The position numbers and the translations under genes were made by a program. From NCBI RefSeq assembly GCF_014696675.1, contig NZ_JACJQN010000004.1, forward strand, positions 219,730-283,729: 64,000 nucleotides of DNA. Reading direction: 5' to 3'. This DNA comes from Phormidium tenue FACHB-1052 (GTDB lineage Bacteria; Cyanobacteriota; Cyanobacteriia; Phormidesmidales; Phormidesmidaceae). Of this stretch, positions 1-64,000 are shown piece after piece (positions within the stretch are counted from its first letter, which is position 1; each line of letters begins with the position of its first letter). The notes beneath the pieces are model-generated. The model did no database searches, was not told the origin of the DNA, and worked only from the letters and a program-made list of their open reading frames with translations.

Positions 1-54
1 CCAACATTAGAATGCTTGGTATCTTACATCGCTCGTCGGACGTTCTGGTAGCAG

Positions 55-87
55 CAAAAAATCCCAGTGCTGCTAAGGCCCTGGGAT
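55..87 (-). terminator. Rho-independent terminator of hemA
   Basis: Read on the minus strand, the 7-bp stem ATCCCAG/CTGGGAT (positions 61-67 and 81-87) is followed directly by a run of six T. It lies about 40 nt past the hemA stop codon, so it probably ends the hemA transcript. The rest of positions 1-124 shows no gene. Confidence 0.75.
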
Positions 88-124
88 ATGAGTTAGCTGA
101 CACTGGAAACTCGATTGCTAAACG

Positions 125-1417
125 CTAGCTGTACTTCTCGTTGGAAGTGGTCTCTAGGTCAAACAGCACCTGTAGGGTCTGCATGGCGCGCTTGCGAGCT
201 TCAATGTCTCGCTGGGCGCGTAGCTGCACCATAGGGTCGTGGAGGATTTTGTTGACGATGCCCCGAGTCAGCGCCTCGATCACTTCCTGGTGCTTTTCGG
301 CGAACTCACTGCCCAAGCGCGACAGAGCCTTCTCTAGCTCCTGCTCACGGATGGTCTCAACCTTGCTGCGCAGGCTGCTGATCGTACCCACAGTGTCGAG
401 GGAACGCCACCAGTCCATAAAACTCTCCACCTCTTGGTCGAGCAGCACCTGGGCCTCCATAGCCATACGGCGGCGGCTGGCCTGGTTTTGGGCCACTACG
501 GCCTTCAGATCATCGACGTTAAAGGCATGGACATTGTCCAGCTCGTTAGCGTTGGTGTGAACGTTGAGGGGCACCGAGATGTCGAACACCATCAGGGTGC
601 GATTGTTGACCAACGGAGCCAGATTGTCGCGATCCAGAATTGGCTCAGTGGCCGAAGTACAGGTAAACACCACATCACAGGCTTCCACCGTCTCCAGCAT
701 CAGGTCGAGGGTGCCAGTGCAAATGTTGGCATCGGGGAACTGCTTGGCCAGCTCGTTGGCGCGATCGATGGTGCGGTTGAGAATGGTGATGGTGCAGGCG
801 GAGTCTTTAGAAACTAGGTGCTGCACCAGCAGGCGAGCCATCTTGCCCGCGCCCAGAATGCTAATGTGGCAGCTGTTCAGATGGGGCACCTTCATGCGGG
901 CCAGCTCTACCGCCGCCGAGCTAATAGAGACGGCCCCAGTGCCAATGCTGGTCTCGCTGCGCACCCGCTTGCCAGCGGTGAGGGATTGCTTCAGCAGGCG
1001 GTCTAGCACCCGGCCAATGCTCTTGTGCTGCTGGGCTAGCTGGTGGGCGTGCTTCACCTGGGCGAGAATTTGCCCTTCACCCAGCACCAGGCTGTCGAGG
1101 CCCGCGGCCACCCGCATTAAGTGGTTGACAGCATCTTGATGCAGCAGGATGAACAGGTGCTGGCGCAGCTCGTGGAGGGGCAAACCGCTGTGCTCGGAGA
1201 GAAACTGAGTTACTTCACGAATGCCCTGCTCGGTTTCCTCGGTCACGATGTGGATTTCGAGCCGGTTGCAGGTGCTGAGGATGGAGACTTCGTCGATGTG
1301 GGGACAGTGGGTGAGATGGGCGATCGCGTCACCTGTCTGAGCCGTCGGAATGCTAAGTTTTTCGCGAATTTGCACCGGGGCGGTTTTGTGGCTCAGGCCA
1401 ATTACGGCGATATTCAT
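125..1417 (-). CDS. hemA: Glutamyl-tRNA reductase
   Basis: This enzyme reduces glutamyl-tRNA(Glu) to glutamate-1-semialdehyde with NADPH. It is the first committed step of the C5 route to heme, chlorophyll and bilins, and it works in the cytosol. The protein has 430 residues, normal for the family. It starts with the typical [14 protein letters not shown]. The catalytic cysteine is C50 in the STCNRLEIH motif. The [17 protein letters not shown] block follows, then a Rossmann NADPH domain ([13 protein letters not shown], roughly residues 190-330) and a C-terminal helical dimerisation domain. The gene runs in the same direction as glpX, but about 390 nt separate them and each has its own terminator, so it is probably a single transcription unit. 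Confidence 0.97.
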
Positions 1418-1803
1418 TCTTCCTCCACGCGTTTAGTAGTCACCTAATTTTATGGTGTTGACAGATCCTTCGGGGGAGCCTGGTCGCCTGTAAATGGCCG
1501 CCCCAAGGTTGCTGCATACACAATTGCCAATATGTTCGAACTTAGAGATAAACAGGACTCGACTCAAGGAAACTCAACAAAAGTCCATCAAAAACTGTGA
1601 ACAAGGCCAAAAAAAGAGATGCGAGGATCCCGCATCTCTAGGCTAACGAATTTAACCCGTACTCTAAGACGCTTTCTGCGCCCGTCGGTGTTTATTTGCC
1701 AGGACTAGCCCCCCAGAGGTGTGCTGTCTAGGGCAACCTCATTTACCCTCCTTGAAGGAGGTAAGGGGGGATCACATCAAGCATCTGCCAGGTCTATGAG
1801 CAC
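1418..1803. other. Intergenic region between glpX and hemA
   Basis: No gene is visible. The part next to 1418 should hold the minus-strand hemA promoter, but I could not identify convincing -35/-10 boxes. The part next to 1803 holds the glpX 3' untranslated region, with a small palindrome CCTCCTTGAAGGAGG near 1749-1763 and the terminator hairpin listed separately. Confidence 0.5.
1608..1640 (-). terminator. Terminator downstream of glpX
   Basis: On the minus strand the 9-bp stem AGAGATGCG/CGCATCTCT (1615-1623 and 1631-1639) is followed by a run of seven T. It is a classic Rho-independent structure about 165 nt downstream of the glpX stop codon. Confidence 0.75.
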
Positions 1804-2841
1804 CTAGTGCAGTTGGAGAGCCTTGGGCTGGTCAACCATGTGGATGGTGTCCACAAAGCGAGCGGTCTTGGACTGGCTAGAGATTACCAACGACTGGGTT
1901 CGCATGCCGCCATGGAAGAAGCGCACCCCTTCCATCAGTTCGCCGGGGGTGATGCCGGTAGCAGCAAACAGCACGGTTTCACCTGAGGCCAGCTCGTGAG
2001 CATCGTAGACTTTGTCGATGTCGGTGATGCCCATTTCGTTGAGACGGGCAATATTGGCTTCCTTGCTTTCGCCAATCAAGCCGGTTTTGACTACCGCAGG
2101 GTCATAGATCAGCTGACCCTGGAAGTGGCCACCCAAACAGCGCATGGCCGCAGCACTAATCACCCCTTCAGGAGCCGCACCGATGCCCATCAGGGCGTGG
2201 GTATTGGTACCTGAGAAGGCACAGGAGATGGCCGCACCAACGTCGCCGTCAGCAATCAGCTTGACGCGGGCGCCGGCATCGCGGATTTCTTTGATCAGGT
2301 CGTTGTGGCGATCGCGCTTCATCACCACTACCACCAGCTCATCAATGCCGCGATCGAGGCACTCACCCAAAATTTTCAAGTTTTCGGTAGCCGACTTGTT
2401 GATGTCAACCTTGCCCTTGGCCTGGGCCGGAGCCGCCAGCTTCTTCATGTAGAAGTCGGGCGCGGCGAACAGACCACCCTTCTCAGAAATTGCCAGCACG
2501 GCCATAGAGCCGTTTTGGCCGTAGGCAACCAAATTGGTGCCTTCGCAGGGGTCAACGGCAATGTCAATTTCCAGCAGTTCGTCGGGGTTGCAGAAATCGG
2601 TAGCGTTGGGCTGGGTGCAAATGCCCACTTCTTCACCGATGTAGAGCATTGGAGCATCGTCCCGCTCACCCTCGCCGATCACGATGCGACCGCGCATGTG
2701 AATTTTGTTCATGCGCTCCCGCATGGCTTCGACTGCCACCTGGTCAGCGATGTTTTTTTCGCCTTTGCCCATCCAGCGGGCCGATGCGATCGCAGCCTGT
2801 TCGACAACCTCAATAATCTCAAGACCGAGGGTACTTTCCAC
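1804..2841 (-). CDS. glpX: Fructose-1,6-/sedoheptulose-1,7-bisphosphatase, class II (GlpX type)
   Basis: This is the bifunctional bisphosphatase of the cyanobacterial Calvin cycle. It dephosphorylates fructose-1,6-bisphosphate and sedoheptulose-1,7-bisphosphate. The 345-residue length is normal for the family. Landmarks are [23 protein letters not shown] split around residues 41-63, the metal/substrate motif [12 protein letters not shown] near residue 97, and [23 protein letters not shown] with [15 protein letters not shown] further on. The start at 2841 begins [17 protein letters not shown], as in other cyanobacterial homologues. The SLH-domain gene lies just upstream on the same strand with about 100 nt between. 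Confidence 0.97.
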
Positions 2842-2941
2842 GGGATCAATCCTCCAAACTGCCTATATTTAGTGGGTTTCGCGTTCCCCATCTCGATTTC
2901 CCAGTCTATCAGACGGTGGGATCAAGGCATAGGAAATTGTG

Positions 2942-3979
2942 CTATGGCACCGTATACTCCGACTCCACAGCCGGTAGCTCACCCTGCTGCACCAAAGCCT
3001 GGTGAATCATCGCCACAATCTCGGCGCGGGTAGCCGCCTGGGCTGGCTTGAGCTGATCGCGGTTGGGGTAGTTCACCACCAGGGCGTTTTCGGCGGCGGC
3101 AGCCACCTTGGGCCGAGCCCAAGCGGGCAGAGGGCCGAGGTCAACAAAGGCTTGCAGCGTTTGGTCTGGTGCGGGCGGGTCAGCCAGGCCCAGACCCGAG
3201 GCTAGGGAAACCAGCACCTCGTAGCGAGGTACCGCCTGATCGGGGCGAAAGTCGCCTTCGGGATAGCCGTTCATAAAGCCCTGGGAGATGGCGCTGTCGA
3301 TCGCAGGAGCTGCCCAGTAGTTGCTGGGTACATCGACAAAATCTCGCACTGATCCCTCCCGGGGGACATCACCAAAAGCCTGGCTGAGGAGGGCCGCTAG
3401 CTCAGCTCGGGTCAGGGGTTGATCCGGCTGAAAGCTACTCTCAGGAAAATCGGGCAAGTATCCGCCATCAAACATGGGCTTGATGAAGGGGTAGGCCCAG
3501 TGGGTAGTCGGCACGTCAGAAATATCAAGGGGCTGAGTGGTACCGATGACCTCTGTGGAGGGGTCGCTCGGCACCTCAGTAGGATTAACTGGAACCACAA
3601 CACCCGATGGGGATTCCCTGGGGACTACTGAGGTGCGCTGATCTTCAGGGCCAAAACTCGGTGGCCCAGCGGCGGGATCTTGCCGGGAGCGATCGCCTCG
3701 TTCAAAGGTGCGCGGTTCAAAATCTTCCTCCGTCCCCTCCGGTGCTGTCTGGGTGAGGGAAGACGGCTCCTCAACCCGACGCGACAGCAAGTCCGGATCG
3801 GCCAGTAGCCCCTGGCTGCGGGTTAAGCCCCACCATAGGATGGAGCCTATACCCAAGAAGGCCAGCACCACCGCCAGCAGCTCATCAGGCTCAAGGGCAC
3901 GACGCGCTTGGGGCGCAGTGTCGCTGACGCGGCGACTGGCATCAGACGGGTTGGGCGGGTCGGGGGGTAGATTCACCAT
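2942..3979 (-). CDS. SLH-domain protein with N-terminal membrane anchor
   Basis: The protein has about 345 residues and its exact cellular role is unknown. One membrane-spanning segment (LLAVVLAFLGIGSILWWGL) lies near residue 45. A Pro/Ser/Glu-rich linker follows. Three S-layer-homology repeats occupy the C-terminal half: ISDVPTTHWAYPFIKPM, FVDVPSNYWAAPAIDSA and a weaker FVDLGPLPAWARPKVAA, each followed by a P-x-R-x-E-type segment such as PLTRAELAALL. SLH repeats bind secondary polymers of the peptidoglycan, so this protein probably faces the periplasm and links inner membrane to wall. I chose the ATG at 3979 (MVNLPPDPP). An in-frame start 7 codons upstream at 4000 is possible but lies only 9 nt from the clpC stop. 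Confidence 0.85.
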   Translation of the reverse strand: MVNLPPDPPNPSDASRRVSDTAPQARRALEPDELLAVVLAFLGIGSILWWGLTRSQGLLADPDLLSRRVEEPSSLTQTAPEGTEEDFEPRTFERGDRSRQDPAAGPPSFGPEDQRTSVVPRESPSGVVVPVNPTEVPSDPSTEVIGTTQPLDISDVPTTHWAYPFIKPMFDGGYLPDFPESSFQPDQPLTRAELAALLSQAFGDVPREGSVRDFVDVPSNYWAAPAIDSAISQGFMNGYPEGDFRPDQAVPRYEVLVSLASGLGLADPPAPDQTLQAFVDLGPLPAWARPKVAAAAENALVVNYPNRDQLKPAQAATRAEIVAMIHQALVQQGELPAVESEYTVP

Positions 3980-4009
3980 GGTTCGGCAGGCTGGCAGCAA
4001 CGTCCAGGG

Positions 4010-6487
4010 TCATCCTACCAGAGCTGGCTGGCGCTGGGGGGTAACAATGGGATTACCGGCCTCGTCAATGTCGAGGTGGCCACGATCGCCCTCCTCCAGA
4101 GTGCCAGATAGAATCGCCTCGGCCAGGGTGTCTTCGACTAGGCGTGCGATCGCGCGGCGCATAGGACGAGCCCCGTAGCGCTGGTCGTAGCCCTCACCCG
4201 CCAGCCGCGTGCGGAAGGCATCGGACAGGGTTACTTGCATCTGGCGATCGGCCAAGCGCTTATTCACCTGCTCTAGCATGAGATCGGCGATCTGATTGAC
4301 CTCGTCACGGGTGAGCTGACGGAAGACGATGATCTCATCGATTCGGTTCAGCATTTCCGGGCGGAAGTACTGCTTCATTTCCTCATTCACAAGATTGCGA
4401 ATGTTGTTGTATTGGCTGGTGGCCGCGTCGGTGGTGGCAAAGTCAAAGCCGAGACCAGCACCGCCCTTCTCAATTACCTGGGAGCCGATGTTTGAGGTCA
4501 TGATGATCAGGGTGTTCTTGAAACTCACCACCCGCCCCTTAGCATCGGTCAGTCGCCCGTCATCAAGCACCTGCAAGAGTACGTTAAAGACCTCGGGGTG
4601 AGCCTTCTCAATCTCATCCATCAGAATGACGCTGTAGGGCTGGCGACGCACCGCCTCGGTCAGTTGACCGCCTTCGTCGTAGCCCACAAAGCCCGGAGGC
4701 GAACCAATCAGCTTCGACACCGTATGGCTCTCCATAAACTCCGACATATCGAGGCGAATCATCGCCTCTTCGGAGCCAAATAGCGCCACGGCTAAGGCCT
4801 TAGATAGCTCGGTTTTGCCGACCCCAGTGGGGCCAGAAAACACCAGGCTGGCAATGGGGCGATCGCCGCTGGCCAAACCCGATCGCGCCCGCCGAATCGA
4901 CTTGGCAGCCGCCATTACGGCTTCGTGCTGGCCAATCACCCGCTCGTGGAGCACGTCTTCGAGGTGCAGCAGGCGCACGGCTTCGGTTTCGGTCATCCGG
5001 TTCACCGGAATACCTGTCCAGGCGGCGACGATGTCGGCGATGTTGTCTTCATCAACGTTGGGCAGTGCGGGCAGGCTGTCGACCACGGCCTCGCCATACT
5101 CAGGAATGTCGGCCTGGAGCTGCTGAATCAGCGCCTGACGCTGCTCCCGCAGGGTTTTGGCCTTAGGGAATTCTTGCAGCTGAATGGCTTCATCTAGTTC
5201 TTTGTTCACCTGACGCAGCTGCTGCTTGAGTTCCTTAGAGGGGTACTTGGGCATGAACCGCAGCTTCACCTGGGAGCCCGCTTCATCGAGCAGGTCGATA
5301 GCTTTGTCGGGCAGGTGGCGATCGCTAATGTAGCGATCCGACAGCTTGGCGGCAGCCTCTAGGGCCGCATCGGTAAAGTTCACCTGGTGGAACTGCTCGT
5401 AGCGGCTACGCACCCCCTGGAGAATCTCGATGGTCTCGCTCACTGAGGGCGGGCTGACGGTGACGGGCTGAAAGCGGCGCTCTAGGGCGGCATCGCGCTC
5501 AATATATTTGCGGAACTCATCAATGGTGGTAGCGCCAATGCACTGCATCTCGCCCCGCGCCAAGGCGGGCTTGAGCATGTTGGCGGCGTCGAGCCCGCCT
5601 TCGAGGGAGCCAGCCCCAATCAGGGTGTGAATTTCGTCGATCACCAGCACCACATCGGGATCTTCGCGCACTTCCTGCACGAGCTGGGTGAGGCGCTCTT
5701 CGAAATCGCCCCGAAAGCGGGTGCCCGACACCAGGGAGCCCATGTCGAGGCTGATGACGCGCTTAGTAATCAGCGCTTCGGGCACGTCTTGGTTGACGAT
5801 GCGCTGGGCTAGGCCCTCGGCGATCGCCGTTTTGCCCACCCCGGGCTCACCCACCAAAATAGGATTGTTCTTGGTGCGGCGACCGAGAATTTGCACAACG
5901 CGCTCGATTTCCTTAGCGCGACCCACGACGGGGTCAATTTTACCAGCAGCGGCTAGGGCCGTCAGGTCGTGGCCAAACTCGGCGAGAATTTTGCCGGTCT
6001 TGCGGGAGCCGTCGCGATCGCTCTCACGGCGACCACCAGCGGGCGTAGCAGCCACTTCGCCAATGTCTTGAATGATGCGGGTGCGAACTTTAGCTGGGTC
6101 AACCCCCAGGTTGGTGAGCACCCGATAGGCGACGCTCTCGGTGTTTTGGCAAAGGCTGAGCAGCAGATGCTCGGGCTCGATGTAGGGTGAGTCCATCTTG
6201 CGGGCCTCTTGAAAAGCCTGCTCAAACACCTGCTTGACCTTGGGCGTGAAGGGGATTTCGGGGGGCACGCTACCGCTGCCGCGACCGATGATAGCTTCGA
6301 CCTCGGCGCGGGCGTCGTTGATGTTGACGCCAAACTCGCCCAGCACTTTAGCCGACAGAGTCGATTCTTCTTTGATCAGGCCCAGCAGCAGTTGCTCGGT
6401 GCCGACAAAGTTGTGGCGCAGTCGGCGGGCCTCTTCCTGGGCCTTCATGATGACGGCGATCGCGGTATTTGTGAAGTGTTCAAACAT
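4010..6487 (-). CDS. clpC: ATP-dependent Clp protease ATP-binding subunit ClpC
   Basis: This Hsp100 unfoldase feeds substrates to the ClpP/ClpR protease and is essential in many cyanobacteria. Two N-terminal Clp repeats span roughly residues 1-150. The first AAA+ module has Walker A GEPGVGKT and Walker [13 protein letters not shown]-type middle region contains [20 protein letters not shown]. The second AAA+ module has GPTGVGKTE and [16 protein letters not shown]. The D2-small C-terminal domain follows. From MFEHFT at 6487 the protein has 825 residues, matching the family. Twenty extra codons upstream to 6547 (MPSQFRPSV...) are in frame but do not look like the family N-terminus. Confidence 0.96.
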
Positions 6488-6989
6488 GGCAGTTAAATCA
6501 GTACCAATGGCGTGAGGAGTGACAGAGGGCCGAAATTGACTGGGCAAGAACGGGCTGCGACTGTAGCTAATGTCGGGGCCATGGACCCCCGAAGCATGAA
6601 TATGGGCCTAATGGGTTATTAATACTTTACGTAGATGCACGCATACTCAGCAGTGGGGAGAACCGTAGGAAACGGGTCGGGTTAGTCATTTGTTGGCCAA
6701 ATCGGCTTTATGGGTGAGATGAACCACCAGCAGCAAAAATTACAAGCAATAGTTTTTCCTTAGAGATTATTTACATTACTTAATCTTATCTTATAGTCTA
6801 GAATCCAGTTCGGCAAATCGCTGGGGTTGACCCGCAAAATAGCGGAACCACTTTAAAGAATCGCTTTATCATTGCAGCACTGTTGCAGAATCAACCTGCT
6901 ATCAGCTCAATGTTCTAGCGATTTTCGATCTCAAGACCAGATCTCGCTTTAATATTGGTACATAAGAACTACATTTCCCTGGATCGATC
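6488..6989. other. Divergent intergenic region upstream of clpC
   Basis: Some 500 nt lie between clpC (minus) and the gene at 6990 (plus). It contains an AT-rich stretch around 6735-6800 and presumably both promoters. I found no convincing gene, RNA or strong hairpin in it. Confidence 0.5.
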
Positions 6990-7766
6990 GTGACCGTTGC
7001 CCTAGAGCTTGCCACTGCAGAAGACCTCCGAACCGCGCTAGGGCGCTGGCTAGAAGACTATGGCCACAGCGTTCACTACCAGGTGCCCTGCCCCGAGGAG
7101 GGAAATGTAGACCTGCTCACGCCGGCCTATGCCATCTATTGCCCTCCCACCCTCACCCCCCCCGACCTGTGGACAACGGTCGACAACATTCAGCTCCACC
7201 AGCCGCACTTCCCTGACCAGAGATCGGTGATTGCTGGGCTCACCCCCGAGACCGACTGGGAATCTGCCCAGGCCATTGCTGAGCAAATTCAGCCCAAGGG
7301 CATTGAGATTTGGTTTCTCGATCAGATGCCTCAGTTCGTGGATTATTACCGACAGATCAATGCCGAGCCGCTGCCCCAACCGCCGGGGCGTTTGACCCGG
7401 CGCACCCCCCTGGCTGGCTGCTTAATCTCCCTAGGTATGGCGGCAATCTTGAGCGCCAGCTTTTGGCTGGCCTACCGCATTTTGGATCGCTACCAGCTCC
7501 GAACGGCTTCTAGTAGTCAGGAAAATCGCCTGTGGGAACAGCTGCACAACTCTGTAGAAGTCTGGGACATGAATACGACCCTGGCCACCCTAGAGCGCCT
7601 GAGAGCCAGCCGCAGCCCCTGTGCGTCGCAGTTCGCCGAACGATTTGAGACTAGCCTGAGGCAGCAGGGAGCGGAAGGATTTAGGGACATTAATCCAATT
7701 AAGCGCGCCCTCAATCTACAAGATGACTGCCGTTTAGAGATTCGGGAATACGACTTTTCTCAATAG
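6990..7766 (+). CDS. Hypothetical protein with one transmembrane segment
   Basis: I do not recognise a characterised family. The 258-residue product has an acidic, soluble N-terminal part (residues 1-130, rich in Pro, Asp and Glu). A single hydrophobic segment, LAGCLISLGMAAILSASFWL, lies near residues 141-160. A C-terminal part of about 95 residues follows with two Cys (RSPCASQF and QDDCRLEI) that could pair if it lies outside the cytoplasm. Translation starts with GTG. It is likely a cyanobacterial conserved protein of unknown role. It is transcribed alone: clpC is divergent and more than 300 nt follow it. Confidence 0.7.
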   Translation: MTVALELATAEDLRTALGRWLEDYGHSVHYQVPCPEEGNVDLLTPAYAIYCPPTLTPPDLWTTVDNIQLHQPHFPDQRSVIAGLTPETDWESAQAIAEQIQPKGIEIWFLDQMPQFVDYYRQINAEPLPQPPGRLTRRTPLAGCLISLGMAAILSASFWLAYRILDRYQLRTASSSQENRLWEQLHNSVEVWDMNTTLATLERLRASRSPCASQFAERFETSLRQQGAEGFRDINPIKRALNLQDDCRLEIREYDFSQ

Positions 7767-7872
7767 CGAGTCTCGGTAGTGCCGGGAGAGGCGATCGCCT
7801 CATCTTGTGCTTTGTGAACGGCATAGAGGCGATCGCTTTAGCCATTTTTGTTGATACCAGAAATCAATAGCT

Positions 7873-7912
7873 TCAGTCCTTCGAGTCGGCTGCAGCCGAC
7901 TCGAAGGACTGA
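7873..7912. repeat. Perfect 40-bp palindrome
   Basis: The left half begins TCAGTCCTTCGAGTCGGC and is exactly reverse-complemented by the right half with no spacer, the centre being CTG|CAG. It may act as a bidirectional terminator for the gene ending at 7766, or extrude as a cruciform. No T-run follows on either strand, so a standard Rho-independent terminator is uncertain. Confidence 0.85.
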
Positions 7913-8000
7913 CTAGTGGCAGAAATATTCCTGCGCCACCCCTTGCACCAAACTTCAAGACCCGCTTGCCAGCAAGCGCAATAAAACTTAATCTTTTACT

Positions 8001-8013
8001 ATTGAGAATCATT
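8001..8013 (+). promoter_or_regulatory. Putative Fur box of the isi locus
   Basis: The 13-mer ATTGAGAATCATT matches 11 of 13 positions of the central Fur consensus AATGATAATCATT. It lies about 85 nt upstream of the isiA remnant start. isiAB operons are classically repressed by Fur when iron is sufficient, so position and sequence agree. This is inferred from similarity only. Confidence 0.5.
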
Positions 8014-8034
8014 CCGATCTATGGTCAAATCTTT

Positions 8035-8057
8035 TTATTGAGTTTCTTTCTCAATAA
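8035..8057. promoter_or_regulatory. Inverted repeat upstream of the isiA remnant
   Basis: TTATTGAG and CTCAATAA form a perfect 8-bp dyad with a 7-nt T-rich spacer. It shares the TATTGAG core with the Fur-like site 35 nt upstream, so it may be a second operator or a leader hairpin. Confidence 0.4.
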
Positions 8058-8097
8058 GCGTCGTATTGATTCTGACTTTAGTAAGGATTCGTTAGCT

Positions 8098-8261
8098 ATG
8101 CAAACCGATGGCAATCCCGAAGTGCCTATGACTGGTGGGCCGGTAATGCCTGCTTTATTTTGGCGCTTCTCTTCTTGCAGGGCCGTCTGTGGCATGCTCT
8201 GCGCGCCATCGGGTTTGACTTTCGCCGGGCAGAAAAGGCCCTGAGCGTCGTCGAATCCTAG
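8098..8261 (+). pseudogene. isiA: isiA remnant (iron-stress chlorophyll-binding protein), internally deleted and frameshifted
   Basis: The reading frame starts MQTDGNPEV at 8098, as IsiA proteins do. After a one-base slip near 8125 the next frame reads YDWWAGNA, the conserved continuation of the IsiA N-terminus. It then jumps straight to a sequence resembling the last transmembrane helix and tail of IsiA/CP43: [20 protein letters not shown], followed by [15 protein letters not shown] and a stop at 8261. IsiA is usually about 340 residues, so roughly 290 residues in the middle are missing. The piece cannot bind chlorophyll as a six-helix antenna. It sits directly upstream of isiB, where isiA belongs. 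I see N- and C-terminal IsiA signatures in the right order; the deletion scenario is inference. Confidence 0.85.
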
Positions 8262-8291
8262 CTTCAGCGTTGGGTTAACTTCTCCTCTCTT

Positions 8292-8330
8292 GGGGGGCAC
8301 CTATAGGGCTCCAACATCCTGCCCCCCTTT
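8292..8330 (+). terminator. Hairpin between the isiA remnant and isiB
   Basis: GGGGGGC (8292-8298) pairs with GCCCCCC (8321-8327), followed by TTT. In intact isiAB operons a partial terminator or processing element after isiA is expected because isiA mRNA greatly exceeds isiAB mRNA. This hairpin could be its relic. Confidence 0.45.
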
Positions 8331-8517
8331 CCTCTTCATTTATGACTGCAACCCTCTGCCTCTGCTGTTGCGACCCCTTGCGTTGACGACCGGTTGGGCA
8401 AATCAGAGCAGTGTTGCCCAACCGATCGCCCAGCTATGACCGGCCCATGGGCCGTCAGCTTTAGCGAGCAGTCTTTCAAGGTTCCATTAGTTTCATTCAT
8501 TCAGGACAAGGTTTCCC

Positions 8518-9030
8518 ATGACTAAGATTGGCCTCTTTTTTGGCACCCAGACCGGCAATACCGAAGCGATCGCCGAGGCGATTCAGGCGGAATTTGGTGG
8601 CGATGGCGTGGTCACGCTACACGATGTCGCCGATGCCAGCCCTGACGACTTTATCGGCTACCCCTGCCTAATTATCGGCTGCCCCACCTGGAATATCGGT
8701 GAGCTGCAATCGGACTGGGAGGGTCTGTATGACGAGCTGGACGAGATTGACTTCAGCGGCAAGCAGGTCGCCTATTTTGGCGCAGGCGACCAGGTGGGCT
8801 ACGCCGACAATTTTCAAGATGCCATGGGCATTTTGGCCGAGAAAATTACCGAGCTGGGAGCCACTACCGTCGGCTACTGGCCCACCGATGGCTATGACTT
8901 TAGCGACTCTAAGGCAGTGCATAACGGCAGGTTTGTCGGGCTGGCCCTGGATGAAGACAATCAGCCGGAACTGACGGGCGATCGCATCAAAGCCTGGGTC
9001 ACCCAGCTGAAATTGGCCTTTGGTATCTAG
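8518..9030 (+). CDS. isiB: Flavodoxin (iron-stress induced)
   Basis: This FMN-binding electron carrier replaces ferredoxin between photosystem I and FNR under iron starvation. The 170-residue length is typical. The FMN-phosphate loop is FFGTQTGNTEAIAE at residues 7-20. Isoalloxazine-binding loops appear as CPTWNIGELQSDW and FGAGDQVGYADNFQDAMG. The C-terminal long-chain flavodoxin insertion is present (VGYWPTDGYDFSDSKAV). An AGGACAAGG element precedes the ATG. It is followed after 70 nt by isiC and preceded by the isiA remnant, so it is probably transcribed from the Fur-type control region near 8000. Confidence 0.96.
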   Translation: MTKIGLFFGTQTGNTEAIAEAIQAEFGGDGVVTLHDVADASPDDFIGYPCLIIGCPTWNIGELQSDWEGLYDELDEIDFSGKQVAYFGAGDQVGYADNFQDAMGILAEKITELGATTVGYWPTDGYDFSDSKAVHNGRFVGLALDEDNQPELTGDRIKAWVTQLKLAFGI

Positions 9031-9100
9031 GTGGCGGTGCGCTGTGCCCTTCCCCTGACCGTCTTACCCCCCTCCCCACCCCTCACCCCCTTACGCCCCT

Positions 9101-9847
9101 ATGACCCTTTCCACCTGCCCCGATGCCCTGTGGCTCAACGTCAGCCCCAGTTTTGAGCGGTTTGATCACAAGCTGCTGGGCCGCCTAGCCCGCCATGTCG
9201 AAGTTGCCCATTGGGCCTACCGTCAAACCCCCGATGAGCCCAGTTCCCTGGATATTGCTGTTACCCTGCTGCACGATTACCTCAAAGGTCACAACCGGCC
9301 AGTACACCTGATGGGACACGGTCTAGGCGGGCTGGTGGGGTTGCTCTACACTCGCCAAAACCCCCATCGGGTCAAGTCGCTAACGCTGCTCTCGGTAGGC
9401 GTTAACCCGATGGTCGATTGGCAAGCCCATTACTACGCCCAACTCGAACGCTTGCCCTGCCAGCGGCGGCAGGTGCTGACCCAAATGGTCTATAGCCTGT
9501 TTGGCCACCAGGCACGGCCTTTGGTGCCTGGCTGGGTCAACCTGTTAGAGCAGGATTTGCTGCACTCGGTATCGCCTCACTCGCTGCTGAAGCGGGTTAG
9601 CCTCTGCCCCGGCAGCGTAGCGGTGCCCCTGCTCATTTGTGGTGGCGAAGCAGATTCTATCGTTGATCCGACTCAAATTCAGGGATGGCAGCCGTGGCTC
9701 AAGGGAAGCGATCGCACAGCTTTATTTCCAGGCCGTCACTTTTTTCATGCCAGGCATCCCCATCCTGTAGCCAGCCAAATTTTGAGCTTTTGGGGAACCA
9801 CTGACAACCTGCTAGTCGCACCTCAGAGCCTTAAAACGGTTTCCTAA
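9101..9847 (+). CDS. isiC: Alpha/beta-hydrolase of the isi operon (IsiC-like)
   Basis: This 248-residue protein has the alpha/beta-hydrolase fold and sits where isiC follows isiB in other cyanobacteria. IsiC is annotated as lipase/esterase/haloperoxidase-like, and its substrate is unknown. The nucleophile elbow, normally G-H-S-x-G-G, reads GHGLGG here, with Gly74 at the Ser position. The acid region GGEADSIVDP and the His region FPGRHFFHARH remain. As read, the enzyme lacks the usual nucleophile and may be inactive as a hydrolase or have a non-hydrolytic role. The conserved middle block (QNPHRVKSLTLLSVGVNP) argues that the gene is still under selection. Confidence 0.8.
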   Translation: MTLSTCPDALWLNVSPSFERFDHKLLGRLARHVEVAHWAYRQTPDEPSSLDIAVTLLHDYLKGHNRPVHLMGHGLGGLVGLLYTRQNPHRVKSLTLLSVGVNPMVDWQAHYYAQLERLPCQRRQVLTQMVYSLFGHQARPLVPGWVNLLEQDLLHSVSPHSLLKRVSLCPGSVAVPLLICGGEADSIVDPTQIQGWQPWLKGSDRTALFPGRHFFHARHPHPVASQILSFWGTTDNLLVAPQSLKTVS

Positions 9848-9998
9848 CTTCCACCAACAATTTCAGCGAGGTTCCCTAACCCATCGGCTATTAGCCCACC
9901 CGGCGGACTCGGCCCCTTCGGCGATAGCGACGACGGCTGCCCTCCCAGTTTCAGGCAGCCCAAGTGAACTTTTCGATAAAAAAGTAGTCCACGGCAGG

Positions 9999-11636
9999 TT
10001 AGTTTCGCAGGAGATCGCGGCTGAGGGCAGGGGTATTAGGGGACTCAATGGTCTCAGCCTCAAACATTTCGGGCACGCCGCCATTGAGTACGGTGAGCAC
10101 CTGGGGCGGAGTGGCATCGGGAGGATAGACCAGATCTACCTCTAGATCTTGGCGGGCTTCGGCAGGAATGTTGAGCTTGAGCAGGGCTTCAGCCTCCTGC
10201 CCCCGGCGCTGCACCAGGTGAACGTAGTGGGTGCGCTCTAGCCCCATCTGATTTCTAAACTTCAGCCGCACCGTGCCTCGAAAGAACACCCGGTCTTCGG
10301 GAGGACGACGAAAGCGCAGCCCCTGAACCAATTCCTCATCGCGAATCGGGGTTTGAAACTTGAGAGTAATGGCTTGCTCGACGCCCCGATTATTGTAAAA
10401 GGGGAGCTTGAGGCTGTAGCGCACGCCGTAGTTGCCGTGGGCGCGGTAGGCCGTGTCGGGGTAACGGGCCACCATAGGAGCACTCTGGATTTGTCCGGTG
10501 CCAAAGGTGTTGCGATCGACGGAGCTAATCACGTAGGAGAAGGCATTGCCGGGGGCCGGAATCGTCAACACGTCGGTGTCGGGGGAGTCGGTGAGCGTGG
10601 CCTTCCAGCTAGCACCCTTAGCCACCCCGGCTACTCGACCGTAGTAAAACCGCCCAAACCGATAGGTCTCGGGGTCAGAGGGAGGAATGTCGCGGGGGCC
10701 AGCTAGGTTGCCTTGCTTGAGCACCTGAAGCCAGTCTTGCAGGGTAGGCACGCGCTCGTTGCCGTTGGGCATCACGTCGGCATAGCGCGCCAGGCTGGCC
10801 ACATGCACCGGGCCGCTGCTGGAGAGATACATCATAGCCGTGCGGCCATTGCTGGGAATCGGGCGCGGGGCTAGGGGACGGGGTAGGGCAGCCGCGCCAG
10901 TTTCGCCAGTTTCAGGATTGATTTGAGCATCGGCGGCGGTCAGCGTCACGGGGCGGATGGGAGGCTTGGGAATCACAGCTCCCTGGGGATGACTGCCGTT
11001 GACCGGTACGGTGAGCGATCGCAGCGGGATGGGGGTGTTCATCAGCAGTTGCACATGGCCAGGGGGCACGGTGATGCGATTGGGCCAGTGGGACTGGTTG
11101 GCTCCGCGCAAAATGTCGGTGGTGGTGCGGCTGCCGGGGCCAGCGTAGACATTGCCGTTCGAGCTGAGGCGAGCGTCGGGCAGGTCGATAAAGGGAGCCT
11201 CTTGGCTGAGGTAGCTGACTCCCTGATGGATGGTGATGTCGATCGGTTCGCTGCCGGGGTTATATACCAAAACGCCCATAAACAGAGTGCGGCGATCGTC
11301 AGCGTTTGCCCCTCGGGCAATGTGGTGGGCAAAGAGATCGAAGCGGCCATTAAAGGCATAGTTGAGATGGGCATCGGGGGATGCCATGCCGTCCTTAGGA
11401 AAGGTGGACAGCAGAATGCCGTTCTGCTGCACGACTTCGGGGCTGTTGCTGTTGAACACAGGAGTTTCGTCCAGGCCGCCGGGGAGGGGGCGCACTTCCT
11501 GGTAACGAATCACCTCGGCATAGCTACCGTCGCGGGGAATGACGACGGTTTTGGCCTCTGGGGCTGGGGTGGTTTCACCCGGCGGTAGTTGAGCAAACAG
11601 CGGGGAAAGGGTGAAAGCGACTAACGCACTCAGCAT
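9999..11636 (-). CDS. DUF3370-family exported protein
   Basis: This is a cyanobacterial protein of unknown function in the DUF3370 family. From the ATG at 11636 it has 545 residues and begins with a signal peptide (MLSALVAFTLSPLFA, cleavage expected after AQ). Conserved stretches include EVRPLPGGLDETPVFNSNSP, GILLSTFPKDGMASPDAHLN and DLFAHHIARG. The body is rich in beta-type segments with no evident catalytic motif. An in-frame start 29 codons upstream (11723) would put extra residues before the signal peptide and is less likely. It probably acts in the periplasm or outer envelope. Confidence 0.8.
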   Translation of the reverse strand: MLSALVAFTLSPLFAQLPPGETTPAPEAKTVVIPRDGSYAEVIRYQEVRPLPGGLDETPVFNSNSPEVVQQNGILLSTFPKDGMASPDAHLNYAFNGRFDLFAHHIARGANADDRRTLFMGVLVYNPGSEPIDITIHQGVSYLSQEAPFIDLPDARLSSNGNVYAGPGSRTTTDILRGANQSHWPNRITVPPGHVQLLMNTPIPLRSLTVPVNGSHPQGAVIPKPPIRPVTLTAADAQINPETGETGAAALPRPLAPRPIPSNGRTAMMYLSSSGPVHVASLARYADVMPNGNERVPTLQDWLQVLKQGNLAGPRDIPPSDPETYRFGRFYYGRVAGVAKGASWKATLTDSPDTDVLTIPAPGNAFSYVISSVDRNTFGTGQIQSAPMVARYPDTAYRAHGNYGVRYSLKLPFYNNRGVEQAITLKFQTPIRDEELVQGLRFRRPPEDRVFFRGTVRLKFRNQMGLERTHYVHLVQRRGQEAEALLKLNIPAEARQDLEVDLVYPPDATPPQVLTVLNGGVPEMFEAETIESPNTPALSRDLLRN

Positions 11637-11915
11637 GGATAACCCGTGGAACGACCAAAATACTAGTGAATTCAGTGTGCCCAGGTAAAACAGGCCTGAA
11701 GCAGTAGACGACGACCCTGACAATGGTCAACATTGGTGAGGGTGGAGAGCAGTGTAGCCAGCCCTGGGGTTGCCGAAAATCTAGGCGAAAAACAGCGATC
11801 TAGAGGCGGCGATGACAATGGCTATATTGCCCGATCCACAATAGCACCTTGGGGGGTGGGGTATTTCGCCACGTTTTCAGGAAAATCATTGAATCTTCAT
11901 CGATCGGGCTTGGGC

Positions 11916-14753
11916 CTATTGCCCCCGCAGGGGAGCATCTAGCACCTTGACGATGCGATCGCTGACATCTTCGAGGTAGGCCAGGGTCGCCAGATCAAGC
12001 CGCTGGGCGTGGCGGTTGAGGTGACGGGCGATCGCCCCTTGAAGCTGCCTTAGCTGATAGCGGGCCAGCACTCGGGCTTCTTCGGGGGCACCAAAGGTGG
12101 CCTCTTGGGCAACAAAGCCCAAAAGGTCAGTGACACCTTCACCGGAGCGGTGGTTGCGCAGCACTAGGCTGGTGAGGGTGTTGAGGTGATGGCGCTGCAG
12201 CCCCTGTCGCAGGCTAGAAATGGGCGCTGCCTCAGTGGGTGGACTCAGCACTTCGGCCCAAACCGCCTGGCTCAACGTGTCAAACAGCTCAGCTAGGGTA
12301 AAGGAATCTGGCCCTTGATATTTGAGTTCGCTGTCGCGCAGGCGCAGCAGCCGATCGCCCTCCAGCAGATTGCTAAGGGTGAATGCCTGAGTCGACACGA
12401 TGCGATCGTAGATCGGGTAGTCGAGGCGATCGCTAGACAGATCTTCCCCCCAGGGCGACCAGAGATCGGAAGCTAGGCGGTTGACCAGTTCTGGGGATAA
12501 GGCGATGGCATCGGGGGCAAATACCTGCTGGTTGAGCACAGCCAGGGCGCGCCGCTGCTCCGCTGCCCCTATGGACTCGAAGGGAGCCCGCCCGCCAGAA
12601 CTCCAGGGGTCGGTGCGGGTAAAGCGCTGCCCCCCAATGTAGTTAGAGATAATCATTGCCTGTAGGTCGTAGTGGAAAAACACCAGATCTACCCACTGCC
12701 GCAGTTGGCCATAGCCCTCGCCGGGGTTGACCGAAAACCAGTCAAGGCGATCCCAAATGGACTGGGCGATCGCCATTTGGCCCTCGGCATAGCCCAGAGG
12801 GTCACTGCTCATATCCCAGGGGTTGGCCTTAGGGTCGACCATGGTGTAGGCGTCTTCTTCGGTGGCGTAGGCCAGGGCCGGATCTGCCGCACGATCGGCA
12901 ATGGACTGAAGCTCGCGCTGGGCGGTGGCGCGGCTGGTGACTGGGCGATAGCCATACTCAATAGCCCAGCGATCGTAGGGGCCGAGCCGAGTCGGGAAGT
13001 AGTCGCCTTGGGGCTGACCAACGGGGGCCAGGTTAGGGAGCGTGTAGTCCATGATGGAGCCGGTCATGCCCTGGGCCTGGATGATGGCCGGGTTATTGAG
13101 GTCGGCGGGAGACAGCAGAGTGCTGCCCAAAAAGTTGTGTCGTAGCCCCAGCACGTGACCCACCTCGTGGGCAGTTAGCTCTCGCAAAAATTGCTCTAGG
13201 TAAGCCGCCTTGGCGTCACGGGTTGAAAACGGTGGCGCTAGGGTGGCGATGGCCAGAGAGCCAAAGGCATTGGCACGGGAGGCTCGTAGGCTAGCGCAGT
13301 GATCTAGGGTGCCGAGTTGGGGTGAGGCAGAGCCTTCAGCGGCTTGGGCGGTGAGCCGGGCTATCAGGCGATCGCCCAGAGGATGGCCGCACAACGCCAT
13401 TTCATCCCTAGCAAGCGCTCCTCGATCGGCCAGCGTGTCGTACTGCAGGGTGAGGTCGCGCACAACGCTAGCATCGAGCAGAATGTCGGCATCCAGAATT
13501 TCACCAGTCAGGGGGTTGACTCGCACAGGCCCAAACCCTGCGTATTCAGAGTAGAGCGAGTCTGACCAGCGGATTACGTTGTAACGCACATCGGCTGGGT
13601 CCCAGTCGGCGTTGGCGGGCATTTGGCGCACCTCGATCGCTTGGGTAAAGCCAGCTTGCTCAAAGGCAGCGTTCCACCACTCGATGCCGTCGCGAATGGC
13701 CGCGCGGTATTCCTCAGGCGTCGTGTTCTCAATCCAGAAGACCAGCGGCGTTTTGGGGGGCGAGAGGGCGGCGGTGGGGTCTTGTTTTTCTAAATGCCAG
13801 CGGTGAATGTTGCGTACGAAGGGGTCGGCAATGCCGGGGCGACCTAGCGATTGGTAGGTCGTGAGAAAATACCCCACCCGCTCGTCGGCCTGCCGGGGCT
13901 GAAAGGTAGGGTGATTGGGAATGACTGAGAGACTGTAGCGTACCCGTAGGTTAAACCCTCGGCTGTCGGGGATGCCCTCGAGCCCAAAAAAGAAGGGTGA
14001 GTCAGAGCTGGCCCCGCCCGAGAAGCCCAGTACGGTCTCCAGCTCGACATTATCGGGGAAAGCTCTGACCGGCCCCAGGTAAGAGGCGTCGGCGTTGAGG
14101 GCGTAGCTGCCCAGCACTGAGGGAAACTGGCTTACCAAGTTAGCAGGGTCACGAGTGATCAGCCAGTCTTTGAGGTCGATGAGCAGTTCACCCGTTTCGT
14201 CATCAATGGCCTGAATGGGTAGCGTCGTCACCACCGAATCGCTAAAGGATTCTCGCAGCAGCTGCTGAGCCTGGGGCTGCGAATTGCGAAACAACGTGTT
14301 GGGAACCGCCACCTGCAAGCGGTTGTCAGGAATCTGGCGAAACTGAACCATAAGATCGTTGACGGGCCAGCCTCGAAACAGCCCGGCCTCGCCAACCCCT
14401 GATTCTAGGGTGGCAATAAACAGCAGGTTTTGGTTGAGCTGGGCAGGCTTTAGCCCTAAAAAGGCTCGATTGAGCTCAAGATCGTGGTAAACCGTAAACA
14501 ACCCTTGGGAGACGGCCAGCCCCTTGACTGTCTCTTCAAAGGACTTGGGGCTAACGGGTTCTGCCCCGTCATTAGGAGCTGACTCATCGGGGGAGGGCTC
14601 GCTGACCTGGGCCGAAAAAACGCCAGGAGCCGGTTCCACCGCTGGAGAAATCTGGGGTGTTGCCCCCTGACTGCTGAGGCTGAAGGAGAGGGTCAACGCG
14701 ATCGCCAGGCCCAAGAAAAAAACCAGGCCTAGCCGTATGCTCTGCTTTACCAA
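11916..14753 (-). CDS. Exported zinc-dependent metalloprotease, metzincin type (DUF5117/DUF4953-like)
   Basis: The 945-residue protein starts with a signal peptide or anchor (LGLVFFLGLAIALTLSFSL, residues 9-27). The zinc site is the extended metzincin motif HEVGHVLGLRH with H529, E530, H533 and H539. A following SIMDYTLPNL segment supplies a Met-turn-like MDY. N-terminal conserved blocks (LKPAQLNQNLLFIATLESGV, FRQIPDNRLQVAVPN) match large cyanobacterial and Bacteroidota zinc proteases with DUF5117, DUF5118 and DUF4953 regions. Substrates are unknown. It is divergent from purN with a 44-nt gap, which must carry both promoters unless they lie within coding sequence. Confidence 0.85.
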   Translation of the reverse strand: MVKQSIRLGLVFFLGLAIALTLSFSLSSQGATPQISPAVEPAPGVFSAQVSEPSPDESAPNDGAEPVSPKSFEETVKGLAVSQGLFTVYHDLELNRAFLGLKPAQLNQNLLFIATLESGVGEAGLFRGWPVNDLMVQFRQIPDNRLQVAVPNTLFRNSQPQAQQLLRESFSDSVVTTLPIQAIDDETGELLIDLKDWLITRDPANLVSQFPSVLGSYALNADASYLGPVRAFPDNVELETVLGFSGGASSDSPFFFGLEGIPDSRGFNLRVRYSLSVIPNHPTFQPRQADERVGYFLTTYQSLGRPGIADPFVRNIHRWHLEKQDPTAALSPPKTPLVFWIENTTPEEYRAAIRDGIEWWNAAFEQAGFTQAIEVRQMPANADWDPADVRYNVIRWSDSLYSEYAGFGPVRVNPLTGEILDADILLDASVVRDLTLQYDTLADRGALARDEMALCGHPLGDRLIARLTAQAAEGSASPQLGTLDHCASLRASRANAFGSLAIATLAPPFSTRDAKAAYLEQFLRELTAHEVGHVLGLRHNFLGSTLLSPADLNNPAIIQAQGMTGSIMDYTLPNLAPVGQPQGDYFPTRLGPYDRWAIEYGYRPVTSRATAQRELQSIADRAADPALAYATEEDAYTMVDPKANPWDMSSDPLGYAEGQMAIAQSIWDRLDWFSVNPGEGYGQLRQWVDLVFFHYDLQAMIISNYIGGQRFTRTDPWSSGGRAPFESIGAAEQRRALAVLNQQVFAPDAIALSPELVNRLASDLWSPWGEDLSSDRLDYPIYDRIVSTQAFTLSNLLEGDRLLRLRDSELKYQGPDSFTLAELFDTLSQAVWAEVLSPPTEAAPISSLRQGLQRHHLNTLTSLVLRNHRSGEGVTDLLGFVAQEATFGAPEEARVLARYQLRQLQGAIARHLNRHAQRLDLATLAYLEDVSDRIVKVLDAPLRGQ

Positions 14754-14797
14754 CTGCGCTCCTTCGCCCCTAGGGTAGGGGTTTTTTATGTTGTCAT

Positions 14798-15475
14798 ATG
14801 ATAGACCTCATTTCCCCAATTCTCGATGCTATGCCAGAGACTGCTCCCAACCTGATTTCGCCACCGCTGCCCAACCCCTGGCCCCAGTTTGAGCGGCCCC
14901 TCAAACTAGGAGTGATGGCCTCGGGCAACGGCAGCAACCTAGAAGCGATCGCCCAAGCTATCAGTCGGGGTGATCTGCACGCTCAGATACAAGTAGTGGT
15001 GTACAACAACCCCAAGGCTATGGTAGCCGAGCGATCGGCCCGCCTTGATCTGCCCACCGTGCTGTTGAACCACCGCCAGTACCCCAGCCGTGAGGCCTTA
15101 GACCACGATATTGTGGAAACGCTCCGTGTCCACGGGGTTGACTGGGTGATTATGGCGGGCTGGATGCGCTGTGTGACATCGGTATTAATTGACGCGTTTC
15201 CCCAGCGGGTGCTGAACATTCACCCCAGTCTGCTGCCCAGTTTTCCGGGGCTGCGAGCGGTCGAGCAGGCACTGGCGGCAGGGGTAAAGGTGTCAGGCTG
15301 CACCGTACACCAGGTCGAGCTTGCGGTAGACAGCGGCCCGATGATTATGCAGGCGGTGGTGCCAGTGCAGCCCGGCGATACCCCCGCGACGCTTCAGGCT
15401 CGCATTCAGCAGCAAGAGCACCGTATCTACCCAGCGGCGATCGCCCTGGCGGCCCTGGAATGCGATCGCCCCTAA
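14798..15475 (+). CDS. purN: Phosphoribosylglycinamide formyltransferase
   Basis: This enzyme transfers a formyl group from 10-formyl-THF to GAR, the third step of purine synthesis. The core begins LGVMASGNGSNLEAIA at about residue 38. The catalytic region reads MAGWMRCVTSVLIDAFPQRVLNIHPSLLPSFPG (split here for description), containing the NIHPSLLP signature with the catalytic His, and SGCTVHQVELAVDSGPMI follows. The 225-residue frame is slightly longer than E. coli PurN because of an N-terminal extension. The true start may be the ATG at 14831 (MPETAPNL). Confidence 0.93.
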   Translation: MIDLISPILDAMPETAPNLISPPLPNPWPQFERPLKLGVMASGNGSNLEAIAQAISRGDLHAQIQVVVYNNPKAMVAERSARLDLPTVLLNHRQYPSREALDHDIVETLRVHGVDWVIMAGWMRCVTSVLIDAFPQRVLNIHPSLLPSFPGLRAVEQALAAGVKVSGCTVHQVELAVDSGPMIMQAVVPVQPGDTPATLQARIQQQEHRIYPAAIALAALECDRP

Positions 15476-15514
15476 TCCCGCCTAGCCGTTGGGGCAAATT
15501 CGCCGGGCGTTTTC

Positions 15515-16204
15515 CTAGCAGCGCTGCACCATCGGGTTTAAGAGTTGATTGGCCGGAAACCGAGGGTCAAGTTGAAGCACGATCTGGCGTTGGTCGATGG
15601 TCAGCCAGCCTTCGGCCTTAAAGTCTTTCAGCAGGCGAGTCACGGTGACGCGGGTGGTGCCGATGGCGGTAGCCAACTGGTGGTGCGTCAGCCGCATGGG
15701 AATGCGAATGCCACTGGGTTCGACATGGCCAAAATCTTTGGCCAGCATCAGCAAAAAGTGCTTGAGGCGATCGGCCACCAGGCGCTTGCCTGAAAGCGCC
15801 AGCCAGGCTTCGGCCTGCTGCATTCTCAAAGTTAAATTGCGAAACATGCCCGCCATTAGCACCGACGAACCTTCAATTTCGGCCATGGGCAACGACAGCA
15901 CATCGACATCGGTGAGGGCGGTGGCCCAGTAAGGATCAACGGTGGTCAAGGGGAGGCCGACGGGCATCGATGGCCCAGCCAGGCCCAGTAGCGTTTCACT
16001 GCCGTCGTGCTGAATGGTGAACAGTTGCACAATCCCCCGACAGATAATCAGCACCTCATTACTGCGTAGAGGAATGGGCCGCCCTGCCACAAAGGGCACG
16101 AGAGCCCGCTCGCGGTAGAGCTGCTCTAGGATCTGAATAAAGGTTTGATGACTGCGGAAATCAATGGTGGGATTGGGGGCAGCAGAGGTTGCGATTGCAG
16201 ACAC
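15515..16204 (-). CDS. Crp/Fnr-family transcriptional regulator, NtcA-like HTH
   Basis: This 229-residue regulator has an N-terminal cyclic-nucleotide-type beta barrel (roughly residues 20-140) and a C-terminal winged helix. The recognition region LATAIGTTRVTVTRLLKDFK is very close to that of NtcA, the global nitrogen regulator. The effector domain differs more, and the C-terminus is not NtcA-like. It is therefore likely a paralogue of NtcA with similar DNA preference rather than NtcA itself. The effector cannot be told from the sequence. It stands alone on the minus strand, convergent with purN. Confidence 0.8.
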   Translation of the reverse strand: MSAIATSAAPNPTIDFRSHQTFIQILEQLYRERALVPFVAGRPIPLRSNEVLIICRGIVQLFTIQHDGSETLLGLAGPSMPVGLPLTTVDPYWATALTDVDVLSLPMAEIEGSSVLMAGMFRNLTLRMQQAEAWLALSGKRLVADRLKHFLLMLAKDFGHVEPSGIRIPMRLTHHQLATAIGTTRVTVTRLLKDFKAEGWLTIDQRQIVLQLDPRFPANQLLNPMVQRC

Positions 16205-16525
16205 GGGGGTACCTAGAGTTCGCCCGGGTAGGCTGCCAGCGAGAAGAGGGGGTTAGGACGGCCCTTGGGGGCGATCGCAACATCCCAAAAACCAGGCATC
16301 CTGAATGACTGGATTCTGGCTAATGCTAGCAGCCTGCCCAGACCCATCTTCGACGGCTGAAATTAAGGAACCCCCCAGTCAAGGTTAAGCCCAGGCAAAT
16401 AGTTCGTTAACGTTTGTGATTTACCGCACTAATCGCCAGATTTTTGGCTATGTGCAATACCTTTGTCCCAAGGTTATAGATGAGTAGGGAGTGCTGACGG
16501 TTATCTACATCAGGTAGGCGGGCTG
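16205..16525. other. Intergenic region between leuC and the Crp-like regulator
   Basis: About 320 nt between two minus-strand genes. It should contain the regulator promoter. I looked for a GTA-N8-TAC NtcA site and did not find a good one. No gene or RNA is visible. Confidence 0.5.
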
Positions 16526-17938
16526 TCAGGCGGGGGACAAATAGTCGCGCACATCGGTCACCTGTCCGGCCAGGGCTGCCGCTGCCACCATCGCCGGACT
16601 CATCAGCAGGGTGCGGCCCGAGGCCGAGCCCTGGCGTCCTTTAAAGTTGCGGTTAGAGGATGAAGCACTGATCTGCCGACCCTGGAGCTTGTCGGGGTTC
16701 ATGGCCAGGCACATCGAGCAGCCTGCCTCGCGCCACTCAAAGCCCGCAGCGGTAAACACCTGGTCTAGCCCTTCGGCCTCGGCCTGCTGCTTCACTCGCT
16801 CAGAGCCAGGCACCACAAAGGCTTTTATCCCCTCGGCCACGGTTCGACCCTGCACCACCTTGGCCGCTTCCCTTAGATCGCTGATCCGCCCGTTGGTGCA
16901 GCTGCCGATAAAGCACACGTCAATGGCGGTGCCCTTCAGGCTTTGGCCGGGGGTGAAATCCATATAGGCAAAGGCGTCTTGGGCCAGCACCTGCTCTTCG
17001 TCGGGCAGGCTGTCGGGTAGCGGCAGCAATTCGGTGATCGCAATGCCCTGGCCAGGGGTAATGCCCCAGGTCACGGTGGGGGCAATGTCGGCGGCGTCGA
17101 ACACAACCACGTCGTCGTACTCGGCGTTGGGGTCGCTGCGTAGGGTATTCCACCAGGTCACGGCCTCATCCCAGGCGGCCCCTTGGGGTGCAAAGTCGCG
17201 CCCGTGGAGGTAGTCGTAGGTGATTTGGTCGGGGTTGACGTAGCCGCAGCGCGCCCCCCCTTCGATTGCCATGTTGCAGAGGGTCATGCGCTCTTCCATC
17301 GACATGGCCTCGATCGCACTGCCAGCAAATTCGTAGGCATAGCCCACTCCGCCCTTCACCCCGAGCTTGCGAATGATGTGCAGCACCACGTCTTTGGCGT
17401 ACACCCCAGGCAGCAGGTCGCCATTGACCTCCACCCGGCGCACCTTGAGCTTGCCAAGGGCCAGAGTTTGGGACGCCAGCACGTCGCGCACCTGACTGGT
17501 GCCAATACCGAAGGCGATCGCCCCAAAGGCTCCGTGGGTCGAGGTATGGCTGTCGCCACAGGCAATGGTCATGCCGGGCTGGGTCAGCCCTTGCTCGGGG
17601 GCAATCACATGCACAATGCCCTGACTACCCGAGCCAATGTTGTAAAAGCGAATGCCGTGTTCTTGACAGTTTTGATCGAGAGCCTGCATCATCGCCTCGG
17701 CCAGGGGGTCAGCGAAGGGGCGGGCCTGGCTTTCGGTGGGCACGATGTGGTCAACAGTGGCGACGGTGCGCTCAGGATACATCACCGTGAGCTCGCGCTC
17801 GCGCACCATGGCAAAGGCCTGGGGGCTGGTGACCTCATGCACCAGGTGCAGCCCAATAAACAGCTGAGTCTGCCCAGAGGGCAGGGTACCTACGGTGTGT
17901 AAATCCCAAACCTTGTCGAACAGCGTACCCTTACTCAT
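16526..17938 (-). CDS. leuC: 3-isopropylmalate dehydratase large subunit
   Basis: This subunit isomerises 2- to 3-isopropylmalate in leucine synthesis together with LeuD, which is not in this window. The 470-residue length fits the family. The 4Fe-4S ligands are the Cys in [14 protein letters not shown] and the pair in [12 protein letters not shown]. Aconitase-type signatures [20 protein letters not shown] and [12 protein letters not shown] are present. The N-terminus [16 protein letters not shown] is canonical. It is probably monocistronic here, with about 290 nt before the divergent gene at 18232. Confidence 0.97.
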
Positions 17939-18231
17939 GGCAGACCTGCGGGCGATATACGGTAAAGCAGTAGTGATGAAAACGATGGCGAATGCGTTGC
18001 CAGCTTTCTATCTTAGCCCAAAGCCTCTGCCCCAGACTTCAGCGAAATATTCCTGAAGACTGAGTTGGCAACTGTATCCGGCGGCTCTTGCCAGATCTTT
18101 ACCGATTCTTTACGATTTTCTGGTACGTTTCAGCTCAGTGCGGCTACAGCCTTTGGCAAAGGCATGAAGAGCTTTAGCCAAAGTTAGTCTGTACAGAGCG
18201 AAACCGGTCCGATTCATTCAGGAGATATGTC

Positions 18232-18567
18232 ATGGGTTTTCTAGGCAAACTGTTCGGCAAGAAAGAAGAAGAAAAAGCTAAGGCCGCCCCTAAGATTGAC
18301 GTGAAGCAAGCGGCGACTAAAGCCTCTATCGAGCCCGCCAAGGTGGGCATTGATGGTGAGTTCGACGAGAGCGGTTTGGCCAAGCGTGTAGCTCTGGCCC
18401 TCGACCAAGCCAATATCTCTGACACGGTTGGCCTCTGGGTGGCTCAAACCGGCTCCACCGTGGTGCTGAAGTACAACCCCGATGCTGAAGGCGTGCTGGA
18501 GCAGGCAAAGAAAGTTGCCCTCACGGTAGATGGCGCTGATAACGTAACCACCGAGCCTAATTCCTAG
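18232..18567 (+). CDS. Small BON-like protein of unknown function
   Basis: This 111-residue protein has a short amphipathic start (MGFLGKLFGKKEEEKAKA), a Lys/Ala linker, and a compact region from residue 45. That region has the pattern of a BON fold: VALALDQANI, then GLWVAQTGSTVVLKYNP, then KKVALTVDGADNV. BON domains usually bind membranes or cell-surface ligands. I infer the family from pattern only. The start is supported by CAGGAGA 8 nt upstream of the ATG, and a strong terminator follows. Confidence 0.65.
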   Translation: MGFLGKLFGKKEEEKAKAAPKIDVKQAATKASIEPAKVGIDGEFDESGLAKRVALALDQANISDTVGLWVAQTGSTVVLKYNPDAEGVLEQAKKVALTVDGADNVTTEPNS

Positions 18568-18631
18568 AACGACGTTAAGCCAACATTAACCCTCGGTTGG
18601 GATGGCTCACCGCCCAATAGCAACTCATACC

Positions 18632-18673
18632 AACGCCAGCACTGGCAACTCTGCCATGGTGCTGGCGTTTTTA
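18632..18673 (+). terminator. Rho-independent terminator after the BON-like gene
   Basis: The perfect 11-bp stem AACGCCAGCAC (18632-18642) and GTGCTGGCGTT (18659-18669) is followed by TTT. It lies in the convergent gap to selU. Confidence 0.8.
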
Positions 18674-18705
18674 GTGAGATAGATGCAATGGTTCAGCGCC
18701 AGTGG

Positions 18706-19803
18706 TTATGGTCTCAATTCCTCGGAGACTTCTAACGGAGCATCTACTAAGGCGTCAACGTGGGAAATCTTTTCAATTAAATGCAGGTAATGGGCGCTGG
18801 CAGCAGGAGAAAGACCGCTAATGTCAATCTGGGGAATATTCCTAGGGCGTCGCTCTAGGTCGTGGCGGTAGGCGCGATCGTAGTAGTCCAGAATGATGGC
18901 GCAGGCGGCGCGCAGGTTCCCCGACTGGATGTGATTTATGGCTGCCTGGGTGCGATCGCCCCCCAGTCGCTTCCGAATTCGCTCCGTCGCCGCCACCAAA
19001 CTCTCCGTGGATGCTTCGCCATAGATCTCTACCAGCAGGTCAAGGCGCTCATCGAGCGATCGCACCACCTCCACCGCCGGAGCCGCATCCATCTGCACAA
19101 ACAGCTCGTCGGGAATCCGGCAGGTTCCTACCCGGCGGCTTTCGGCCTCTAGCCAGATGGGGCGTTGGCCCTCTGGGGCCAGTCCTTGACCATCGTTTCC
19201 GAACTGCGCCCATTGGTTTGCCAATAAATTCTCGTAGTGCTCAGTCGAGGGCTGGGGCGGCAGCAGCAGCGCCCCAAAGCTGCTGCCCCGGTGGTTGGCC
19301 AAGCCTTCTAGATCTAATACTGACTCTCCCAAAGCGGCCAGCTCTTGAAGAATCAGCGTCTTGCCGCTGCCCGTCATCCCGCCCAAAACCACAATCGGTT
19401 TGGGCGTTGCTAAGGTCTGCCGCACCCAACGACGGTAAGCTTTGTAGCCACCATCAAGGAGGTGGACACTGAACCCCGCCAGTTCCAAAATCCAGCCCAT
19501 GCCGCCGCTGCGCATGCCACCGCGCCAGCAGTGAATTCGCAGGTGGCGCTCGGGGGCCAAGGCCTTGGCGGCACGCACAAACTCGCCGCACTTAGGGCCA
19601 GCAATGTCAAAGCCCAGCTCTACCGCTGACTCTCGCCCCACCTGCTTATAACAAGTACCTACTTGGGCGCGCTCTGCATCGGTGAATAAGGGAAAGCTAA
19701 TCGCGCCAGGAATGTGCCCCTGGTGAAATTCCCCTGGGCTGCGCACGTCAAGAATTGGGCCAGAGCCTTGCAGAAAATCATCGATATCTAGAGGCTTTGG
19801 CAT
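18706..19803 (-). CDS. mnmH: tRNA 2-selenouridine synthase
   Basis: Also called SelU or YbbB, this enzyme converts 2-thiouridine at the wobble position of Lys, Glu and Gln tRNAs to 2-selenouridine, via geranylation, using selenophosphate. The N-terminal rhodanese domain spans residues 1-120 and has its active-site Cys in RIHCWRGGMRSGG. A P-loop domain with GGMTGSGKT follows near residue 140. The sequence RRVGTCRIPDELF is also conserved. The 365-residue length is normal. Function would require selD elsewhere in the genome. Confidence 0.92.
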   Translation of the reverse strand: MPKPLDIDDFLQGSGPILDVRSPGEFHQGHIPGAISFPLFTDAERAQVGTCYKQVGRESAVELGFDIAGPKCGEFVRAAKALAPERHLRIHCWRGGMRSGGMGWILELAGFSVHLLDGGYKAYRRWVRQTLATPKPIVVLGGMTGSGKTLILQELAALGESVLDLEGLANHRGSSFGALLLPPQPSTEHYENLLANQWAQFGNDGQGLAPEGQRPIWLEAESRRVGTCRIPDELFVQMDAAPAVEVVRSLDERLDLLVEIYGEASTESLVAATERIRKRLGGDRTQAAINHIQSGNLRAACAIILDYYDRAYRHDLERRPRNIPQIDISGLSPAASAHYLHLIEKISHVDALVDAPLEVSEELRP

Positions 19804-19830
19804 AGGTAAATGGACACAATTTCAGGGTTG

Positions 19831-20154
19831 CTAAGGTTTTAGTGTAGCGGTTTGAATAGGAGCGTTAGCCGGAGCGGAGACGATGATATAGCCCTCAGCG
19901 CGATCGCCCAGCACCCAATTCCGTCCCTTGCCCCAGGTCTACCAGTGAGCTGCTACGTAGGCACAGGTGAGGCTGGCGAGCTGGTCTTTCACCGCTTTTA
20001 GGGCCGCTCCAGTAAACGGGATATTGGGTTAAATACGATCGGGCGATCGCAGTCCAGTTTCATTAGGCTTTAACGCAGGGGCATCCACCGCGACGACAGC
20101 ATGGGTAGAGCCCTTGGCCCAGTGAGAGATCTAGTTCTCAAGCTGCGTGAGTCA
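19831..20154 (-). pseudogene. Remnant of a DUF429 (predicted nuclease) gene
   Basis: On the minus strand a single frame gives two recognisable blocks broken by three stop codons. The first, near 20045-20105, reads HAVVAVDAPALKPNETGLR, like the acidic N-terminal motif of DUF429 proteins. The second, near 19865-19985, reads LASLTCAYVAAHW, stop, TWGKGRNWVLGDRAEGYIIV, like their C-terminus. The central part of the family is missing between them. The frame is preserved, so nonsense mutations and an internal deletion are the main lesions. The family call comes from memory of motifs. Confidence 0.65.
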
Positions 20155-20155
20155 T

Positions 20156-20608
20156 TCATTCTGACAAATTCACGTAGTCGCGCTGGTCGCCTCGCCGGTA
20201 CAGGCGAGTGTTGACCTTGGGATAATCGCAAATGTCAAACTCCAGCCGCATGCCGCCGACCAGGTACACTAGGTCTTCCGTAAAGGGGTTGCTCAAGCTA
20301 TGGGCCAGCCCGCCAGCGGCAAAGCCCATAAAATCGCCGGGGCCGACCTCCACGGTCTCGTCACCAATTTCCGCCAGCCCTCGCCCCGAGAGAATGTAGA
20401 TAAATTCCTCCTCGGCCTGGTGGACGTGGTATTGGGTTGAATCGTGGCCGGGCTCGACCCGCACCAGGTGAACGCCAATGTGCTCAAACCCGACGGCATC
20501 GCCCAGCGACCTGCCATGGCGGATTGCTCTAGGATTGAGGGGATGGACAAAGGTGGATTCGGGCAGGGCCGCGATCGCAGCGGCAGTCATCAAGGGGTGA
20601 CGGTGCAT
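20156..20608 (-). CDS. Cupin-domain protein
   Basis: This 150-residue protein is essentially a single cupin barrel. The metal-binding motifs are HVHQAEEEFIYILSGRG (motif 1, with two His and a Glu) and GDFMGFAAGGLAHSLSN (motif 2, His). Such proteins are metal-dependent isomerases, oxygenases or sugar binders, and the substrate cannot be deduced. It is divergent from argS with a gap of about 55 nt, so promoters may overlap. Confidence 0.85.
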   Translation of the reverse strand: MHRHPLMTAAAIAALPESTFVHPLNPRAIRHGRSLGDAVGFEHIGVHLVRVEPGHDSTQYHVHQAEEEFIYILSGRGLAEIGDETVEVGPGDFMGFAAGGLAHSLSNPFTEDLVYLVGGMRLEFDICDYPKVNTRLYRRGDQRDYVNLSE

Positions 20609-20662
20609 AGGCCAATCAATATTTAGGGATTATTTTGGAGCGCAACGGGGTTAGAACACACC

Positions 20663-22420
20663 ATGAAGTCTACACTTGCACAACTTACCGCCCGGTTTGA
20701 CCAGGCTTTGGTCGCCGCCTTTGGTGCAGACCTAGCGGGTACCGACCCCATGCTGGTGGCCACCAGTAACCCTAAGTTTGGCGACTACCAGGCCAACTTG
20801 GCCATGTCGCTCGCCAAGCCACTCAAGGGAAATCCTAGGGCGATCGCCGCCCAAATCGTCGAGCAGCTCGACATCAGCGACCTCTGCGAACCGCCCGAAA
20901 TTGCTGGCCCCGGCTTTATCAACCTACGCTTCAAAACGGCCTATTTAGAAGACCAGCTGCGGGCGATGCAGGCCGACCCTCGCCTAGGAGTAGAGCCTGT
21001 GAAGACTCCCCAAAAAGTAATTGTCGATTTCTCTAGCCCCAACATTGCCAAAGAAATGCACGTGGGGCATCTGCGATCGACCATCATCGGCGACTCCATT
21101 GCCCGGGTGCAGGAGTTCATGGGCAACGACGTACTGCGACTCAACCACGTGGGCGATTGGGGCACCCAGTTCGGCATGCTGATTACCCATCTCAAGGAAG
21201 CCTGTCCCGAGGCACTAGAAGCTGACTCCAAGGTCGATATTGGCGACCTGGTAGCTTTCTACAAGCAGGCTAAAAAACGTTTTGATGACGACGACAACTT
21301 CAGAACCCGTTCCCGTGAGGCGGTAGTAGGGTTGCAGGCGGGGGATGCGATCGCCACCAAAGCCTGGCAAACCCTTTGCAACCAGTCTCGCCACGAGTTC
21401 CAAAAGCTCTACGATCGCCTCGACATCCAAATCCAAGAGCGCGGCGAATCCTTCTACAATCCCCTGCTAGCCGACGTAGTGAAGGACTTGGCATCCCTTG
21501 GGCTGCTGGTGGAAGATCAAGGGGCCAAAGTAGTTTTTGCCGACGGGTTTACCAACAAAGACGGCGACCCACTGCCGCTGATCATCCAAAAAACCGACGG
21601 CGGTTACAACTATGCCACCACTGACTTAGCTGCCATCCGCTACCGCACCCAGCAGGATGGGGCGGAGCGGGTGCTCTACGTAGTAGATGCGGGACAGGGC
21701 AGCCACTTTGCCCAGGTCTTTCAAGTCGCGGCCAAAGCAGGGTGGATTCCCGACGGCGTCGAGCTGACCCACGTGCCCTTTGGCGTAGTGCAAGGTGAGG
21801 ACGGTAAAAAGTTTAAAACTCGCTCCGGCGATACGGTGAAGCTGAAGGATCTGCTGGATGAAGCGGTCAGCCGCGCCCGCACCGACCTGGAGTCTCGCAT
21901 TCAAGCCGAAGAGCGGCAGGAAACGGAGGAATTTATTCAAGACGTGGCCGAAGCGGTGGGCCTGGGTGCGGTCAAGTACGCCGATCTGAGCCAAAACCGC
22001 ACCAGCAACTACATCTTTAGCTTTGACAAAATGCTGGCGCTGGCAGGCAACACTGCCCCCTACATGCTCTACGCCTACGTGCGCGTGCAGGGCATTAGCC
22101 GCAAGGGCGACATCGACTTCGACCACCTGCCCGCCGAAGCCCGCATCCACCTAGAAGACGACAGCGAGTTTGCCCTTGCCCGCCACCTGCTCCAGCTCGA
22201 CGAGGTGCTGGAAGAGGTAGCGCAGGATTTATACCCCAGTCGCCTCTGTCAGTACCTATTTGAGCTGAGCCAAAAGTTCAACCAATTCTACGATCGCTGT
22301 TCTGTGCTTCAGGCCGCAGAACCCCAGCGCACCTCGCGCCTGCTGCTCTGTGATCTAACGGCCAAAACTCTGAACCTGGGCCTTTCACTATTGGGCATTC
22401 GGGTGCTAGAGCGCATGTAG
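20663..22420 (+). CDS. argS: Arginyl-tRNA synthetase
   Basis: This class I synthetase charges tRNA(Arg). The 585-residue length is normal. It has an N-terminal Add-1 domain, the HIGH-type motif in [18 protein letters not shown], and [14 protein letters not shown]. The KMSKS-like position reads [14 protein letters not shown], and a C-terminal DALR anticodon-binding domain is present ([15 protein letters not shown] and onward). The gene stands alone. Confidence 0.97.
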
Positions 22421-22790
22421 TTTTGGAACTAGGATTGATGGCATCTTCCTAAAGGGAGGGGGCAAACATCCTAAAACATGTTTTCCTCAAGATGGGGGCG
22501 AAATTACGGAGATTCAGCATAAATGCTGAATGTATATCTTTAGGTCAAAACGATAATTTAGTTCTCCATAACCAACTACTGTTTCCCTCGGCGAAAGGCA
22601 TAGCAAGCCTTAAAATTAGGGTGTTGTGGTGCGTTTATTAACTTAGCTAAGGCTCGGTTTATCAAAATTTTGTTATTCCGAAAGAATTGTGCTCTTCGAC
22701 ACAAAAGAGTGGTGAGGGTACAGGGAGTTCGGGAAAGATAGATGTGCATCTAGGCAATTCTATGTTTAGTCTTCGGTTGAAACTACCACG
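22421..22790. other. Intergenic region between argS and the hybrid kinase
   Basis: About 370 AT-richer nt. It contains one perfect small hairpin at 22512-22531 (ATTCAGCAT, AA, ATGCTGAAT), which may end the argS transcript, and must contain the kinase promoter. No coding sequence is evident. Confidence 0.5.
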
Positions 22791-25700
22791 ATGGCCTATA
22801 CGGTTGTTGGTCATTACAACGCTGGTTTAGTCTGCTTGTCTTTCGGAATTGCCATTCTGGCCTCATACACCACGCTGAGTCTAGGGCAGCAAATTTTGGC
22901 CGCAACAGGATGGCGGCAGTGGCCTTGGCTGACGGGCGGTGCCCTAGCCATGGGCACCGGCATTTGGGCTACCCACTTTGTGGCCATGCTGGCCTTTGAG
23001 CTACCGCTGTCGGTCAACTACGATCTGCTCATTACTGGGCTCTCGTTAGTGTATGCGGTGCTGGCGGCGGGGGTGGCCCTAGGGTTGGTCAGCCGCATCG
23101 GCTTTAGCTGGTCGAGTCTGAGCGCGGCGGGCATTGTGATGGGGCTAGCGATCGCCTGGATGCATTACACGGGCATGGCCGCGATGGAGATGCCCGCCCA
23201 CATGAGCTTTCGGTGGCCCCTAGTGGGGCTGTCGGTAGCCGTTGCCATTCTGGCTTCGACGGCTGCCCTGGGCTTAAGCCTCCAGGCGCGTCGCCGATCT
23301 AAACCGGGCGATCGCTGGCTCGCCCCCCTGGCAGTACTAGTTTTGGGCTTGGGAATTGGCGGCCTACACTACATCGGCATGGCGGGGACAGTGTTTTTAG
23401 TCAGCTCCACCCCCATAGAAGTCGCTGGAGTTTGGCCAGATTTAGAGGGGCGCTGGCTGGCGCTAGCGGTCGGGTTGGGGGCGGGGCTGATTTTGCTGAG
23501 CATTCTCGTCACCCTGAGAATTAACCAGCGCCTCACTCGGCAGCGCCTGCAAACGGAGGCGCTATCCCAAAGTGAACTCCGCTTTCGTATCCTGATTCGC
23601 GAGATGGGGGTAGGGGCACTGCTGCTCAACCCCAAGGCCGAGATTTTAATTAGCAATCGGGCAGCCCAGCAGTTTTTGCTGCTGCCCACAGCCGATGGTG
23701 CGCCTCTGGTGTTTGGTCAGGCGGGGATAATTTGCCGCGAAGATGGCACCCCCTTTACGCCCAATGACCTGCCGGTGCAGCAGGCCATTGCCCATAAGAC
23801 CCCGATCGGGGACGTGATTATGGGGGTAAGGGCCGCGATCGCCGACCCACCGCGATGGCTGCTGGTCAATGTTGACCCCCAGCTCAACGAGGTCGGCAAC
23901 ATCGAACGGGTGGTCTGCACCTGTAGCGACATCACGATTCAAAAGCAGGCCGAAGACGCCGTGCGAGCGGTGGCCAACCGCGAAAAGGCGGTCATTCGCA
24001 TTGTGCAACGCATGCGCCAAACTCTCGATTTAGAGACGATTTTTGCCGCCACTACCCAAGAACTTCAGCAGGCGATCGGCTGCGATCGCGCCTGGATCTA
24101 TCGTTTTAATGACAACTGGAGTGGCTCTGTTGTGGCCGAAGCCCTCGCTGACCCCATGGCCCCCTCGACTGTGGCCGATCCGGCCACGGGGCAATCGCTG
24201 CTCGATCGCGATGACTGTGGTGCTCGTGAGATGCAAAACAGCGGCTTTGACGAGGGCTATCTGCTGTTAGAAGACACCTACCTCCAAGAAACCCAAGCCG
24301 AAACCTACCGCCAAGACCGCACCTACCACCGCGTTAACGATATCTACGACGAAGGATTCGACAGCTGCTATCTAGAGTTTTTAGAGCGTTGGCAGATCCG
24401 CGCCTACGTCATCGTGCCGATTTTTGCGGGCAGCCAGCTCTGGGGGCTACTCGGGGTTTATGCCCACCACCAGGTTCGCACCTGGACTCGCCACGAGGTG
24501 AAAATGGTGCTTCAGGTAGGAGCACAGTTGGGTACCGCCGTACAACAGGCCAACCTGCTGCGCAAAACCCAGCAGCAGGCCCAGGCCCTAGAAATTGCCA
24601 AGCGCGCCGCCGATGCCGCCAGCCAGGCTAAGGGCGATTTCTTGGCCAGCATGAGCCATGAACTGCGCACGCCCCTCAATGCCATTTTGGGCTTCACCCA
24701 AATCCTGCATGACGACGACAGCCTCAGCGACGACCACCGCGACTTAATTGCCATCGTGAATCGCAGCGGCAATCACCTGCTGGGGTTAATCAACAATGTG
24801 CTGTCCCTAGCCAAAATTGAGGCCAACAAAATTAGCCTCGACGAAGCGGCCTTCGATCTGCACTATCTCCTTCAGTCCGTAGACGATATGTTGCAGCTCA
24901 AGGCTGAGGCCAAGGGCATTCGCCTTGAGGTGGTTCAGCCGCCGCCGCTGGCCCATCGGCTGTGGGCCGACGAGGGTAAGCTGCGACAAATTTTGATCAA
25001 CCTAATCAGCAACGCCATCAAATTTACGGCCCAGGGCCGCGTCACCGTGCGATCGCGCCTGCGGGGTAGTGCCCTGATGCTCGACAGCGGTGACAGCAAA
25101 ACCCACTGGCTCGAAATTACGGTGCAAGATACCGGCGTCGGCATCGACGCCGACGAGCTTTCTTACCTGTTTCAGCCCTTTGAGCAAACTCAATCGGGGC
25201 GACGCTCCGCCGAGGGTACAGGGCTGGGCCTATCGCTGAGCAGCAACTTTGCCCAACTCATGGGGGGCACCATAGCGGTCACCAGCCTGCCCAGTAAGGG
25301 CTCTACCTTTACCCTGAGTCTCCCCGTCGGGGCGGTGACCACAGCCCTGCTCGAACCCACTAAGGCAGAACGGTCAGTTGTGCATCTAGCCCCCCATCAG
25401 CCTCACTACCGCATCTTGGTCGCAGACGACGTGGCCGAAAGCCGCCGCCTCATGCGCCACTGGTTAGAAGGGGTTGGGTTTGAAGTCCGCGAAGCCAGCC
25501 AGGGGGAAGAAGCGATCGCGTTGTGGACAACCTGGCAACCCCACCTCATCTGCCTCGATATGCGGATGCCCGTACTCGACGGCTATGGCGTAGCTCGCCA
25601 GCTGCGCCAGCTACCCGGCGGGAGCGCTACGGTCATTGTTGCCGTTACCGCTAGCGTGTTTGAAGAGCAGCAGTCAGACTGCATCGCAGCGGGTTGTAAT

Positions 25701-26084
25701 GCTGTGTTGCCCAAGCCCCTCCAGCGCAATCAGCTACTAGAACAGATTGGTTGCAGCCTTAACCTCATCTACCAATACGCCGAAGTCGGGCATGCCGACG
25801 ATAAAACAGATACCGTTAGCCTCCATGGTGTTGACGGACACAGCTCAAGCAGAGACCAACGCCCCCTTAGCCAAGCCGATTTCAAGACTCTAGCCCCCGA
25901 CTGGCTGGCTCAAATTCACCAGGCAGCTCAAGCCGCCAACGATCGTCAGGTTCGCCAGCTAATTGCTCAACTTCCCGCCGAGCAGAAGGTTCTGGCCCAG
26001 CGGCTAGACCGCCTAGTAAACGATTTTCGCCTCGATGTCATTATCGACCTGACGGCTGTTCCTACCGCACCCGTTTCCCTGTAG
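22791..26084 (+). CDS. Membrane hybrid histidine kinase with MHYT sensor, PAS and cyanobacteriochrome-type GAF domain
   Basis: The 1097-residue protein begins with a seven-helix MHYT sensor (residues 1-250). Its three signature blocks are WATHFVAMLA, WMHYTGMAAM and GLHYIGMAG; such domains are proposed to bind copper and sense gas. A PAS domain spans about 265-390. The GAF domain (about 400-595) has the cyanobacteriochrome pattern: CDRAWIYRFNDNWSG, then DIYDEGFDSCYLEFLERWQ with Cys526 at the canonical bilin-attachment position and Tyr527 where His often stands. The HisKA box carries His623 (SHELRTPLNAILGF). HATPase (GTGLGLSLSS) and a receiver domain with Asp923 (CLDMRMPVLDGYG) follow. The C-terminal 100 residues lack a clear HPt histidine. 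The next gene starts 8 nt downstream. Confidence 0.88.
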   Translation: MAYTVVGHYNAGLVCLSFGIAILASYTTLSLGQQILAATGWRQWPWLTGGALAMGTGIWATHFVAMLAFELPLSVNYDLLITGLSLVYAVLAAGVALGLVSRIGFSWSSLSAAGIVMGLAIAWMHYTGMAAMEMPAHMSFRWPLVGLSVAVAILASTAALGLSLQARRRSKPGDRWLAPLAVLVLGLGIGGLHYIGMAGTVFLVSSTPIEVAGVWPDLEGRWLALAVGLGAGLILLSILVTLRINQRLTRQRLQTEALSQSELRFRILIREMGVGALLLNPKAEILISNRAAQQFLLLPTADGAPLVFGQAGIICREDGTPFTPNDLPVQQAIAHKTPIGDVIMGVRAAIADPPRWLLVNVDPQLNEVGNIERVVCTCSDITIQKQAEDAVRAVANREKAVIRIVQRMRQTLDLETIFAATTQELQQAIGCDRAWIYRFNDNWSGSVVAEALADPMAPSTVADPATGQSLLDRDDCGAREMQNSGFDEGYLLLEDTYLQETQAETYRQDRTYHRVNDIYDEGFDSCYLEFLERWQIRAYVIVPIFAGSQLWGLLGVYAHHQVRTWTRHEVKMVLQVGAQLGTAVQQANLLRKTQQQAQALEIAKRAADAASQAKGDFLASMSHELRTPLNAILGFTQILHDDDSLSDDHRDLIAIVNRSGNHLLGLINNVLSLAKIEANKISLDEAAFDLHYLLQSVDDMLQLKAEAKGIRLEVVQPPPLAHRLWADEGKLRQILINLISNAIKFTAQGRVTVRSRLRGSALMLDSGDSKTHWLEITVQDTGVGIDADELSYLFQPFEQTQSGRRSAEGTGLGLSLSSNFAQLMGGTIAVTSLPSKGSTFTLSLPVGAVTTALLEPTKAERSVVHLAPHQPHYRILVADDVAESRRLMRHWLEGVGFEVREASQGEEAIALWTTWQPHLICLDMRMPVLDGYGVARQLRQLPGGSATVIVAVTASVFEEQQSDCIAAGCNAVLPKPLQRNQLLEQIGCSLNLIYQYAEVGHADDKTDTVSLHGVDGHSSSRDQRPLSQADFKTLAPDWLAQIHQAAQAANDRQVRQLIAQLPAEQKVLAQRLDRLVNDFRLDVIIDLTAVPTAPVSL

Positions 26085-26092
26085 ATCCACCT

Positions 26093-27277
26093 ATGATTAC
26101 CGCCGAACCCCACACTAACCAGGATGTAGATATTCTGCTAGTAGACGATATCCCCGACAATCTGCGGGTGTTGTCCACCATTCTTGAAATCGAAGGCTAT
26201 CGCTGTCGCAAGGCCATCAGCGGGGCTTTGGCACTCAACGCCATTGCCCTCGCCCCGCCCGATCTGATTTTGCTCGACATCACCATGCCCACCATGGATG
26301 GCTTTGCCGTGTGTCGCCAACTCAAAGCCAACCCCACCACCCAAAGCATTCCGGTGATTTTTCTCACGGCTCGTGATGCGGAAGCTGAAAAAGAGCAGGC
26401 CTTTCAACTGGGGGCGGCAGATTATATCGTCAAGCCGTTTATGGCCTATGAGGTACTGCTGCGGGTCAAGCACCAGCTAGCCCTGCGGCGGCAGCAGCTA
26501 ATGCTTGAAGCTCAAAATCAGCAGCTCCAGGCCGAAATTAAAGAGCGCCAGCTAGCCGAAGCAGAACTGCGTCGCCAGCGCCAGCGCTCCGAAGAGCTGC
26601 TGACCAATGTGCTGCCCTTTCAAATTGCCCAGCGATTGAAGGAACGGGAGCAGGCGATCGCCGATCACTTCGACGGTGTCACTATTCTGTTTGCCGACAT
26701 TGTGGACTTTAGCACTGTGGCCGCCAAACTCACCCCCTGCGAGCTGGTGCAGTTGCTCAACCGCATGTTTTCTCGGTTTGACGAGCTGGCCTCCCTCTAC
26801 AAGCTCGAAAAAATCAAAACCATCGGCGATGCCTACATGGTGGCGGCGGGGGTACCTACACCGCGCCCTGACCATGCCCAGGCGATCGCTCGCATGGCTC
26901 TCGATATGCAGACGACCATCCGCGACTTTCGTCGGCCCGATGGTCGGCCTTTTGAGCTACGCATTGGCATCAACTCGGGCAGCGTAGTGGCCGGAGTGAT
27001 CGGCATTCGCAAGTTTATCTATGACCTCTGGGGCGACACCGTCAATATTGCCAGTTTTATGGAAACCACGGGCGAAGCAGGCAAAATTCAGGTGTCAGAG
27101 CTGACCTATGCCCACCTTAAAGACCACTTCACCCTAGAGCCCCGAGGCCCCATTTGCCTCAAGAGTGGCGATAGCATGACTACCTACTGGCTGATCAAAC
27201 AAGACCAAGACAGCTCTTGCTGCCCCCCGCTGGTCACCCTAGAGTATCCCACCAGTTCAGCACTCTGCTGCGGCTAA
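26093..27277 (+). CDS. Response regulator with class III adenylate cyclase output domain
   Basis: This 394-residue protein couples phosphorylation to cyclic nucleotide synthesis. The receiver domain (11-130) has acidic residues D18/D19 and phosphoacceptor D62 (ILLDITMPTMDG). A coiled-coil linker rich in Gln, Glu and Arg (about 135-185) leads to the cyclase domain. Metal-binding Asp lies in LFADIVDF. The specificity residues read Lys in LEKIKTIGDAYMV and Asp in YDLWGDTVNIAS, the adenylate- rather than guanylate-cyclase pair. The transition-state Asn/Arg region lies in NIASFMETTGEAGK. It follows the photoreceptor-type kinase by 8 nt, so the two are almost certainly co-transcribed partners. Confidence 0.92.
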   Translation: MITAEPHTNQDVDILLVDDIPDNLRVLSTILEIEGYRCRKAISGALALNAIALAPPDLILLDITMPTMDGFAVCRQLKANPTTQSIPVIFLTARDAEAEKEQAFQLGAADYIVKPFMAYEVLLRVKHQLALRRQQLMLEAQNQQLQAEIKERQLAEAELRRQRQRSEELLTNVLPFQIAQRLKEREQAIADHFDGVTILFADIVDFSTVAAKLTPCELVQLLNRMFSRFDELASLYKLEKIKTIGDAYMVAAGVPTPRPDHAQAIARMALDMQTTIRDFRRPDGRPFELRIGINSGSVVAGVIGIRKFIYDLWGDTVNIASFMETTGEAGKIQVSELTYAHLKDHFTLEPRGPICLKSGDSMTTYWLIKQDQDSSCCPPLVTLEYPTSSALCCG

Positions 27278-27284
27278 AGGCTGC

Positions 27285-27349
27285 CCGGTTCTGCACGCTG
27301 GGTGCCCCTAACCACCCAGCGCCGCTCTTCACCATCGCGACAGAACCGG
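27285..27349. terminator. Nested inverted repeats in the convergent gap before pyrG
   Basis: The outer arms CCGGTTCTG and CAGAACCGG enclose an inner perfect stem CGCTGGGTG/CACCCAGCG (27296-27304 and 27313-27321). It lies between the 3' ends of the cyclase gene and pyrG and probably ends one or both transcripts, although no T-run is present. Confidence 0.5.
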
Positions 27350-27427
27350 CACAAAGACCCGACGCTGTTGCGCTGGTCAACAGCCCTGACTAGCGCTGGG
27401 CTGATCGCCCAAGGACAGCGAACCGAT

Positions 27428-29080
<1,653 letters not shown>

Positions 29081-29171
29081 TCAACCCAGACCCCAGAAGC
29101 GTGAACCCGTTAATTGTGCCACAGGCACCAGGCACCCCGCCTATCTTTAACCATTGGGTTCGGGTGCGTTG

Positions 29172-30494
29172 TTATAGGCTAGGGGCACCGTCGCTGCTAT
29201 CAGGCTGCACTCGCCGCTGCACTGAGTCGCCGTGGGAGGGCAGCCCTTCAGTTTCAGTCAGTACAGCGATCGCCTCTGCCACTCCCCGAAGTGCCTCTGG
29301 CGAATACTGCATCAGGCTAGAGTGCTTCATGAACGTTTCAGTGGACAGGGGTGAAGCGTAGCGGGCAGCCCCAGAGGTGGGCAAGGTGTGGTTGGGTCCA
29401 GCCAAATAATCACCCACCGCTTCCGGGGTCGAGTGCCCCAAAAAGATTGCTCCAGCGTGGCGAACATGCTCCAGCAAATCCCAGGGTTCGGCGACCTCCA
29501 GCTGAAGGTGCTCGGGCGCAAAGCCATTGGAAAGGTCGGCGGCTAGCTCCAGGCTATCGACAACAACTGCCAGACCATAGTTTGCGATCGCCTTTTCCGT
29601 CAACGTCTGGCGCGGATGGCCCAGGAGCTGTCGATCGACCTCAGCTGCCACCGCTTCAGCTAGAGCGGCACTGGTAGTAATCAAAATCGCTGCCGCGATC
29701 GGGTCATGTTCAGCCTGCGCCAGCAGATCGGCTGCCACATGGGCTGGGTTGGCGGTATGGTCAGCAATGACCAACACTTCCGAAGGCCCTGCTAGGGAAT
29801 CGATGCCCACCGTCCCAAACACCAGCTTTTTAGCCAGCGTCACATAGATATTGCCGGGGCCGGTAATCACATCCACCGCCGGAATCGTTTCGGTACCATA
29901 GGCTAGAGCTGCGATCGCCTGAGCTCCTCCAACCCGATAGATCTCCGTGATCCCAGCCTCCTGGGCCGCAACCAACACAGCTGGGTTGACCGTGCCAGTC
30001 TTACTGGGCGGAGTCACCATAACTATTTTGGGTACCCCAGCCACCCGAGCCGGAATGGCATTCATAATCACGGTGCTCGGATAGGAAGCGCGCCCACCAG
30101 GCACGTAGAGCCCGGCTCGATCGACAGGGGTATAGCGCTTACCGAGTACTACCCCATTGTCCTCAAACCGCACCCAGCTTTGGGGCACTCGCTGACGATG
30201 AAATGACTCTACATTTTTACAGGCCAGACGAATCGCATCCAGCAGGCCCTTGCTGACCTGTTGATAGGCCGTATCCAGTTCCGCTCCCGAAAAGCGCAAA
30301 CCCTCGGCTGCCAGGATAACACCGTCAAAATCCGCTGTGTACTGCAACAGCGCCTGGTCTCCCTGGCGACGAACCGCATGCAAAATCTCTCGAACTGTTG
30401 CTTCCTTGTGAACGACCTGGTCGTCGTGGGTGCGGGCACAGATGCGTTGCAGCTCTGTTCTTGCCTCAGTTAGCTGATGAGTGATGCGGAGCAT
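29172..30494 (-). CDS. hisD: Histidinol dehydrogenase
   Basis: This enzyme oxidises L-histidinol to L-histidine in two NAD-dependent steps with a zinc ion. The 440-residue length fits. Landmarks are YVPGGRASYPSTVIMNAIPA, GPGNIYVTLAKKLVFG, DSLAGPSEVLVIADHTANP, the active-site area FAPEHLQLEV and LGHSTPEAVGDYLAGPNHTL. It is divergent from rpsT. The gap between holds both promoters. Confidence 0.97.
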   Translation of the reverse strand: MLRITHQLTEARTELQRICARTHDDQVVHKEATVREILHAVRRQGDQALLQYTADFDGVILAAEGLRFSGAELDTAYQQVSKGLLDAIRLACKNVESFHRQRVPQSWVRFEDNGVVLGKRYTPVDRAGLYVPGGRASYPSTVIMNAIPARVAGVPKIVMVTPPSKTGTVNPAVLVAAQEAGITEIYRVGGAQAIAALAYGTETIPAVDVITGPGNIYVTLAKKLVFGTVGIDSLAGPSEVLVIADHTANPAHVAADLLAQAEHDPIAAAILITTSAALAEAVAAEVDRQLLGHPRQTLTEKAIANYGLAVVVDSLELAADLSNGFAPEHLQLEVAEPWDLLEHVRHAGAIFLGHSTPEAVGDYLAGPNHTLPTSGAARYASPLSTETFMKHSSLMQYSPEALRGVAEAIAVLTETEGLPSHGDSVQRRVQPDSSDGAPSL

Positions 30495-30694
30495 TACAGC
30501 TAGGAATCCCGATAAGCTAGCAAGGTGCAGTTGGCTGGGTTGGCCCTCAAAGGGAAGAGGTAGAATATCCCTGAAAGGCAGTCAACGCCAGCGTTCTAAC
30601 ATCCTAGTCGATCTAAAGACTAATTTGGCAGAAAACCAGTGCATTAAATTACACCGATAGCACTGTTAGGTGCTAACATGTTTTATCCAGTCAA

Positions 30695-30700
30695 TATAAT
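30695..30700 (+). promoter_or_regulatory. Likely -10 box of the rpsT-tatD-rpo region
   Basis: A perfect TATAAT lies 22 nt upstream of the rpsT GTG start. The -35 region (around 30672-30677) is poor. The short distance implies a very short 5' leader. Confidence 0.45.
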
Positions 30701-30721
30701 CTTGTTAAGCTAGGGCGAACT

Positions 30722-31024
30722 GTGGCAAACATTAAGTCTGCACTGAAACGAATTGAAGTTGCCGAGCGCAATCGGCTCCATAACCGATCCTATAAATCGG
30801 CGGTTAAAACTTTAACCAAAACCTACCTCGCTGCGATCGAGGCTCATCAGGCTGACCCTAGCCCCGACTCCCTCAAGCAGGTCGAATCGACTATGGCTGC
30901 GGCCTACAGCAAGATCGACAAGGCCGTTAAGCGTGGTGTACTTCACCCCAACACAGGGGCACGTAAGAAGTCACGCATAGCGCGGGCACTCAAGGCTCAG
31001 GAAGCGGCAGGGGCTGCGTCTTAG
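30722..31024 (+). CDS. rpsT: 30S ribosomal protein S20
   Basis: This primary 16S rRNA-binding protein has 100 residues. The N-terminus [20 protein letters not shown] and the Lys/Arg-rich helices are canonical ([17 protein letters not shown]). The start is GTG; no ATG is available at the right place. It heads the cyanobacterial order rpsT-tatD-rpoB-rpoC1-rpoC2. Confidence 0.97.
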
Positions 31025-31074
31025 GTACCTTTGGGTTGACCTACGCTGCCTACCGTTTTGTCGCTGCATTCCCT

Positions 31075-31917
31075 ATGCCTCTGGTTGATACCCACGTACA
31101 TCTCAACTTTGAAACGTTCGCTGGGGATCTCGACGAACTAACCCAGGCCTGGCGACAGGCCGGGGTTTCGGCTTTGGTGCATTCCTGCGTAGAGCCGGGA
31201 GATTTTTTGGCAATGCAGCGCATTGCCGATCGCATCCCAGAGCTGTTTCTGGCTGTGGGACTCCATCCCCTCGATATGGATAAGTGGAGCATTGCTACGG
31301 CAGATCAGATCGCTCAGCTAGCGGCCTCTGACGGTCGAGTCGTCGCCATTGGTGAAACCGGCCTCGATTTTTACAAGGCCGACAATGAAGCCATACAGCG
31401 CGAAGCCTTTTGGCAACAGTTGACCATTGCCCATCGCCAAGGTCTACCGGTTATCGTTCACTGTCGAGATGCAGCCTCGGCCACTGCCGAAGTAATTCGA
31501 GAGTTTCAGCTCACCATTGGGCCTGTGACTGGTGTAATGCACTGCTGGGCGGGCACCCCAGACGAGACCCAAATGTTTTTAGACTTAGGCTTCTATGTCA
31601 GCTTTAGTGGCATCGTTACCTTTAAGAATGCCCATCAGGTAAAGGCTTCAGCCCAGATGGTACCCAGCGATCGACTATTAGTCGAAACCGACTGCCCCTT
31701 TCTCACCCCTGAGCCCCACCGCAAGGAGCGACGCAACCAGCCAGCCTTTGTCTATCATGTGGCGACTCACCTAGCCGAGCTACGCCAGGTTGAATTCGAG
31801 GCTTTAGCCCAGACCACTACTCATAACGCTGTGACGTTGTTTAACCTACCCAAGTCCCTTGTATTTCCCTCTGCTGATGCCGATACATTTTGTCTTCCGA
31901 CCCCAGCGGGCGGTTAG
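31075..31917 (+). CDS. tatD: TatD-family metal-dependent deoxyribonuclease
   Basis: This TIM-barrel DNase has metal ligands in DTHVHL (residues 4-9), a Glu in [11 protein letters not shown], a His in VIVHCRDA, a His in GVMHCWAG and an Asp in [16 protein letters not shown]. From the ATG at 31075 ([10 protein letters not shown]) it has 280 residues. A frame opening 13 codons earlier at 31036 adds an unrelated stretch. TatD proteins act in DNA repair or fragment turnover and are not needed for Tat export. The position between rpsT and rpoB is conserved in cyanobacteria. Confidence 0.94.
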
Positions 31918-32023
31918 GCCGTTAGCTTAATCAGGCGAGGCGATCCGTTCGCTGTTGTCTGCTGTTCAAGACGCGTCGTTGATCTTGGCCAACTGCACCT
32001 GGCCAACCTGCACTAGGAGACCC

Positions 32024-35000
32024 ATGACTGAAACCACCGTTTACCAAGCTCCCCCCAACTTTGTCCTGCCCGACCTGGTAGAAATCCAGCGGTCTAGCTT
32101 TCGCTGGTTCCTAGAAGAAGGGTTGATCGAAGAGCTGGAAAGCTTTTCTCCTATTACCGACTATACCGGCAAACTTGAGCTGCACTTCCTCGGCAAACAG
32201 TACAAGCTCAAAAGCCCCAAGTATGACGTTGATGAAGCCAAGCGGCGGGATGCTACCTACGCCGTGCAGATGTATGTGCCTACCCGGCTAATCAACAAAG
32301 AGACCGGGGAGATCAAGGAGCAGGAAGTCTTCATTGGCGATCTGCCTTTAATGACCGATCGCGGCACCTTCATCATCAACGGTGCCGAGCGAGTCATCGT
32401 TAACCAGATTGTGCGTAGCCCTGGGGTCTACTACAAGGCTGAGACCGACAAAAACGGTCGCCGCACCTACAACGCCAACCTGATCCCCAACCGGGGGGCC
32501 TGGCTCAAGTTTGAGACCGACAAAAACGACCTGGTTTGGGTTCGCATTGACAAAACCCGCAAGCTATCGGCTCAGGTGCTGCTCAAAGCGTTGGGGCTAA
32601 CCGACAACGAGATCTTCGACTCTCTGCGTCACCCCGACTACTTCCAAAAAACCATTGAGAAAGAGGGCCAGTTCAGCGAAGAAGAGGCTCTGCTAGAGCT
32701 GTATCGCAAGCTGCGTCCCGGCGAACCGCCCACCGTGGCGGGCGGTGAGCAGCTGCTACACTCGCGATTCTCTGATCCTAAGCGCTACGACTTGGGTCGG
32801 GTGGGTCGTTATAAGCTCAACCGCAAGCTGCGCCTCAACGTGCCCGACGCCACTCGGGTGCTGACTCCCACCGACATTCTGTCGGCGATTGACTACCTGA
32901 TCAACCTCGAATTTGATATTGGTTCTATCGACGACATCGACCACCTCGGCAACCGCCGGGTGCGCTCCGTGGGTGAGCTGCTGCAAAACCAGGTGCGGGT
33001 AGGTCTTAACCGCCTAGAGCGCATCATTCGGGAACGCATGACCGTTTCTGACTCAGACTCACTCACCCCAGCATCTCTGGTCAACCCCAAGCCTCTGGTA
33101 GCCGCTATCAAAGAGTTCTTTGGCTCTAGCCAGCTCTCCCAGTTCATGGACCAAACCAACCCTCTGGCGGAGTTGACCCACAAGCGACGCATTAGCGCTC
33201 TCGGCCCAGGCGGTCTCACCCGGGAGCGAGCTGGTTTTGCCGTGCGAGATATTCACCCCTCTCACTACGGGCGTATCTGCCCCATTGAGACTCCGGAAGG
33301 TCCCAACGCGGGCCTGATTGGCTCTCTAGCTACCCACGCCCGCGTCAATGAGTTCGGATTCATTGAAACCCCCTTCTTCAAGGCTGAGAACGGGCGGGTC
33401 TTCAAGGACGTTGAGCCCATCTACATGACCGCCGATGAGGAAGACGATCTGCGGGTCGCCCCTGGTGACATTGCCACCGACGAAAACGGCTACATCATTG
33501 GCAGCACAATTCCGGTGCGCTATCGCCAAGATTTCACCACCACCGACTCCACGGAGGTGGACTACGTTGCGGTGTCGCCGGTGCAGATTATCTCTGTGGC
33601 TACCTCGCTGATCCCATTTCTGGAGCACGACGACGCCAACCGGGCGCTGATGGGTTCTAACATGCAGCGTCAAGCCGTGCCTCTGCTTCAGCCTGAGCGC
33701 CCCTTGGTGGGTACTGGTCTAGAAGCCCAGGCCGCCCGTGACTCGGGCATGGTGATCATCAGCCGCACCGACGGGGAAATTGTCTACCTGGATGCCGATC
33801 TGATCAAAGTTCGCGATCCTGAAGGCAACGTCCACGAGTATGAGCTGCAGAAGTACCAGCGCTCCAACCAAGACACCTGTCTCAATCAGCGCCCCATCGT
33901 ATTCCCTGGAGAAAAAGTGCAGTCGGGTCAGGTGCTAGCGGATGGCTCTGCTACTGAAGGCGGTGAGCTGGCCCTGGGGCAAAATGTTCTGGTCGCATAC
34001 ATGCCCTGGGAGGGCTACAACTACGAGGACGCTATCCTGCTCAGCGAGCGTCTGGTATACGACGATGTCTACACCTCCATTCACGTGGAGAAGTTTGAGA
34101 TCGAGGCCCGCCAGACCAAGCTTGGCCCCGAGGAAATTACTCGGGAAATTCCCAACGTTGGCGAAGATGCCCTACGTCAGCTTGACGAAACTGGGATCAT
34201 TCGCATCGGAGCCTGGGTAGAGTCGGGCGACATCCTGGTGGGCAAGGTCACGCCTAAGGGCGAGTCTGACCAGCCCCCCGAGGAAAAGCTGTTACGGGCC
34301 ATCTTTGGTGAAAAAGCTCGAGATGTGCGCGATAACTCCCTGCGGGTGCCCAACGGGGAGAAAGGCCGGGTCGTCGATGTGCGGGTGTTTACCCGAGAGC
34401 AGGGCGATGAGCTTCCCCCCGGTGCCAACATGGTGGTGCGGGTCTATGTGGCCCAGAAGCGCAAGATTCAGGTGGGCGACAAGATGGCTGGTCGCCACGG
34501 CAACAAGGGAATTATTTCCCGCATTTTGCCCATTGAAGATATGCCCTACCTGCCCGATGGCACTCCCATTGACATTGCTCTCAACCCGCTTGGGGTACCT
34601 TCCCGCATGAATGTGGGGCAGGTGTTTGAGTGCCTGCTGGGCTGGGCTGCCGACAACCTTGATTGTCGCTTCAAGGTGATTCCCTTTGACGAGATGTACG
34701 GAGAGGAGGCCTCTCGAAACTCTACCCACGGCAAGCTGATGGAAGCGCGAGAAACCAGCGGCAAAGACTGGATCTTCAATCCTGACGACCCCGGCAAAAT
34801 TGTGCTGCGGGACGGTCGTACCGGTGAAGCTTTTGACAAGGCAATTACCGTCGGTAGAGCCTACATGCTGAAGCTGGTGCACCTAGTCGACGACAAGATC
34901 CACGCCCGTTCTACAGGCCCCTACTCTCTGGTGACTCAGCAGCCTCTGGGTGGTAAGGCCCAGCAGGGTGGTCAGCGCTTTGGAGAAATGGAAGTTTGGG

Positions 35001-35332
35001 CTCTGGAAGCCTTTGGGGCAGCCTACACCCTCCAGGAGTTGCTGACGGTCAAGTCCGACGATATGCAGGGGCGCAATGAGGCGCTCAATGCGATCGTCAA
35101 GGGCAAGTCGATTCCACGTCCTGGTACTCCTGAGTCCTTTAAGGTACTGATGCGAGAGCTACAGTCTCTCTGCTTAGACATTGCGGTGCATAAGGTAGAA
35201 ACCCGCGAAGACGGCACCAGCCGCGATACCGAGGTGGATCTCATGGCCGACGTCAACAGTCGCCGTACCCCTTCTCGCCCCACCTATGAGTCCATCGCCC
35301 GGGATGAAGAGCTAGAGGAAGTAGAAGACTAG
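32024..35332 (+). CDS. rpoB: RNA polymerase beta subunit
   Basis: The beta subunit of RNA polymerase has about 1102 residues, the usual compact cyanobacterial size. I start it at the ATG at 32024 ([20 protein letters not shown]) because AGGAGA lies 5-10 nt upstream; the frame is open 23 codons earlier without family similarity. Rifampicin-pocket sequences include [18 protein letters not shown] and [20 protein letters not shown] (overlapping blocks given separately). The [12 protein letters not shown] motif that contacts the active site is intact. Confidence 0.98.
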
Positions 35333-35434
35333 CCTATCCCTGATCCGACCCCGGGATTGTATCTGACCCAGTTCCGGAGGTCGGCCTAACCTGCATTGAT
35401 CAGACCGAGCGCGCTTACAAGGAAAATACCCAGC

Positions 35435-37309
35435 ATGGCCAAGCTAGAACAACGGTTTGACTACGTCAAAATCGGACTCGCCTCCCCAGAACGCATTCGC
35501 CAGTGGGGGGAACGCACCCTGCCCAATGGGCAAATTGTGGGTGAGGTAACCAAGCCTGAAACCATCAACTACCGCACGCTTAAGCCCGAAATGGACGGGC
35601 TGTTCTGTGAGCGCATCTTTGGCCCCGCCAAGGACTGGGAATGCCACTGTGGCAAGTACAAGCGGGTGCGCCATCGCGGCATTGTGTGTGAGCGCTGCGG
35701 TGTAGAGGTGACTGAATCGCGGGTGCGTCGTCACCGCATGGGCTATATCAAGCTGGCCGCTCCGGTGGCCCACGTGTGGTACCTGAAGGGCATTCCTAGC
35801 TACATCGCCATTTTGCTCGACATGCCCCTGCGGGACGTAGAGCAGATTGTCTACTTCAACGCCTATGTGGTGCTGGATGCGGGTAATGCCGAGAATCTTA
35901 GCTATAAGCAGCTGCTGACTGAAGATCAGTGGATTGAAATTGAAGACCAGCTCTACGACGAAGAGACTGAGCTAGCTGGGGTAGAGGTCGGCATTGGTGC
36001 TGAAGCTCTCCAGCGGCTGCTAGAGGATCTGGAGCTAGAAGCCACGGCAGAGAAGCTGCGGGAAGACATCGCCAATTCTAAGGGCCAGAAGCGGGCTAAG
36101 TTGATCAAGCGCCTGCGGGTGATCGACAACTTCATCGCCACGGGTTCTAAGACCGAGTGGATGGTGCTGGATGTAATTCCGGTGATCCCACCGGATCTAC
36201 GGCCTATGGTGCAACTGGACGGTGGCCGTTTTGCGACCTCTGACCTGAACGACCTGTACCGTCGGGTGATTAACCGCAACAACCGACTGGCTCGCCTTCA
36301 GGAGATTCTGGCTCCTGAAATTATCGTCCGTAATGAAAAGCGGATGTTGCAAGAGGCAGTGGATGCGCTGATTGACAACGGTCGCCGGGGTCGAACCGTA
36401 GTGGGGGCTAACAATCGCCCGCTGAAGTCGCTCTCCGACATTATCGAAGGTAAGCAGGGGCGCTTCCGCCAGAACCTTTTGGGTAAGCGGGTTGATTACT
36501 CTGGCCGTTCTGTAATTGTGGTCGGGCCTAAGCTGCAAATTCACCAGTGCGGTTTGCCTCGAGAGATGGCGATCGAACTGTTTCAGCCCTTTGTGATCCA
36601 CAGGCTGATTCGCCAGGGGCTGGTCAACAACATCAAGGCGGCGAAGAAGCTGATTCAGCACAACGACCCTAGCGTGTGGGACGTGCTGGAAGAGGTGATT
36701 GAGAGCCACCCGGTCATGCTCAACCGGGCTCCAACCCTGCACCGTTTGGGGATTCAGGCCTTTGAACCCATCCTAGTGGAAGGGCGAGCGATTCAGCTGC
36801 ACCCGCTGGTGTGTCCGGCCTTTAACGCTGACTTTGACGGTGACCAGATGGCAGTTCACGTGCCATTGTCCCTTGAGGCCCAGTCGGAGGCACGACTGCT
36901 GATGCTGGCTTCGAACAACGTGCTGTCGCCTGCTACGGGTCAGCCCATTATTACCCCGTCACAGGATATGGTGCTGGGCTGCTACTATCTGACAGCGGAA
37001 AACCCTGACGCCGTCAAGGGCGAGGGCCACTACTTTGGCAGTATGGAAGACGCCATTATGGCCTTTGAGCAGGGCGTGGTCGATCTTCACTCTAAGGTCT
37101 GGCTGCGGTTTGACGGCGAAGTGGAGTCTGACCAGCCTAAGAACATGTCCCCAGAGCGGATGGAGTCTGAGGATGGCAGCATCACCGAAATTTACCCCGA
37201 TCGCCGGGTGCGGCTAGACAGCGAAGGTAGGTTGATCTCCCAGTACATCAAGACCACGGCGGGCCGCATTATCTACAACAAGGCGGTGCTCGACGCGATC
37301 GCAGGCTAG
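35435..37309 (+). CDS. rpoC1: RNA polymerase gamma subunit (N-terminal part of beta')
   Basis: In cyanobacteria and plastids the beta' subunit is split. This is the N-terminal part, about 624 residues from the ATG at 35435 ([19 protein letters not shown]). The zinc-binding Cys set is [20 protein letters not shown]. The catalytic Mg-binding loop is [12 protein letters not shown]. The in-frame opening 13 codons earlier is not family-like. It is followed by rpoC2 after 55 nt. Confidence 0.98.
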
Positions 37310-37364
37310 GGACCACTCCACAACACTCGACACAGCACGAACATCACTACACAAGGGCGAAACT

Positions 37365-40300
37365 ATGGCTGAGCAAGGGGCACCTCAAACCTCTCTGACC
37401 TTTCGGAACCGGATTATCGATAAGAAGCAGCTCAAAAAGCTGATTTCCTGGTCGTTTACCCACTACGGCACCGCCCGCACGTCGCAGATGGCCGATCGCA
37501 TCAAAGACTTGGGCTTTAAGTACGCTACCCGGGCTGGAGTTTCCATTAGCGTGGAAGACCTCCAGGTGCCTCAAGAGAAGAAGGCCATGCTGGCTGCGGC
37601 TGAAGAAGACATTCGCATTACCGAAGAGCGCTACACTCGGGGTGAAATCACCGAAGTAGAGCGTCTCACTAAGGTGATCGACACCTGGAACGACACCAGC
37701 GAAGAGCTGAAAGACCAGGTGGTGAAGAACTTTAAGGAAAACAACCCCCTCAACTCGGTGTACATGATGGCCTTCTCGGGGGCCCGGGGGAACATCTCCC
37801 AGGTACGCCAGCTAGTGGGTATGCGCGGTCTGATGGCAAATCCCCAAGGGGAAATTATTGACCTGCCCATTAAAACCAACTTTCGCGAGGGCCTGACCGT
37901 TACCGAGTACGTGATCTCCTCCTACGGGGCCCGCAAGGGTCTGGTTGACACGGCGCTGCGAACCGCTGACTCGGGCTATCTCACCCGCCGTCTAGTGGAC
38001 GTTTCCCAGGATGTGATCATCCGGGAACACGACTGTGGGACGACCCGCGGCATTCCCCTGCGCAGCATGACTGACGGTGAGCGGATCCTGATTCCTTTAG
38101 AGAATCGTTTGCTGGGCCGGGTTGTCGCCGAAGATGTGCCACATCCCAAAACCGGCGAGGTGCTGTTGGAGAAAGACCATCCCGTGTCTCCAGAGACAGC
38201 GGAAATGCTGGCTGAGGCTGGGGTTGAAGGCGTAGTGGTGCGATCGCCCCTCACCTGCGAAGCCACCCGCTCCGTGTGCCGCCTTTGCTACGGCTGGAGC
38301 TTGGCCCACTCTGAAATGGTTGACCTGGGCGAAGCTGTGGGCATCATTGCCGCCCAGTCCATCGGTGAACCTGGCACCCAGATGACCATGCGTACCTTCC
38401 ACACTGGCGGTACCTTTACTGGCGAAGTAGCGCCCCGCATCCGGGCCAGCAAGGATGGCACTGTGAAGCTGCCTAAAAACCTGAAGACCCGGGCCTTCCG
38501 CACCCGCTACGGCGAAGATGCGTTGATGATCGAGTCGAACGCCGACGTGGTGATCGAGGGCAGCGGCAAGAATAAATCTGAATCGCTGCCCCAGGGCACG
38601 ATTCTGTTTGTCGATGACGGTGAGACCGTACAAAAGGATCAGCTCCTGGCTGAGCTTCCCTCAGCGGGGCGCACGCGCAAGGTGACCGAGAAGGCTACCA
38701 AAGACGTGACCTCTGACCTAGCTGGGGAAGTGAAATTTGCCGGCCTAGTGCAGGAAGAAAAAACTGACCGTCAGGGCAACACCACCCGCTTAGCCCAGCG
38801 GGGCGGCCTGCTGTGGGTGCTAGCCGGTGACGTCTACAACCTGCCTCCCAGTGCCGAGCCGGTGGTGCGCAACGGTGACTACGTCAATGCCGATGACACC
38901 CTAGCCGAAACCAAACTCACCACCGAACGGGGTGGTTTAGTGCGTTTGCCCGAAGCCGACGATGAAAAAGGCACTCGCGAGGTCGAAATCATCACCGCCT
39001 CCGTCATGCTTGACCAAGCCCACGTCCGTAAGGAGCAGGGTCAGGGTCGGGAGCACTACTTCATTGAGACCGCCCACGGTCAGCGGTTCTCTCTGATCGC
39101 CACGCCGGGGGCCAAGGTCACCAGCGGCCAGGTGATTGCTGAACTCGAAGACGATCGCTTCCACACCCAAACTGGCGGTATCGTGAAGTTTGCCGGGGTC
39201 GATGTGGCCAAAAAAGGTAAGGGCAAGCAGGGCTACGAAGTCGTTCAGGGTGGTACCCTGCTGTGGATTCCTGAGGAGGCCCACGAGGTCAACAAAGACA
39301 TTTCTCTGCTGATGGTAGAAGACGGCCAGTACCTGGAAGCAGGCACCGAGGTCGTTAAAGACATCTTTTGCCAAAACAGCGGTGTGGTCGAAGTTACCCA
39401 AAAGAATGACATTCTGCGCGAAATCTTGGTCAAACCCGGCGACATTCACATGGTGGATGCCCCCGAGGATGTAATGGATCGCGATGGCACTTTGGTCAAC
39501 GCTGGGGAAGAGGTGATGCCGGGTCTGGTAGCCGATGCCCTGCGCTACGTTGAGTACGTCGAAACCCCCGATGGCCCCGCCCTGCTGCTGCGCCCGGTGG
39601 AAGAATACGTGGTGCCCAACGAGCCTGCGGTACCCAGCCAGGACAGTGCCGCCGATGCCACCGGTTCGATCAAACTGCGCGCCATCCAGCGAATTCCCTT
39701 TAAAGATGGGGAACGGGTGAAGTCAGTGGTTGGAGTTGAGCTGCTGCGCACTCAGCTGGTGCTCGACATCGAAGACGAGTCACCCCACGTGGTGGCCGAT
39801 ATTGAGCTGGTACCCGACGACCAGGATGCCGACCTAATGCGGCTGCAGATGGTGGTGCTCGAAACCCAGGTGATTCGCCGTGATGTGGTAGCTGACCAAA
39901 CCCAGGGCAGCACCGTCACCCGACTGCTAGTGGAAGATGGCCAGCAGATTGAGCCAGGGGCCGTAGTCGCCCGCACCGAGATTCGCTGTAAAGAGGCGGG
40001 TGAGGTGCGCGGTATTCGCGAAGGGCAAGAGGCTGTTCGCCGGGTGCTGGTCGTGCGCGAGTCTGACCGCATGCAGGTCGATCTTCAGGGCAAGGAACCG
40101 ACGGTGAAGGTGGGTGATCTGGTAGTAGCCGATACTGAACTGGCTCCGGGCCTGACCCACATAGAGTCTGGCCAAGTAACCGCCATTGACGGTGGCCAAA
40201 TTGCTCTGCGGCTGGCTCGTCCCTACCGGGTATCTACCGGGGCCGTGCTGCACATTGAAGACGGTGACCTGGTGCAGCGGGGTGACAACCTGGTGCTACT

Positions 40301-41345
40301 GGTGTTTGAGCGGGCTAAAACTGGCGACATCATCCAGGGTCTACCCCGGATTGAGGAGCTGCTGGAGGCTCGCAAACCTAAGGAGGCCTGTGTGCTGTCT
40401 GAGCGCCCCGGCAATGCCCAGGTGGTGTATAGCGATGACGAGACTGTGGAGGTCAAAATCATCGAAGACGATGGCGTGGTGACGGAATATCCGATTAGCC
40501 CCGGCCAGAATGTGATTGTCTCCGATGGCCAGCGGGTGAACACCGCTGAGCACCTCACCGACGGCCCCGCCAACCCCCACCAGATTCTCGAGGTGTTCTT
40601 TAAGTACAACCTCAGCTTGGGTATGGGCATCCATGATGCAGCGCTGGGGGCCTTACAGGAGGTGCAGTCGTTCTTGGTGAACGAGGTGCAGTCGGTGTAC
40701 CAGTCCCAGGGCATCGACATTTCTGACAAGCACACTGAGGTGATCGTGCGGCAGATGTCGTCGAAGTGCCGCATTGACGACGGCGGTGATACCACTATGC
40801 TGCCCGGTGAGCTAGTGGAAATTTACCAGGTGGAGCAAGTGAACGAGGCGATGGCGATCACGGGTGGTGCTCCGGCGGAATACACGCCGGTGCTGCTGGG
40901 GATCACGAAAGCGTCGCTGAACACCGATAGCTTCATCTCTGCCGCTAGCTTCCAGGAAACCACCCGGGTGCTGACGGAGGCGGCGATCGAAGGCAAATCG
41001 GACTGGCTGCGCGGTCTGAAGGAGAACGTCATCATCGGTCGTTTGATTCCGGCTGGGACGGGCTATAACGCCTATGAGGAGTCCCCAGCACCAGAGCTTG
41101 ACCAAGCCTATGAGTCGGCTATTTTAGACGACGACCTAGTGCTTCAGGACGTGGTGCTGGACGATTTCACCGCTCGGAGCTATGACCTTGAGGGCAACCT
41201 CAGCATGCTCAACGACGATGAGATGATCGGCGGCATGTCGTTGGAAGATGGCACGCCGCGCGGCAACGGTGACTTCCCTGGATTGGGAAACGGCATTGAT
41301 GTCGATGACGATCTCTTGATTGACGACCAAACCGAAGCCCTCTAG
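37365..41345 (+). CDS. rpoC2: RNA polymerase beta' subunit (C-terminal part)
   Basis: This is the C-terminal part of the split beta', 1326 residues. It carries the trigger loop and bridge-helix neighbours ([40 protein letters not shown]). The second zinc site is [20 protein letters not shown] (first Cys in the preceding SPLT segment). A large beta-sandwich-hybrid-motif insertion typical of cyanobacteria fills about residues 370-970. The C-terminal block [20 protein letters not shown] is canonical. A strong terminator follows 14 nt after the stop. Confidence 0.98.
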
Positions 41346-41358
41346 AACGATTAACCTT

Positions 41359-41395
41359 AAACACCCCGGCTAGCTTAGGTTAGCCGGGGTGTTTT
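41359..41395 (+). terminator. Terminator of the rpo operon
   Basis: A 14-bp perfect stem (AAACACCCCGGCTA at 41359-41372, TAGCCGGGGTGTTT at 41381-41394) has an 8-nt loop and ends in a T-run. It lies just after the rpoC2 stop. Confidence 0.92.
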
Positions 41396-41511
41396 GTATG
41401 GGTTGGGTTGTAGGCAAATAGCGATCGCCTCCATCCACTGCCAGTTTTCTCAGCTTCCTCAAACCCTGCTCGTTTTAGCGCAGCGTGTCTACCCTGGGGC
41501 TTAAACTATTA

Positions 41512-41898
41512 ACGGGAGGGAGGTAGCGCAGGTGGTTGCGGATTGGCGATCGCCAGTCTGAGGAAAGTCCGGGCTCCCGAAAGACCAGACTTGCTGGGTA
41601 ACGCCCAGTGCGGGCAACCGTGAGGAGAGTGCCACAGAAACATACCGCCGATGGCTTCGGGATTTTTTTCAGGAGCACAGGTAAGGGTGCAAGGGTGCGG
41701 TAAGAGCGCACCAGCAGCATCGAGAGGTGCTGGCTCGGTAAACCCCGGTCGGGTGCAAGGTCGAGGGGCAAGGTTGGTCTTTTTCCAGCCCCGCTGTTAC
41801 GTACCGCAAGAGGCGTTTGGCAACAGGCGTCCCAGATAGATAACCGCCCCCCTGGCAACAGGGGAACAGAACCCGGCTTATGTCTACCTCCCTCCCTC
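41512..41898 (+). ncRNA. rnpB: RNase P RNA
   Basis: This is the catalytic RNA that removes tRNA 5' leaders. Helix P1 is visible as GGGAGGGAGGTAG (41514-41526) pairing with CTACCTCCCTCCC (41884-41896), which sets the ends. The universally conserved CR-I segment reads GAGGAAAGTCCGGGCTCCC near 41561-41579. The internal AGGTAAGGGTGCAAGGGTGC block and the terminal CAGAACCCGGCTTA (near 41869-41882) match the type A consensus. Its length of about 387 nt fits cyanobacteria. The next gene, rnc, also processes RNA. Confidence 0.95.
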
Positions 41899-41916
41899 CA
41901 TCTCCCTACTGATGAT

Positions 41917-42654
41917 TTGTTGACTGTGACCGATCTCCCCCCATCTCGGCAGCGCCAGTTGGAGCAGTGGGTGCAAAAGTCTGCGCTACCCGCCGCTGGC
42001 ACGCTCAACTGGGTGCGACTCAACCAGGCTTTGACCCACAAGTCAGTAGACGCAGCCGATAACTACGAACAGCTTGAGCTGCTGGGCGATGCAGTGCTGC
42101 GACTGGCGGCGACAGAATGTCTGCAAGAAAATTTTCCCAGCGCTTCGGTGGGGGAACTGTCGGCGGTGCGATCGGTGCTGATTAGCGATCGCACCCTCGC
42201 TCAGCTAGCCCAAGAGCTAGATCTAGCCCCCTATCTCACCATTGCCCGTGGGATGACGGTTGGCCCCACCCACCTAGCCGACGCCCTAGAGGCGGTAGTG
42301 GCCGTGCTCTATTTAGAAACCCATGCCCTAGGGCCAGTGCGCGCCTGGCTAGACAACTCGCTGCTGCGGCTGACGGCTGTTGTGCGCCAAGACCCAACCC
42401 GACAAAACTACAAGGTAGCCCTGCAAGAACTCACCCAGGCTCACAGCAAAACCCTACCCCAATACCGCACCGTAGAACAGCAGCCGGTGGATGGCGACCC
42501 CCAGCGCTATGCATCCACCGTATGGTTTCGGGAAACCTGTTGGGGAAGCGGTTACGGCCCCACCAAAAAACAGGCTGAGCAGGCCGCCGCCGCCGCCGCC
42601 TACGATCGCCTTCGCCAAACCCTTACCCATGAGTCCTCCTCCTCGGCCCCTTAA
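41917..42654 (+). CDS. rnc: Ribonuclease III
   Basis: This double-strand-specific endonuclease has a catalytic domain at residues 1-150, with the signature NYEQLELLGDAVLRLAATE and the second acidic site ADALEAVVAVLYLE. A C-terminal dsRNA-binding domain ends in GYGPTKKQAEQAAAAAAYD. It has 245 residues. No ATG fits: the frame opens with TTG at 41917, and a GTG at 41926 is an alternative. The downstream oxidoreductase starts inside its last codons. Confidence 0.95.
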   Translation: MLTVTDLPPSRQRQLEQWVQKSALPAAGTLNWVRLNQALTHKSVDAADNYEQLELLGDAVLRLAATECLQENFPSASVGELSAVRSVLISDRTLAQLAQELDLAPYLTIARGMTVGPTHLADALEAVVAVLYLETHALGPVRAWLDNSLLRLTAVVRQDPTRQNYKVALQELTQAHSKTLPQYRTVEQQPVDGDPQRYASTVWFRETCWGSGYGPTKKQAEQAAAAAAYDRLRQTLTHESSSSAP

Positions 42655-43663
42655 CCTCGCTATCTTTGGTCTGGGCCGCTGGGGCAGCCACCTATTGCGA
42701 AACTTTTTGGCTCTGCCCGCAGCGCGAGTGGTGGCAATCGTCGATCCTGACCGACAGCGGTTAGACGAGTTGCGCGATCGCTTCGCCCTAGGCGACACCG
42801 TAGCCTGCCACGACGACTGGCCCCAGGCCATGGCCCATCCAGGCCTAGAGGCCGTGGTAATTGCTACTCCAGCCAGCACCCACTACCCCATGATTCAGGC
42901 AGCCCTAAAAGCCGGCTTGCACGTGCTGAGCGAAAAGCCCCTCACCCTAGACAGCGATAGCAGCGCTGCGCTTTGCCAGCTAGCCACTACCCAGCAGCGG
43001 CAGCTCATAGTCGATCACACCTACCTGTTTCACCCGGCTGTGCAGCGGGGTCACGAGTTGTGCCGTCAAATTGGGCCCCTGCGCTATGGCTATGCCGCCC
43101 GCACTAATCTAGGGCCAGTACGCTCCGATGCCGATGTGTTCTGGGATCTAGCCATCCACGACGTTTCCATCTTGAATTACTGGCTGGGGCAAGGCCCCTT
43201 AGCCGTTGCCGCTTGGGGGTCAGTGTGGCTGCAAACCGAGGCGGCGACCAAATTGCGAGATACGGGTTGGCTACGGCTGATCTACCCCAACCCGGTTGGC
43301 AACGCCCCGCTAGAGGTGATGGTGCACGTGAGCTGGGCCAACCCCGACCGACAGCGGCGGCTGGCTTTGGTAGGCGATCGCGGCACCCTGGTCTTTGACG
43401 AAAGCCCCCAAGCTCAGCCCCTTACCCTACACTCTGGGCACTTTCAGCCCCAGGAGTCCTCTTTTGTACCCAGTAGTCTCGCGGTTGAATCGGTGGCGAT
43501 CGCTCCCCTAGAGCCGCTGCAACAGATGTGCACCCATTTTCTAAACTGCATCGCTAACGATGTCCCCTCGCCCATATCAGCAGGGTCGATGGCCACCGAC
43601 TTAGTTAAGGTGATGGAAGCGATCGCCCGGGCCGCTGAAACCGGTCAGCAAGTCCACCTCTAA
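42629..43663 (+). CDS. Gfo/Idh/MocA-family NAD(P)-dependent oxidoreductase
   Basis: This 344-residue dehydrogenase has a Rossmann fold with GLGRWGSHLLRN at the N-terminus, the EKPLTLDSDS motif carrying the conserved Lys and Pro, and a C-terminal alpha/beta domain. Family members act on sugars, inositol or biliverdin. The substrate cannot be told, though the ATIPASTHY-type loop (VVIATPASTHYPMI) is standard. The ATG at 42629 overlaps the last 26 nt of rnc, suggesting translational coupling. The frame opens 46 codons earlier inside rnc but without family similarity. Confidence 0.9.
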   Translation: MSPPPRPLNLAIFGLGRWGSHLLRNFLALPAARVVAIVDPDRQRLDELRDRFALGDTVACHDDWPQAMAHPGLEAVVIATPASTHYPMIQAALKAGLHVLSEKPLTLDSDSSAALCQLATTQQRQLIVDHTYLFHPAVQRGHELCRQIGPLRYGYAARTNLGPVRSDADVFWDLAIHDVSILNYWLGQGPLAVAAWGSVWLQTEAATKLRDTGWLRLIYPNPVGNAPLEVMVHVSWANPDRQRRLALVGDRGTLVFDESPQAQPLTLHSGHFQPQESSFVPSSLAVESVAIAPLEPLQQMCTHFLNCIANDVPSPISAGSMATDLVKVMEAIARAAETGQQVHL

Positions 43664-43962
43664 AAATTCCAAAACTCAACCCTTACTCTCACCCCAAGAA
43701 CTATTTCATTTAGTGGAGATGCGGTGTTTTTTGCTGCTGGATGGGCAAGCTACCCCCGTAGGCTGATGCCTACTCCTTCCGTGTTTTGAGAGATTTGTTT
43801 CAGCTGCTTCATAACATCGCAGCTTTATGAACTCAGAATAAGTTTGCTTTGACAATCTAGTTCGGCGGGCTATACATAAACAAACTCGTTGCCTTTCTGG
43901 TCAGGGCCAAGGGTTTGAGTTCCTGCTCGTCAGCCTTTAATAAACCCTCACACACCAAACCT
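43664..43962. other. Intergenic region with a promoter
   Basis: About 300 nt contain the promoter listed separately at 43849-43876, plus a short inverted repeat GTAGG/CCTAC near 43758-43773. No gene is visible. Confidence 0.5.
43849..43876 (+). promoter_or_regulatory. Sigma-70-type promoter for the small exported protein
   Basis: TTGACA (43849-43854) and TATACA (43871-43876) are separated by 16 nt. Transcription would start near 43883, about 80 nt before the ATG at 43963. Confidence 0.65.
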
Positions 43963-44307
43963 ATGTACTACTCATACTGGCTTACAGCAGCAGCCGTTCT
44001 AGGCCTTTGCACTCTTCCAGGACAAGCTTTGGCATCCCCCCAAGACCTAGAAACAACACCTCAAACTATGGCTGACGCCCTTGCTGTCGAACAGCGTGAT
44101 CAAGACAGCCTCAACCGCGTAGCTAGTGAATTGGACCAGCGAGTAGGTCGCCAAGAAAGCAGTGGTATCACTGATCTAGCTGAGTCTTTAAACTTACCTA
44201 TACTCAATGACCTGGTAGACGAATCTGGAGAGGTAAATCTACCCCTAGGTCTCACCGTTTACGATGCCATGGGTACAACCTCCGTCGGCTTTGGCTCTAA
44301 GTTTTAG
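43963..44307 (+). CDS. Small exported protein of unknown function
   Basis: The 114-residue product begins with a clear signal peptide ([20 protein letters not shown], cleavage likely after QALA). The mature part of about 90 residues is acidic and Gln-rich and contains no motif I recognise. It has its own strong promoter, with its stop 77 nt before ccmP. A short signal-peptide protein next to a carboxysome gene is probably coincidence. Confidence 0.65.
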
Positions 44308-44384
44308 TTTGCGCCCAAGGCAGCTTATGCCCGGGCAAGAGCCTGACTTGTCTCCCCAGCCCGGTATACTACCAAGGAAAGAAA

Positions 44385-45041
44385 TTGGAACACCGGGCCT
44401 TGGGCGTCGATCTTCGTAGCTACGTTTATATTGACAATCTTCAACCCCAGCATGCAGCCTACATGGGTACGGTTTCGCTGGGGTTCTTGCCGCTGCCCGG
44501 CGATGCCTCGCTGTGGATAGAAATCTCTCCCGGCATTGAAATCAACCGCATTCTCGACATTGGTCTCAAAGCAGCCGTGGTGCGTCCTGGCACCCTGATC
44601 GTAGAACGCCTCTACGGCCTGCTTGAGATCCACGCTAGCAACCAGGGCGAAGTGCATGCCGCCGGCGGGGCTATGCTTGATGCCCTAGGGCTCACCTACC
44701 GAGAGCGGCTTAAACCCCGAATTATCTCTAGCCAGGTGATTCGCAACCTTGACCCTCACCACGTTCAGCTGATTAACCGCAGCCGCCGGGGCAATATGAT
44801 TGTGGCAGGTCAAACGCTCTACGTGTTTGAGGTAGAACCTGCGGCCTACGCCTCTCTAGCCGCCAACGAGGCCGAAAAAGCGGCCATGATCAACATTCTC
44901 CAGATTAGCTCGGTAGGTAGCTTTGGTCGTCTCTACCTAGGTGGTGAAGAACGCGATATTCTAGCTGCCCAAAGAGCCGTCATGGCCGCTATGGAGGCTG
45001 TGCCTGGGCGAGTCCAAAGCAGTAGCCAGCGTCACGAATAA
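44385..45041 (+). CDS. ccmP: Carboxysome shell protein CcmP (tandem BMC domains)
   Basis: CcmP forms stacked pseudohexamers in the beta-carboxysome shell with a large gated pore, thought to pass metabolites such as RuBP and 3-PGA. The sequence [20 protein letters not shown], the block [18 protein letters not shown] and the [15 protein letters not shown] segment ([14 protein letters not shown]) match this family. Two BMC domains span about residues 10-110 and 115-215. The start is TTG: AAGGAAAG sits 7 nt before TTG 44385, but homologues begin at the TTG at 44400 (GVDLRSYVY). Confidence 0.92.
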
Positions 45042-45603
45042 ATCTCATAGATTTGGATAGAGCTAATCCAGGCTGGGATAGGCCAAAATCATTGGTTGCT
45101 GTTTGAGTTAATGCCTTTGGAGAGGTCACCATCTCGACGCGTCTTTGGCTATTTGCCCGACAATGTGTCTCGGCCAAATCCACTACATCGCCATAGAGCC
45201 ACTTAATTCTTCTCCCTGTCGATATGGGAGCTTGAGAGAAATTGACCGATCGCGATCGCATCATCCCCGCGTTCTACTCAGTTGTTGTTATTCACCCAAT
45301 TTTTTAAACTAGGAAAAAGCAGTGCCGACATTGTTCTGATCCATCGGTCGCACGTTGCGTATATCCTGCATTCCAATGTATAAATTAGCAATCCTAATAC
45401 TGTTTTGTTGGCCAGCCTAAACAGACGTTGAGGGTTAGCAAGCGGGAAATTGCCAATTTTTTTGTTCTTTTTGGGGAACGAAACAACTCTATCGGAGGAG
45501 GGATAGTTGCCTCCTGGTAGCGTGTTACAACTCGTCAGGTCTGGTTAAGCTATGTAACGCTGTCAGCCAGACACTTGTAACACTTGTTAGGACGTAACTT
45601 TCC
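45042..45603. other. Intergenic region before the fasciclin gene
   Basis: About 560 nt. The part after 45420 is AT-rich and presumably carries the promoter of the next gene. A minus-strand open frame (44989-45264) overlaps the ccmP 3' end and shows no recognisable motif. I see no RNA gene. Confidence 0.5.
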
Positions 45604-46353
45604 ATGACTCCGAACACTCTTCGCATTGCCTTAGGTCTAGTGCTTTTTGGTGCCGCTCCTGCTGCTATCACTGCGTTTCCTCAGCAGGCTATCTCTGATA
45701 CCTACAAGCCTCAGGCTGAGCAGCCTGCCGCTGTAGATCTGGAGGAACCCACTGACACTGAGCAACCCAGCGCTGCGGAAAAACCCGCTGATGCTGAGCA
45801 GCCTACCGCTGAAGGACCCACTGGTGCTGAGCAGCCTACTGCTGAAGAGCCCACTGGTGCTGAGCAACCTACCGCTGAAGAGCCTACTGGTGCTGAGCCT
45901 ACCGCTGAAGAACCCACTGACGCTGAGCAGCCTACCGCTAGCACTGAGCAGTCCATTGCTGAGATTGCCGCTGGTGACGAAAACTTTGAAATTCTGACCG
46001 CTGCTATTGAAGCCGCTGGTCTCACTGAAGCCCTGAGCAATAGCGAACTATCTATCACCGTGTTTGCCCCCACTGACGAAGCTTTTGAAGCCCTGCCCGA
46101 GGGAACTTTAGATGAGCTGCTACTGCCCGAAAACCGTGATCAGCTGGCGCAGCTTCTGACTTATCACGTGGTAGACGGCGAAGTTCGCTCCACAGACTTG
46201 GCCTCTGGCGAGGTGGATACTCTAACCGGTGCTCCCGTGACAGTCACCGTGGGTGAAGAGTCTGTCACCATCAACGAAGCAAATGTGGTTACGGCTGATA
46301 TTGAGGCCAGCAATGGCGTCATCCACGTCATTGACACGGTGCTGTTGCCGTAA
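45604..46353 (+). CDS. Exported fasciclin (FAS1) domain protein with repetitive acidic linker
   Basis: The 249-residue protein has a signal peptide (IALGLVLFGAAPAAITAFP). Then comes a low-complexity linker of about 80 residues made of 11-residue units like GAEQPTAEEPT. A single FAS1 domain follows from about residue 117 (SIAEIAAGDENFEILTAAIE; ITVFAPTDEAFEALP; LTYHVVDGEV; NGVIHVIDTVLLP). FAS1 domains mediate cell adhesion or surface binding. The linker is encoded by near-identical 33-nt repeats, so its length may vary between strains. Confidence 0.93.
   Translation: MTPNTLRIALGLVLFGAAPAAITAFPQQAISDTYKPQAEQPAAVDLEEPTDTEQPSAAEKPADAEQPTAEGPTGAEQPTAEEPTGAEQPTAEEPTGAEPTAEEPTDAEQPTASTEQSIAEIAAGDENFEILTAAIEAAGLTEALSNSELSITVFAPTDEAFEALPEGTLDELLLPENRDQLAQLLTYHVVDGEVRSTDLASGEVDTLTGAPVTVTVGEESVTINEANVVTADIEASNGVIHVIDTVLLP
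45714..45950. repeat. In-frame 33-nt repeats coding the Pro/Glu/Thr linker
   Basis: Units such as GGTGCTGAGCAGCCTACCGC recur every 33 nt (11 codons). One unit lacks the Gln codon (30 nt). Earlier copies, toward 45714, are more diverged than the last ones, as expected for expansion by slippage or recombination. Confidence 0.85.
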
Positions 46354-46749
46354 TTGACCAAGAGGCAGCCTTCTGTGGCACACGTTGAAATGTTGCAGTG
46401 TGGCAATAGCCAGTGTTTGCTGCATTGCAACACAGAGGCTTAGTCAACGGCAAGCGGTCGTCCTAATGTTAGGGCGACCGCTTGCCATAGGTGCAATTGC
46501 TGAAATTCACCATAACCCTGAGCTGCAACGGTGGTCCTTGGAAGGCGATGGTTCTAGAACCGGCCCCAGGCCAACGCACGCTGATATCAGTTTGTTGAAG
46601 TATCATCAGCAATAAGCACTAGCCCTTTAACCACAATTAGGGGGGTGAGGCTCAGAGCTCGCGGTGCTGCGTTATTCAATGTAAGTGCACCGGGCTTTTG
46701 GGGGCATACTTAGTTTTAACGATGAGCTAATCGCAGTGACTGTCAAAGC
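46354..46749. other. Intergenic region after the fasciclin gene
   Basis: About 400 nt with two inverted repeats: TGTTGCA/TGCAACA (46391-46397, 46436-46442) and the long hairpin at 46449-46486. The last 100 nt should carry the rre1 promoter. No gene is visible. Confidence 0.5.
46449..46486. terminator. Long 38-nt hairpin between the fasciclin gene and rre1
   Basis: GGCAAGCGGTCG and CGACCGCTTGCC form the outer stem. The inner CCTAA/TTAGG continues it, leaving only a TG centre; a single G-U wobble interrupts pairing. No T-run follows, so it may be a terminator, a processing element or a mobile-repeat relic. Confidence 0.6.
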
Positions 46750-47394
46750 ATGAAGGATTCAACCCCAGGCGATCAAAAGCAGCTTCTGCTAATTGACGAT
46801 GACCCAAACCTGATCTTGTTAGTCAAGGACTATCTTGAGTTCCGTGGCTATGAGGTGAAGACAGCGGGCAACGGACGAGAAGCCCTGGACATGCTGGAAA
46901 ATACCACCCCAGACATGATCATCTGCGACGTGATGATGCCTGAGATGGATGGCCACGCCTTTGTGCGCCATGTGCGAGGCAATCCCTCCACCGAGTGGAT
47001 TCCGATTTTGTTTCTCTCCGCCAAGGGCCAAAGTCAGGATCGCGTGAAGGGGCTGAACACCGGGGCCGACGTCTATATGGTCAAGCCCTTCGAGCCTGAG
47101 GAGCTAGTTGCCCAGGTAGAGTCTTCCCTCAAACAGGCTTCTCGGCTGATCAAACAGCAAATTAAGGGTGGCGGCAGCCCAGCGATTCAAGTTCCCTTCG
47201 ATGTGGAGTTGACACCTACCGAGCTGCGGGTAGTGCAATTTGTCGCCCGAGGCATGGCTAACCGCGAGATTGCCAACGAGCTTCAGGTCAGCCAGCGCAC
47301 CATTGAAAGCCACGTCAGCAACATGCTGGGCAAGACTGGCCTAAACAACCGCACAGAGCTAGCCCGCTGGGCCATCGAAAACAATAAGGCCTAG
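46750..47394 (+). CDS. rre1: NarL-type response regulator Rre1 (Ycf29)
   Basis: This 214-residue regulator is the cyanobacterial counterpart of plastid Ycf29. The receiver domain has phosphoacceptor D60 (MIICDVMMPEMDG). The conserved stretch KGLNTGADVYMVKPFEPEEL is typical of this orthologue. A LuxR-type helix-turn-helix (NREIANELQVSQRTIESHVS) lies at the C-terminus. In Synechocystis Rre1 works with the kinase Hik34/Hik2 in salt, heat and redox responses. No kinase gene lies next to it, as usual for this orphan regulator. Confidence 0.87.
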   Translation: MKDSTPGDQKQLLLIDDDPNLILLVKDYLEFRGYEVKTAGNGREALDMLENTTPDMIICDVMMPEMDGHAFVRHVRGNPSTEWIPILFLSAKGQSQDRVKGLNTGADVYMVKPFEPEELVAQVESSLKQASRLIKQQIKGGGSPAIQVPFDVELTPTELRVVQFVARGMANREIANELQVSQRTIESHVSNMLGKTGLNNRTELARWAIENNKA

Positions 47395-47517
47395 CAAGGG
47401 TTTTAGGTACAGGGTGTGAGGTTGAAGGAATTTGCTTTGAACCTTAAACCATGAACCCTAAACCCTCCTTTGAACCTGGCACAATCAGGGTAGTGAACTA
47501 ATCGCATGCCCTGATTT

Positions 47518-48720
47518 ATGACAACTGCTCCCCTTAGCTGGTCGGCCCTGGAAGAAATGGCCGATTTTTCTGTTGACTACGTGAATGGCCCTACCAATGC
47601 CCAGTCTCGGCTACGCCTGTTTGGCCAGCCTGAGTCGGCAGTGCGGGTCACTCTTTACAGAGACAATCACGCCTGGTGCCCCTATTGCCAAAAAGTGTGG
47701 CTGTGGCTTGAAGAAAAGCAGGTGCCCTACCGCATCGAAAAGGTCACCATGTTTTGCTATGGCGAGAAGGAAACCTGGTACAAGCGCAAGGTACCGTCGG
47801 GAATGCTGCCTGCTCTGGAGTTAGACGGGCGGATGATTACCGAAAGCGATGATATTTTGCTGGCGCTGGAGCAGGCGTTTGGGCCGCTGCAATGGGGAAT
47901 GAAAGATCCAGCGGTGGTGCCACTGCGGCAGCTAGAGCGGCTGCTGTTTCGGGCCTGGTGTATGTGGCTGTGTCAGCCAGCGCGATCGCCAGCAGCAGAC
48001 CAGCGAGCTGGCGAACAGTTTGGGGGAGTGGTGCAACGGGTAGAGCAGGCATTGGCTGCTACTCCTGGCCCCTTCTTTTTGCCAGAATTTAGCACCGGCG
48101 ACGTAGTGTTTGTGCCCTATGTGGAGCGCATGAATGCCAGCCTCTATTACTACAAGGGCTACTCGCTGCGGGAGGAGAACCCTCGCCTCAAGGACTGGTT
48201 TGATGGGTTGGAGAGCCGCTCAACCTATCGCGGTACCCAGAGCGACTTTCACACCCACGTGCATGATCTGCCGCCGCAGATGGGGGGCTGCTACGAGAAT
48301 GATTTGCCTCAGACCCGGCGCAACCAGGCCCAGGTTGATCTTGGCCCCTGGTTTGGCCTGCCCGATGTAGCCTACCCAGAGCCAGAAACCTCCCGCGTTG
48401 AGGCCCTAACTCGCGTGGTGAAGCATCGAGGCAACATTATTAAGGTCAATCCTGCCGCGAAGGATGTGATTGATCTGGCCCTGCGCTGTGCGTTGACGTA
48501 TTTGATGACGGGGGAGTCCTGCAAGCCTCCGGCTGGGGCTGAGCTGGGCCTACGATATCTGCGCGATCGCATCAATGTTCCCCGCGATATGTCGATCTAT
48601 GCCGCTAAGCGCCTGCGCGAAGCCCTAGAGGCCACTGCCGCATTAGTTGGGGAGGCTCAGCCCGAACCGCTACCAACTCGCCACCGCCGCGATCAAGACC
48701 CAAAAAATTTCGCGGCCTGA
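47518..48720 (+). CDS. Glutathione S-transferase family protein
   Basis: The 400-residue protein has an N-terminal thioredoxin-fold domain with the motif CPYC (C54/C57) in [19 protein letters not shown] helical GST C-domain (about 150-250) follows. An extra C-terminal extension of about 130 residues includes two segments rich in Arg and Pro. Its length is double that of ordinary GSTs. The dithiol motif suggests glutaredoxin-like or dehydroascorbate-reductase-type chemistry. The substrate is unknown. It converges with mutL with a 22-nt gap. Confidence 0.87.
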
Positions 48721-48742
48721 CCCCGCCGTGCCTGACCTTGCC

Positions 48743-50575
48743 CTAAATGCCGTGGCTTTTGCCGATTACCCAGCTGCGGCGGAAGAAGCGGGCCAGGCTA
48801 GTCTCGCTCAGCGTCAGGCAAATGGGTCTACCGTGGGGGCAGGTGCGGGGGTTGCGGGTCTGCTGCCAGTCGTCGAGCAGGGTTTGCAGGGTAGCGAGAT
48901 CGAGCGGCGTGCCGTTGCGAATGGCGGTGCGGCAGGCGATCGCCACCTGAGCCGTGTCCAAATTCCCGCCAAGGCTGAGTTCTAGCAGAGCGTCGGGGAG
49001 GTCGTCGCGATCGCGCAACGGGGCTGGCGCAGCTCGCATCGCCCAGCGATTTGGCCCAAATTCCTCAGGGTTCAGACCCAGTCTTTGGAGCTGTTCTAGC
49101 TGCTTTTCCGTTAGCCCCTCCAGCACAACTGGCGTGGTTAACGGCACTAGCTGCCACTGGGCTTGCAGACGCTCGTAGAGAACGCGCTCGTGGGCGATGT
49201 GCTGCTCGATTAGGCAAAGGCCGTCGGTCTGTTCGGCCAAAATGTAGCGGTTGTGGACTTGAGCGATCGCCCGTAAACTCCCCGGACGCTCGCGATAGGG
49301 CAACCCATCGGACAATTCAGCAACACCATAGGCGCTGCTGGGTTCCGCTGTCTTGAGCAGTTGGATAACGCGATGCTGCTGGCTGGCATCGGTCAGAGTT
49401 TCGGCCTGCTGCCCTAAAAGTGTGGCTACGTGGCTTTGACAGAGTGCCGTCCAGTCTTCGAGCCGGTGCAGGTAGAGGGTCAATTTGTCGGGGCGGCGGT
49501 TCCAGTCGATGTCGCTGGGGGGGACGGTGAGGTGCGCAAACGCTAGGGGATAACGGTGGCGAGGTAGGGTGTGGCGAAAGGCATTCACAACAGCCTGCTC
49601 TAGCTCGGGGACTGCGACAATCCGCCCATTAACTGCAACTTTAACCCAGTCGGGCCGGGGGCGATGGCAGCGATCGGGCAGACCAATCAGGCCATAGATT
49701 CCCGCTTTTAGAGGAAGATTCTCTAGGCTGTTCCCTTCACCTTCGGCCCAGGGGACAGCCTGCCAGGCCTCCTGCAAATCGCTTTCGCTGACGGCCCGCA
49801 GCAGTTGAGGAACGAGCCCTTTAGCGGTAGGGCTGGGGGTGAAGGCCAGCCAGGGGCGATCGCCCAGATGCACGGCCCAAGTCACTGTAGGATGGGCCAG
49901 GGCACAGTGGTAGATAACGCGCTGCACCTGGCTAAGCTGGCGAGTTGCCGTTGGCAATCGCTCCCGACGAGCGGGCCAGGCCTCAAAAAGATCGGTGACC
50001 GTCACCACAGTGCCCTGGGCGAGGGCGGCTGGGACTGTCTCTAAGGGTTCCCCTTGGGCAGAGTAGGTGACGCGCCAGCCCGACTCTGCACCGGGAGCGC
50101 GACTGCAAATCTCTAACTGAGCAACCTGGGCCAGGCTGTGCAGAGCTTCGCCGCGAAAGCCTAAACTACTCACTTGCCACAGATCAGCCTGGGTATGGAT
50201 CTTGCTGGTGCTATGGGGGATGGCGGCCTGGTGTAAATTCTCCAGCGCCATAGCAGTGCCGTTGTCGGCCACCTGCACCCGGCCCTGGTCAGGCCAGAGG
50301 GCGAGGGTAATATGCGTAGCCTGAGCGTCAAGCGCGTTTTCAATCAGCTCGCGCACAACCGCCGCCAAAGAGTCGATGACCTCTCCGGCGGCGATGCTGT
50401 GGATGACATCTCTAGGCAGCAACTGGATGCGACGGGGCACTGGATTAGAAACGTGGTCGGCAGGGATAGGGAGGGGGCTCCAAGGCAACTGATCCCATGC
50501 TACTGCGCAGGGTGGGCACTGGAACAAAGGATCTAGTGAGGGTTCTAGGCCCAGGGTTGAATGGGGCTGACTCAA
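48743..50575 (-). CDS. mutL: DNA mismatch repair protein MutL
   Basis: The 610-residue protein has the GHKL ATPase core: IAAGEVIDSLAAVVRELIEN, DNGTAM, and STSKIHTQADLWQVSSLGFR (partly). The C-terminal domain is of the endonuclease type. A variant metal-binding motif EQHIAHERVLYE stands where other MutL have DQHAxxExxxxE, and CPHGRP and a terminal FFRRSW follow. The first 45 residues (MSQPHSTLGLEP...) look like a poorly conserved extension, so the real start may lie further in, near VSNPVPRRIQLLP. Confidence 0.93.
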   Translation of the reverse strand: MSQPHSTLGLEPSLDPLFQCPPCAVAWDQLPWSPLPIPADHVSNPVPRRIQLLPRDVIHSIAAGEVIDSLAAVVRELIENALDAQATHITLALWPDQGRVQVADNGTAMALENLHQAAIPHSTSKIHTQADLWQVSSLGFRGEALHSLAQVAQLEICSRAPGAESGWRVTYSAQGEPLETVPAALAQGTVVTVTDLFEAWPARRERLPTATRQLSQVQRVIYHCALAHPTVTWAVHLGDRPWLAFTPSPTAKGLVPQLLRAVSESDLQEAWQAVPWAEGEGNSLENLPLKAGIYGLIGLPDRCHRPRPDWVKVAVNGRIVAVPELEQAVVNAFRHTLPRHRYPLAFAHLTVPPSDIDWNRRPDKLTLYLHRLEDWTALCQSHVATLLGQQAETLTDASQQHRVIQLLKTAEPSSAYGVAELSDGLPYRERPGSLRAIAQVHNRYILAEQTDGLCLIEQHIAHERVLYERLQAQWQLVPLTTPVVLEGLTEKQLEQLQRLGLNPEEFGPNRWAMRAAPAPLRDRDDLPDALLELSLGGNLDTAQVAIACRTAIRNGTPLDLATLQTLLDDWQQTRNPRTCPHGRPICLTLSETSLARFFRRSWVIGKSHGI

Positions 50576-50811
50576 TGCTGGTGGACAGTGTCCACCCTAC
50601 GGTATGCCAAAGCTTTTAGCGATTTGGAGGACTTTGTTAGGACTATTCGACTCAGGTTTGAAGGCCTGGGTCAAGGAAGCTCATTGAAAATCTCAATTGA
50701 TATGGGCAAGAGAATAGGTTAAGTTGTCCACTATTTTCAATAAAAGTTTGCGCCCCCCATTAAGGTTTGTTACATTGCAGGAGAACGCCTTCTCCCAGGA
50801 TCCTCCTCACC

Positions 50812-51189
50812 ATGAAACGCTTTTTTGGCTTCTTGCCTAAGCCTTCGCCTTTGCGGCCTGAGTCTCGTGTCTACGATCTCAAGGAGCGGTTGGACTGGGG
50901 AGAACCGGCGCTAACGATTATTGATGTCCGCGATCGCGCCGATTTTAACGAGAGCCACATCACTGGCGCAATTTCGATGCCCGCTGACTCACTGCTAGCC
51001 ACAGCTGCTAGCTGCTTTGAGGTCAGCCGCGATCTCTATATCTATAGCAATACCGATGACGAAGCCGCCGCTGTAGCCGAGCAGCTACGAGAAGCGGGCT
51101 TCTCTAAGGTTGCCATCGTGCGAGGCGGGGTCGCCGCCTGGAAAGCGGCAGGCTTTCCGGTGGAAGTAGTGACGGTCGAAGTGGCCTAA
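50812..51189 (+). CDS. Rhodanese-like protein lacking the catalytic cysteine
   Basis: The protein has 125 residues from ATG 50812 and a single rhodanese fold: LTIIDVRDRADFNESHITGA, then LYIYSNTDDEAAAVAEQLRE, then KVAIVRGGVAAWKAAGFPVE. In active sulfurtransferases the loop carries Cys (YC-x-G-x-R). Here it reads YSNTDDE with Ser at that position, so sulfur transfer is unlikely. Inactive rhodanese domains often act as binding or regulatory modules. The in-frame opening at 50767 adds 15 unlikely residues. Confidence 0.85.
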   Translation: MKRFFGFLPKPSPLRPESRVYDLKERLDWGEPALTIIDVRDRADFNESHITGAISMPADSLLATAASCFEVSRDLYIYSNTDDEAAAVAEQLREAGFSKVAIVRGGVAAWKAAGFPVEVVTVEVA

Positions 51190-51228
51190 ACTCACCTAAA
51201 CTGGCAAGGTTAAAGCGATAGCGTTGGT

Positions 51229-52239
51229 ATGGATCAGGCTAGGGCAGTTGATGCGCGCAGCGGTTTATTGACGCAGAATGGGTCGCATCGGGTGGTGACT
51301 TATAGCCGAGCCTACACCTTGGTGCCCACCTACGAATGCTTTAACCGCTGCACTTACTGCAACTTTCGGGTTGACCCTGGTCACTCACCCTGGCTGAGTC
51401 TAGAGCATGTGGCTCAACAGTTGCCCACGCTGCGTCGTCAGGGGGTGTGCGAGGTATTGGTGCTCAGCGGTGAGGTAGCCCCCAGCAGCCCCCGCCGCGA
51501 CGATTGGTTTTGCCACATCTATCAAATTTGTGCCCTGGCCCTAGAGGCTGGGCTGCTGCCCCACACCAACGCTGGCCCTCTAAGCCGCGATGAAATGGCG
51601 CATCTGCGGCAGGTGAATGTGTCGATGGGCCTCATGGTTGAGCAAGTCACGCCGAAGTTGCTTGATACCGTTCACCGCCATGCCCCTAGCAAACGGCCTG
51701 AAGCGCGGCTGCAACAGCTAGCCTGGGCTGGAGAGCTAGGGATTCCCTTCACCACTGGGCTGCTGCTGGGGCTAGGGGAGAGTGAGGCTGACTGGGTAGA
51801 TTCGCTGGGGGCGATCGCCACCCTTCAAACTCGCTACGGCCACATTCAAGAGGTCATTTTGCAGCCCCACAGCCCTGGGCAACAGCAGCTTCAGCCGGGG
51901 ATGTCGCTCGATGAAGCCGCGCTGGTGAGAGCCGTGCATCTGGCGAGGGAATGTTTGCCCCCGGAGGTCGCGATTCAAATTCCGCCCAACTTGGTCAGTC
52001 ACCAAGGACTGCTAGATTGCTTGACCGCAGGCGCGAGGGATCTGGGCGGCATTAGCCCGGTGGATGAGGTAAACCCTGATTATGAGCACCCCACGCCAGA
52101 ATCTCTGGAGGATGCGATCGCCCCCTCTGGCTGGCAACTCCAGCCCCGTCTACCCGTCTATGCTCAATACGATAGCTGGCTGCCTGAACCGATGAGATCC
52201 CTAGTGCAATCCTGGCGCAATTCACTCAGCTATCTCTAA
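51229..52239 (+). CDS. cofG: 7,8-didemethyl-8-hydroxy-5-deazariboflavin synthase subunit CofG
   Basis: This radical SAM enzyme works with CofH to make the deazaflavin FO, the antenna chromophore of cyanobacterial photolyases. The cluster motif is C37-x3-C41-x2-C44 (TYECFNRCTYCNFRVDP). Conserved blocks VLVLSGEVAPSSPRRDDWF, LPHTNAGPLS and GLLLGLGESEADW follow, with QPHSPGQQ and PPNLV later. The 336-residue length is normal. cofH is not adjacent, as usual in cyanobacteria. Confidence 0.93.
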   Translation: MDQARAVDARSGLLTQNGSHRVVTYSRAYTLVPTYECFNRCTYCNFRVDPGHSPWLSLEHVAQQLPTLRRQGVCEVLVLSGEVAPSSPRRDDWFCHIYQICALALEAGLLPHTNAGPLSRDEMAHLRQVNVSMGLMVEQVTPKLLDTVHRHAPSKRPEARLQQLAWAGELGIPFTTGLLLGLGESEADWVDSLGAIATLQTRYGHIQEVILQPHSPGQQQLQPGMSLDEAALVRAVHLARECLPPEVAIQIPPNLVSHQGLLDCLTAGARDLGGISPVDEVNPDYEHPTPESLEDAIAPSGWQLQPRLPVYAQYDSWLPEPMRSLVQSWRNSLSYL

Positions 52240-52306
52240 GCACATCACCCCTCACTCCCCACCCCCCACAAGGTAAAATCCTCACAGGTTCAATTGAGGT
52301 TCCCCC

Positions 52307-52525
52307 ATGGCTGCTCCCCAAACCTGTCCTGTGTGCGGCGTCAAAATTATGGTGGGTATGGTGGGGGGCGATCGCGTACTCTTCTCGGCTGGCCCACCGG
52401 GCAACCGAGCCCGGCTGTACGCCCGGGTCTGCCGCTACGTCGATAAGGCTGGCTGCATTAATAAAGACGGCGGCAGCCAGACGCCAAACGCCAACGATTA
52501 CTACAAACCTGACGCGCCACGATAG
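52307..52525 (+). CDS. Small conserved protein with a CPVC motif
   Basis: The 72-residue product has CPVCG near the N-terminus, two further single Cys (VCRYVDKAGC), and a disordered tail. It resembles a treble-clef or ribbon-type metal site with four Cys, but the family name is unknown to me. An upstream AGGTTCCCCC stretch lies before the ATG. It is probably transcribed with its own promoter after cofG. Confidence 0.65.
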   Translation: MAAPQTCPVCGVKIMVGMVGGDRVLFSAGPPGNRARLYARVCRYVDKAGCINKDGGSQTPNANDYYKPDAPR

Positions 52526-52532
52526 AGCCGCG

Positions 52533-52702
52533 ATCGGTCTGAGCGTTGCTGAATCAAGGCATGAATCTGCAAAGCAGTAAGTCGCTGCATCGGCCCCTTA
52601 AATCCCCCAACTTTGGGGGACTTTGAAGTTGTCCGGTTCCCCCCAGAATTGGGGGGTTAGGGGGGCTAAATCATACCGCTGATCAGCAACTCCATCGGTC
52701 TG
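52533..52702. mobile_element. MITE-like element with 9-bp target duplication
   Basis: Identical 9-mers ATCGGTCTG (52533-52541 and 52694-52702) flank a 152-bp element. Its ends are inverted: AGCGTTGCTGA at the left, TCAGCAACTCC at the right, matching 9 of 11 positions. Inside are two G/C-run palindromes, CCCCCAACTTTGGGGG and CCCCCCAGAATTGGGGGG. It has no coding capacity, so it must depend on a transposase elsewhere. The reading as a MITE rests on terminal repeats plus target duplication. Confidence 0.72.
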
Positions 52703-52756
52703 TATGGAGATGGAGCGGCACTACGGCAGCTCTGGTAGGGTGGGCACTGCCCACCA

Positions 52757-53638
52757 CTAACCTTCGGGCCTAGCCAAACGCGCCTTCGCCCGCTGCCACA
52801 ACGCTTCTAGCTCTTGAATTGAATAGTCAGCCAGGGGCTTCTCTGCCACCGCCTCCACCAGCTCAAAGCGTTTGATAAACCGGCGGTTGGTGCCTTGCAA
52901 TGCCTCGGCAGGGTCGAGGTCGTACCAGCGGGCCAGATTCACTAAGGTAAACAACAGATCGCCCAGCTCCGCCTGCTGATTTTCCTTAGGTTCATTCGCT
53001 AAGGCCTCGTGAAACTCGTTTAGCTCTTCGTGAAATTTATCCCACACGCTATCAATGTCGTCCCATTCAAACCCGGCTTTGGCGGCTTTGGCGGAGATTT
53101 TGCTGGCGGCCATCAGCGGCGGCAGGGTGCGGCTATATTTGGTCAGTTTGGGGGTGAGCTTGTCGGGTTCGTGGGCAATGCCCTTTTCTTCGGCCTTGAT
53201 GCGATCCCAGTTTTGGCTGACTTCTTCGGGAGTCTCACCTGAGGCATCTCCAAAAATGTGAGGGTGGCGGCGCACTAGCTTGTCGGCAATGCCGGTGGCG
53301 ACGGTGCCCAGGTCAAAGTCGCCGTTGTCGCTGGCCACCTGGGCCTGAAGCACCACCTGAAGCAGCAGGTCGCCAAGTTCTTCTGCGATCGCCCCCTTTT
53401 CGCCCACCTGAATGGCATCGACCACCTCGTAGGCTTCTTCGATCACGTAGGGAATCAGGCTGGTGGGGGTTTGGGCCAAATCCCACGGGCAGCCGGTTTC
53501 GGGATGGCGCAGTTGGGCGATCACGTCGATCAGGCGTTCCAAAGCGGCGAGAATGGCGACGCGAGGGGTAGCAGAGATGCCCTGGGGATTGCCGGATGAG
53601 GAGGGCGCAGAAACCATAGCAAACCGCGTTGACGACAA
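52757..53638 (-). CDS. mazG: Nucleoside triphosphate pyrophosphohydrolase MazG
   Basis: This house-cleaning enzyme hydrolyses NTPs and dNTPs to monophosphates. It has two MazG domains with metal-binding E-x-x-E and E-x-x-D patterns: PYVIEEAYEVVDAI with EELGDLLLQVVLQAQV, then VWDKFHEELNEFHEAL with AELGDLLFTLVNLARW. The LRHPETGCPWDLAQTP motif is typical. It has 293 residues; the first 25 are poorly conserved, and the ATG at 53617 is a possible later start. Confidence 0.94.
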   Translation of the reverse strand: MSSTRFAMVSAPSSSGNPQGISATPRVAILAALERLIDVIAQLRHPETGCPWDLAQTPTSLIPYVIEEAYEVVDAIQVGEKGAIAEELGDLLLQVVLQAQVASDNGDFDLGTVATGIADKLVRRHPHIFGDASGETPEEVSQNWDRIKAEEKGIAHEPDKLTPKLTKYSRTLPPLMAASKISAKAAKAGFEWDDIDSVWDKFHEELNEFHEALANEPKENQQAELGDLLFTLVNLARWYDLDPAEALQGTNRRFIKRFELVEAVAEKPLADYSIQELEALWQRAKARLARPEG

Positions 53639-53789
53639 CCCTCATAGCATGGCAGCAAATTGCAGCGGCGGGTATATCAGCTACTACTTCTGTGCACCTG
53701 CGCTCTTGCGTATGCCCCTAGGTCTGGATGAATGTTGCCGTGGGTTGAAGCGAGTTTTGGCGCAACAGTCGTGATGCAGCGCGTGACTG

Positions 53790-54180
53790 ACTGATGTGCT
53801 GTCATGACAGAAGCATTGTGCCTTAAGCAGATCAGAGTGTAACGACCGACTATTCGAAGTCGCTCTATGACAGAAGCATGGCGTATTGAACGGGTAAGGG
53901 TGCAGCAGGCGACTACTCGAAGTTGCTCTATGACAGAAGCATTGTGTATTGACAACTTAAACAATTGCGCGAGCGCAGCAGCATTGTCGCGTCACAATCT
54001 AACAAGTTGCCGCCCCACAATGAGATGTTGAGCGATCGCACTAAAGCATTGCGGCCTCACACTAAAGCATGCAGCCGCAACACTAAAGCATTGCGGTACA
54101 GCATTCAAGGTGTCGGCAATAACAGAGGCGCGGGCGGTAACTTAGGTAACAGTGAGAGACGCTGCACAACGACAATATGA
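53790..54180. repeat. Degenerate tandem array with a 21-nt period
   Basis: The core AGCAT(T)G occurs at 53812, 53875, 53938, 53980, 54045, 54066, 54087 and 54110. The spacings of 63, 63, 42, 65, 21, 21 and 23 nt are close to multiples of 21. The best copies read CACTAAAGCATTGCGG. Longer 63-nt units (TATTCGAAGTCGCTCTATGA and variants) form the first part. Open frames over the array (53677-53964 minus, 53965-54180 plus) translate to seven-residue repeats such as NTKALRY. They are probably by-products of the period, since no ribosome-binding site or family is evident. Confidence 0.75.
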
Positions 54181-54461
54181 GCGGCAACTATCTGAGCAGG
54201 TAGCGATTTTGACTTGATTTAGAGGTTTGAATAGGGTACTTTACTGAGCTAAGGCTGTGTGCGTGCAGCTTTGCTTCCCAAAAATTTGGTCAAGCGCCAC
54301 TGGAAGGTGTTGGAGCACCAACCAGCGGCTAACCTCGTCGACAGGAGTAGCTGTCTCGGAGGCTAAGGTGATTTTACCTGGCCGTCTCGAACTGCAACAT
54401 GTCTGGGGCGGCCAAGTTTTTGGGATTCCTTACCTACCCTCAAAAAAGGAATCCCTCAACT
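54181..54461. other. Region between the repeat array and the small orphan gene
   Basis: About 280 nt. An open frame starting at 54257 has no recognisable features. A perfect 10-bp inverted repeat GGGATTCCTT/AAGGAATCCC with a 14-nt spacer occupies 54422-54455, just before the next gene. Nothing else is visible. Confidence 0.45.
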
Positions 54462-54746
54462 ATGTTGTGTTTGCCATATTTGGTGTCGTCTGCCCAGAAC
54501 CGGGAGGCGACCAATCCGCTGCTGCTGGCGAATCCTGAGGCGCAGCCGGGGCGCGAGCGTTTACGCCATTTGGTGATTGGCTCGCCGGAAGGGGTGCGAG
54601 CCACCATCAACCAACTGCATGTGCTGAACTATGCAGACCAGGCTACCTGGAGCCAGTTGATTGCGATACCGCGATCGGGGATTTTGATTACCCCAGAGCA
54701 AGGGGAGGTGTTTAGCTTGCTGAGGCGCGATCGGCAAGTGGGTTAA
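54462..54746 (+). CDS. Conserved cyanobacterial hypothetical protein
   Basis: From residue 18 the 94-residue frame reads NPLLLANPEAQPGRERLRHL and then VIGSPEGVRATINQLHVLNY and LITPEQGEVFSLLRR. I recall this pattern from small cyanobacterial proteins of unknown function. The beginning (MLCLPYLVSSAQNREA) does not look like that family, so the gene may be rearranged at its 5' end or start at an unusual codon. It is followed immediately by REP-type palindromes. Confidence 0.55.
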   Translation: MLCLPYLVSSAQNREATNPLLLANPEAQPGRERLRHLVIGSPEGVRATINQLHVLNYADQATWSQLIAIPRSGILITPEQGEVFSLLRRDRQVG

Positions 54747-54759
54747 CGCAAGCCACTTA

Positions 54760-54822
54760 AGGGGTCAGGTGCCTTTCAAGCCGTGATGTTACCTGTCGCA
54801 GCATCAAAGGCACCTGACCCCT
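54760..54822. repeat. REP palindrome left of the transposase
   Basis: AGGGGTCAGGTGCCTTT (54760-54776) is exactly inverted at 54806-54822, a 17-bp stem with a 29-nt loop. A further half-copy, AAGGCACCTGACCCCT, appears at about 54890-54905. The motif resembles the substrates of REP-associated tyrosine transposases, and the gene for one follows. Confidence 0.85.
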
Positions 54823-54884
54823 GGTGCCAAAGACCCCTGATGCCAAAGACCCCTGATGCCAAGACCCCTGATGCCAAGACCCTT
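54823..54884. repeat. Four tandem 15-16-nt direct repeats
   Basis: GGTGCCAAAGACCCCT, GATGCCAAAGACCCCT, GATGCCAAGACCCCT and GATGCCAAGACCCTT lie head to tail between the REP hairpin and the REP half-copy. They probably arose from the REP by slippage. They are too short, with no spacers, for a CRISPR. Confidence 0.85.
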
Positions 54885-54948
54885 AGATGAAGGCACCTGA
54901 CCCCTGATGCGGGGAACTCTACAGTTATGACATTCAAACCGTAGGGCT

Positions 54949-55479
54949 ATGCCTCGATCGCAGCGCAACCTGGTGCCAGGAGAGCACTACCATCTCTACA
55001 ACCGAGGCAACAATCGCCAGAGTATTTTTTTCGAGCGAGAAAACTATCTCTATTTTCTCAAGCAGTTCCGCCACTTTGTCGCAGACGAAACAGTGCATGT
55101 TGTGGCCTACTGCCTGATGCCTAACCACTACCATGTGCTGGTTTATCTGCGCGAAGATGGACTATCAAAGGCGATGCAGCGATTTACGATGTCGTACACC
55201 AACGCTATTAACCTCCGCTACAAACGCTGTGGGGCATTGTTTCAGGGGCGATTCAATACCATTCATGTCGATAGCGAAGCCTACCTGCTGCAACTGACTC
55301 GCTATATTCACCTGAACCCTGTGAGGGCGTGTTTGGTGCAGCGCCCGGAGGAGTGGGAGTTTTCGAGCTATTGCGACTATGTGGAGTTGCGGCGGGGCAC
55401 TCTGCCGCAGATGGGTAGTGTGTTGAAGCAGATGGGCTCAGCAGAGGCGTATCGGCGGTTTGTGGAGTTTCCTGGATAG
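54949..55479 (+). CDS. REP-associated tyrosine transposase (IS200-like Y1 domain)
   Basis: The 176-residue RAYT has the Y1 transposase fold. The metal-binding His pair is H60/H62 in LMPNHYHVLV. The candidate nucleophile Tyr is Y119 in LTRYIHLNPVRA. The N-terminus RNLVPGEHYHLYNRGNNRQ is typical. These single-strand transposases cut and join at REP palindromes and are usually single-copy, domesticated enzymes. REP-like hairpins sit on both sides (54760-54905 and 55493-55554), supporting a matched RAYT/REP set. All catalytic residues appear intact. Confidence 0.92.
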   Translation: MPRSQRNLVPGEHYHLYNRGNNRQSIFFERENYLYFLKQFRHFVADETVHVVAYCLMPNHYHVLVYLREDGLSKAMQRFTMSYTNAINLRYKRCGALFQGRFNTIHVDSEAYLLQLTRYIHLNPVRACLVQRPEEWEFSSYCDYVELRRGTLPQMGSVLKQMGSAEAYRRFVEFPG

Positions 55480-55768
55480 GGAAGCTTTGGTCAGGGGACG
55501 GGTGCCTGGAACTTGACCGAGATCTTGGCTAAAAGGCGAAGGTACTCGTCCCCTTTGGAGGCAACTTGCTTGACGAAAATAGACCATAGCCCGCTGTGGC
55601 TCTGCCTGCAAACTCCCGTCGTGTCAAACCTACCCTATGCCCACCCGGCAGTTCCTCACTGCTGCGCACTGGCGATATATAGACGATAAATGTAAGAGTT
55701 CAACAACCTGATGTGGGAATGCTTATGTGAGCCTAAAAAAATAACAGTAAGTGCATCGGTGGCAAACT
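55480..55768. other. Gap between the transposase and the GTPase gene
   Basis: Apart from the REP-like hairpin at 55493-55554, the gap shows no gene. The last 80 nt are AT-rich and probably contain the promoter of the GTPase cassette. Confidence 0.5.
55493..55554. repeat. REP-like palindrome right of the transposase
   Basis: AGGGGACGGGTGCCT (55493-55507) is inverted as AGGTACTCGTCCCCT (55540-55554), with 13 of 15 matching positions. The left arm matches the left-side REP (AGGGGTCAGGTGCCT) at 12 of 15 positions. Confidence 0.7.
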
Positions 55769-58204
55769 ATGGAAAACAATTCTTTTCAATACCCTGAATT
55801 GCAACAGGATATTGGCAATCTGATCAGCTTGTTTTCCAAAGAGCCTAGTCTTCGGAATCAACACAACCTCACAGTTATTCAGGAGTCTTTAAGAAAAGTT
55901 GTTTCGCCCACCTTTGAAATTGTTTTTTCAGGTGCTTTTAGCGCTGGAAAATCAATGCTAATCAACGCGCTTTTAGGCAGAAAGCTACTCTACAGTTCAG
56001 AAGGACATGCCACAGGAACAGAGTGTAGAATTGCCTATGCTGAGCCAGGTCAAGAAAAAGTAGTTTTGACCTTTCTAAGTGAAGCAGAAATTGTAGAGCA
56101 GGTAACCGTCAACAGTAGTCGGTTAGGAATCAAAGTTACAAGTTCAACCTTTGACAATGCAGCTCGTCAGCTTGTGAGACAGAGTTGCCAAAAAATTATT
56201 GACGAAGAAAGGGGTGAGCATCGCTCAGAAAAGGCAAAGCAAGCAAATGCTTTGTCACTACTGATTCAGGGTTACGAGAAGAACCGTGAATTTATCAATC
56301 CTCAAGACAACGCAACATATTCCATGGAGAAGTTTAATTTCTCCACGTTACAGGAAGCAGCCAATTATGCTCGCCGAGGTTCAAATAGTGCTGTCCTGAA
56401 GCGGATAGAATACTTTTGTTGTGATCCATTGCTTAAAGATGGCAATATTCTAATTGACACCCCTGGTATTGACGCCCCGGTGCGTAAGGACGCAGAGCTT
56501 ACTTACAAGAAAATCCAGCATCCAGATACATCTGCTATTGTCTGTGTTTTAAAAACCGCTGAAACTGGCGAGCTTACCGCTGAAGAAACGGAACTTTTGG
56601 AAACAATACAAAATAATCCTGGCATTCGAGACAGAGTATTTTATATATTTAATCGAGTTGATAAAACATGGTACAATCCACAGCTCCGCAAGCGCTTAGA
56701 AAACTGTATAAAAACACAGTTCAGGGATAGTTCAAGAGTTTTTCAAACGAGTGGTCTTTTAGGGTTTTACGGTCGTTTGATTCAAGAAACTAGCGCAAGT
56801 GATAGGTTTGGTCTAGACAGTCTATTTCTTGAAGAGATTCAAGGATTAAGCAACAACGAAGAGACACCGCTCTTCGTAACTGAATTCAACAACTACTGCG
56901 GGAATTCTGGAAATCTGTTTGATAGCTCCTTTAAAGCAGAAATTAGAGGCTATGAGTCACCCAACCAGAACTATGTTCGAGTTCTCGGTGAACACGGCCA
57001 GCCCCTCATCCAAAAAATGATTCAGGATAGTGGGCTGGAGGTCTTTCGTGAGTCGATCATAAATTACCTGGTTTATGAGAAGAAACCCCAACTGATAAGT
57101 ACGCTTATCAATGATCTGTACCCTGTTTGTACAGCACTTCGAGAGTTCTATCTTCATCAGCACCAAATTTTAGTTCAACAACCTCAAACAGCAGAGGAAA
57201 TAAAATCTCAGAAAACTAGACAGCTTGCAGCAGAGCTTAAAGATGTTGGAGATCAATTTGAAGCTGCGATCAAGGATGAGATAAATGGAATAGCAGCAAG
57301 CAACTACAACGAAGAATTTGAGCGTGATTTCCTTAAGCTAAAAGCTCAAATGGTGACTCGGCTAGATGAGCTAATTCATACCTTTAGTGTCGAAACTGTT
57401 TATCAGAAAGCTCAAGCCAGTCATCGAAGAAACTCAGTTGTTCCTTTATTGGGTATATTGGCTGAGGCATTTTACTATTTGGCAAATGGCTTAGAGGAAG
57501 TACTTGTAAATAGCTCCCAAGACCTTGTTCAAAGATACTTTCAAAGATTTATCAACCAAATTAGAGATTCAGATTATTATCGCGACATCTATCACTTGCT
57601 TGGAAACGATGCAGGAATCGAAGAAAGGCTAAATCAAGCTCAGAAGTTGATTTGTGAGGCAATCATTAATGAGGCGCACACAGAGTGCGATCGCTATGTT
57701 CGAGAACGCCCTGAATTTTATAAAGAAGGTTCTCCTTCAGTTTGGCAGCTTTGTCAAACTCTTCAACAAGCCTGCCAAGGTTATGACTATCACACAATGA
57801 TTGATGCCGAGCCAGCCATTCGACAACTTCTCAAGCTGGATTTCGAGCAAAAGGTGAGAGAAACAGTACTCAGAACATACCGTCAAACTATTAACCAAAC
57901 ATTGAATATTCATTTACTAAAAATAGCAGACGAGCAGAGAACTGCTATCTTGCAGCAATATGATCACGCCCGCGAATATCTTTCACAAACCTTAGAAAAA
58001 GAAGCCGTCAAGAAAGCAGAGGCTAACCAAATGAGAAGACGCGAGCTTGAGGCAGATATCGATACTTACAATTCTGTCGTTAATAGAATCAATGATTTTC
58101 TTGAGAGCATACAATTAGATCGAGACAAACTGCCTAATATGAGTCAACGAGATCTGGAAGCTATTCTGTCAGATTCACAACAAGGCTATCTTCCGAAGAA
58201 CTAG
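55769..58204 (+). CDS. Dynamin-family large GTPase
   Basis: The 811-residue protein is a bacterial dynamin-like GTPase. The P-loop is SGAFSAGKSMLINALLG with K61. The switch I Thr lies in ATGTECRIAY. G3 is DTPGIDAP (D230), and G4 is NRVDK (295-299). The remainder is helical, with a hydrophobic stretch (VVPLLGILAEAFYYLANGLE) near residue 560 that could be a membrane-contacting paddle. Coiled-coil segments follow near the C-terminus (EKEAVKKAEANQMRRRELEA). The region is visibly richer in AT than neighbouring genes, which suggests transfer. Two KGK proteins and an HNH nuclease follow on the same strand. The start is the ATG at 55769; a GTG 6 codons upstream is possible. Confidence 0.9.
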   Translation: MENNSFQYPELQQDIGNLISLFSKEPSLRNQHNLTVIQESLRKVVSPTFEIVFSGAFSAGKSMLINALLGRKLLYSSEGHATGTECRIAYAEPGQEKVVLTFLSEAEIVEQVTVNSSRLGIKVTSSTFDNAARQLVRQSCQKIIDEERGEHRSEKAKQANALSLLIQGYEKNREFINPQDNATYSMEKFNFSTLQEAANYARRGSNSAVLKRIEYFCCDPLLKDGNILIDTPGIDAPVRKDAELTYKKIQHPDTSAIVCVLKTAETGELTAEETELLETIQNNPGIRDRVFYIFNRVDKTWYNPQLRKRLENCIKTQFRDSSRVFQTSGLLGFYGRLIQETSASDRFGLDSLFLEEIQGLSNNEETPLFVTEFNNYCGNSGNLFDSSFKAEIRGYESPNQNYVRVLGEHGQPLIQKMIQDSGLEVFRESIINYLVYEKKPQLISTLINDLYPVCTALREFYLHQHQILVQQPQTAEEIKSQKTRQLAAELKDVGDQFEAAIKDEINGIAASNYNEEFERDFLKLKAQMVTRLDELIHTFSVETVYQKAQASHRRNSVVPLLGILAEAFYYLANGLEEVLVNSSQDLVQRYFQRFINQIRDSDYYRDIYHLLGNDAGIEERLNQAQKLICEAIINEAHTECDRYVRERPEFYKEGSPSVWQLCQTLQQACQGYDYHTMIDAEPAIRQLLKLDFEQKVRETVLRTYRQTINQTLNIHLLKIADEQRTAILQQYDHAREYLSQTLEKEAVKKAEANQMRRRELEADIDTYNSVVNRINDFLESIQLDRDKLPNMSQRDLEAILSDSQQGYLPKN

Positions 58205-58278
58205 CTGTAAAGACAGAGGCTTTTTGTAAGCAAACGAAATGTTTCTAATCAAATACCGAGAACTGTAGCGAGGCAGAA

Positions 58279-58680
58279 ATGGACATTGAATACTCTGGCA
58301 TTGAAGAAGATGATGTGTTTGAGATCTTTCTACAAAAGAGAGCGCGCCATTCTGATGAAATCTTGCTTGAGTCTACTGGCAAGATCTACAGGTTTGCCCA
58401 AATCGAGAAAGCATTGAAACATTTAAGCTCAAGTATTGCAAGTAATGTTTATAGTTCCCTTCTTCAGAATCATGGAATAGATCTAAAAGACAATAGCTTC
58501 CTCAGCAGTGGAATAGTTTGCAAACTGCTAAGCTCTGAGCATCCTGGATGGAAGCTTGGAAAGTTAGAGGTTCGAATTCAAGTAAATTTTATACCAGACG
58601 CTCCTCAAGAGGCTGAAGATGCTGGTTACCAGGAGAATGATCGCGAGTCTGAACTGGATGAGCTTAGAAAGGTTGTATAG
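58279..58680 (+). CDS. KGK-domain protein, copy 1
   Basis: The 133-residue protein carries the C-terminal signature of the cyanobacterial KGK family (PF08872): GIVCKLLSSEHPGWKLGKLE, then RIQVNFIPDAP and a terminal SELDELRKVV. The function of the family is unknown. The N-terminal half, with EDDVFEIFLQK, resembles the usual 'expression level' segment of KGK proteins. The gene starts 75 nt after the GTPase stop and is followed by a second, related copy. Confidence 0.78.
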   Translation: MDIEYSGIEEDDVFEIFLQKRARHSDEILLESTGKIYRFAQIEKALKHLSSSIASNVYSSLLQNHGIDLKDNSFLSSGIVCKLLSSEHPGWKLGKLEVRIQVNFIPDAPQEAEDAGYQENDRESELDELRKVV

Positions 58681-58702
58681 AAATAGTAGGCAAGGCTTAA
58701 CT

Positions 58703-59035
58703 GTGGAAAATAAAAGGATTGTATTAGCTGACGAAGAAGTAATTCTGCTAAACAACACTGAAAATGATTTCAGAAGTAGCTTTAGCTTGCCAAGAACCTT
58801 TAGGATTGACGACCTCAAGGCGAGATTCATTCATCGAAGTTCAAAAACTTCAATTTTCGACTGGGTAGAGGTAGAGGTTATGCGTTTAGGCAAAGGAGAT
58901 TGGCAAAAAGGAAAGATGAGAATTGAGTGTGTTTTCATGCCTGATGAAGAAGAACGAAATCCACAGAATCCTGAAGACAATCCCTTAGACGAGCTAAGAA
59001 CAAAGATTAGTAAGTTTGATGAGCAAAATAAATGA
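58703..59035 (+). CDS. KGK-domain protein, copy 2
   Basis: From the GTG at 58703 the product has 110 residues and begins VENKRIVLADEEVILLNN. The KGK signature is WQKGKMRIECVFMPDEEE, followed by PEDNPLDELRTKI. It is clearly related to the preceding protein (W-x-x-G-K-x-R-I-x-F-P-D ... LDELR). AGGCAAGG lies 7 nt upstream of the GTG. The frame opens earlier (58619), but that would overlap copy 1. Its stop overlaps the HNH start by ATGA, implying translational coupling. Confidence 0.75.
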   Translation: MENKRIVLADEEVILLNNTENDFRSSFSLPRTFRIDDLKARFIHRSSKTSIFDWVEVEVMRLGKGDWQKGKMRIECVFMPDEEERNPQNPEDNPLDELRTKISKFDEQNK

Positions 59036-59277
59036 CTCGGATAAAGCGAATTCCTATACCAAAATCAGTTAGAGAATATGTTTTGAATAGGGATAATCAT
59101 CAATGTAAGTCTTGCGGCAAAAAGAGTTCAGAAGTCAAGTTGCAAATTGATCACATTCTCCCTCTTGCGAAAGGTGGCGTCAACGACATCAGCAACTTAC
59201 AAACCCTTTGCAAAGGCTGTAATCAAAAGAAAAGTGCCAAGATCGATAATCGTTTTCGGCGAGACTACACCCTGTAA
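59032..59277 (+). CDS. Small HNH endonuclease
   Basis: The 81-residue protein is an HNH/McrA-type nuclease domain with little else. Zinc ligands are C25/C28 (CKSCG) and C60/C63 (CKGCN). The catalytic His lies in QIDHILPLAKGG (D40/H41), and the Asn lies in NDISNLQTL (N55). All key residues are present. A basic N-terminus (MTRIKRIPIPKSVREYVLNR) could bind DNA. The start overlaps the upstream KGK stop by ATGA. Confidence 0.9.
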   Translation: MTRIKRIPIPKSVREYVLNRDNHQCKSCGKKSSEVKLQIDHILPLAKGGVNDISNLQTLCKGCNQKKSAKIDNRFRRDYTL

Positions 59278-59485
59278 CTATCCCCAGAGCACATCTATCG
59301 TTGGGATTGACACACATGTCATCAGATCTTGCTAAACCGTCGTAGTGCAGAGCGGGCAACTCCATATAAGATAGCCATGGCCAGAGCGTTACTGTTCTAT
59401 CTAGAACCCCAATCTTTGGCTCAGCCAGTCGTCCGCTCAAGACGGCTGCATCAACGAATCGTCTAACGAAAGTAGGGAATTGCCC

Positions 59486-60688
59486 ATGGGTCGCGCAGAG
59501 AAAGTTGTCTTAGCCTATTCCGGTGGCGTCGATACCACCGTCTGTATTCCCTACCTGATGAATGAGTGGGGCGTTAAAGAGGTGATTACCCTGGCGGCAG
59601 ATCTGGGCCAGGGCGACGAGCTAGAGCCCATTCGCCTCAAGGCGCTAAATGCCGGGGTCAAAGAATCCCTAATCGCTGACCTGACCGAAGAATTTATTAC
59701 CGACTACGCCTTCCCCGCCATTCAGGCCAACGCCCTCTACGAAAACCGCTACCCCCTCTCTACCGCCCTGGCACGCCCGCTAATCGCCAAAGCCTTGGTC
59801 GAAGCCGCCGATCGCTACGGGGCCGATGCCGTCGCCCACGGCTGCACCGGCAAGGGCAATGACCAAGTGCGCTTTGATGTGGCGATCGCCGCCCTCAACC
59901 CCAACCTCAAGGTGCTAGCCCCCGCCCGCGAGTGGGGTATGGGCCGCGAAGAGACCATTGCCTACGGCGAAAAAATGGGCCTCGAATTTCCGGTGAAGAA
60001 ATCCAGCCCCTACAGCATCGATCGCAACCTGCTGGGCCGCAGCATCGAGGCCGGGCCGCTCGAAAACCCCATGACCGAGCCGCTAGAAGAAGTCTTTTTG
60101 ATGACCGAGGCGATCGAAAACACCCCCAACGAGCCGGAATATATCGACATCGGCTTTACCAAGGGTTTGCCTACCAGCCTCAACGGTGAAGCCCTAAGCC
60201 CGGTAGAGCTGATTACGCAGCTGAATGCGATCGCCGGTCGCCACGGCGTAGGCCGCATCGACATGATCGAAAACCGCCTGGTAGGCATCAAATCGCGCGA
60301 AATCTACGAAGCCCCCGCCCTACTGGTGCTGATCGACGCCCACCGCGACCTGGAGAGCCTGACCCTCACCGCCGACGTCACCCAGTACAAGCGCGGCATT
60401 GAAGAAACCTACAGCCGCCTAGTCTACAACGGCCTCTGGTACAGCCCCCTCAAGCTGGCGCTCGATGCCTTCATTCAGCAAACCCAGGAACGCGTCAGCG
60501 GCACCGTGCGGGTGAAGCTGTTTAAGGGCACCAACCGAGTGGTGGGCCGCGAGTCTAACCTGGCCCTCTATAGCGATGCCCTAGCTACCTACAGCTCCGA
60601 CGATGCCTTTGACCACAAGGCCGCCGAGGGCTTTATCTATGTGTGGGGCCTGCCCACCCGCGTCTGGTCTGAGAAGATGCGCGGTTAG
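59486..60688 (+). CDS. argG: Argininosuccinate synthase
   Basis: This enzyme joins citrulline and aspartate with ATP, the penultimate step of arginine synthesis. The 400-residue length is normal. The PP-loop is [11 protein letters not shown] near residue 10. [13 protein letters not shown] and the [17 protein letters not shown] region are conserved. The ATG at 59486 ([14 protein letters not shown]) follows AGTAGGGAAT; a TTG two codons earlier is possible. Confidence 0.97.
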
Positions 60689-60783
60689 CGACCAAGGGCA
60701 GGTTGGGTAGAGCGCCAGCGACACCTAACAGGTGGACTCCGTTGGGTTACACTGCGTTTCACCCCACCTACTCGCGTCAATCT

Positions 60784-61524
60784 ATGGTGTTTCCGGTTTA
60801 TTTGGGGGTGGGGGCGTTTAAGCTCCACCCCCATTTTGTGTTTGAGGTGGTGGCCTACGGGGTCGCCATGGGGCTGCTACGCCGCAACGTCAGTCGCGAC
60901 GCTATCCCCCTGAGTCAGCGCAGCTCGGTGGTGATAGGTGGGCTGATCGGGGCGCTGGTGGGGGCCAAAATTTTGGTGCTGCTCCAGCATGGGGATTTGT
61001 TATGGAGCGATTGGCGATCGTGGCTGCTGCTGGGCTTGCAGGGCAAAACGGTGGTGGGGGCGCTGCTGGGTGGGCTGATAGGCGTGGAGCTGACCAAAAA
61101 ATGGATTGGTCTGACGCGATCGACCGGCGATGCCTTTGTGTTTCCGCTGCTGGTGGGGACAGCGCTCGGGCGGGTGGGGTGCTTTTTGACTGGGCTGAGC
61201 GATCGCACCTACGGCACCGTCACCGATCTGCCCTGGGGCATCGACTTTGGCGACGGTTTGCCCCGCCATCCTACCCAGCTCTACGAGGTGGGGTTCTTGA
61301 TGGTTTTGGGATTAATTCTGGCCCGGTATCGGCAACGTGATCTCCCCAACGGCAGGCTGTTTCAGCTCTATCTGGTCGGCTACCTAGGCTTTCGCTTTGC
61401 TGTTGATTTTCTTAAACCCGACTTTCAGCCGCTCTTGGGGCTAAGCTTTATTCAACTCGCCTGTCTGTTGGGAATAGCCTACGGGTTACGCCAGCTCTTG
61501 CGGCGAGAGGTCACAGTTTCGTAA
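60784..61524 (+). CDS. Lgt-like membrane protein without the usual catalytic residues
   Basis: The 246-residue integral membrane protein (about 7 helices) resembles prolipoprotein diacylglyceryl transferase. It retains TDLPWGIDFGDGLPRHPTQL. In active Lgt the signature is GRxGNF with a downstream Glu and an HGG motif with a catalytic His. Here the corresponding positions read GRVGCFLTG and GKTVVGALLGG, so the Asn and the His appear to be missing. It may bind the same phospholipid but perform other chemistry. The radical SAM gene begins 11 nt downstream, so they form an operon. The start is the ATG at 60784 (MVFPVYLGV); a frame opening at 60703 has no family-like N-terminus. Confidence 0.78.
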   Translation: MVFPVYLGVGAFKLHPHFVFEVVAYGVAMGLLRRNVSRDAIPLSQRSSVVIGGLIGALVGAKILVLLQHGDLLWSDWRSWLLLGLQGKTVVGALLGGLIGVELTKKWIGLTRSTGDAFVFPLLVGTALGRVGCFLTGLSDRTYGTVTDLPWGIDFGDGLPRHPTQLYEVGFLMVLGLILARYRQRDLPNGRLFQLYLVGYLGFRFAVDFLKPDFQPLLGLSFIQLACLLGIAYGLRQLLRREVTVS

Positions 61525-61534
61525 CAACGTCCCC

Positions 61535-62965
61535 ATGCCTACCCGCCCCTATCTTTTCTACGCCTTAACCAACAGCCTGTGCTCTCGCTGCCTGGGCAAA
61601 GTCGAGGCCAAAATTGTGTTCCAAGAGGGGGGCGTTTACCTGATCAAGCACTGCCCCACCCACGGGCGCGAAGAGGTGCTGATTGCCGACGATGAAGAAT
61701 ACTACCGGCAAACCCAGGCGTTTATCAAACCGGGGGATATGCCCCTCAAGTTCAACACCCCGATTCGCTACGGCTGTCCCTACGACTGCGGCCTCTGCCC
61801 CGACCACGAGCAGCACAGCTGCCTGACGCTGATCGAGCTGACCGATCGCTGCAACCTGAGCTGCCCCATCTGCTACGCCGACTCGGGTGCCGAGGAGCAC
61901 AACGCCGCCAGTCAGCTCCGCCGCCACCGCTCCCTAGCCGAGATCAAGCGCATGCTGGATGCGGTAGTGGCCAACGAGGGCGCGCCTCAGGTGGTGCAGC
62001 TCAGCGGTGGCGAACCCACCCTGCATCCCGACTTTTTTGAGGTACTAGAACTGGTCAAGGCCCGACCGATTCAGCATTTGATGATCAACACCAACGGGTT
62101 GCGCATTGCTCAAGATGCGGCGTTTTGCGATCGCCTCGCCGAGTACAAAACCGGCACCGAAATCTATCTCCAATTCGACAGCTTTGAAGAAAAAGCCCTG
62201 CGCGAACTGCGAGGGGCTGACCTGCGCGCTACCCGGCAGCAGGCGATCGATCGCCTCAACGCCCTCAACCTCTCGACTACCCTGGTGGTCACCCTCAAGA
62301 AAGGGCTCAACGACCACGAAATTGGCGAAATCATTGACTATGCCCTAGCCCAGCGGTGTGTGCGCGGCGTGACGTTTCAGCCGATCCAGGCGGCAGGCAG
62401 ACTAGAGGGGTTTGAGGCGGGGCGCGATCGCTACACCCTCACCGAAGTGCGCCGCGCTATTCTCGACCAAAGCCCCCATTTCAAACCTCAGGATATTCTG
62501 CCGGTGCCTTGCCACCCCGACTCGCTGGCGATGGCCTACGCCATCAAGGTCAAAGGCCAGGTGATTCCGCTGACGGGCATGTTCTCAACTCCGACTTTTG
62601 TGGAAATGATGCCTAACTCGGTGCTCTACGAGCAAGACCCCCAGCTCAAACAAAAAATCTTCGAGCTGTTTTCCACCAGCCATTCCCCACAGTCATCGGC
62701 CAATGCGCTGAAGCAATTGCTGTGCTGCCTACCCCAGGTGCCCGTGCCTAGCGGCATCAGCTACGAAAATATTTTTCGCATTATGATTGTGCAGTTTCTC
62801 GATGCCTATAACTTTGATGTGCGATCGGTGAAGCGATCGTGCATTCACATCGTCCACCCCGATGGCCGCATCATTCCCTTCGACACCTACAACCTGTTTT
62901 ACCGGGAGGGCAGTGCCGGAGCCGCTAAACTAGCCGAAGTTCAGTCTGCTACCTCAACCCCATGA
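61535..62965 (+). CDS. Multi-cluster radical SAM enzyme (Tes/MJ0619-like)
   Basis: The 476-residue enzyme has three Cys groups. An N-terminal rubredoxin-like C16-x2-C19 ... C40 (CPTHG) comes first. A second set C81-x3-C85-x2-C88 ... C96 follows (CPYDCGLCPDHEQHSC). The radical SAM triad is C106-x3-C110-x2-C113 (DRCNLSCPICYAD). LSGGEPTLHPDF follows. This layout matches archaeal tetraether synthase (Tes) and MJ0619-type proteins. Characterised members make C-C bonds between lipid tails or methylate pterins; the bacterial function is unknown. An Lgt-like gene precedes by 11 nt and a membrane protein gene overlaps the end by 4 nt, pointing to membrane-lipid work. Confidence 0.82.
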   Translation: MPTRPYLFYALTNSLCSRCLGKVEAKIVFQEGGVYLIKHCPTHGREEVLIADDEEYYRQTQAFIKPGDMPLKFNTPIRYGCPYDCGLCPDHEQHSCLTLIELTDRCNLSCPICYADSGAEEHNAASQLRRHRSLAEIKRMLDAVVANEGAPQVVQLSGGEPTLHPDFFEVLELVKARPIQHLMINTNGLRIAQDAAFCDRLAEYKTGTEIYLQFDSFEEKALRELRGADLRATRQQAIDRLNALNLSTTLVVTLKKGLNDHEIGEIIDYALAQRCVRGVTFQPIQAAGRLEGFEAGRDRYTLTEVRRAILDQSPHFKPQDILPVPCHPDSLAMAYAIKVKGQVIPLTGMFSTPTFVEMMPNSVLYEQDPQLKQKIFELFSTSHSPQSSANALKQLLCCLPQVPVPSGISYENIFRIMIVQFLDAYNFDVRSVKRSCIHIVHPDGRIIPFDTYNLFYREGSAGAAKLAEVQSATSTP

Positions 62966-63315
62966 CCAACCCCACCGATCCCACCCCCCAAAACAACCCC
63001 ACGCCTCAAAACGAAATTCTGGAAATTGTTAAAGGCATGCTGCTGCTGCTGGGCTGCCATGCTGTAGCAGGGGCACTGATATTCCTTTTAGGTTTGTTGG
63101 TGGCCGTAGCTGGCGTTGGTGACTATGCCTTTGCCGTTCCTTGGGTAATCGGGGCGGCGGGGTTCTTATTTTGGCAGCTGCTCTACGTAATTCCGTTGGT
63201 GATTACTCTTCGGCGACGAGGGTACATCGCCATGGCTAAGGGGGTGATCATTACCGCCGTGCTGACTGCCCTAGTTAACGGGGCTTGCTTTGTCTCGATG
63301 TTTGGCTTTGTGTGA
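62962..63315 (+). CDS. Small membrane protein of the Lgt-like/radical SAM operon
   Basis: The 117-residue product has a polar, Asn/Pro-rich start (PTDPTPQNNPTPQNEI) and three hydrophobic segments (near residues 30-50, 53-72 and 88-112). I do not recognise a family. Its ATG lies in the ATGA overlap with the radical SAM stop, so translation is probably coupled. Confidence 0.75.
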   Translation: MTNPTDPTPQNNPTPQNEILEIVKGMLLLLGCHAVAGALIFLLGLLVAVAGVGDYAFAVPWVIGAAGFLFWQLLYVIPLVITLRRRGYIAMAKGVIITAVLTALVNGACFVSMFGFV

Positions 63316-63366
63316 AACTTGTGGATGGAGATTTTTCAGAGAACCACTCCCCATCCACCCACTAAT

Positions 63367-63756
63367 TCACTCCCCACAATAGGCAATCAGATCAATCTCC
63401 ACATCTCCATAACCTGCCAAAGCCGTGACCCCTACAGTCGTGCGGCTGGGCTGGGGAGCATCGCCAAAGTAAGACTGATAGATGGCGTTCACCGTTTCGT
63501 AATAGCGAAAGTCGGTGACAAATACCCTGGCCATGACCACCTTGTTAAAACCGCTGCCCGCGTGGTCGAGCACCAGGGCCAAATTATCCATTACCCGCCG
63601 AGTTTGGTCTTCAATCGGGCCTTTGACAACTTCGCCTGTAGCCGGATCTTCCGCTAGCTGCCCGGTAATAAATAAAAAGTCTCCCGCCCGCACCGCATGG
63701 GAGTAAGGGGCTACCGGAGGCAGTAGGTTATTGGGCAGGGTCATAAACTCCAGCAT
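63367..63756 (-). CDS. RidA-family protein (enamine/imine deaminase)
   Basis: RidA hydrolyses reactive 2-aminoacrylate and related enamines formed by PLP enzymes. From the ATG at 63756 it has 129 residues, typical of the trimeric family. Conserved stretches are LPPVAPYSHAVRAGDFLFIT, NLALVLDHAGSGFNKVVMAR, RTTVGVTALAGYGDVEIDLI. The active-site Arg lies in PSRTTVG. Starts at 63744 or 63825 are also in frame. Confidence 0.88.
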   Translation of the reverse strand: MLEFMTLPNNLLPPVAPYSHAVRAGDFLFITGQLAEDPATGEVVKGPIEDQTRRVMDNLALVLDHAGSGFNKVVMARVFVTDFRYYETVNAIYQSYFGDAPQPSRTTVGVTALAGYGDVEIDLIAYCGE

Positions 63757-63837
63757 GGGGTAGTTCTTAATAACAACAGCCCTAAAGTTTAGACCAACCT
63801 GCGATCGCAGCGTATGCGATTCCACGCTTTCCTATGC

Positions 63838-63869
63838 AAAGGGCGCCCCCCATGCGGGGGGCGCCCTTT
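63838..63869. terminator. Very strong bidirectional terminator between psbA and ridA
   Basis: The 14-bp perfect stem AAAGGGCGCCCCCC/GGGGGGCGCCCTTT has only an ATGC loop. It is flanked by A and T runs on both sides. It lies about 30 nt beyond the psbA stop on the minus strand. Confidence 0.88.
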
Positions 63870-63900
63870 GCTAATCAATCAATGGGGTAGTCGATGAGAA

Positions 63901-64000
<100 letters not shown>

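Follow-up and report, generated by a model that had tools for sequence, protein, structure and literature searches.

Association of a SynDLP-type dynamin-like GTPase with KGK proteins and a small HNH protein in cyanobacteria

A four-gene cassette in Phormidium tenue

The window, by which we mean the whole stretch of 64,000 nucleotides of Phormidium tenue FACHB-1052 DNA that was analysed, contains a cassette of four genes preceded by repeats and a transposase gene, with the following features:

53675..59315, no strand: stretch with the cassette and its left-hand repeats, absent from the same place in the congeners G017 and G010
54190..54745, + strand: dispersed repeat left of the cassette, 7 copies in its own genome, itself included
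54816-54882: repeat array upstream of the cassette
54949-55479: REP-associated transposase (NF047646) upstream of the cassette
55769..58204, + strand: SynDLP-type dynamin-like GTPase, 811 aa, ATG at 55769, stop at 58204, Dynamin_N 4.7e-16
58279..58680, + strand: KGK protein 1 (KGK1), 133 aa, PF08872 3e-17, C-terminal ...ELDELRKVV
58703..59035, + strand: KGK protein 2 (KGK2), 110 aa from GTG, PF08872 1.5e-10
59032..59277, + strand: small HNH protein, 81 aa, HNH_5 1e-19

An earlier, sequence-only reading of this DNA had described four genes on one strand, an ATGA overlap of the last two and a base composition unlike that of the flanks, and all three features are borne out: every gene lies on the + strand and encodes a product with a Pfam-type domain match, the KGK2 stop and the HNH start share positions 59032-59035, and the G+C content is 0.403 in the cassette vs 0.576 in the flanking DNA. 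The P-loop of the GTPase is GAFSAGKSMLINALL, and the frame of this gene is also open from an alternative GTG start at 55751. The GTG at 58703 is our choice of start for KGK2, the listed ORF beginning at 58619, within KGK1; the protein ends in ...NPLDELRTKISKFDEQNK, which by sequence is the same tail motif as that of KGK1. Structure prediction for KGK1 gave a mean pLDDT of 79.4.

The alignments with G017 and G010 skip the 5.6 kb stretch 53675..59315: the blocks break off at 59316 and resume at 53674, and 11 bases lie in the gap. The repeat at 54190..54745 has matches in G006 and G007, and in G006 it is again found left of the cassette, at another site; the empty sites in G017 and G010 and this second site could reflect mobility within the genus. 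The repeat array and the transposase, which had been noted as neighbours of the genes, do adjoin them upstream but are not part of the unit, because in genome alignments G007 has the same cassette without the adjoining segment 54736-55617, and in G006 only ~100 bases separate the matching parts that flank this segment.

Kinship and distribution of the GTPase

The GTPase is akin along its whole length (residues 7-796 aligned, E 3.3e-278) to Slr0869, or SynDLP (PDB 7zw6), a solved member (PMC10104851) of a published "KGK clade" of cyanobacterial dynamins (PMC5827413). In addition to this similarity, it shares with the clade the extended P-loop, GxxxxGKS/TxL/INALL/I, and a KGK gene downstream (PMC5827413), represented here by the PF08872 genes that start at 58279 and at 58703. 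Unlike SynDLP, it lacks the cysteine pair of the BSE domain, with Y8 and F777 at the aligned sites; the pair is reported in the KGK clade, and was not used to define it; a cysteine lies near both sites in 85/100 relatives and near neither in 9/100. The P-loop and DxPG are present in 100/100 GTPases and N/T-K/R-x-D in 97/100. SynDLP has been described as forming oligomers, binding negatively charged lipids, including those of thylakoids, and fusing membranes in vitro (PMC10104851).

Several known systems resemble the cassette in part. Bacillus subtilis DynA is likewise a membrane-acting dynamin, and the NCBIfam DynA model matches residues 20-253 of the window GTPase (1.6e-11), but with a score of 42.8 bits, where the model's cut-off is 1600, and the abstract of PMC8844932 reports no nuclease or KGK partner for DynA. 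LeoA of the LeoA/LeoBC systems (PADLOC) also has a dynamin-type GTPase domain, and its model matches the window GTPase at 2.1e-07, although this match spans ~50 residues and the gene set is another one; identity with the LeoA dynamin was rejected, as the LeoA/HP0731 subfamily model scored 13.4 bits against a cut-off of 325. With defence systems that pair an NTPase with an HNH protein, such as Septu (PtuB, 3.1e-06) and type II Zorya (ZorE, 0.028), the cassette has in common only the HNH domain, whereas its NTPase is a dynamin and the HNH matches are partial, with ZorE far below its cut-off.

The GTPase was found in 121/388 genomes (hand count, E <= 1e-50) and in 3/25 genomes of the genus, split or fragmentary copies exist among the genomes surveyed, and the GTPase tree tracks host families, with 26 label changes against a minimum of 24. 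The sequence-only reading had named a vertically inherited housekeeping GTPase as its counter-case; the family-following tree, with the negative plasmid, viral and neighbour scans described below, goes some distance towards this counter-case, but strictly speaking this is no housekeeping gene, because its presence is patchy and the SynDLP gene appears to be non-essential in Synechocystis under standard growth (PMC10104851). Between G000 and G006, dN is below dS in all four genes, and this dN/dS comparison revealed no positive selection in any of them.

Linkage with the KGK and HNH families

Linkage was studied at 100 loci in 99 genomes, hand-picked from 142 genomes with a GTPase match, those left out being mostly weak, fragmentary or contig-end matches. 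Among the 89 cyanobacterial GTPase loci with at least 3 kb of sequence downstream, the HNH family was found downstream at 61 and KGK genes at 60, all on the same strand, so that conserved linkage in other genomes, on which the sequence-only reading hinged, holds with the nuclease family included. The search around 100 related GTPases covered 460 kb on the upstream side and 457 kb on the downstream side; 201/201 KGK and HNH profile matches were downstream, in the orientation of the GTPase, and 0 upstream, and this one-sided placement implies that the linkage is more than chance. The HNH gene comes after every KGK gene wherever a locus has both (53/53). The number of KGK copies ranges from 0 to 7; HNH occurs without KGK at 11/89 loci, and genome G029 has the GTPase and the HNH but no KGK match in the genome.

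Across 116 genomes, 35 possess both GTPase and HNH, 7 the GTPase alone (three of these 7 in family f26), 1 the HNH alone and 73 neither; the corresponding counts for genera are 21, 6, 1 and 43, a table that is a partial answer to the nesting of the genome draws within a single class and to relatedness, which the Fisher tests ignore. No HNH match was present at 36/100 loci, several of which end near the GTPase, so that some apparent lack of adjacency may stem from the assembly. In 28 of these genomes, searched genome-wide as one set, the HNH lies elsewhere in 18. For the other 8 loci, it lies elsewhere in G074, G045, G098 and G090, a decayed HNH is still in place at the GTPase locus of G281, the genome search found no HNH of this family anywhere in G091 and G134, and G142 was left out of the genome-wide search. 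A KGK gene is adjacent at 5/25 detached HNH loci and was not found at 20/25, the stretch searched being mostly 1.5 kb flanks. Cyanobacteria with the GTPase thus usually also have the HNH, mostly a few genes downstream with KGK between.

Small HNH genes are common, with HNH matches at E <= 1e-6 in 115/116 genomes, and the cassette family is distinct among them: 36 places in these genomes score at least 100 bits and the next scores 92. The zinc-binding cysteines are kept in cassette HNH proteins (C25 and C28 in 64/64, C60 and C63 in 62/64), as are other residues of the HNH fold (D40 in 62, H41 in 63, N55 in 61 and N64 in 62 of 64); HNH alignment A1 comprised 18 sequences. HNH and GTPase distances correlate, with r 0.66 over 62 pairs and 0.49 between families. 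What is new about the cassette is its HNH partner. The suggestion that the cassette could be undescribed fails for the GTPase-KGK pair, already published as the "KGK clade" (Jilly 2018; SynDLP 2023), and stands for the HNH link, as the HNH partner goes unmentioned, with 0 occurrences of "nuclease", in the main text of PMC5827413 and PMC10104851.

The KGK family has been described in print as enigmatic. A C-terminal motif, LDx[ILMV]R, occurs in 96/133 cassette KGK proteins vs 1/1016 other ORFs, and in 2/23 KGK proteins from GTPase-free genomes, so by sequence this tail appears to set the cassette proteins mostly apart from the latter. Among the 150 KGK matches listed, out of a longer list, the profile match extends to model position 112 in 105/119 KGKs of GTPase genomes and 7/31 of others. 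From 122 KGK proteins of suitable length a diverse set of 107 was selected, and the alignment contains 94 of them. KGK1 changes fast, at 58.6% identity vs 90.9% for the GTPase.

A possible membrane-associated nuclease module

We propose, with a probability of about 0.36, that GTPase, KGK and HNH act as a single machine, on the basis of the observed genes and their order, their co-occurrence in genomes, GTPase and HNH motifs that are intact, and the KGK tail. In this model the GTPase would assemble where a membrane is damaged or invaded, the LDx[ILMV]R tail of the KGK proteins would serve to dock the HNH protein onto the GTPase, and DNA at the membrane, plausibly that of phages or other incoming DNA, would be cut by the predicted nuclease; docking, nuclease control, the nuclease substrate and a defence role are parts of the model that we infer. 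Conserved order, co-occurrence, persistence when unlinked, correlated distances, kept motifs and the KGK tail favour this reading. More doubtfully, it may be an immune module in which the dynamin, put forward as the bacterial dynamin nearest to the eukaryotic one, serves as membrane sensor and fast-changing KGK adaptors deliver the HNH protein by their docking tail to phage DNA at the membrane. An antiphage role is possible: patchy presence, split or fragmentary copies, the fast-changing KGK1 and the precedent of DynA, a dynamin by which lysis by phage is delayed (PMC8844932), count for nuclease delivery and for phage.

Against the module or its role in defence count the family-following GTPase tree, the lack of plasmid matches, of close viral relatives and of recurrent defence neighbours, the excess of dS over dN throughout, the KGK-less G029 and the HNH missing in 7/42 GTPase genomes. 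DynA itself does not stop phage replication and acts without a nuclease (PMC8844932), and the lexA response of the Synechocystis genes (see below) comes from a strain in which LexA has been linked with salt and motility rather than with DNA damage or phage (PMC4759255). The plasmid search yielded no match, and no relative was found on viral contigs by a scan that reaches close relatives only. Direct neighbours of cassette loci belong mostly to varied Pfam families; the scan narrowed 182 genes to 164 of <=700 aa, then 150, then 148, among which 59 PADLOC families matched at 1e-10, none in more than 3/148 and hence none recurrent, both counts being without a matched control.

A mostly vertical membrane stress or repair module, in which the GTPase remodels the thylakoid or plasma membrane, KGK tunes it and HNH is secondary, is a tentative alternative. 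It was suggested by the SynDLP authors and is in keeping with lipid binding and membrane fusion by SynDLP (PMC10104851), with the GTPase tree, with the ~6- to 16-fold rise of slr0868-slr0871 in a Synechocystis lexA mutant (PMC4759255) and with the fall of slr0869 in strains lacking several sigma factors (PMC8875361), but it accounts neither for the losses within genera nor for the way in which a single HNH family, its catalytic residues intact, accompanies the GTPase even where the two genes lie apart. It is improbable that the KGK proteins are instead inhibitors that restrain the predicted nuclease in toxin/antidote style until GTPase assembly frees it: the KGK genes directly before HNH, the overlap in the window, the KGK genes kept at some detached HNH loci and the varying copy number would suit this idea, whereas the 20/25 detached loci without KGK in the flanks searched, the GTPase loci with HNH alone and G029 do not.

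Many relatives are labelled "replication fork clamp-binding protein CrfC" by JGI, which would suggest a nucleoid or replication module like that of the dynamin-related, clamp-binding E. coli CrfC, with the HNH processing DNA. The clamp-binding motif of E. coli CrfC is QL[SD]LF, near the N terminus; it occurs in 0/100 GTPases within the first 75 residues, which speaks against a CrfC-type clamp-binding GTPase. CrfC acts in nucleoid partition (PMC6374313), SynDLP binds lipids (PMC10104851), and we regard this explanation as quite improbable. Least credible of all is a hitch-hiking HNH gene, for instance a homing gene, that stands behind the GTPase by chance; the ubiquity of HNH matches would allow for it, but the cassette group is separate, always lies downstream of the GTPase on the same strand when linked, and tracks the GTPase even unlinked, unlike a linked hitch-hiker.

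The proposed module would cast KGK proteins as likely adaptors, and their tail is a short motif that is open to mutation. Since the HNH follows the GTPase through many families, even unlinked, the question of what this GTPase does becomes testable through the HNH protein.

The four-gene cassette and its GTPase

Consecutive genes for a dynamin-like GTPase, two KGK (PF08872) proteins and a small HNH protein lie on the plus strand of the window, with both the shared strand and the ATGA overlap of the last two genes (KGK2 and HNH) present as the sequence-only reading had described them.

Features of the locus in the window
52757-53638, minus: mazG (Pfam), left neighbour of the cassette
54190-54745: dispersed repeat
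54736-55617: segment with a REP-associated transposase and a 16-base tandem array, present once in full in its own genome
55769-58204, plus: SynDLP-type dynamin-like GTPase
58279-58680, plus: KGK1
58703-59035, plus: KGK2
59032-59277, plus: HNH
59480-60688, plus: argG (Pfam), right neighbour of the cassette

Residues 7-796 of the GTPase align with Slr0869 of Synechocystis, known as SynDLP (PDB 7zw6; E 3.3e-278). Six groups of cyanobacterial dynamins have been described by Jilly et al. in 2018, the first typically with a downstream KGK protein gene (PMC5827413), and SynDLP has been assigned to this KGK-associated clade and reported to form ordered oligomers, bind negatively charged thylakoid lipids, fuse membranes in vitro and be apparently dispensable under standard growth (PMC10104851). 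Since these two papers describe the clade, the GTPase and KGK pair is already known, and the proposal of an undescribed module holds for the HNH link only: a dynamin-KGK-HNH link was not found in the open-access PMC literature, and the term HNH is absent from the main texts of both papers, a scope within which a supplementary listing, such as the Jilly et al. gene table, could still name it. A conserved cysteine pair and a C777A variant are reported for SynDLP (PMC10104851); on our own reading of the alignment, C8 would be the partner of C777. In the window GTPase the aligned residues are Y and F, and both cysteines are likewise missing in its two congeners, while a cysteine lies near both sites in 85 of 100 relatives, near one in 6 and near neither in 9.

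The cassette was also said to differ from its flanks in base composition, and its G+C of 0.403 is indeed below the 0.576 of the sequence flanking it. Because 71 of 85 loci of the module fall below their flanks, low G+C is partly a trait of the module itself; among the 15 loci with the highest flank G+C that were listed, the window's genome and its congener G007 show the largest difference.

Linkage and co-occurrence across cyanobacteria

The gene linkage is conserved across cyanobacteria. The loci surrounding 100 related GTPases (99 genomes) were searched with KGK and HNH profiles built from these loci; each of the 201 matches lies downstream of its GTPase and shares its strand, and the upstream side has no match. 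Where at least 3 kb of downstream sequence was available (89 loci), both genes are present in 50, HNH only in 11, KGK only in 10 and neither in 18; HNH comes after every KGK in 53/53 loci having both, and KGK copy number varies from 0 to 7. Of the 25 families 22, and of the 55 genera 41, have at least one locus with HNH behind the GTPase, for example in Fortiea sp. LEGE XX443 and Nostoc spp. FACHB-110, TH1S01 and CHAB 5844. Two loci (L203, L204) have the GTPase split in two frames and retain KGK and HNH genes. In four others (L069, L071, L072, L073) a GNAT acetyltransferase gene and a preceding small gene, which look like a toxin-antitoxin pair, stand between the GTPase and the usual KGK/HNH place, and in L064, L065, L067 and L098 a protein of 498-559 residues with weak KGK-like stretches and an N-terminal part that looks MazG-like by eye is encoded behind HNH.

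A profile of 18 cassette HNHs found 36 places scoring at least 100 bits in 116 genomes, the next place scoring 92. With GTPase presence called at E <= 1e-50, 35 genomes have both genes, 7 GTPase alone, 1 HNH alone and 73 neither (by genus 21, 6, 1 and 43). GTPase presence is mixed in ten families; HNH tracks it without exception in six (f1, f3, f15, f19, f23, f24), and the exceptions fall in f4, f5, f11 and f26, including one genome, G025, whose GTPase contig ends shortly past the KGK genes. Among the 28 GTPase genomes that have no HNH next to the GTPase, 18 carry it elsewhere (one copy has an internal stop), and in G370, G198, G323 and G072 it lies 26 to 38 kb from the GTPase on the same contig. 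Distances of HNH and GTPase correlate (r 0.66 over 62 pairs; 0.49 between families). Genome G029 has GTPase and HNH and no KGK match anywhere, so KGK is sometimes absent.

Within 194 genomes, 64 of 73 KGK matches of at least 50 bits lie within 5 kb of a GTPase; a second, solitary kind occurs in GTPase-free genomes, where the lone proteins (loci L208-L230) have long charged tails, many with acidic and Tyr ends, unlike the cassette kind. Beyond a variable linker, cassette KGKs carry a C-terminal motif (L126 in 89, D127 in 85 and R130 in 85 of 94 aligned sequences), a putative docking peptide: LDx[ILMV]R occurs in the last 35 residues of 96/133 cassette KGKs vs 1/1016 other ORFs of similar length, and in 2/23 KGKs from 20 GTPase-free genomes. 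The predicted KGK fold has an alpha/beta core (moderate confidence), with no clear structural relative found for the model. KGK changes fastest, with a median pairwise identity of 28% vs 60% for GTPase and HNH. Between the window's genome and its congener G006, identities are 90.9% (GTPase), 88.9% (HNH), 77.1% (KGK2) and 58.6% (KGK1), and dN is below dS in all four genes. An in-frame stop breaks KGK1 in G007, where GTPase, KGK2 and HNH remain open.

Mobility and descent

Within the genus, the GTPase is present in 3 of 25 genomes. Bases 53675-59315 are absent in congeners G017 and G010, whose flanks almost join; in G007 the cassette occupies the site that it has in the window, and in G006 the four-gene unit (55685-59310 aligned, 83.5%) is on a contig without argG. 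The dispersed repeat, which has 7 copies in its own genome (75-100% identity) and includes a 115-codon ORF that matches no Pfam family, lies left of the cassette in all three carriers (two distinct sites within the genus), and recombination between such repeats may therefore have moved the cassette. The transposase segment is absent beside the cassette in G007.

Over the whole sample, the GTPase tree (FastTree, some long branches) follows host families, requiring 26 changes vs a minimum of 24 and a shuffled mean of 73.6, which points to an old gene that was passed on mostly vertically, often lost and sometimes transferred, rather than to free exchange, the pattern to be expected of typical defence genes.

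Defence or membrane maintenance

The module may deliver a predicted nuclease against phage or incoming DNA, a tentative reading to which we give a probability of about 0.36. The pairing of a predicted nuclease with a GTPase that acts on membranes, the patchy presence and split copies of the module and the rapid change of its middle genes argue for it, as does the precedent of DynA, the Bacillus subtilis dynamin of a phage-delay system (PMC8844932); in bloom cyanobacteria, dynamins have already been counted with the abortive-infection-like systems in a published survey (PMC11265339). That the module instead serves membrane maintenance seems to us only slightly less probable. Several observations speak against defence: the vertical descent of the GTPase, no recurrent defence family among 148 direct neighbours (counted with no control), varied and mostly metabolic neighbour Pfam families (in the 25 listed of 211), and neither a plasmid match nor, in a scan of viral contigs that reaches close relatives only, a viral relative. 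Regulation in Synechocystis also counts against defence, slr0868-slr0871 being reported as about 6- to 16-fold up in a lexA mutant; LexA is there tied to motility and glucosylglycerol rather than to the SOS response, and slr0868 is not among the LexA binding tests listed (PMC4759255).

In our view, the main new result is the co-occurrence of GTPase and HNH genes.
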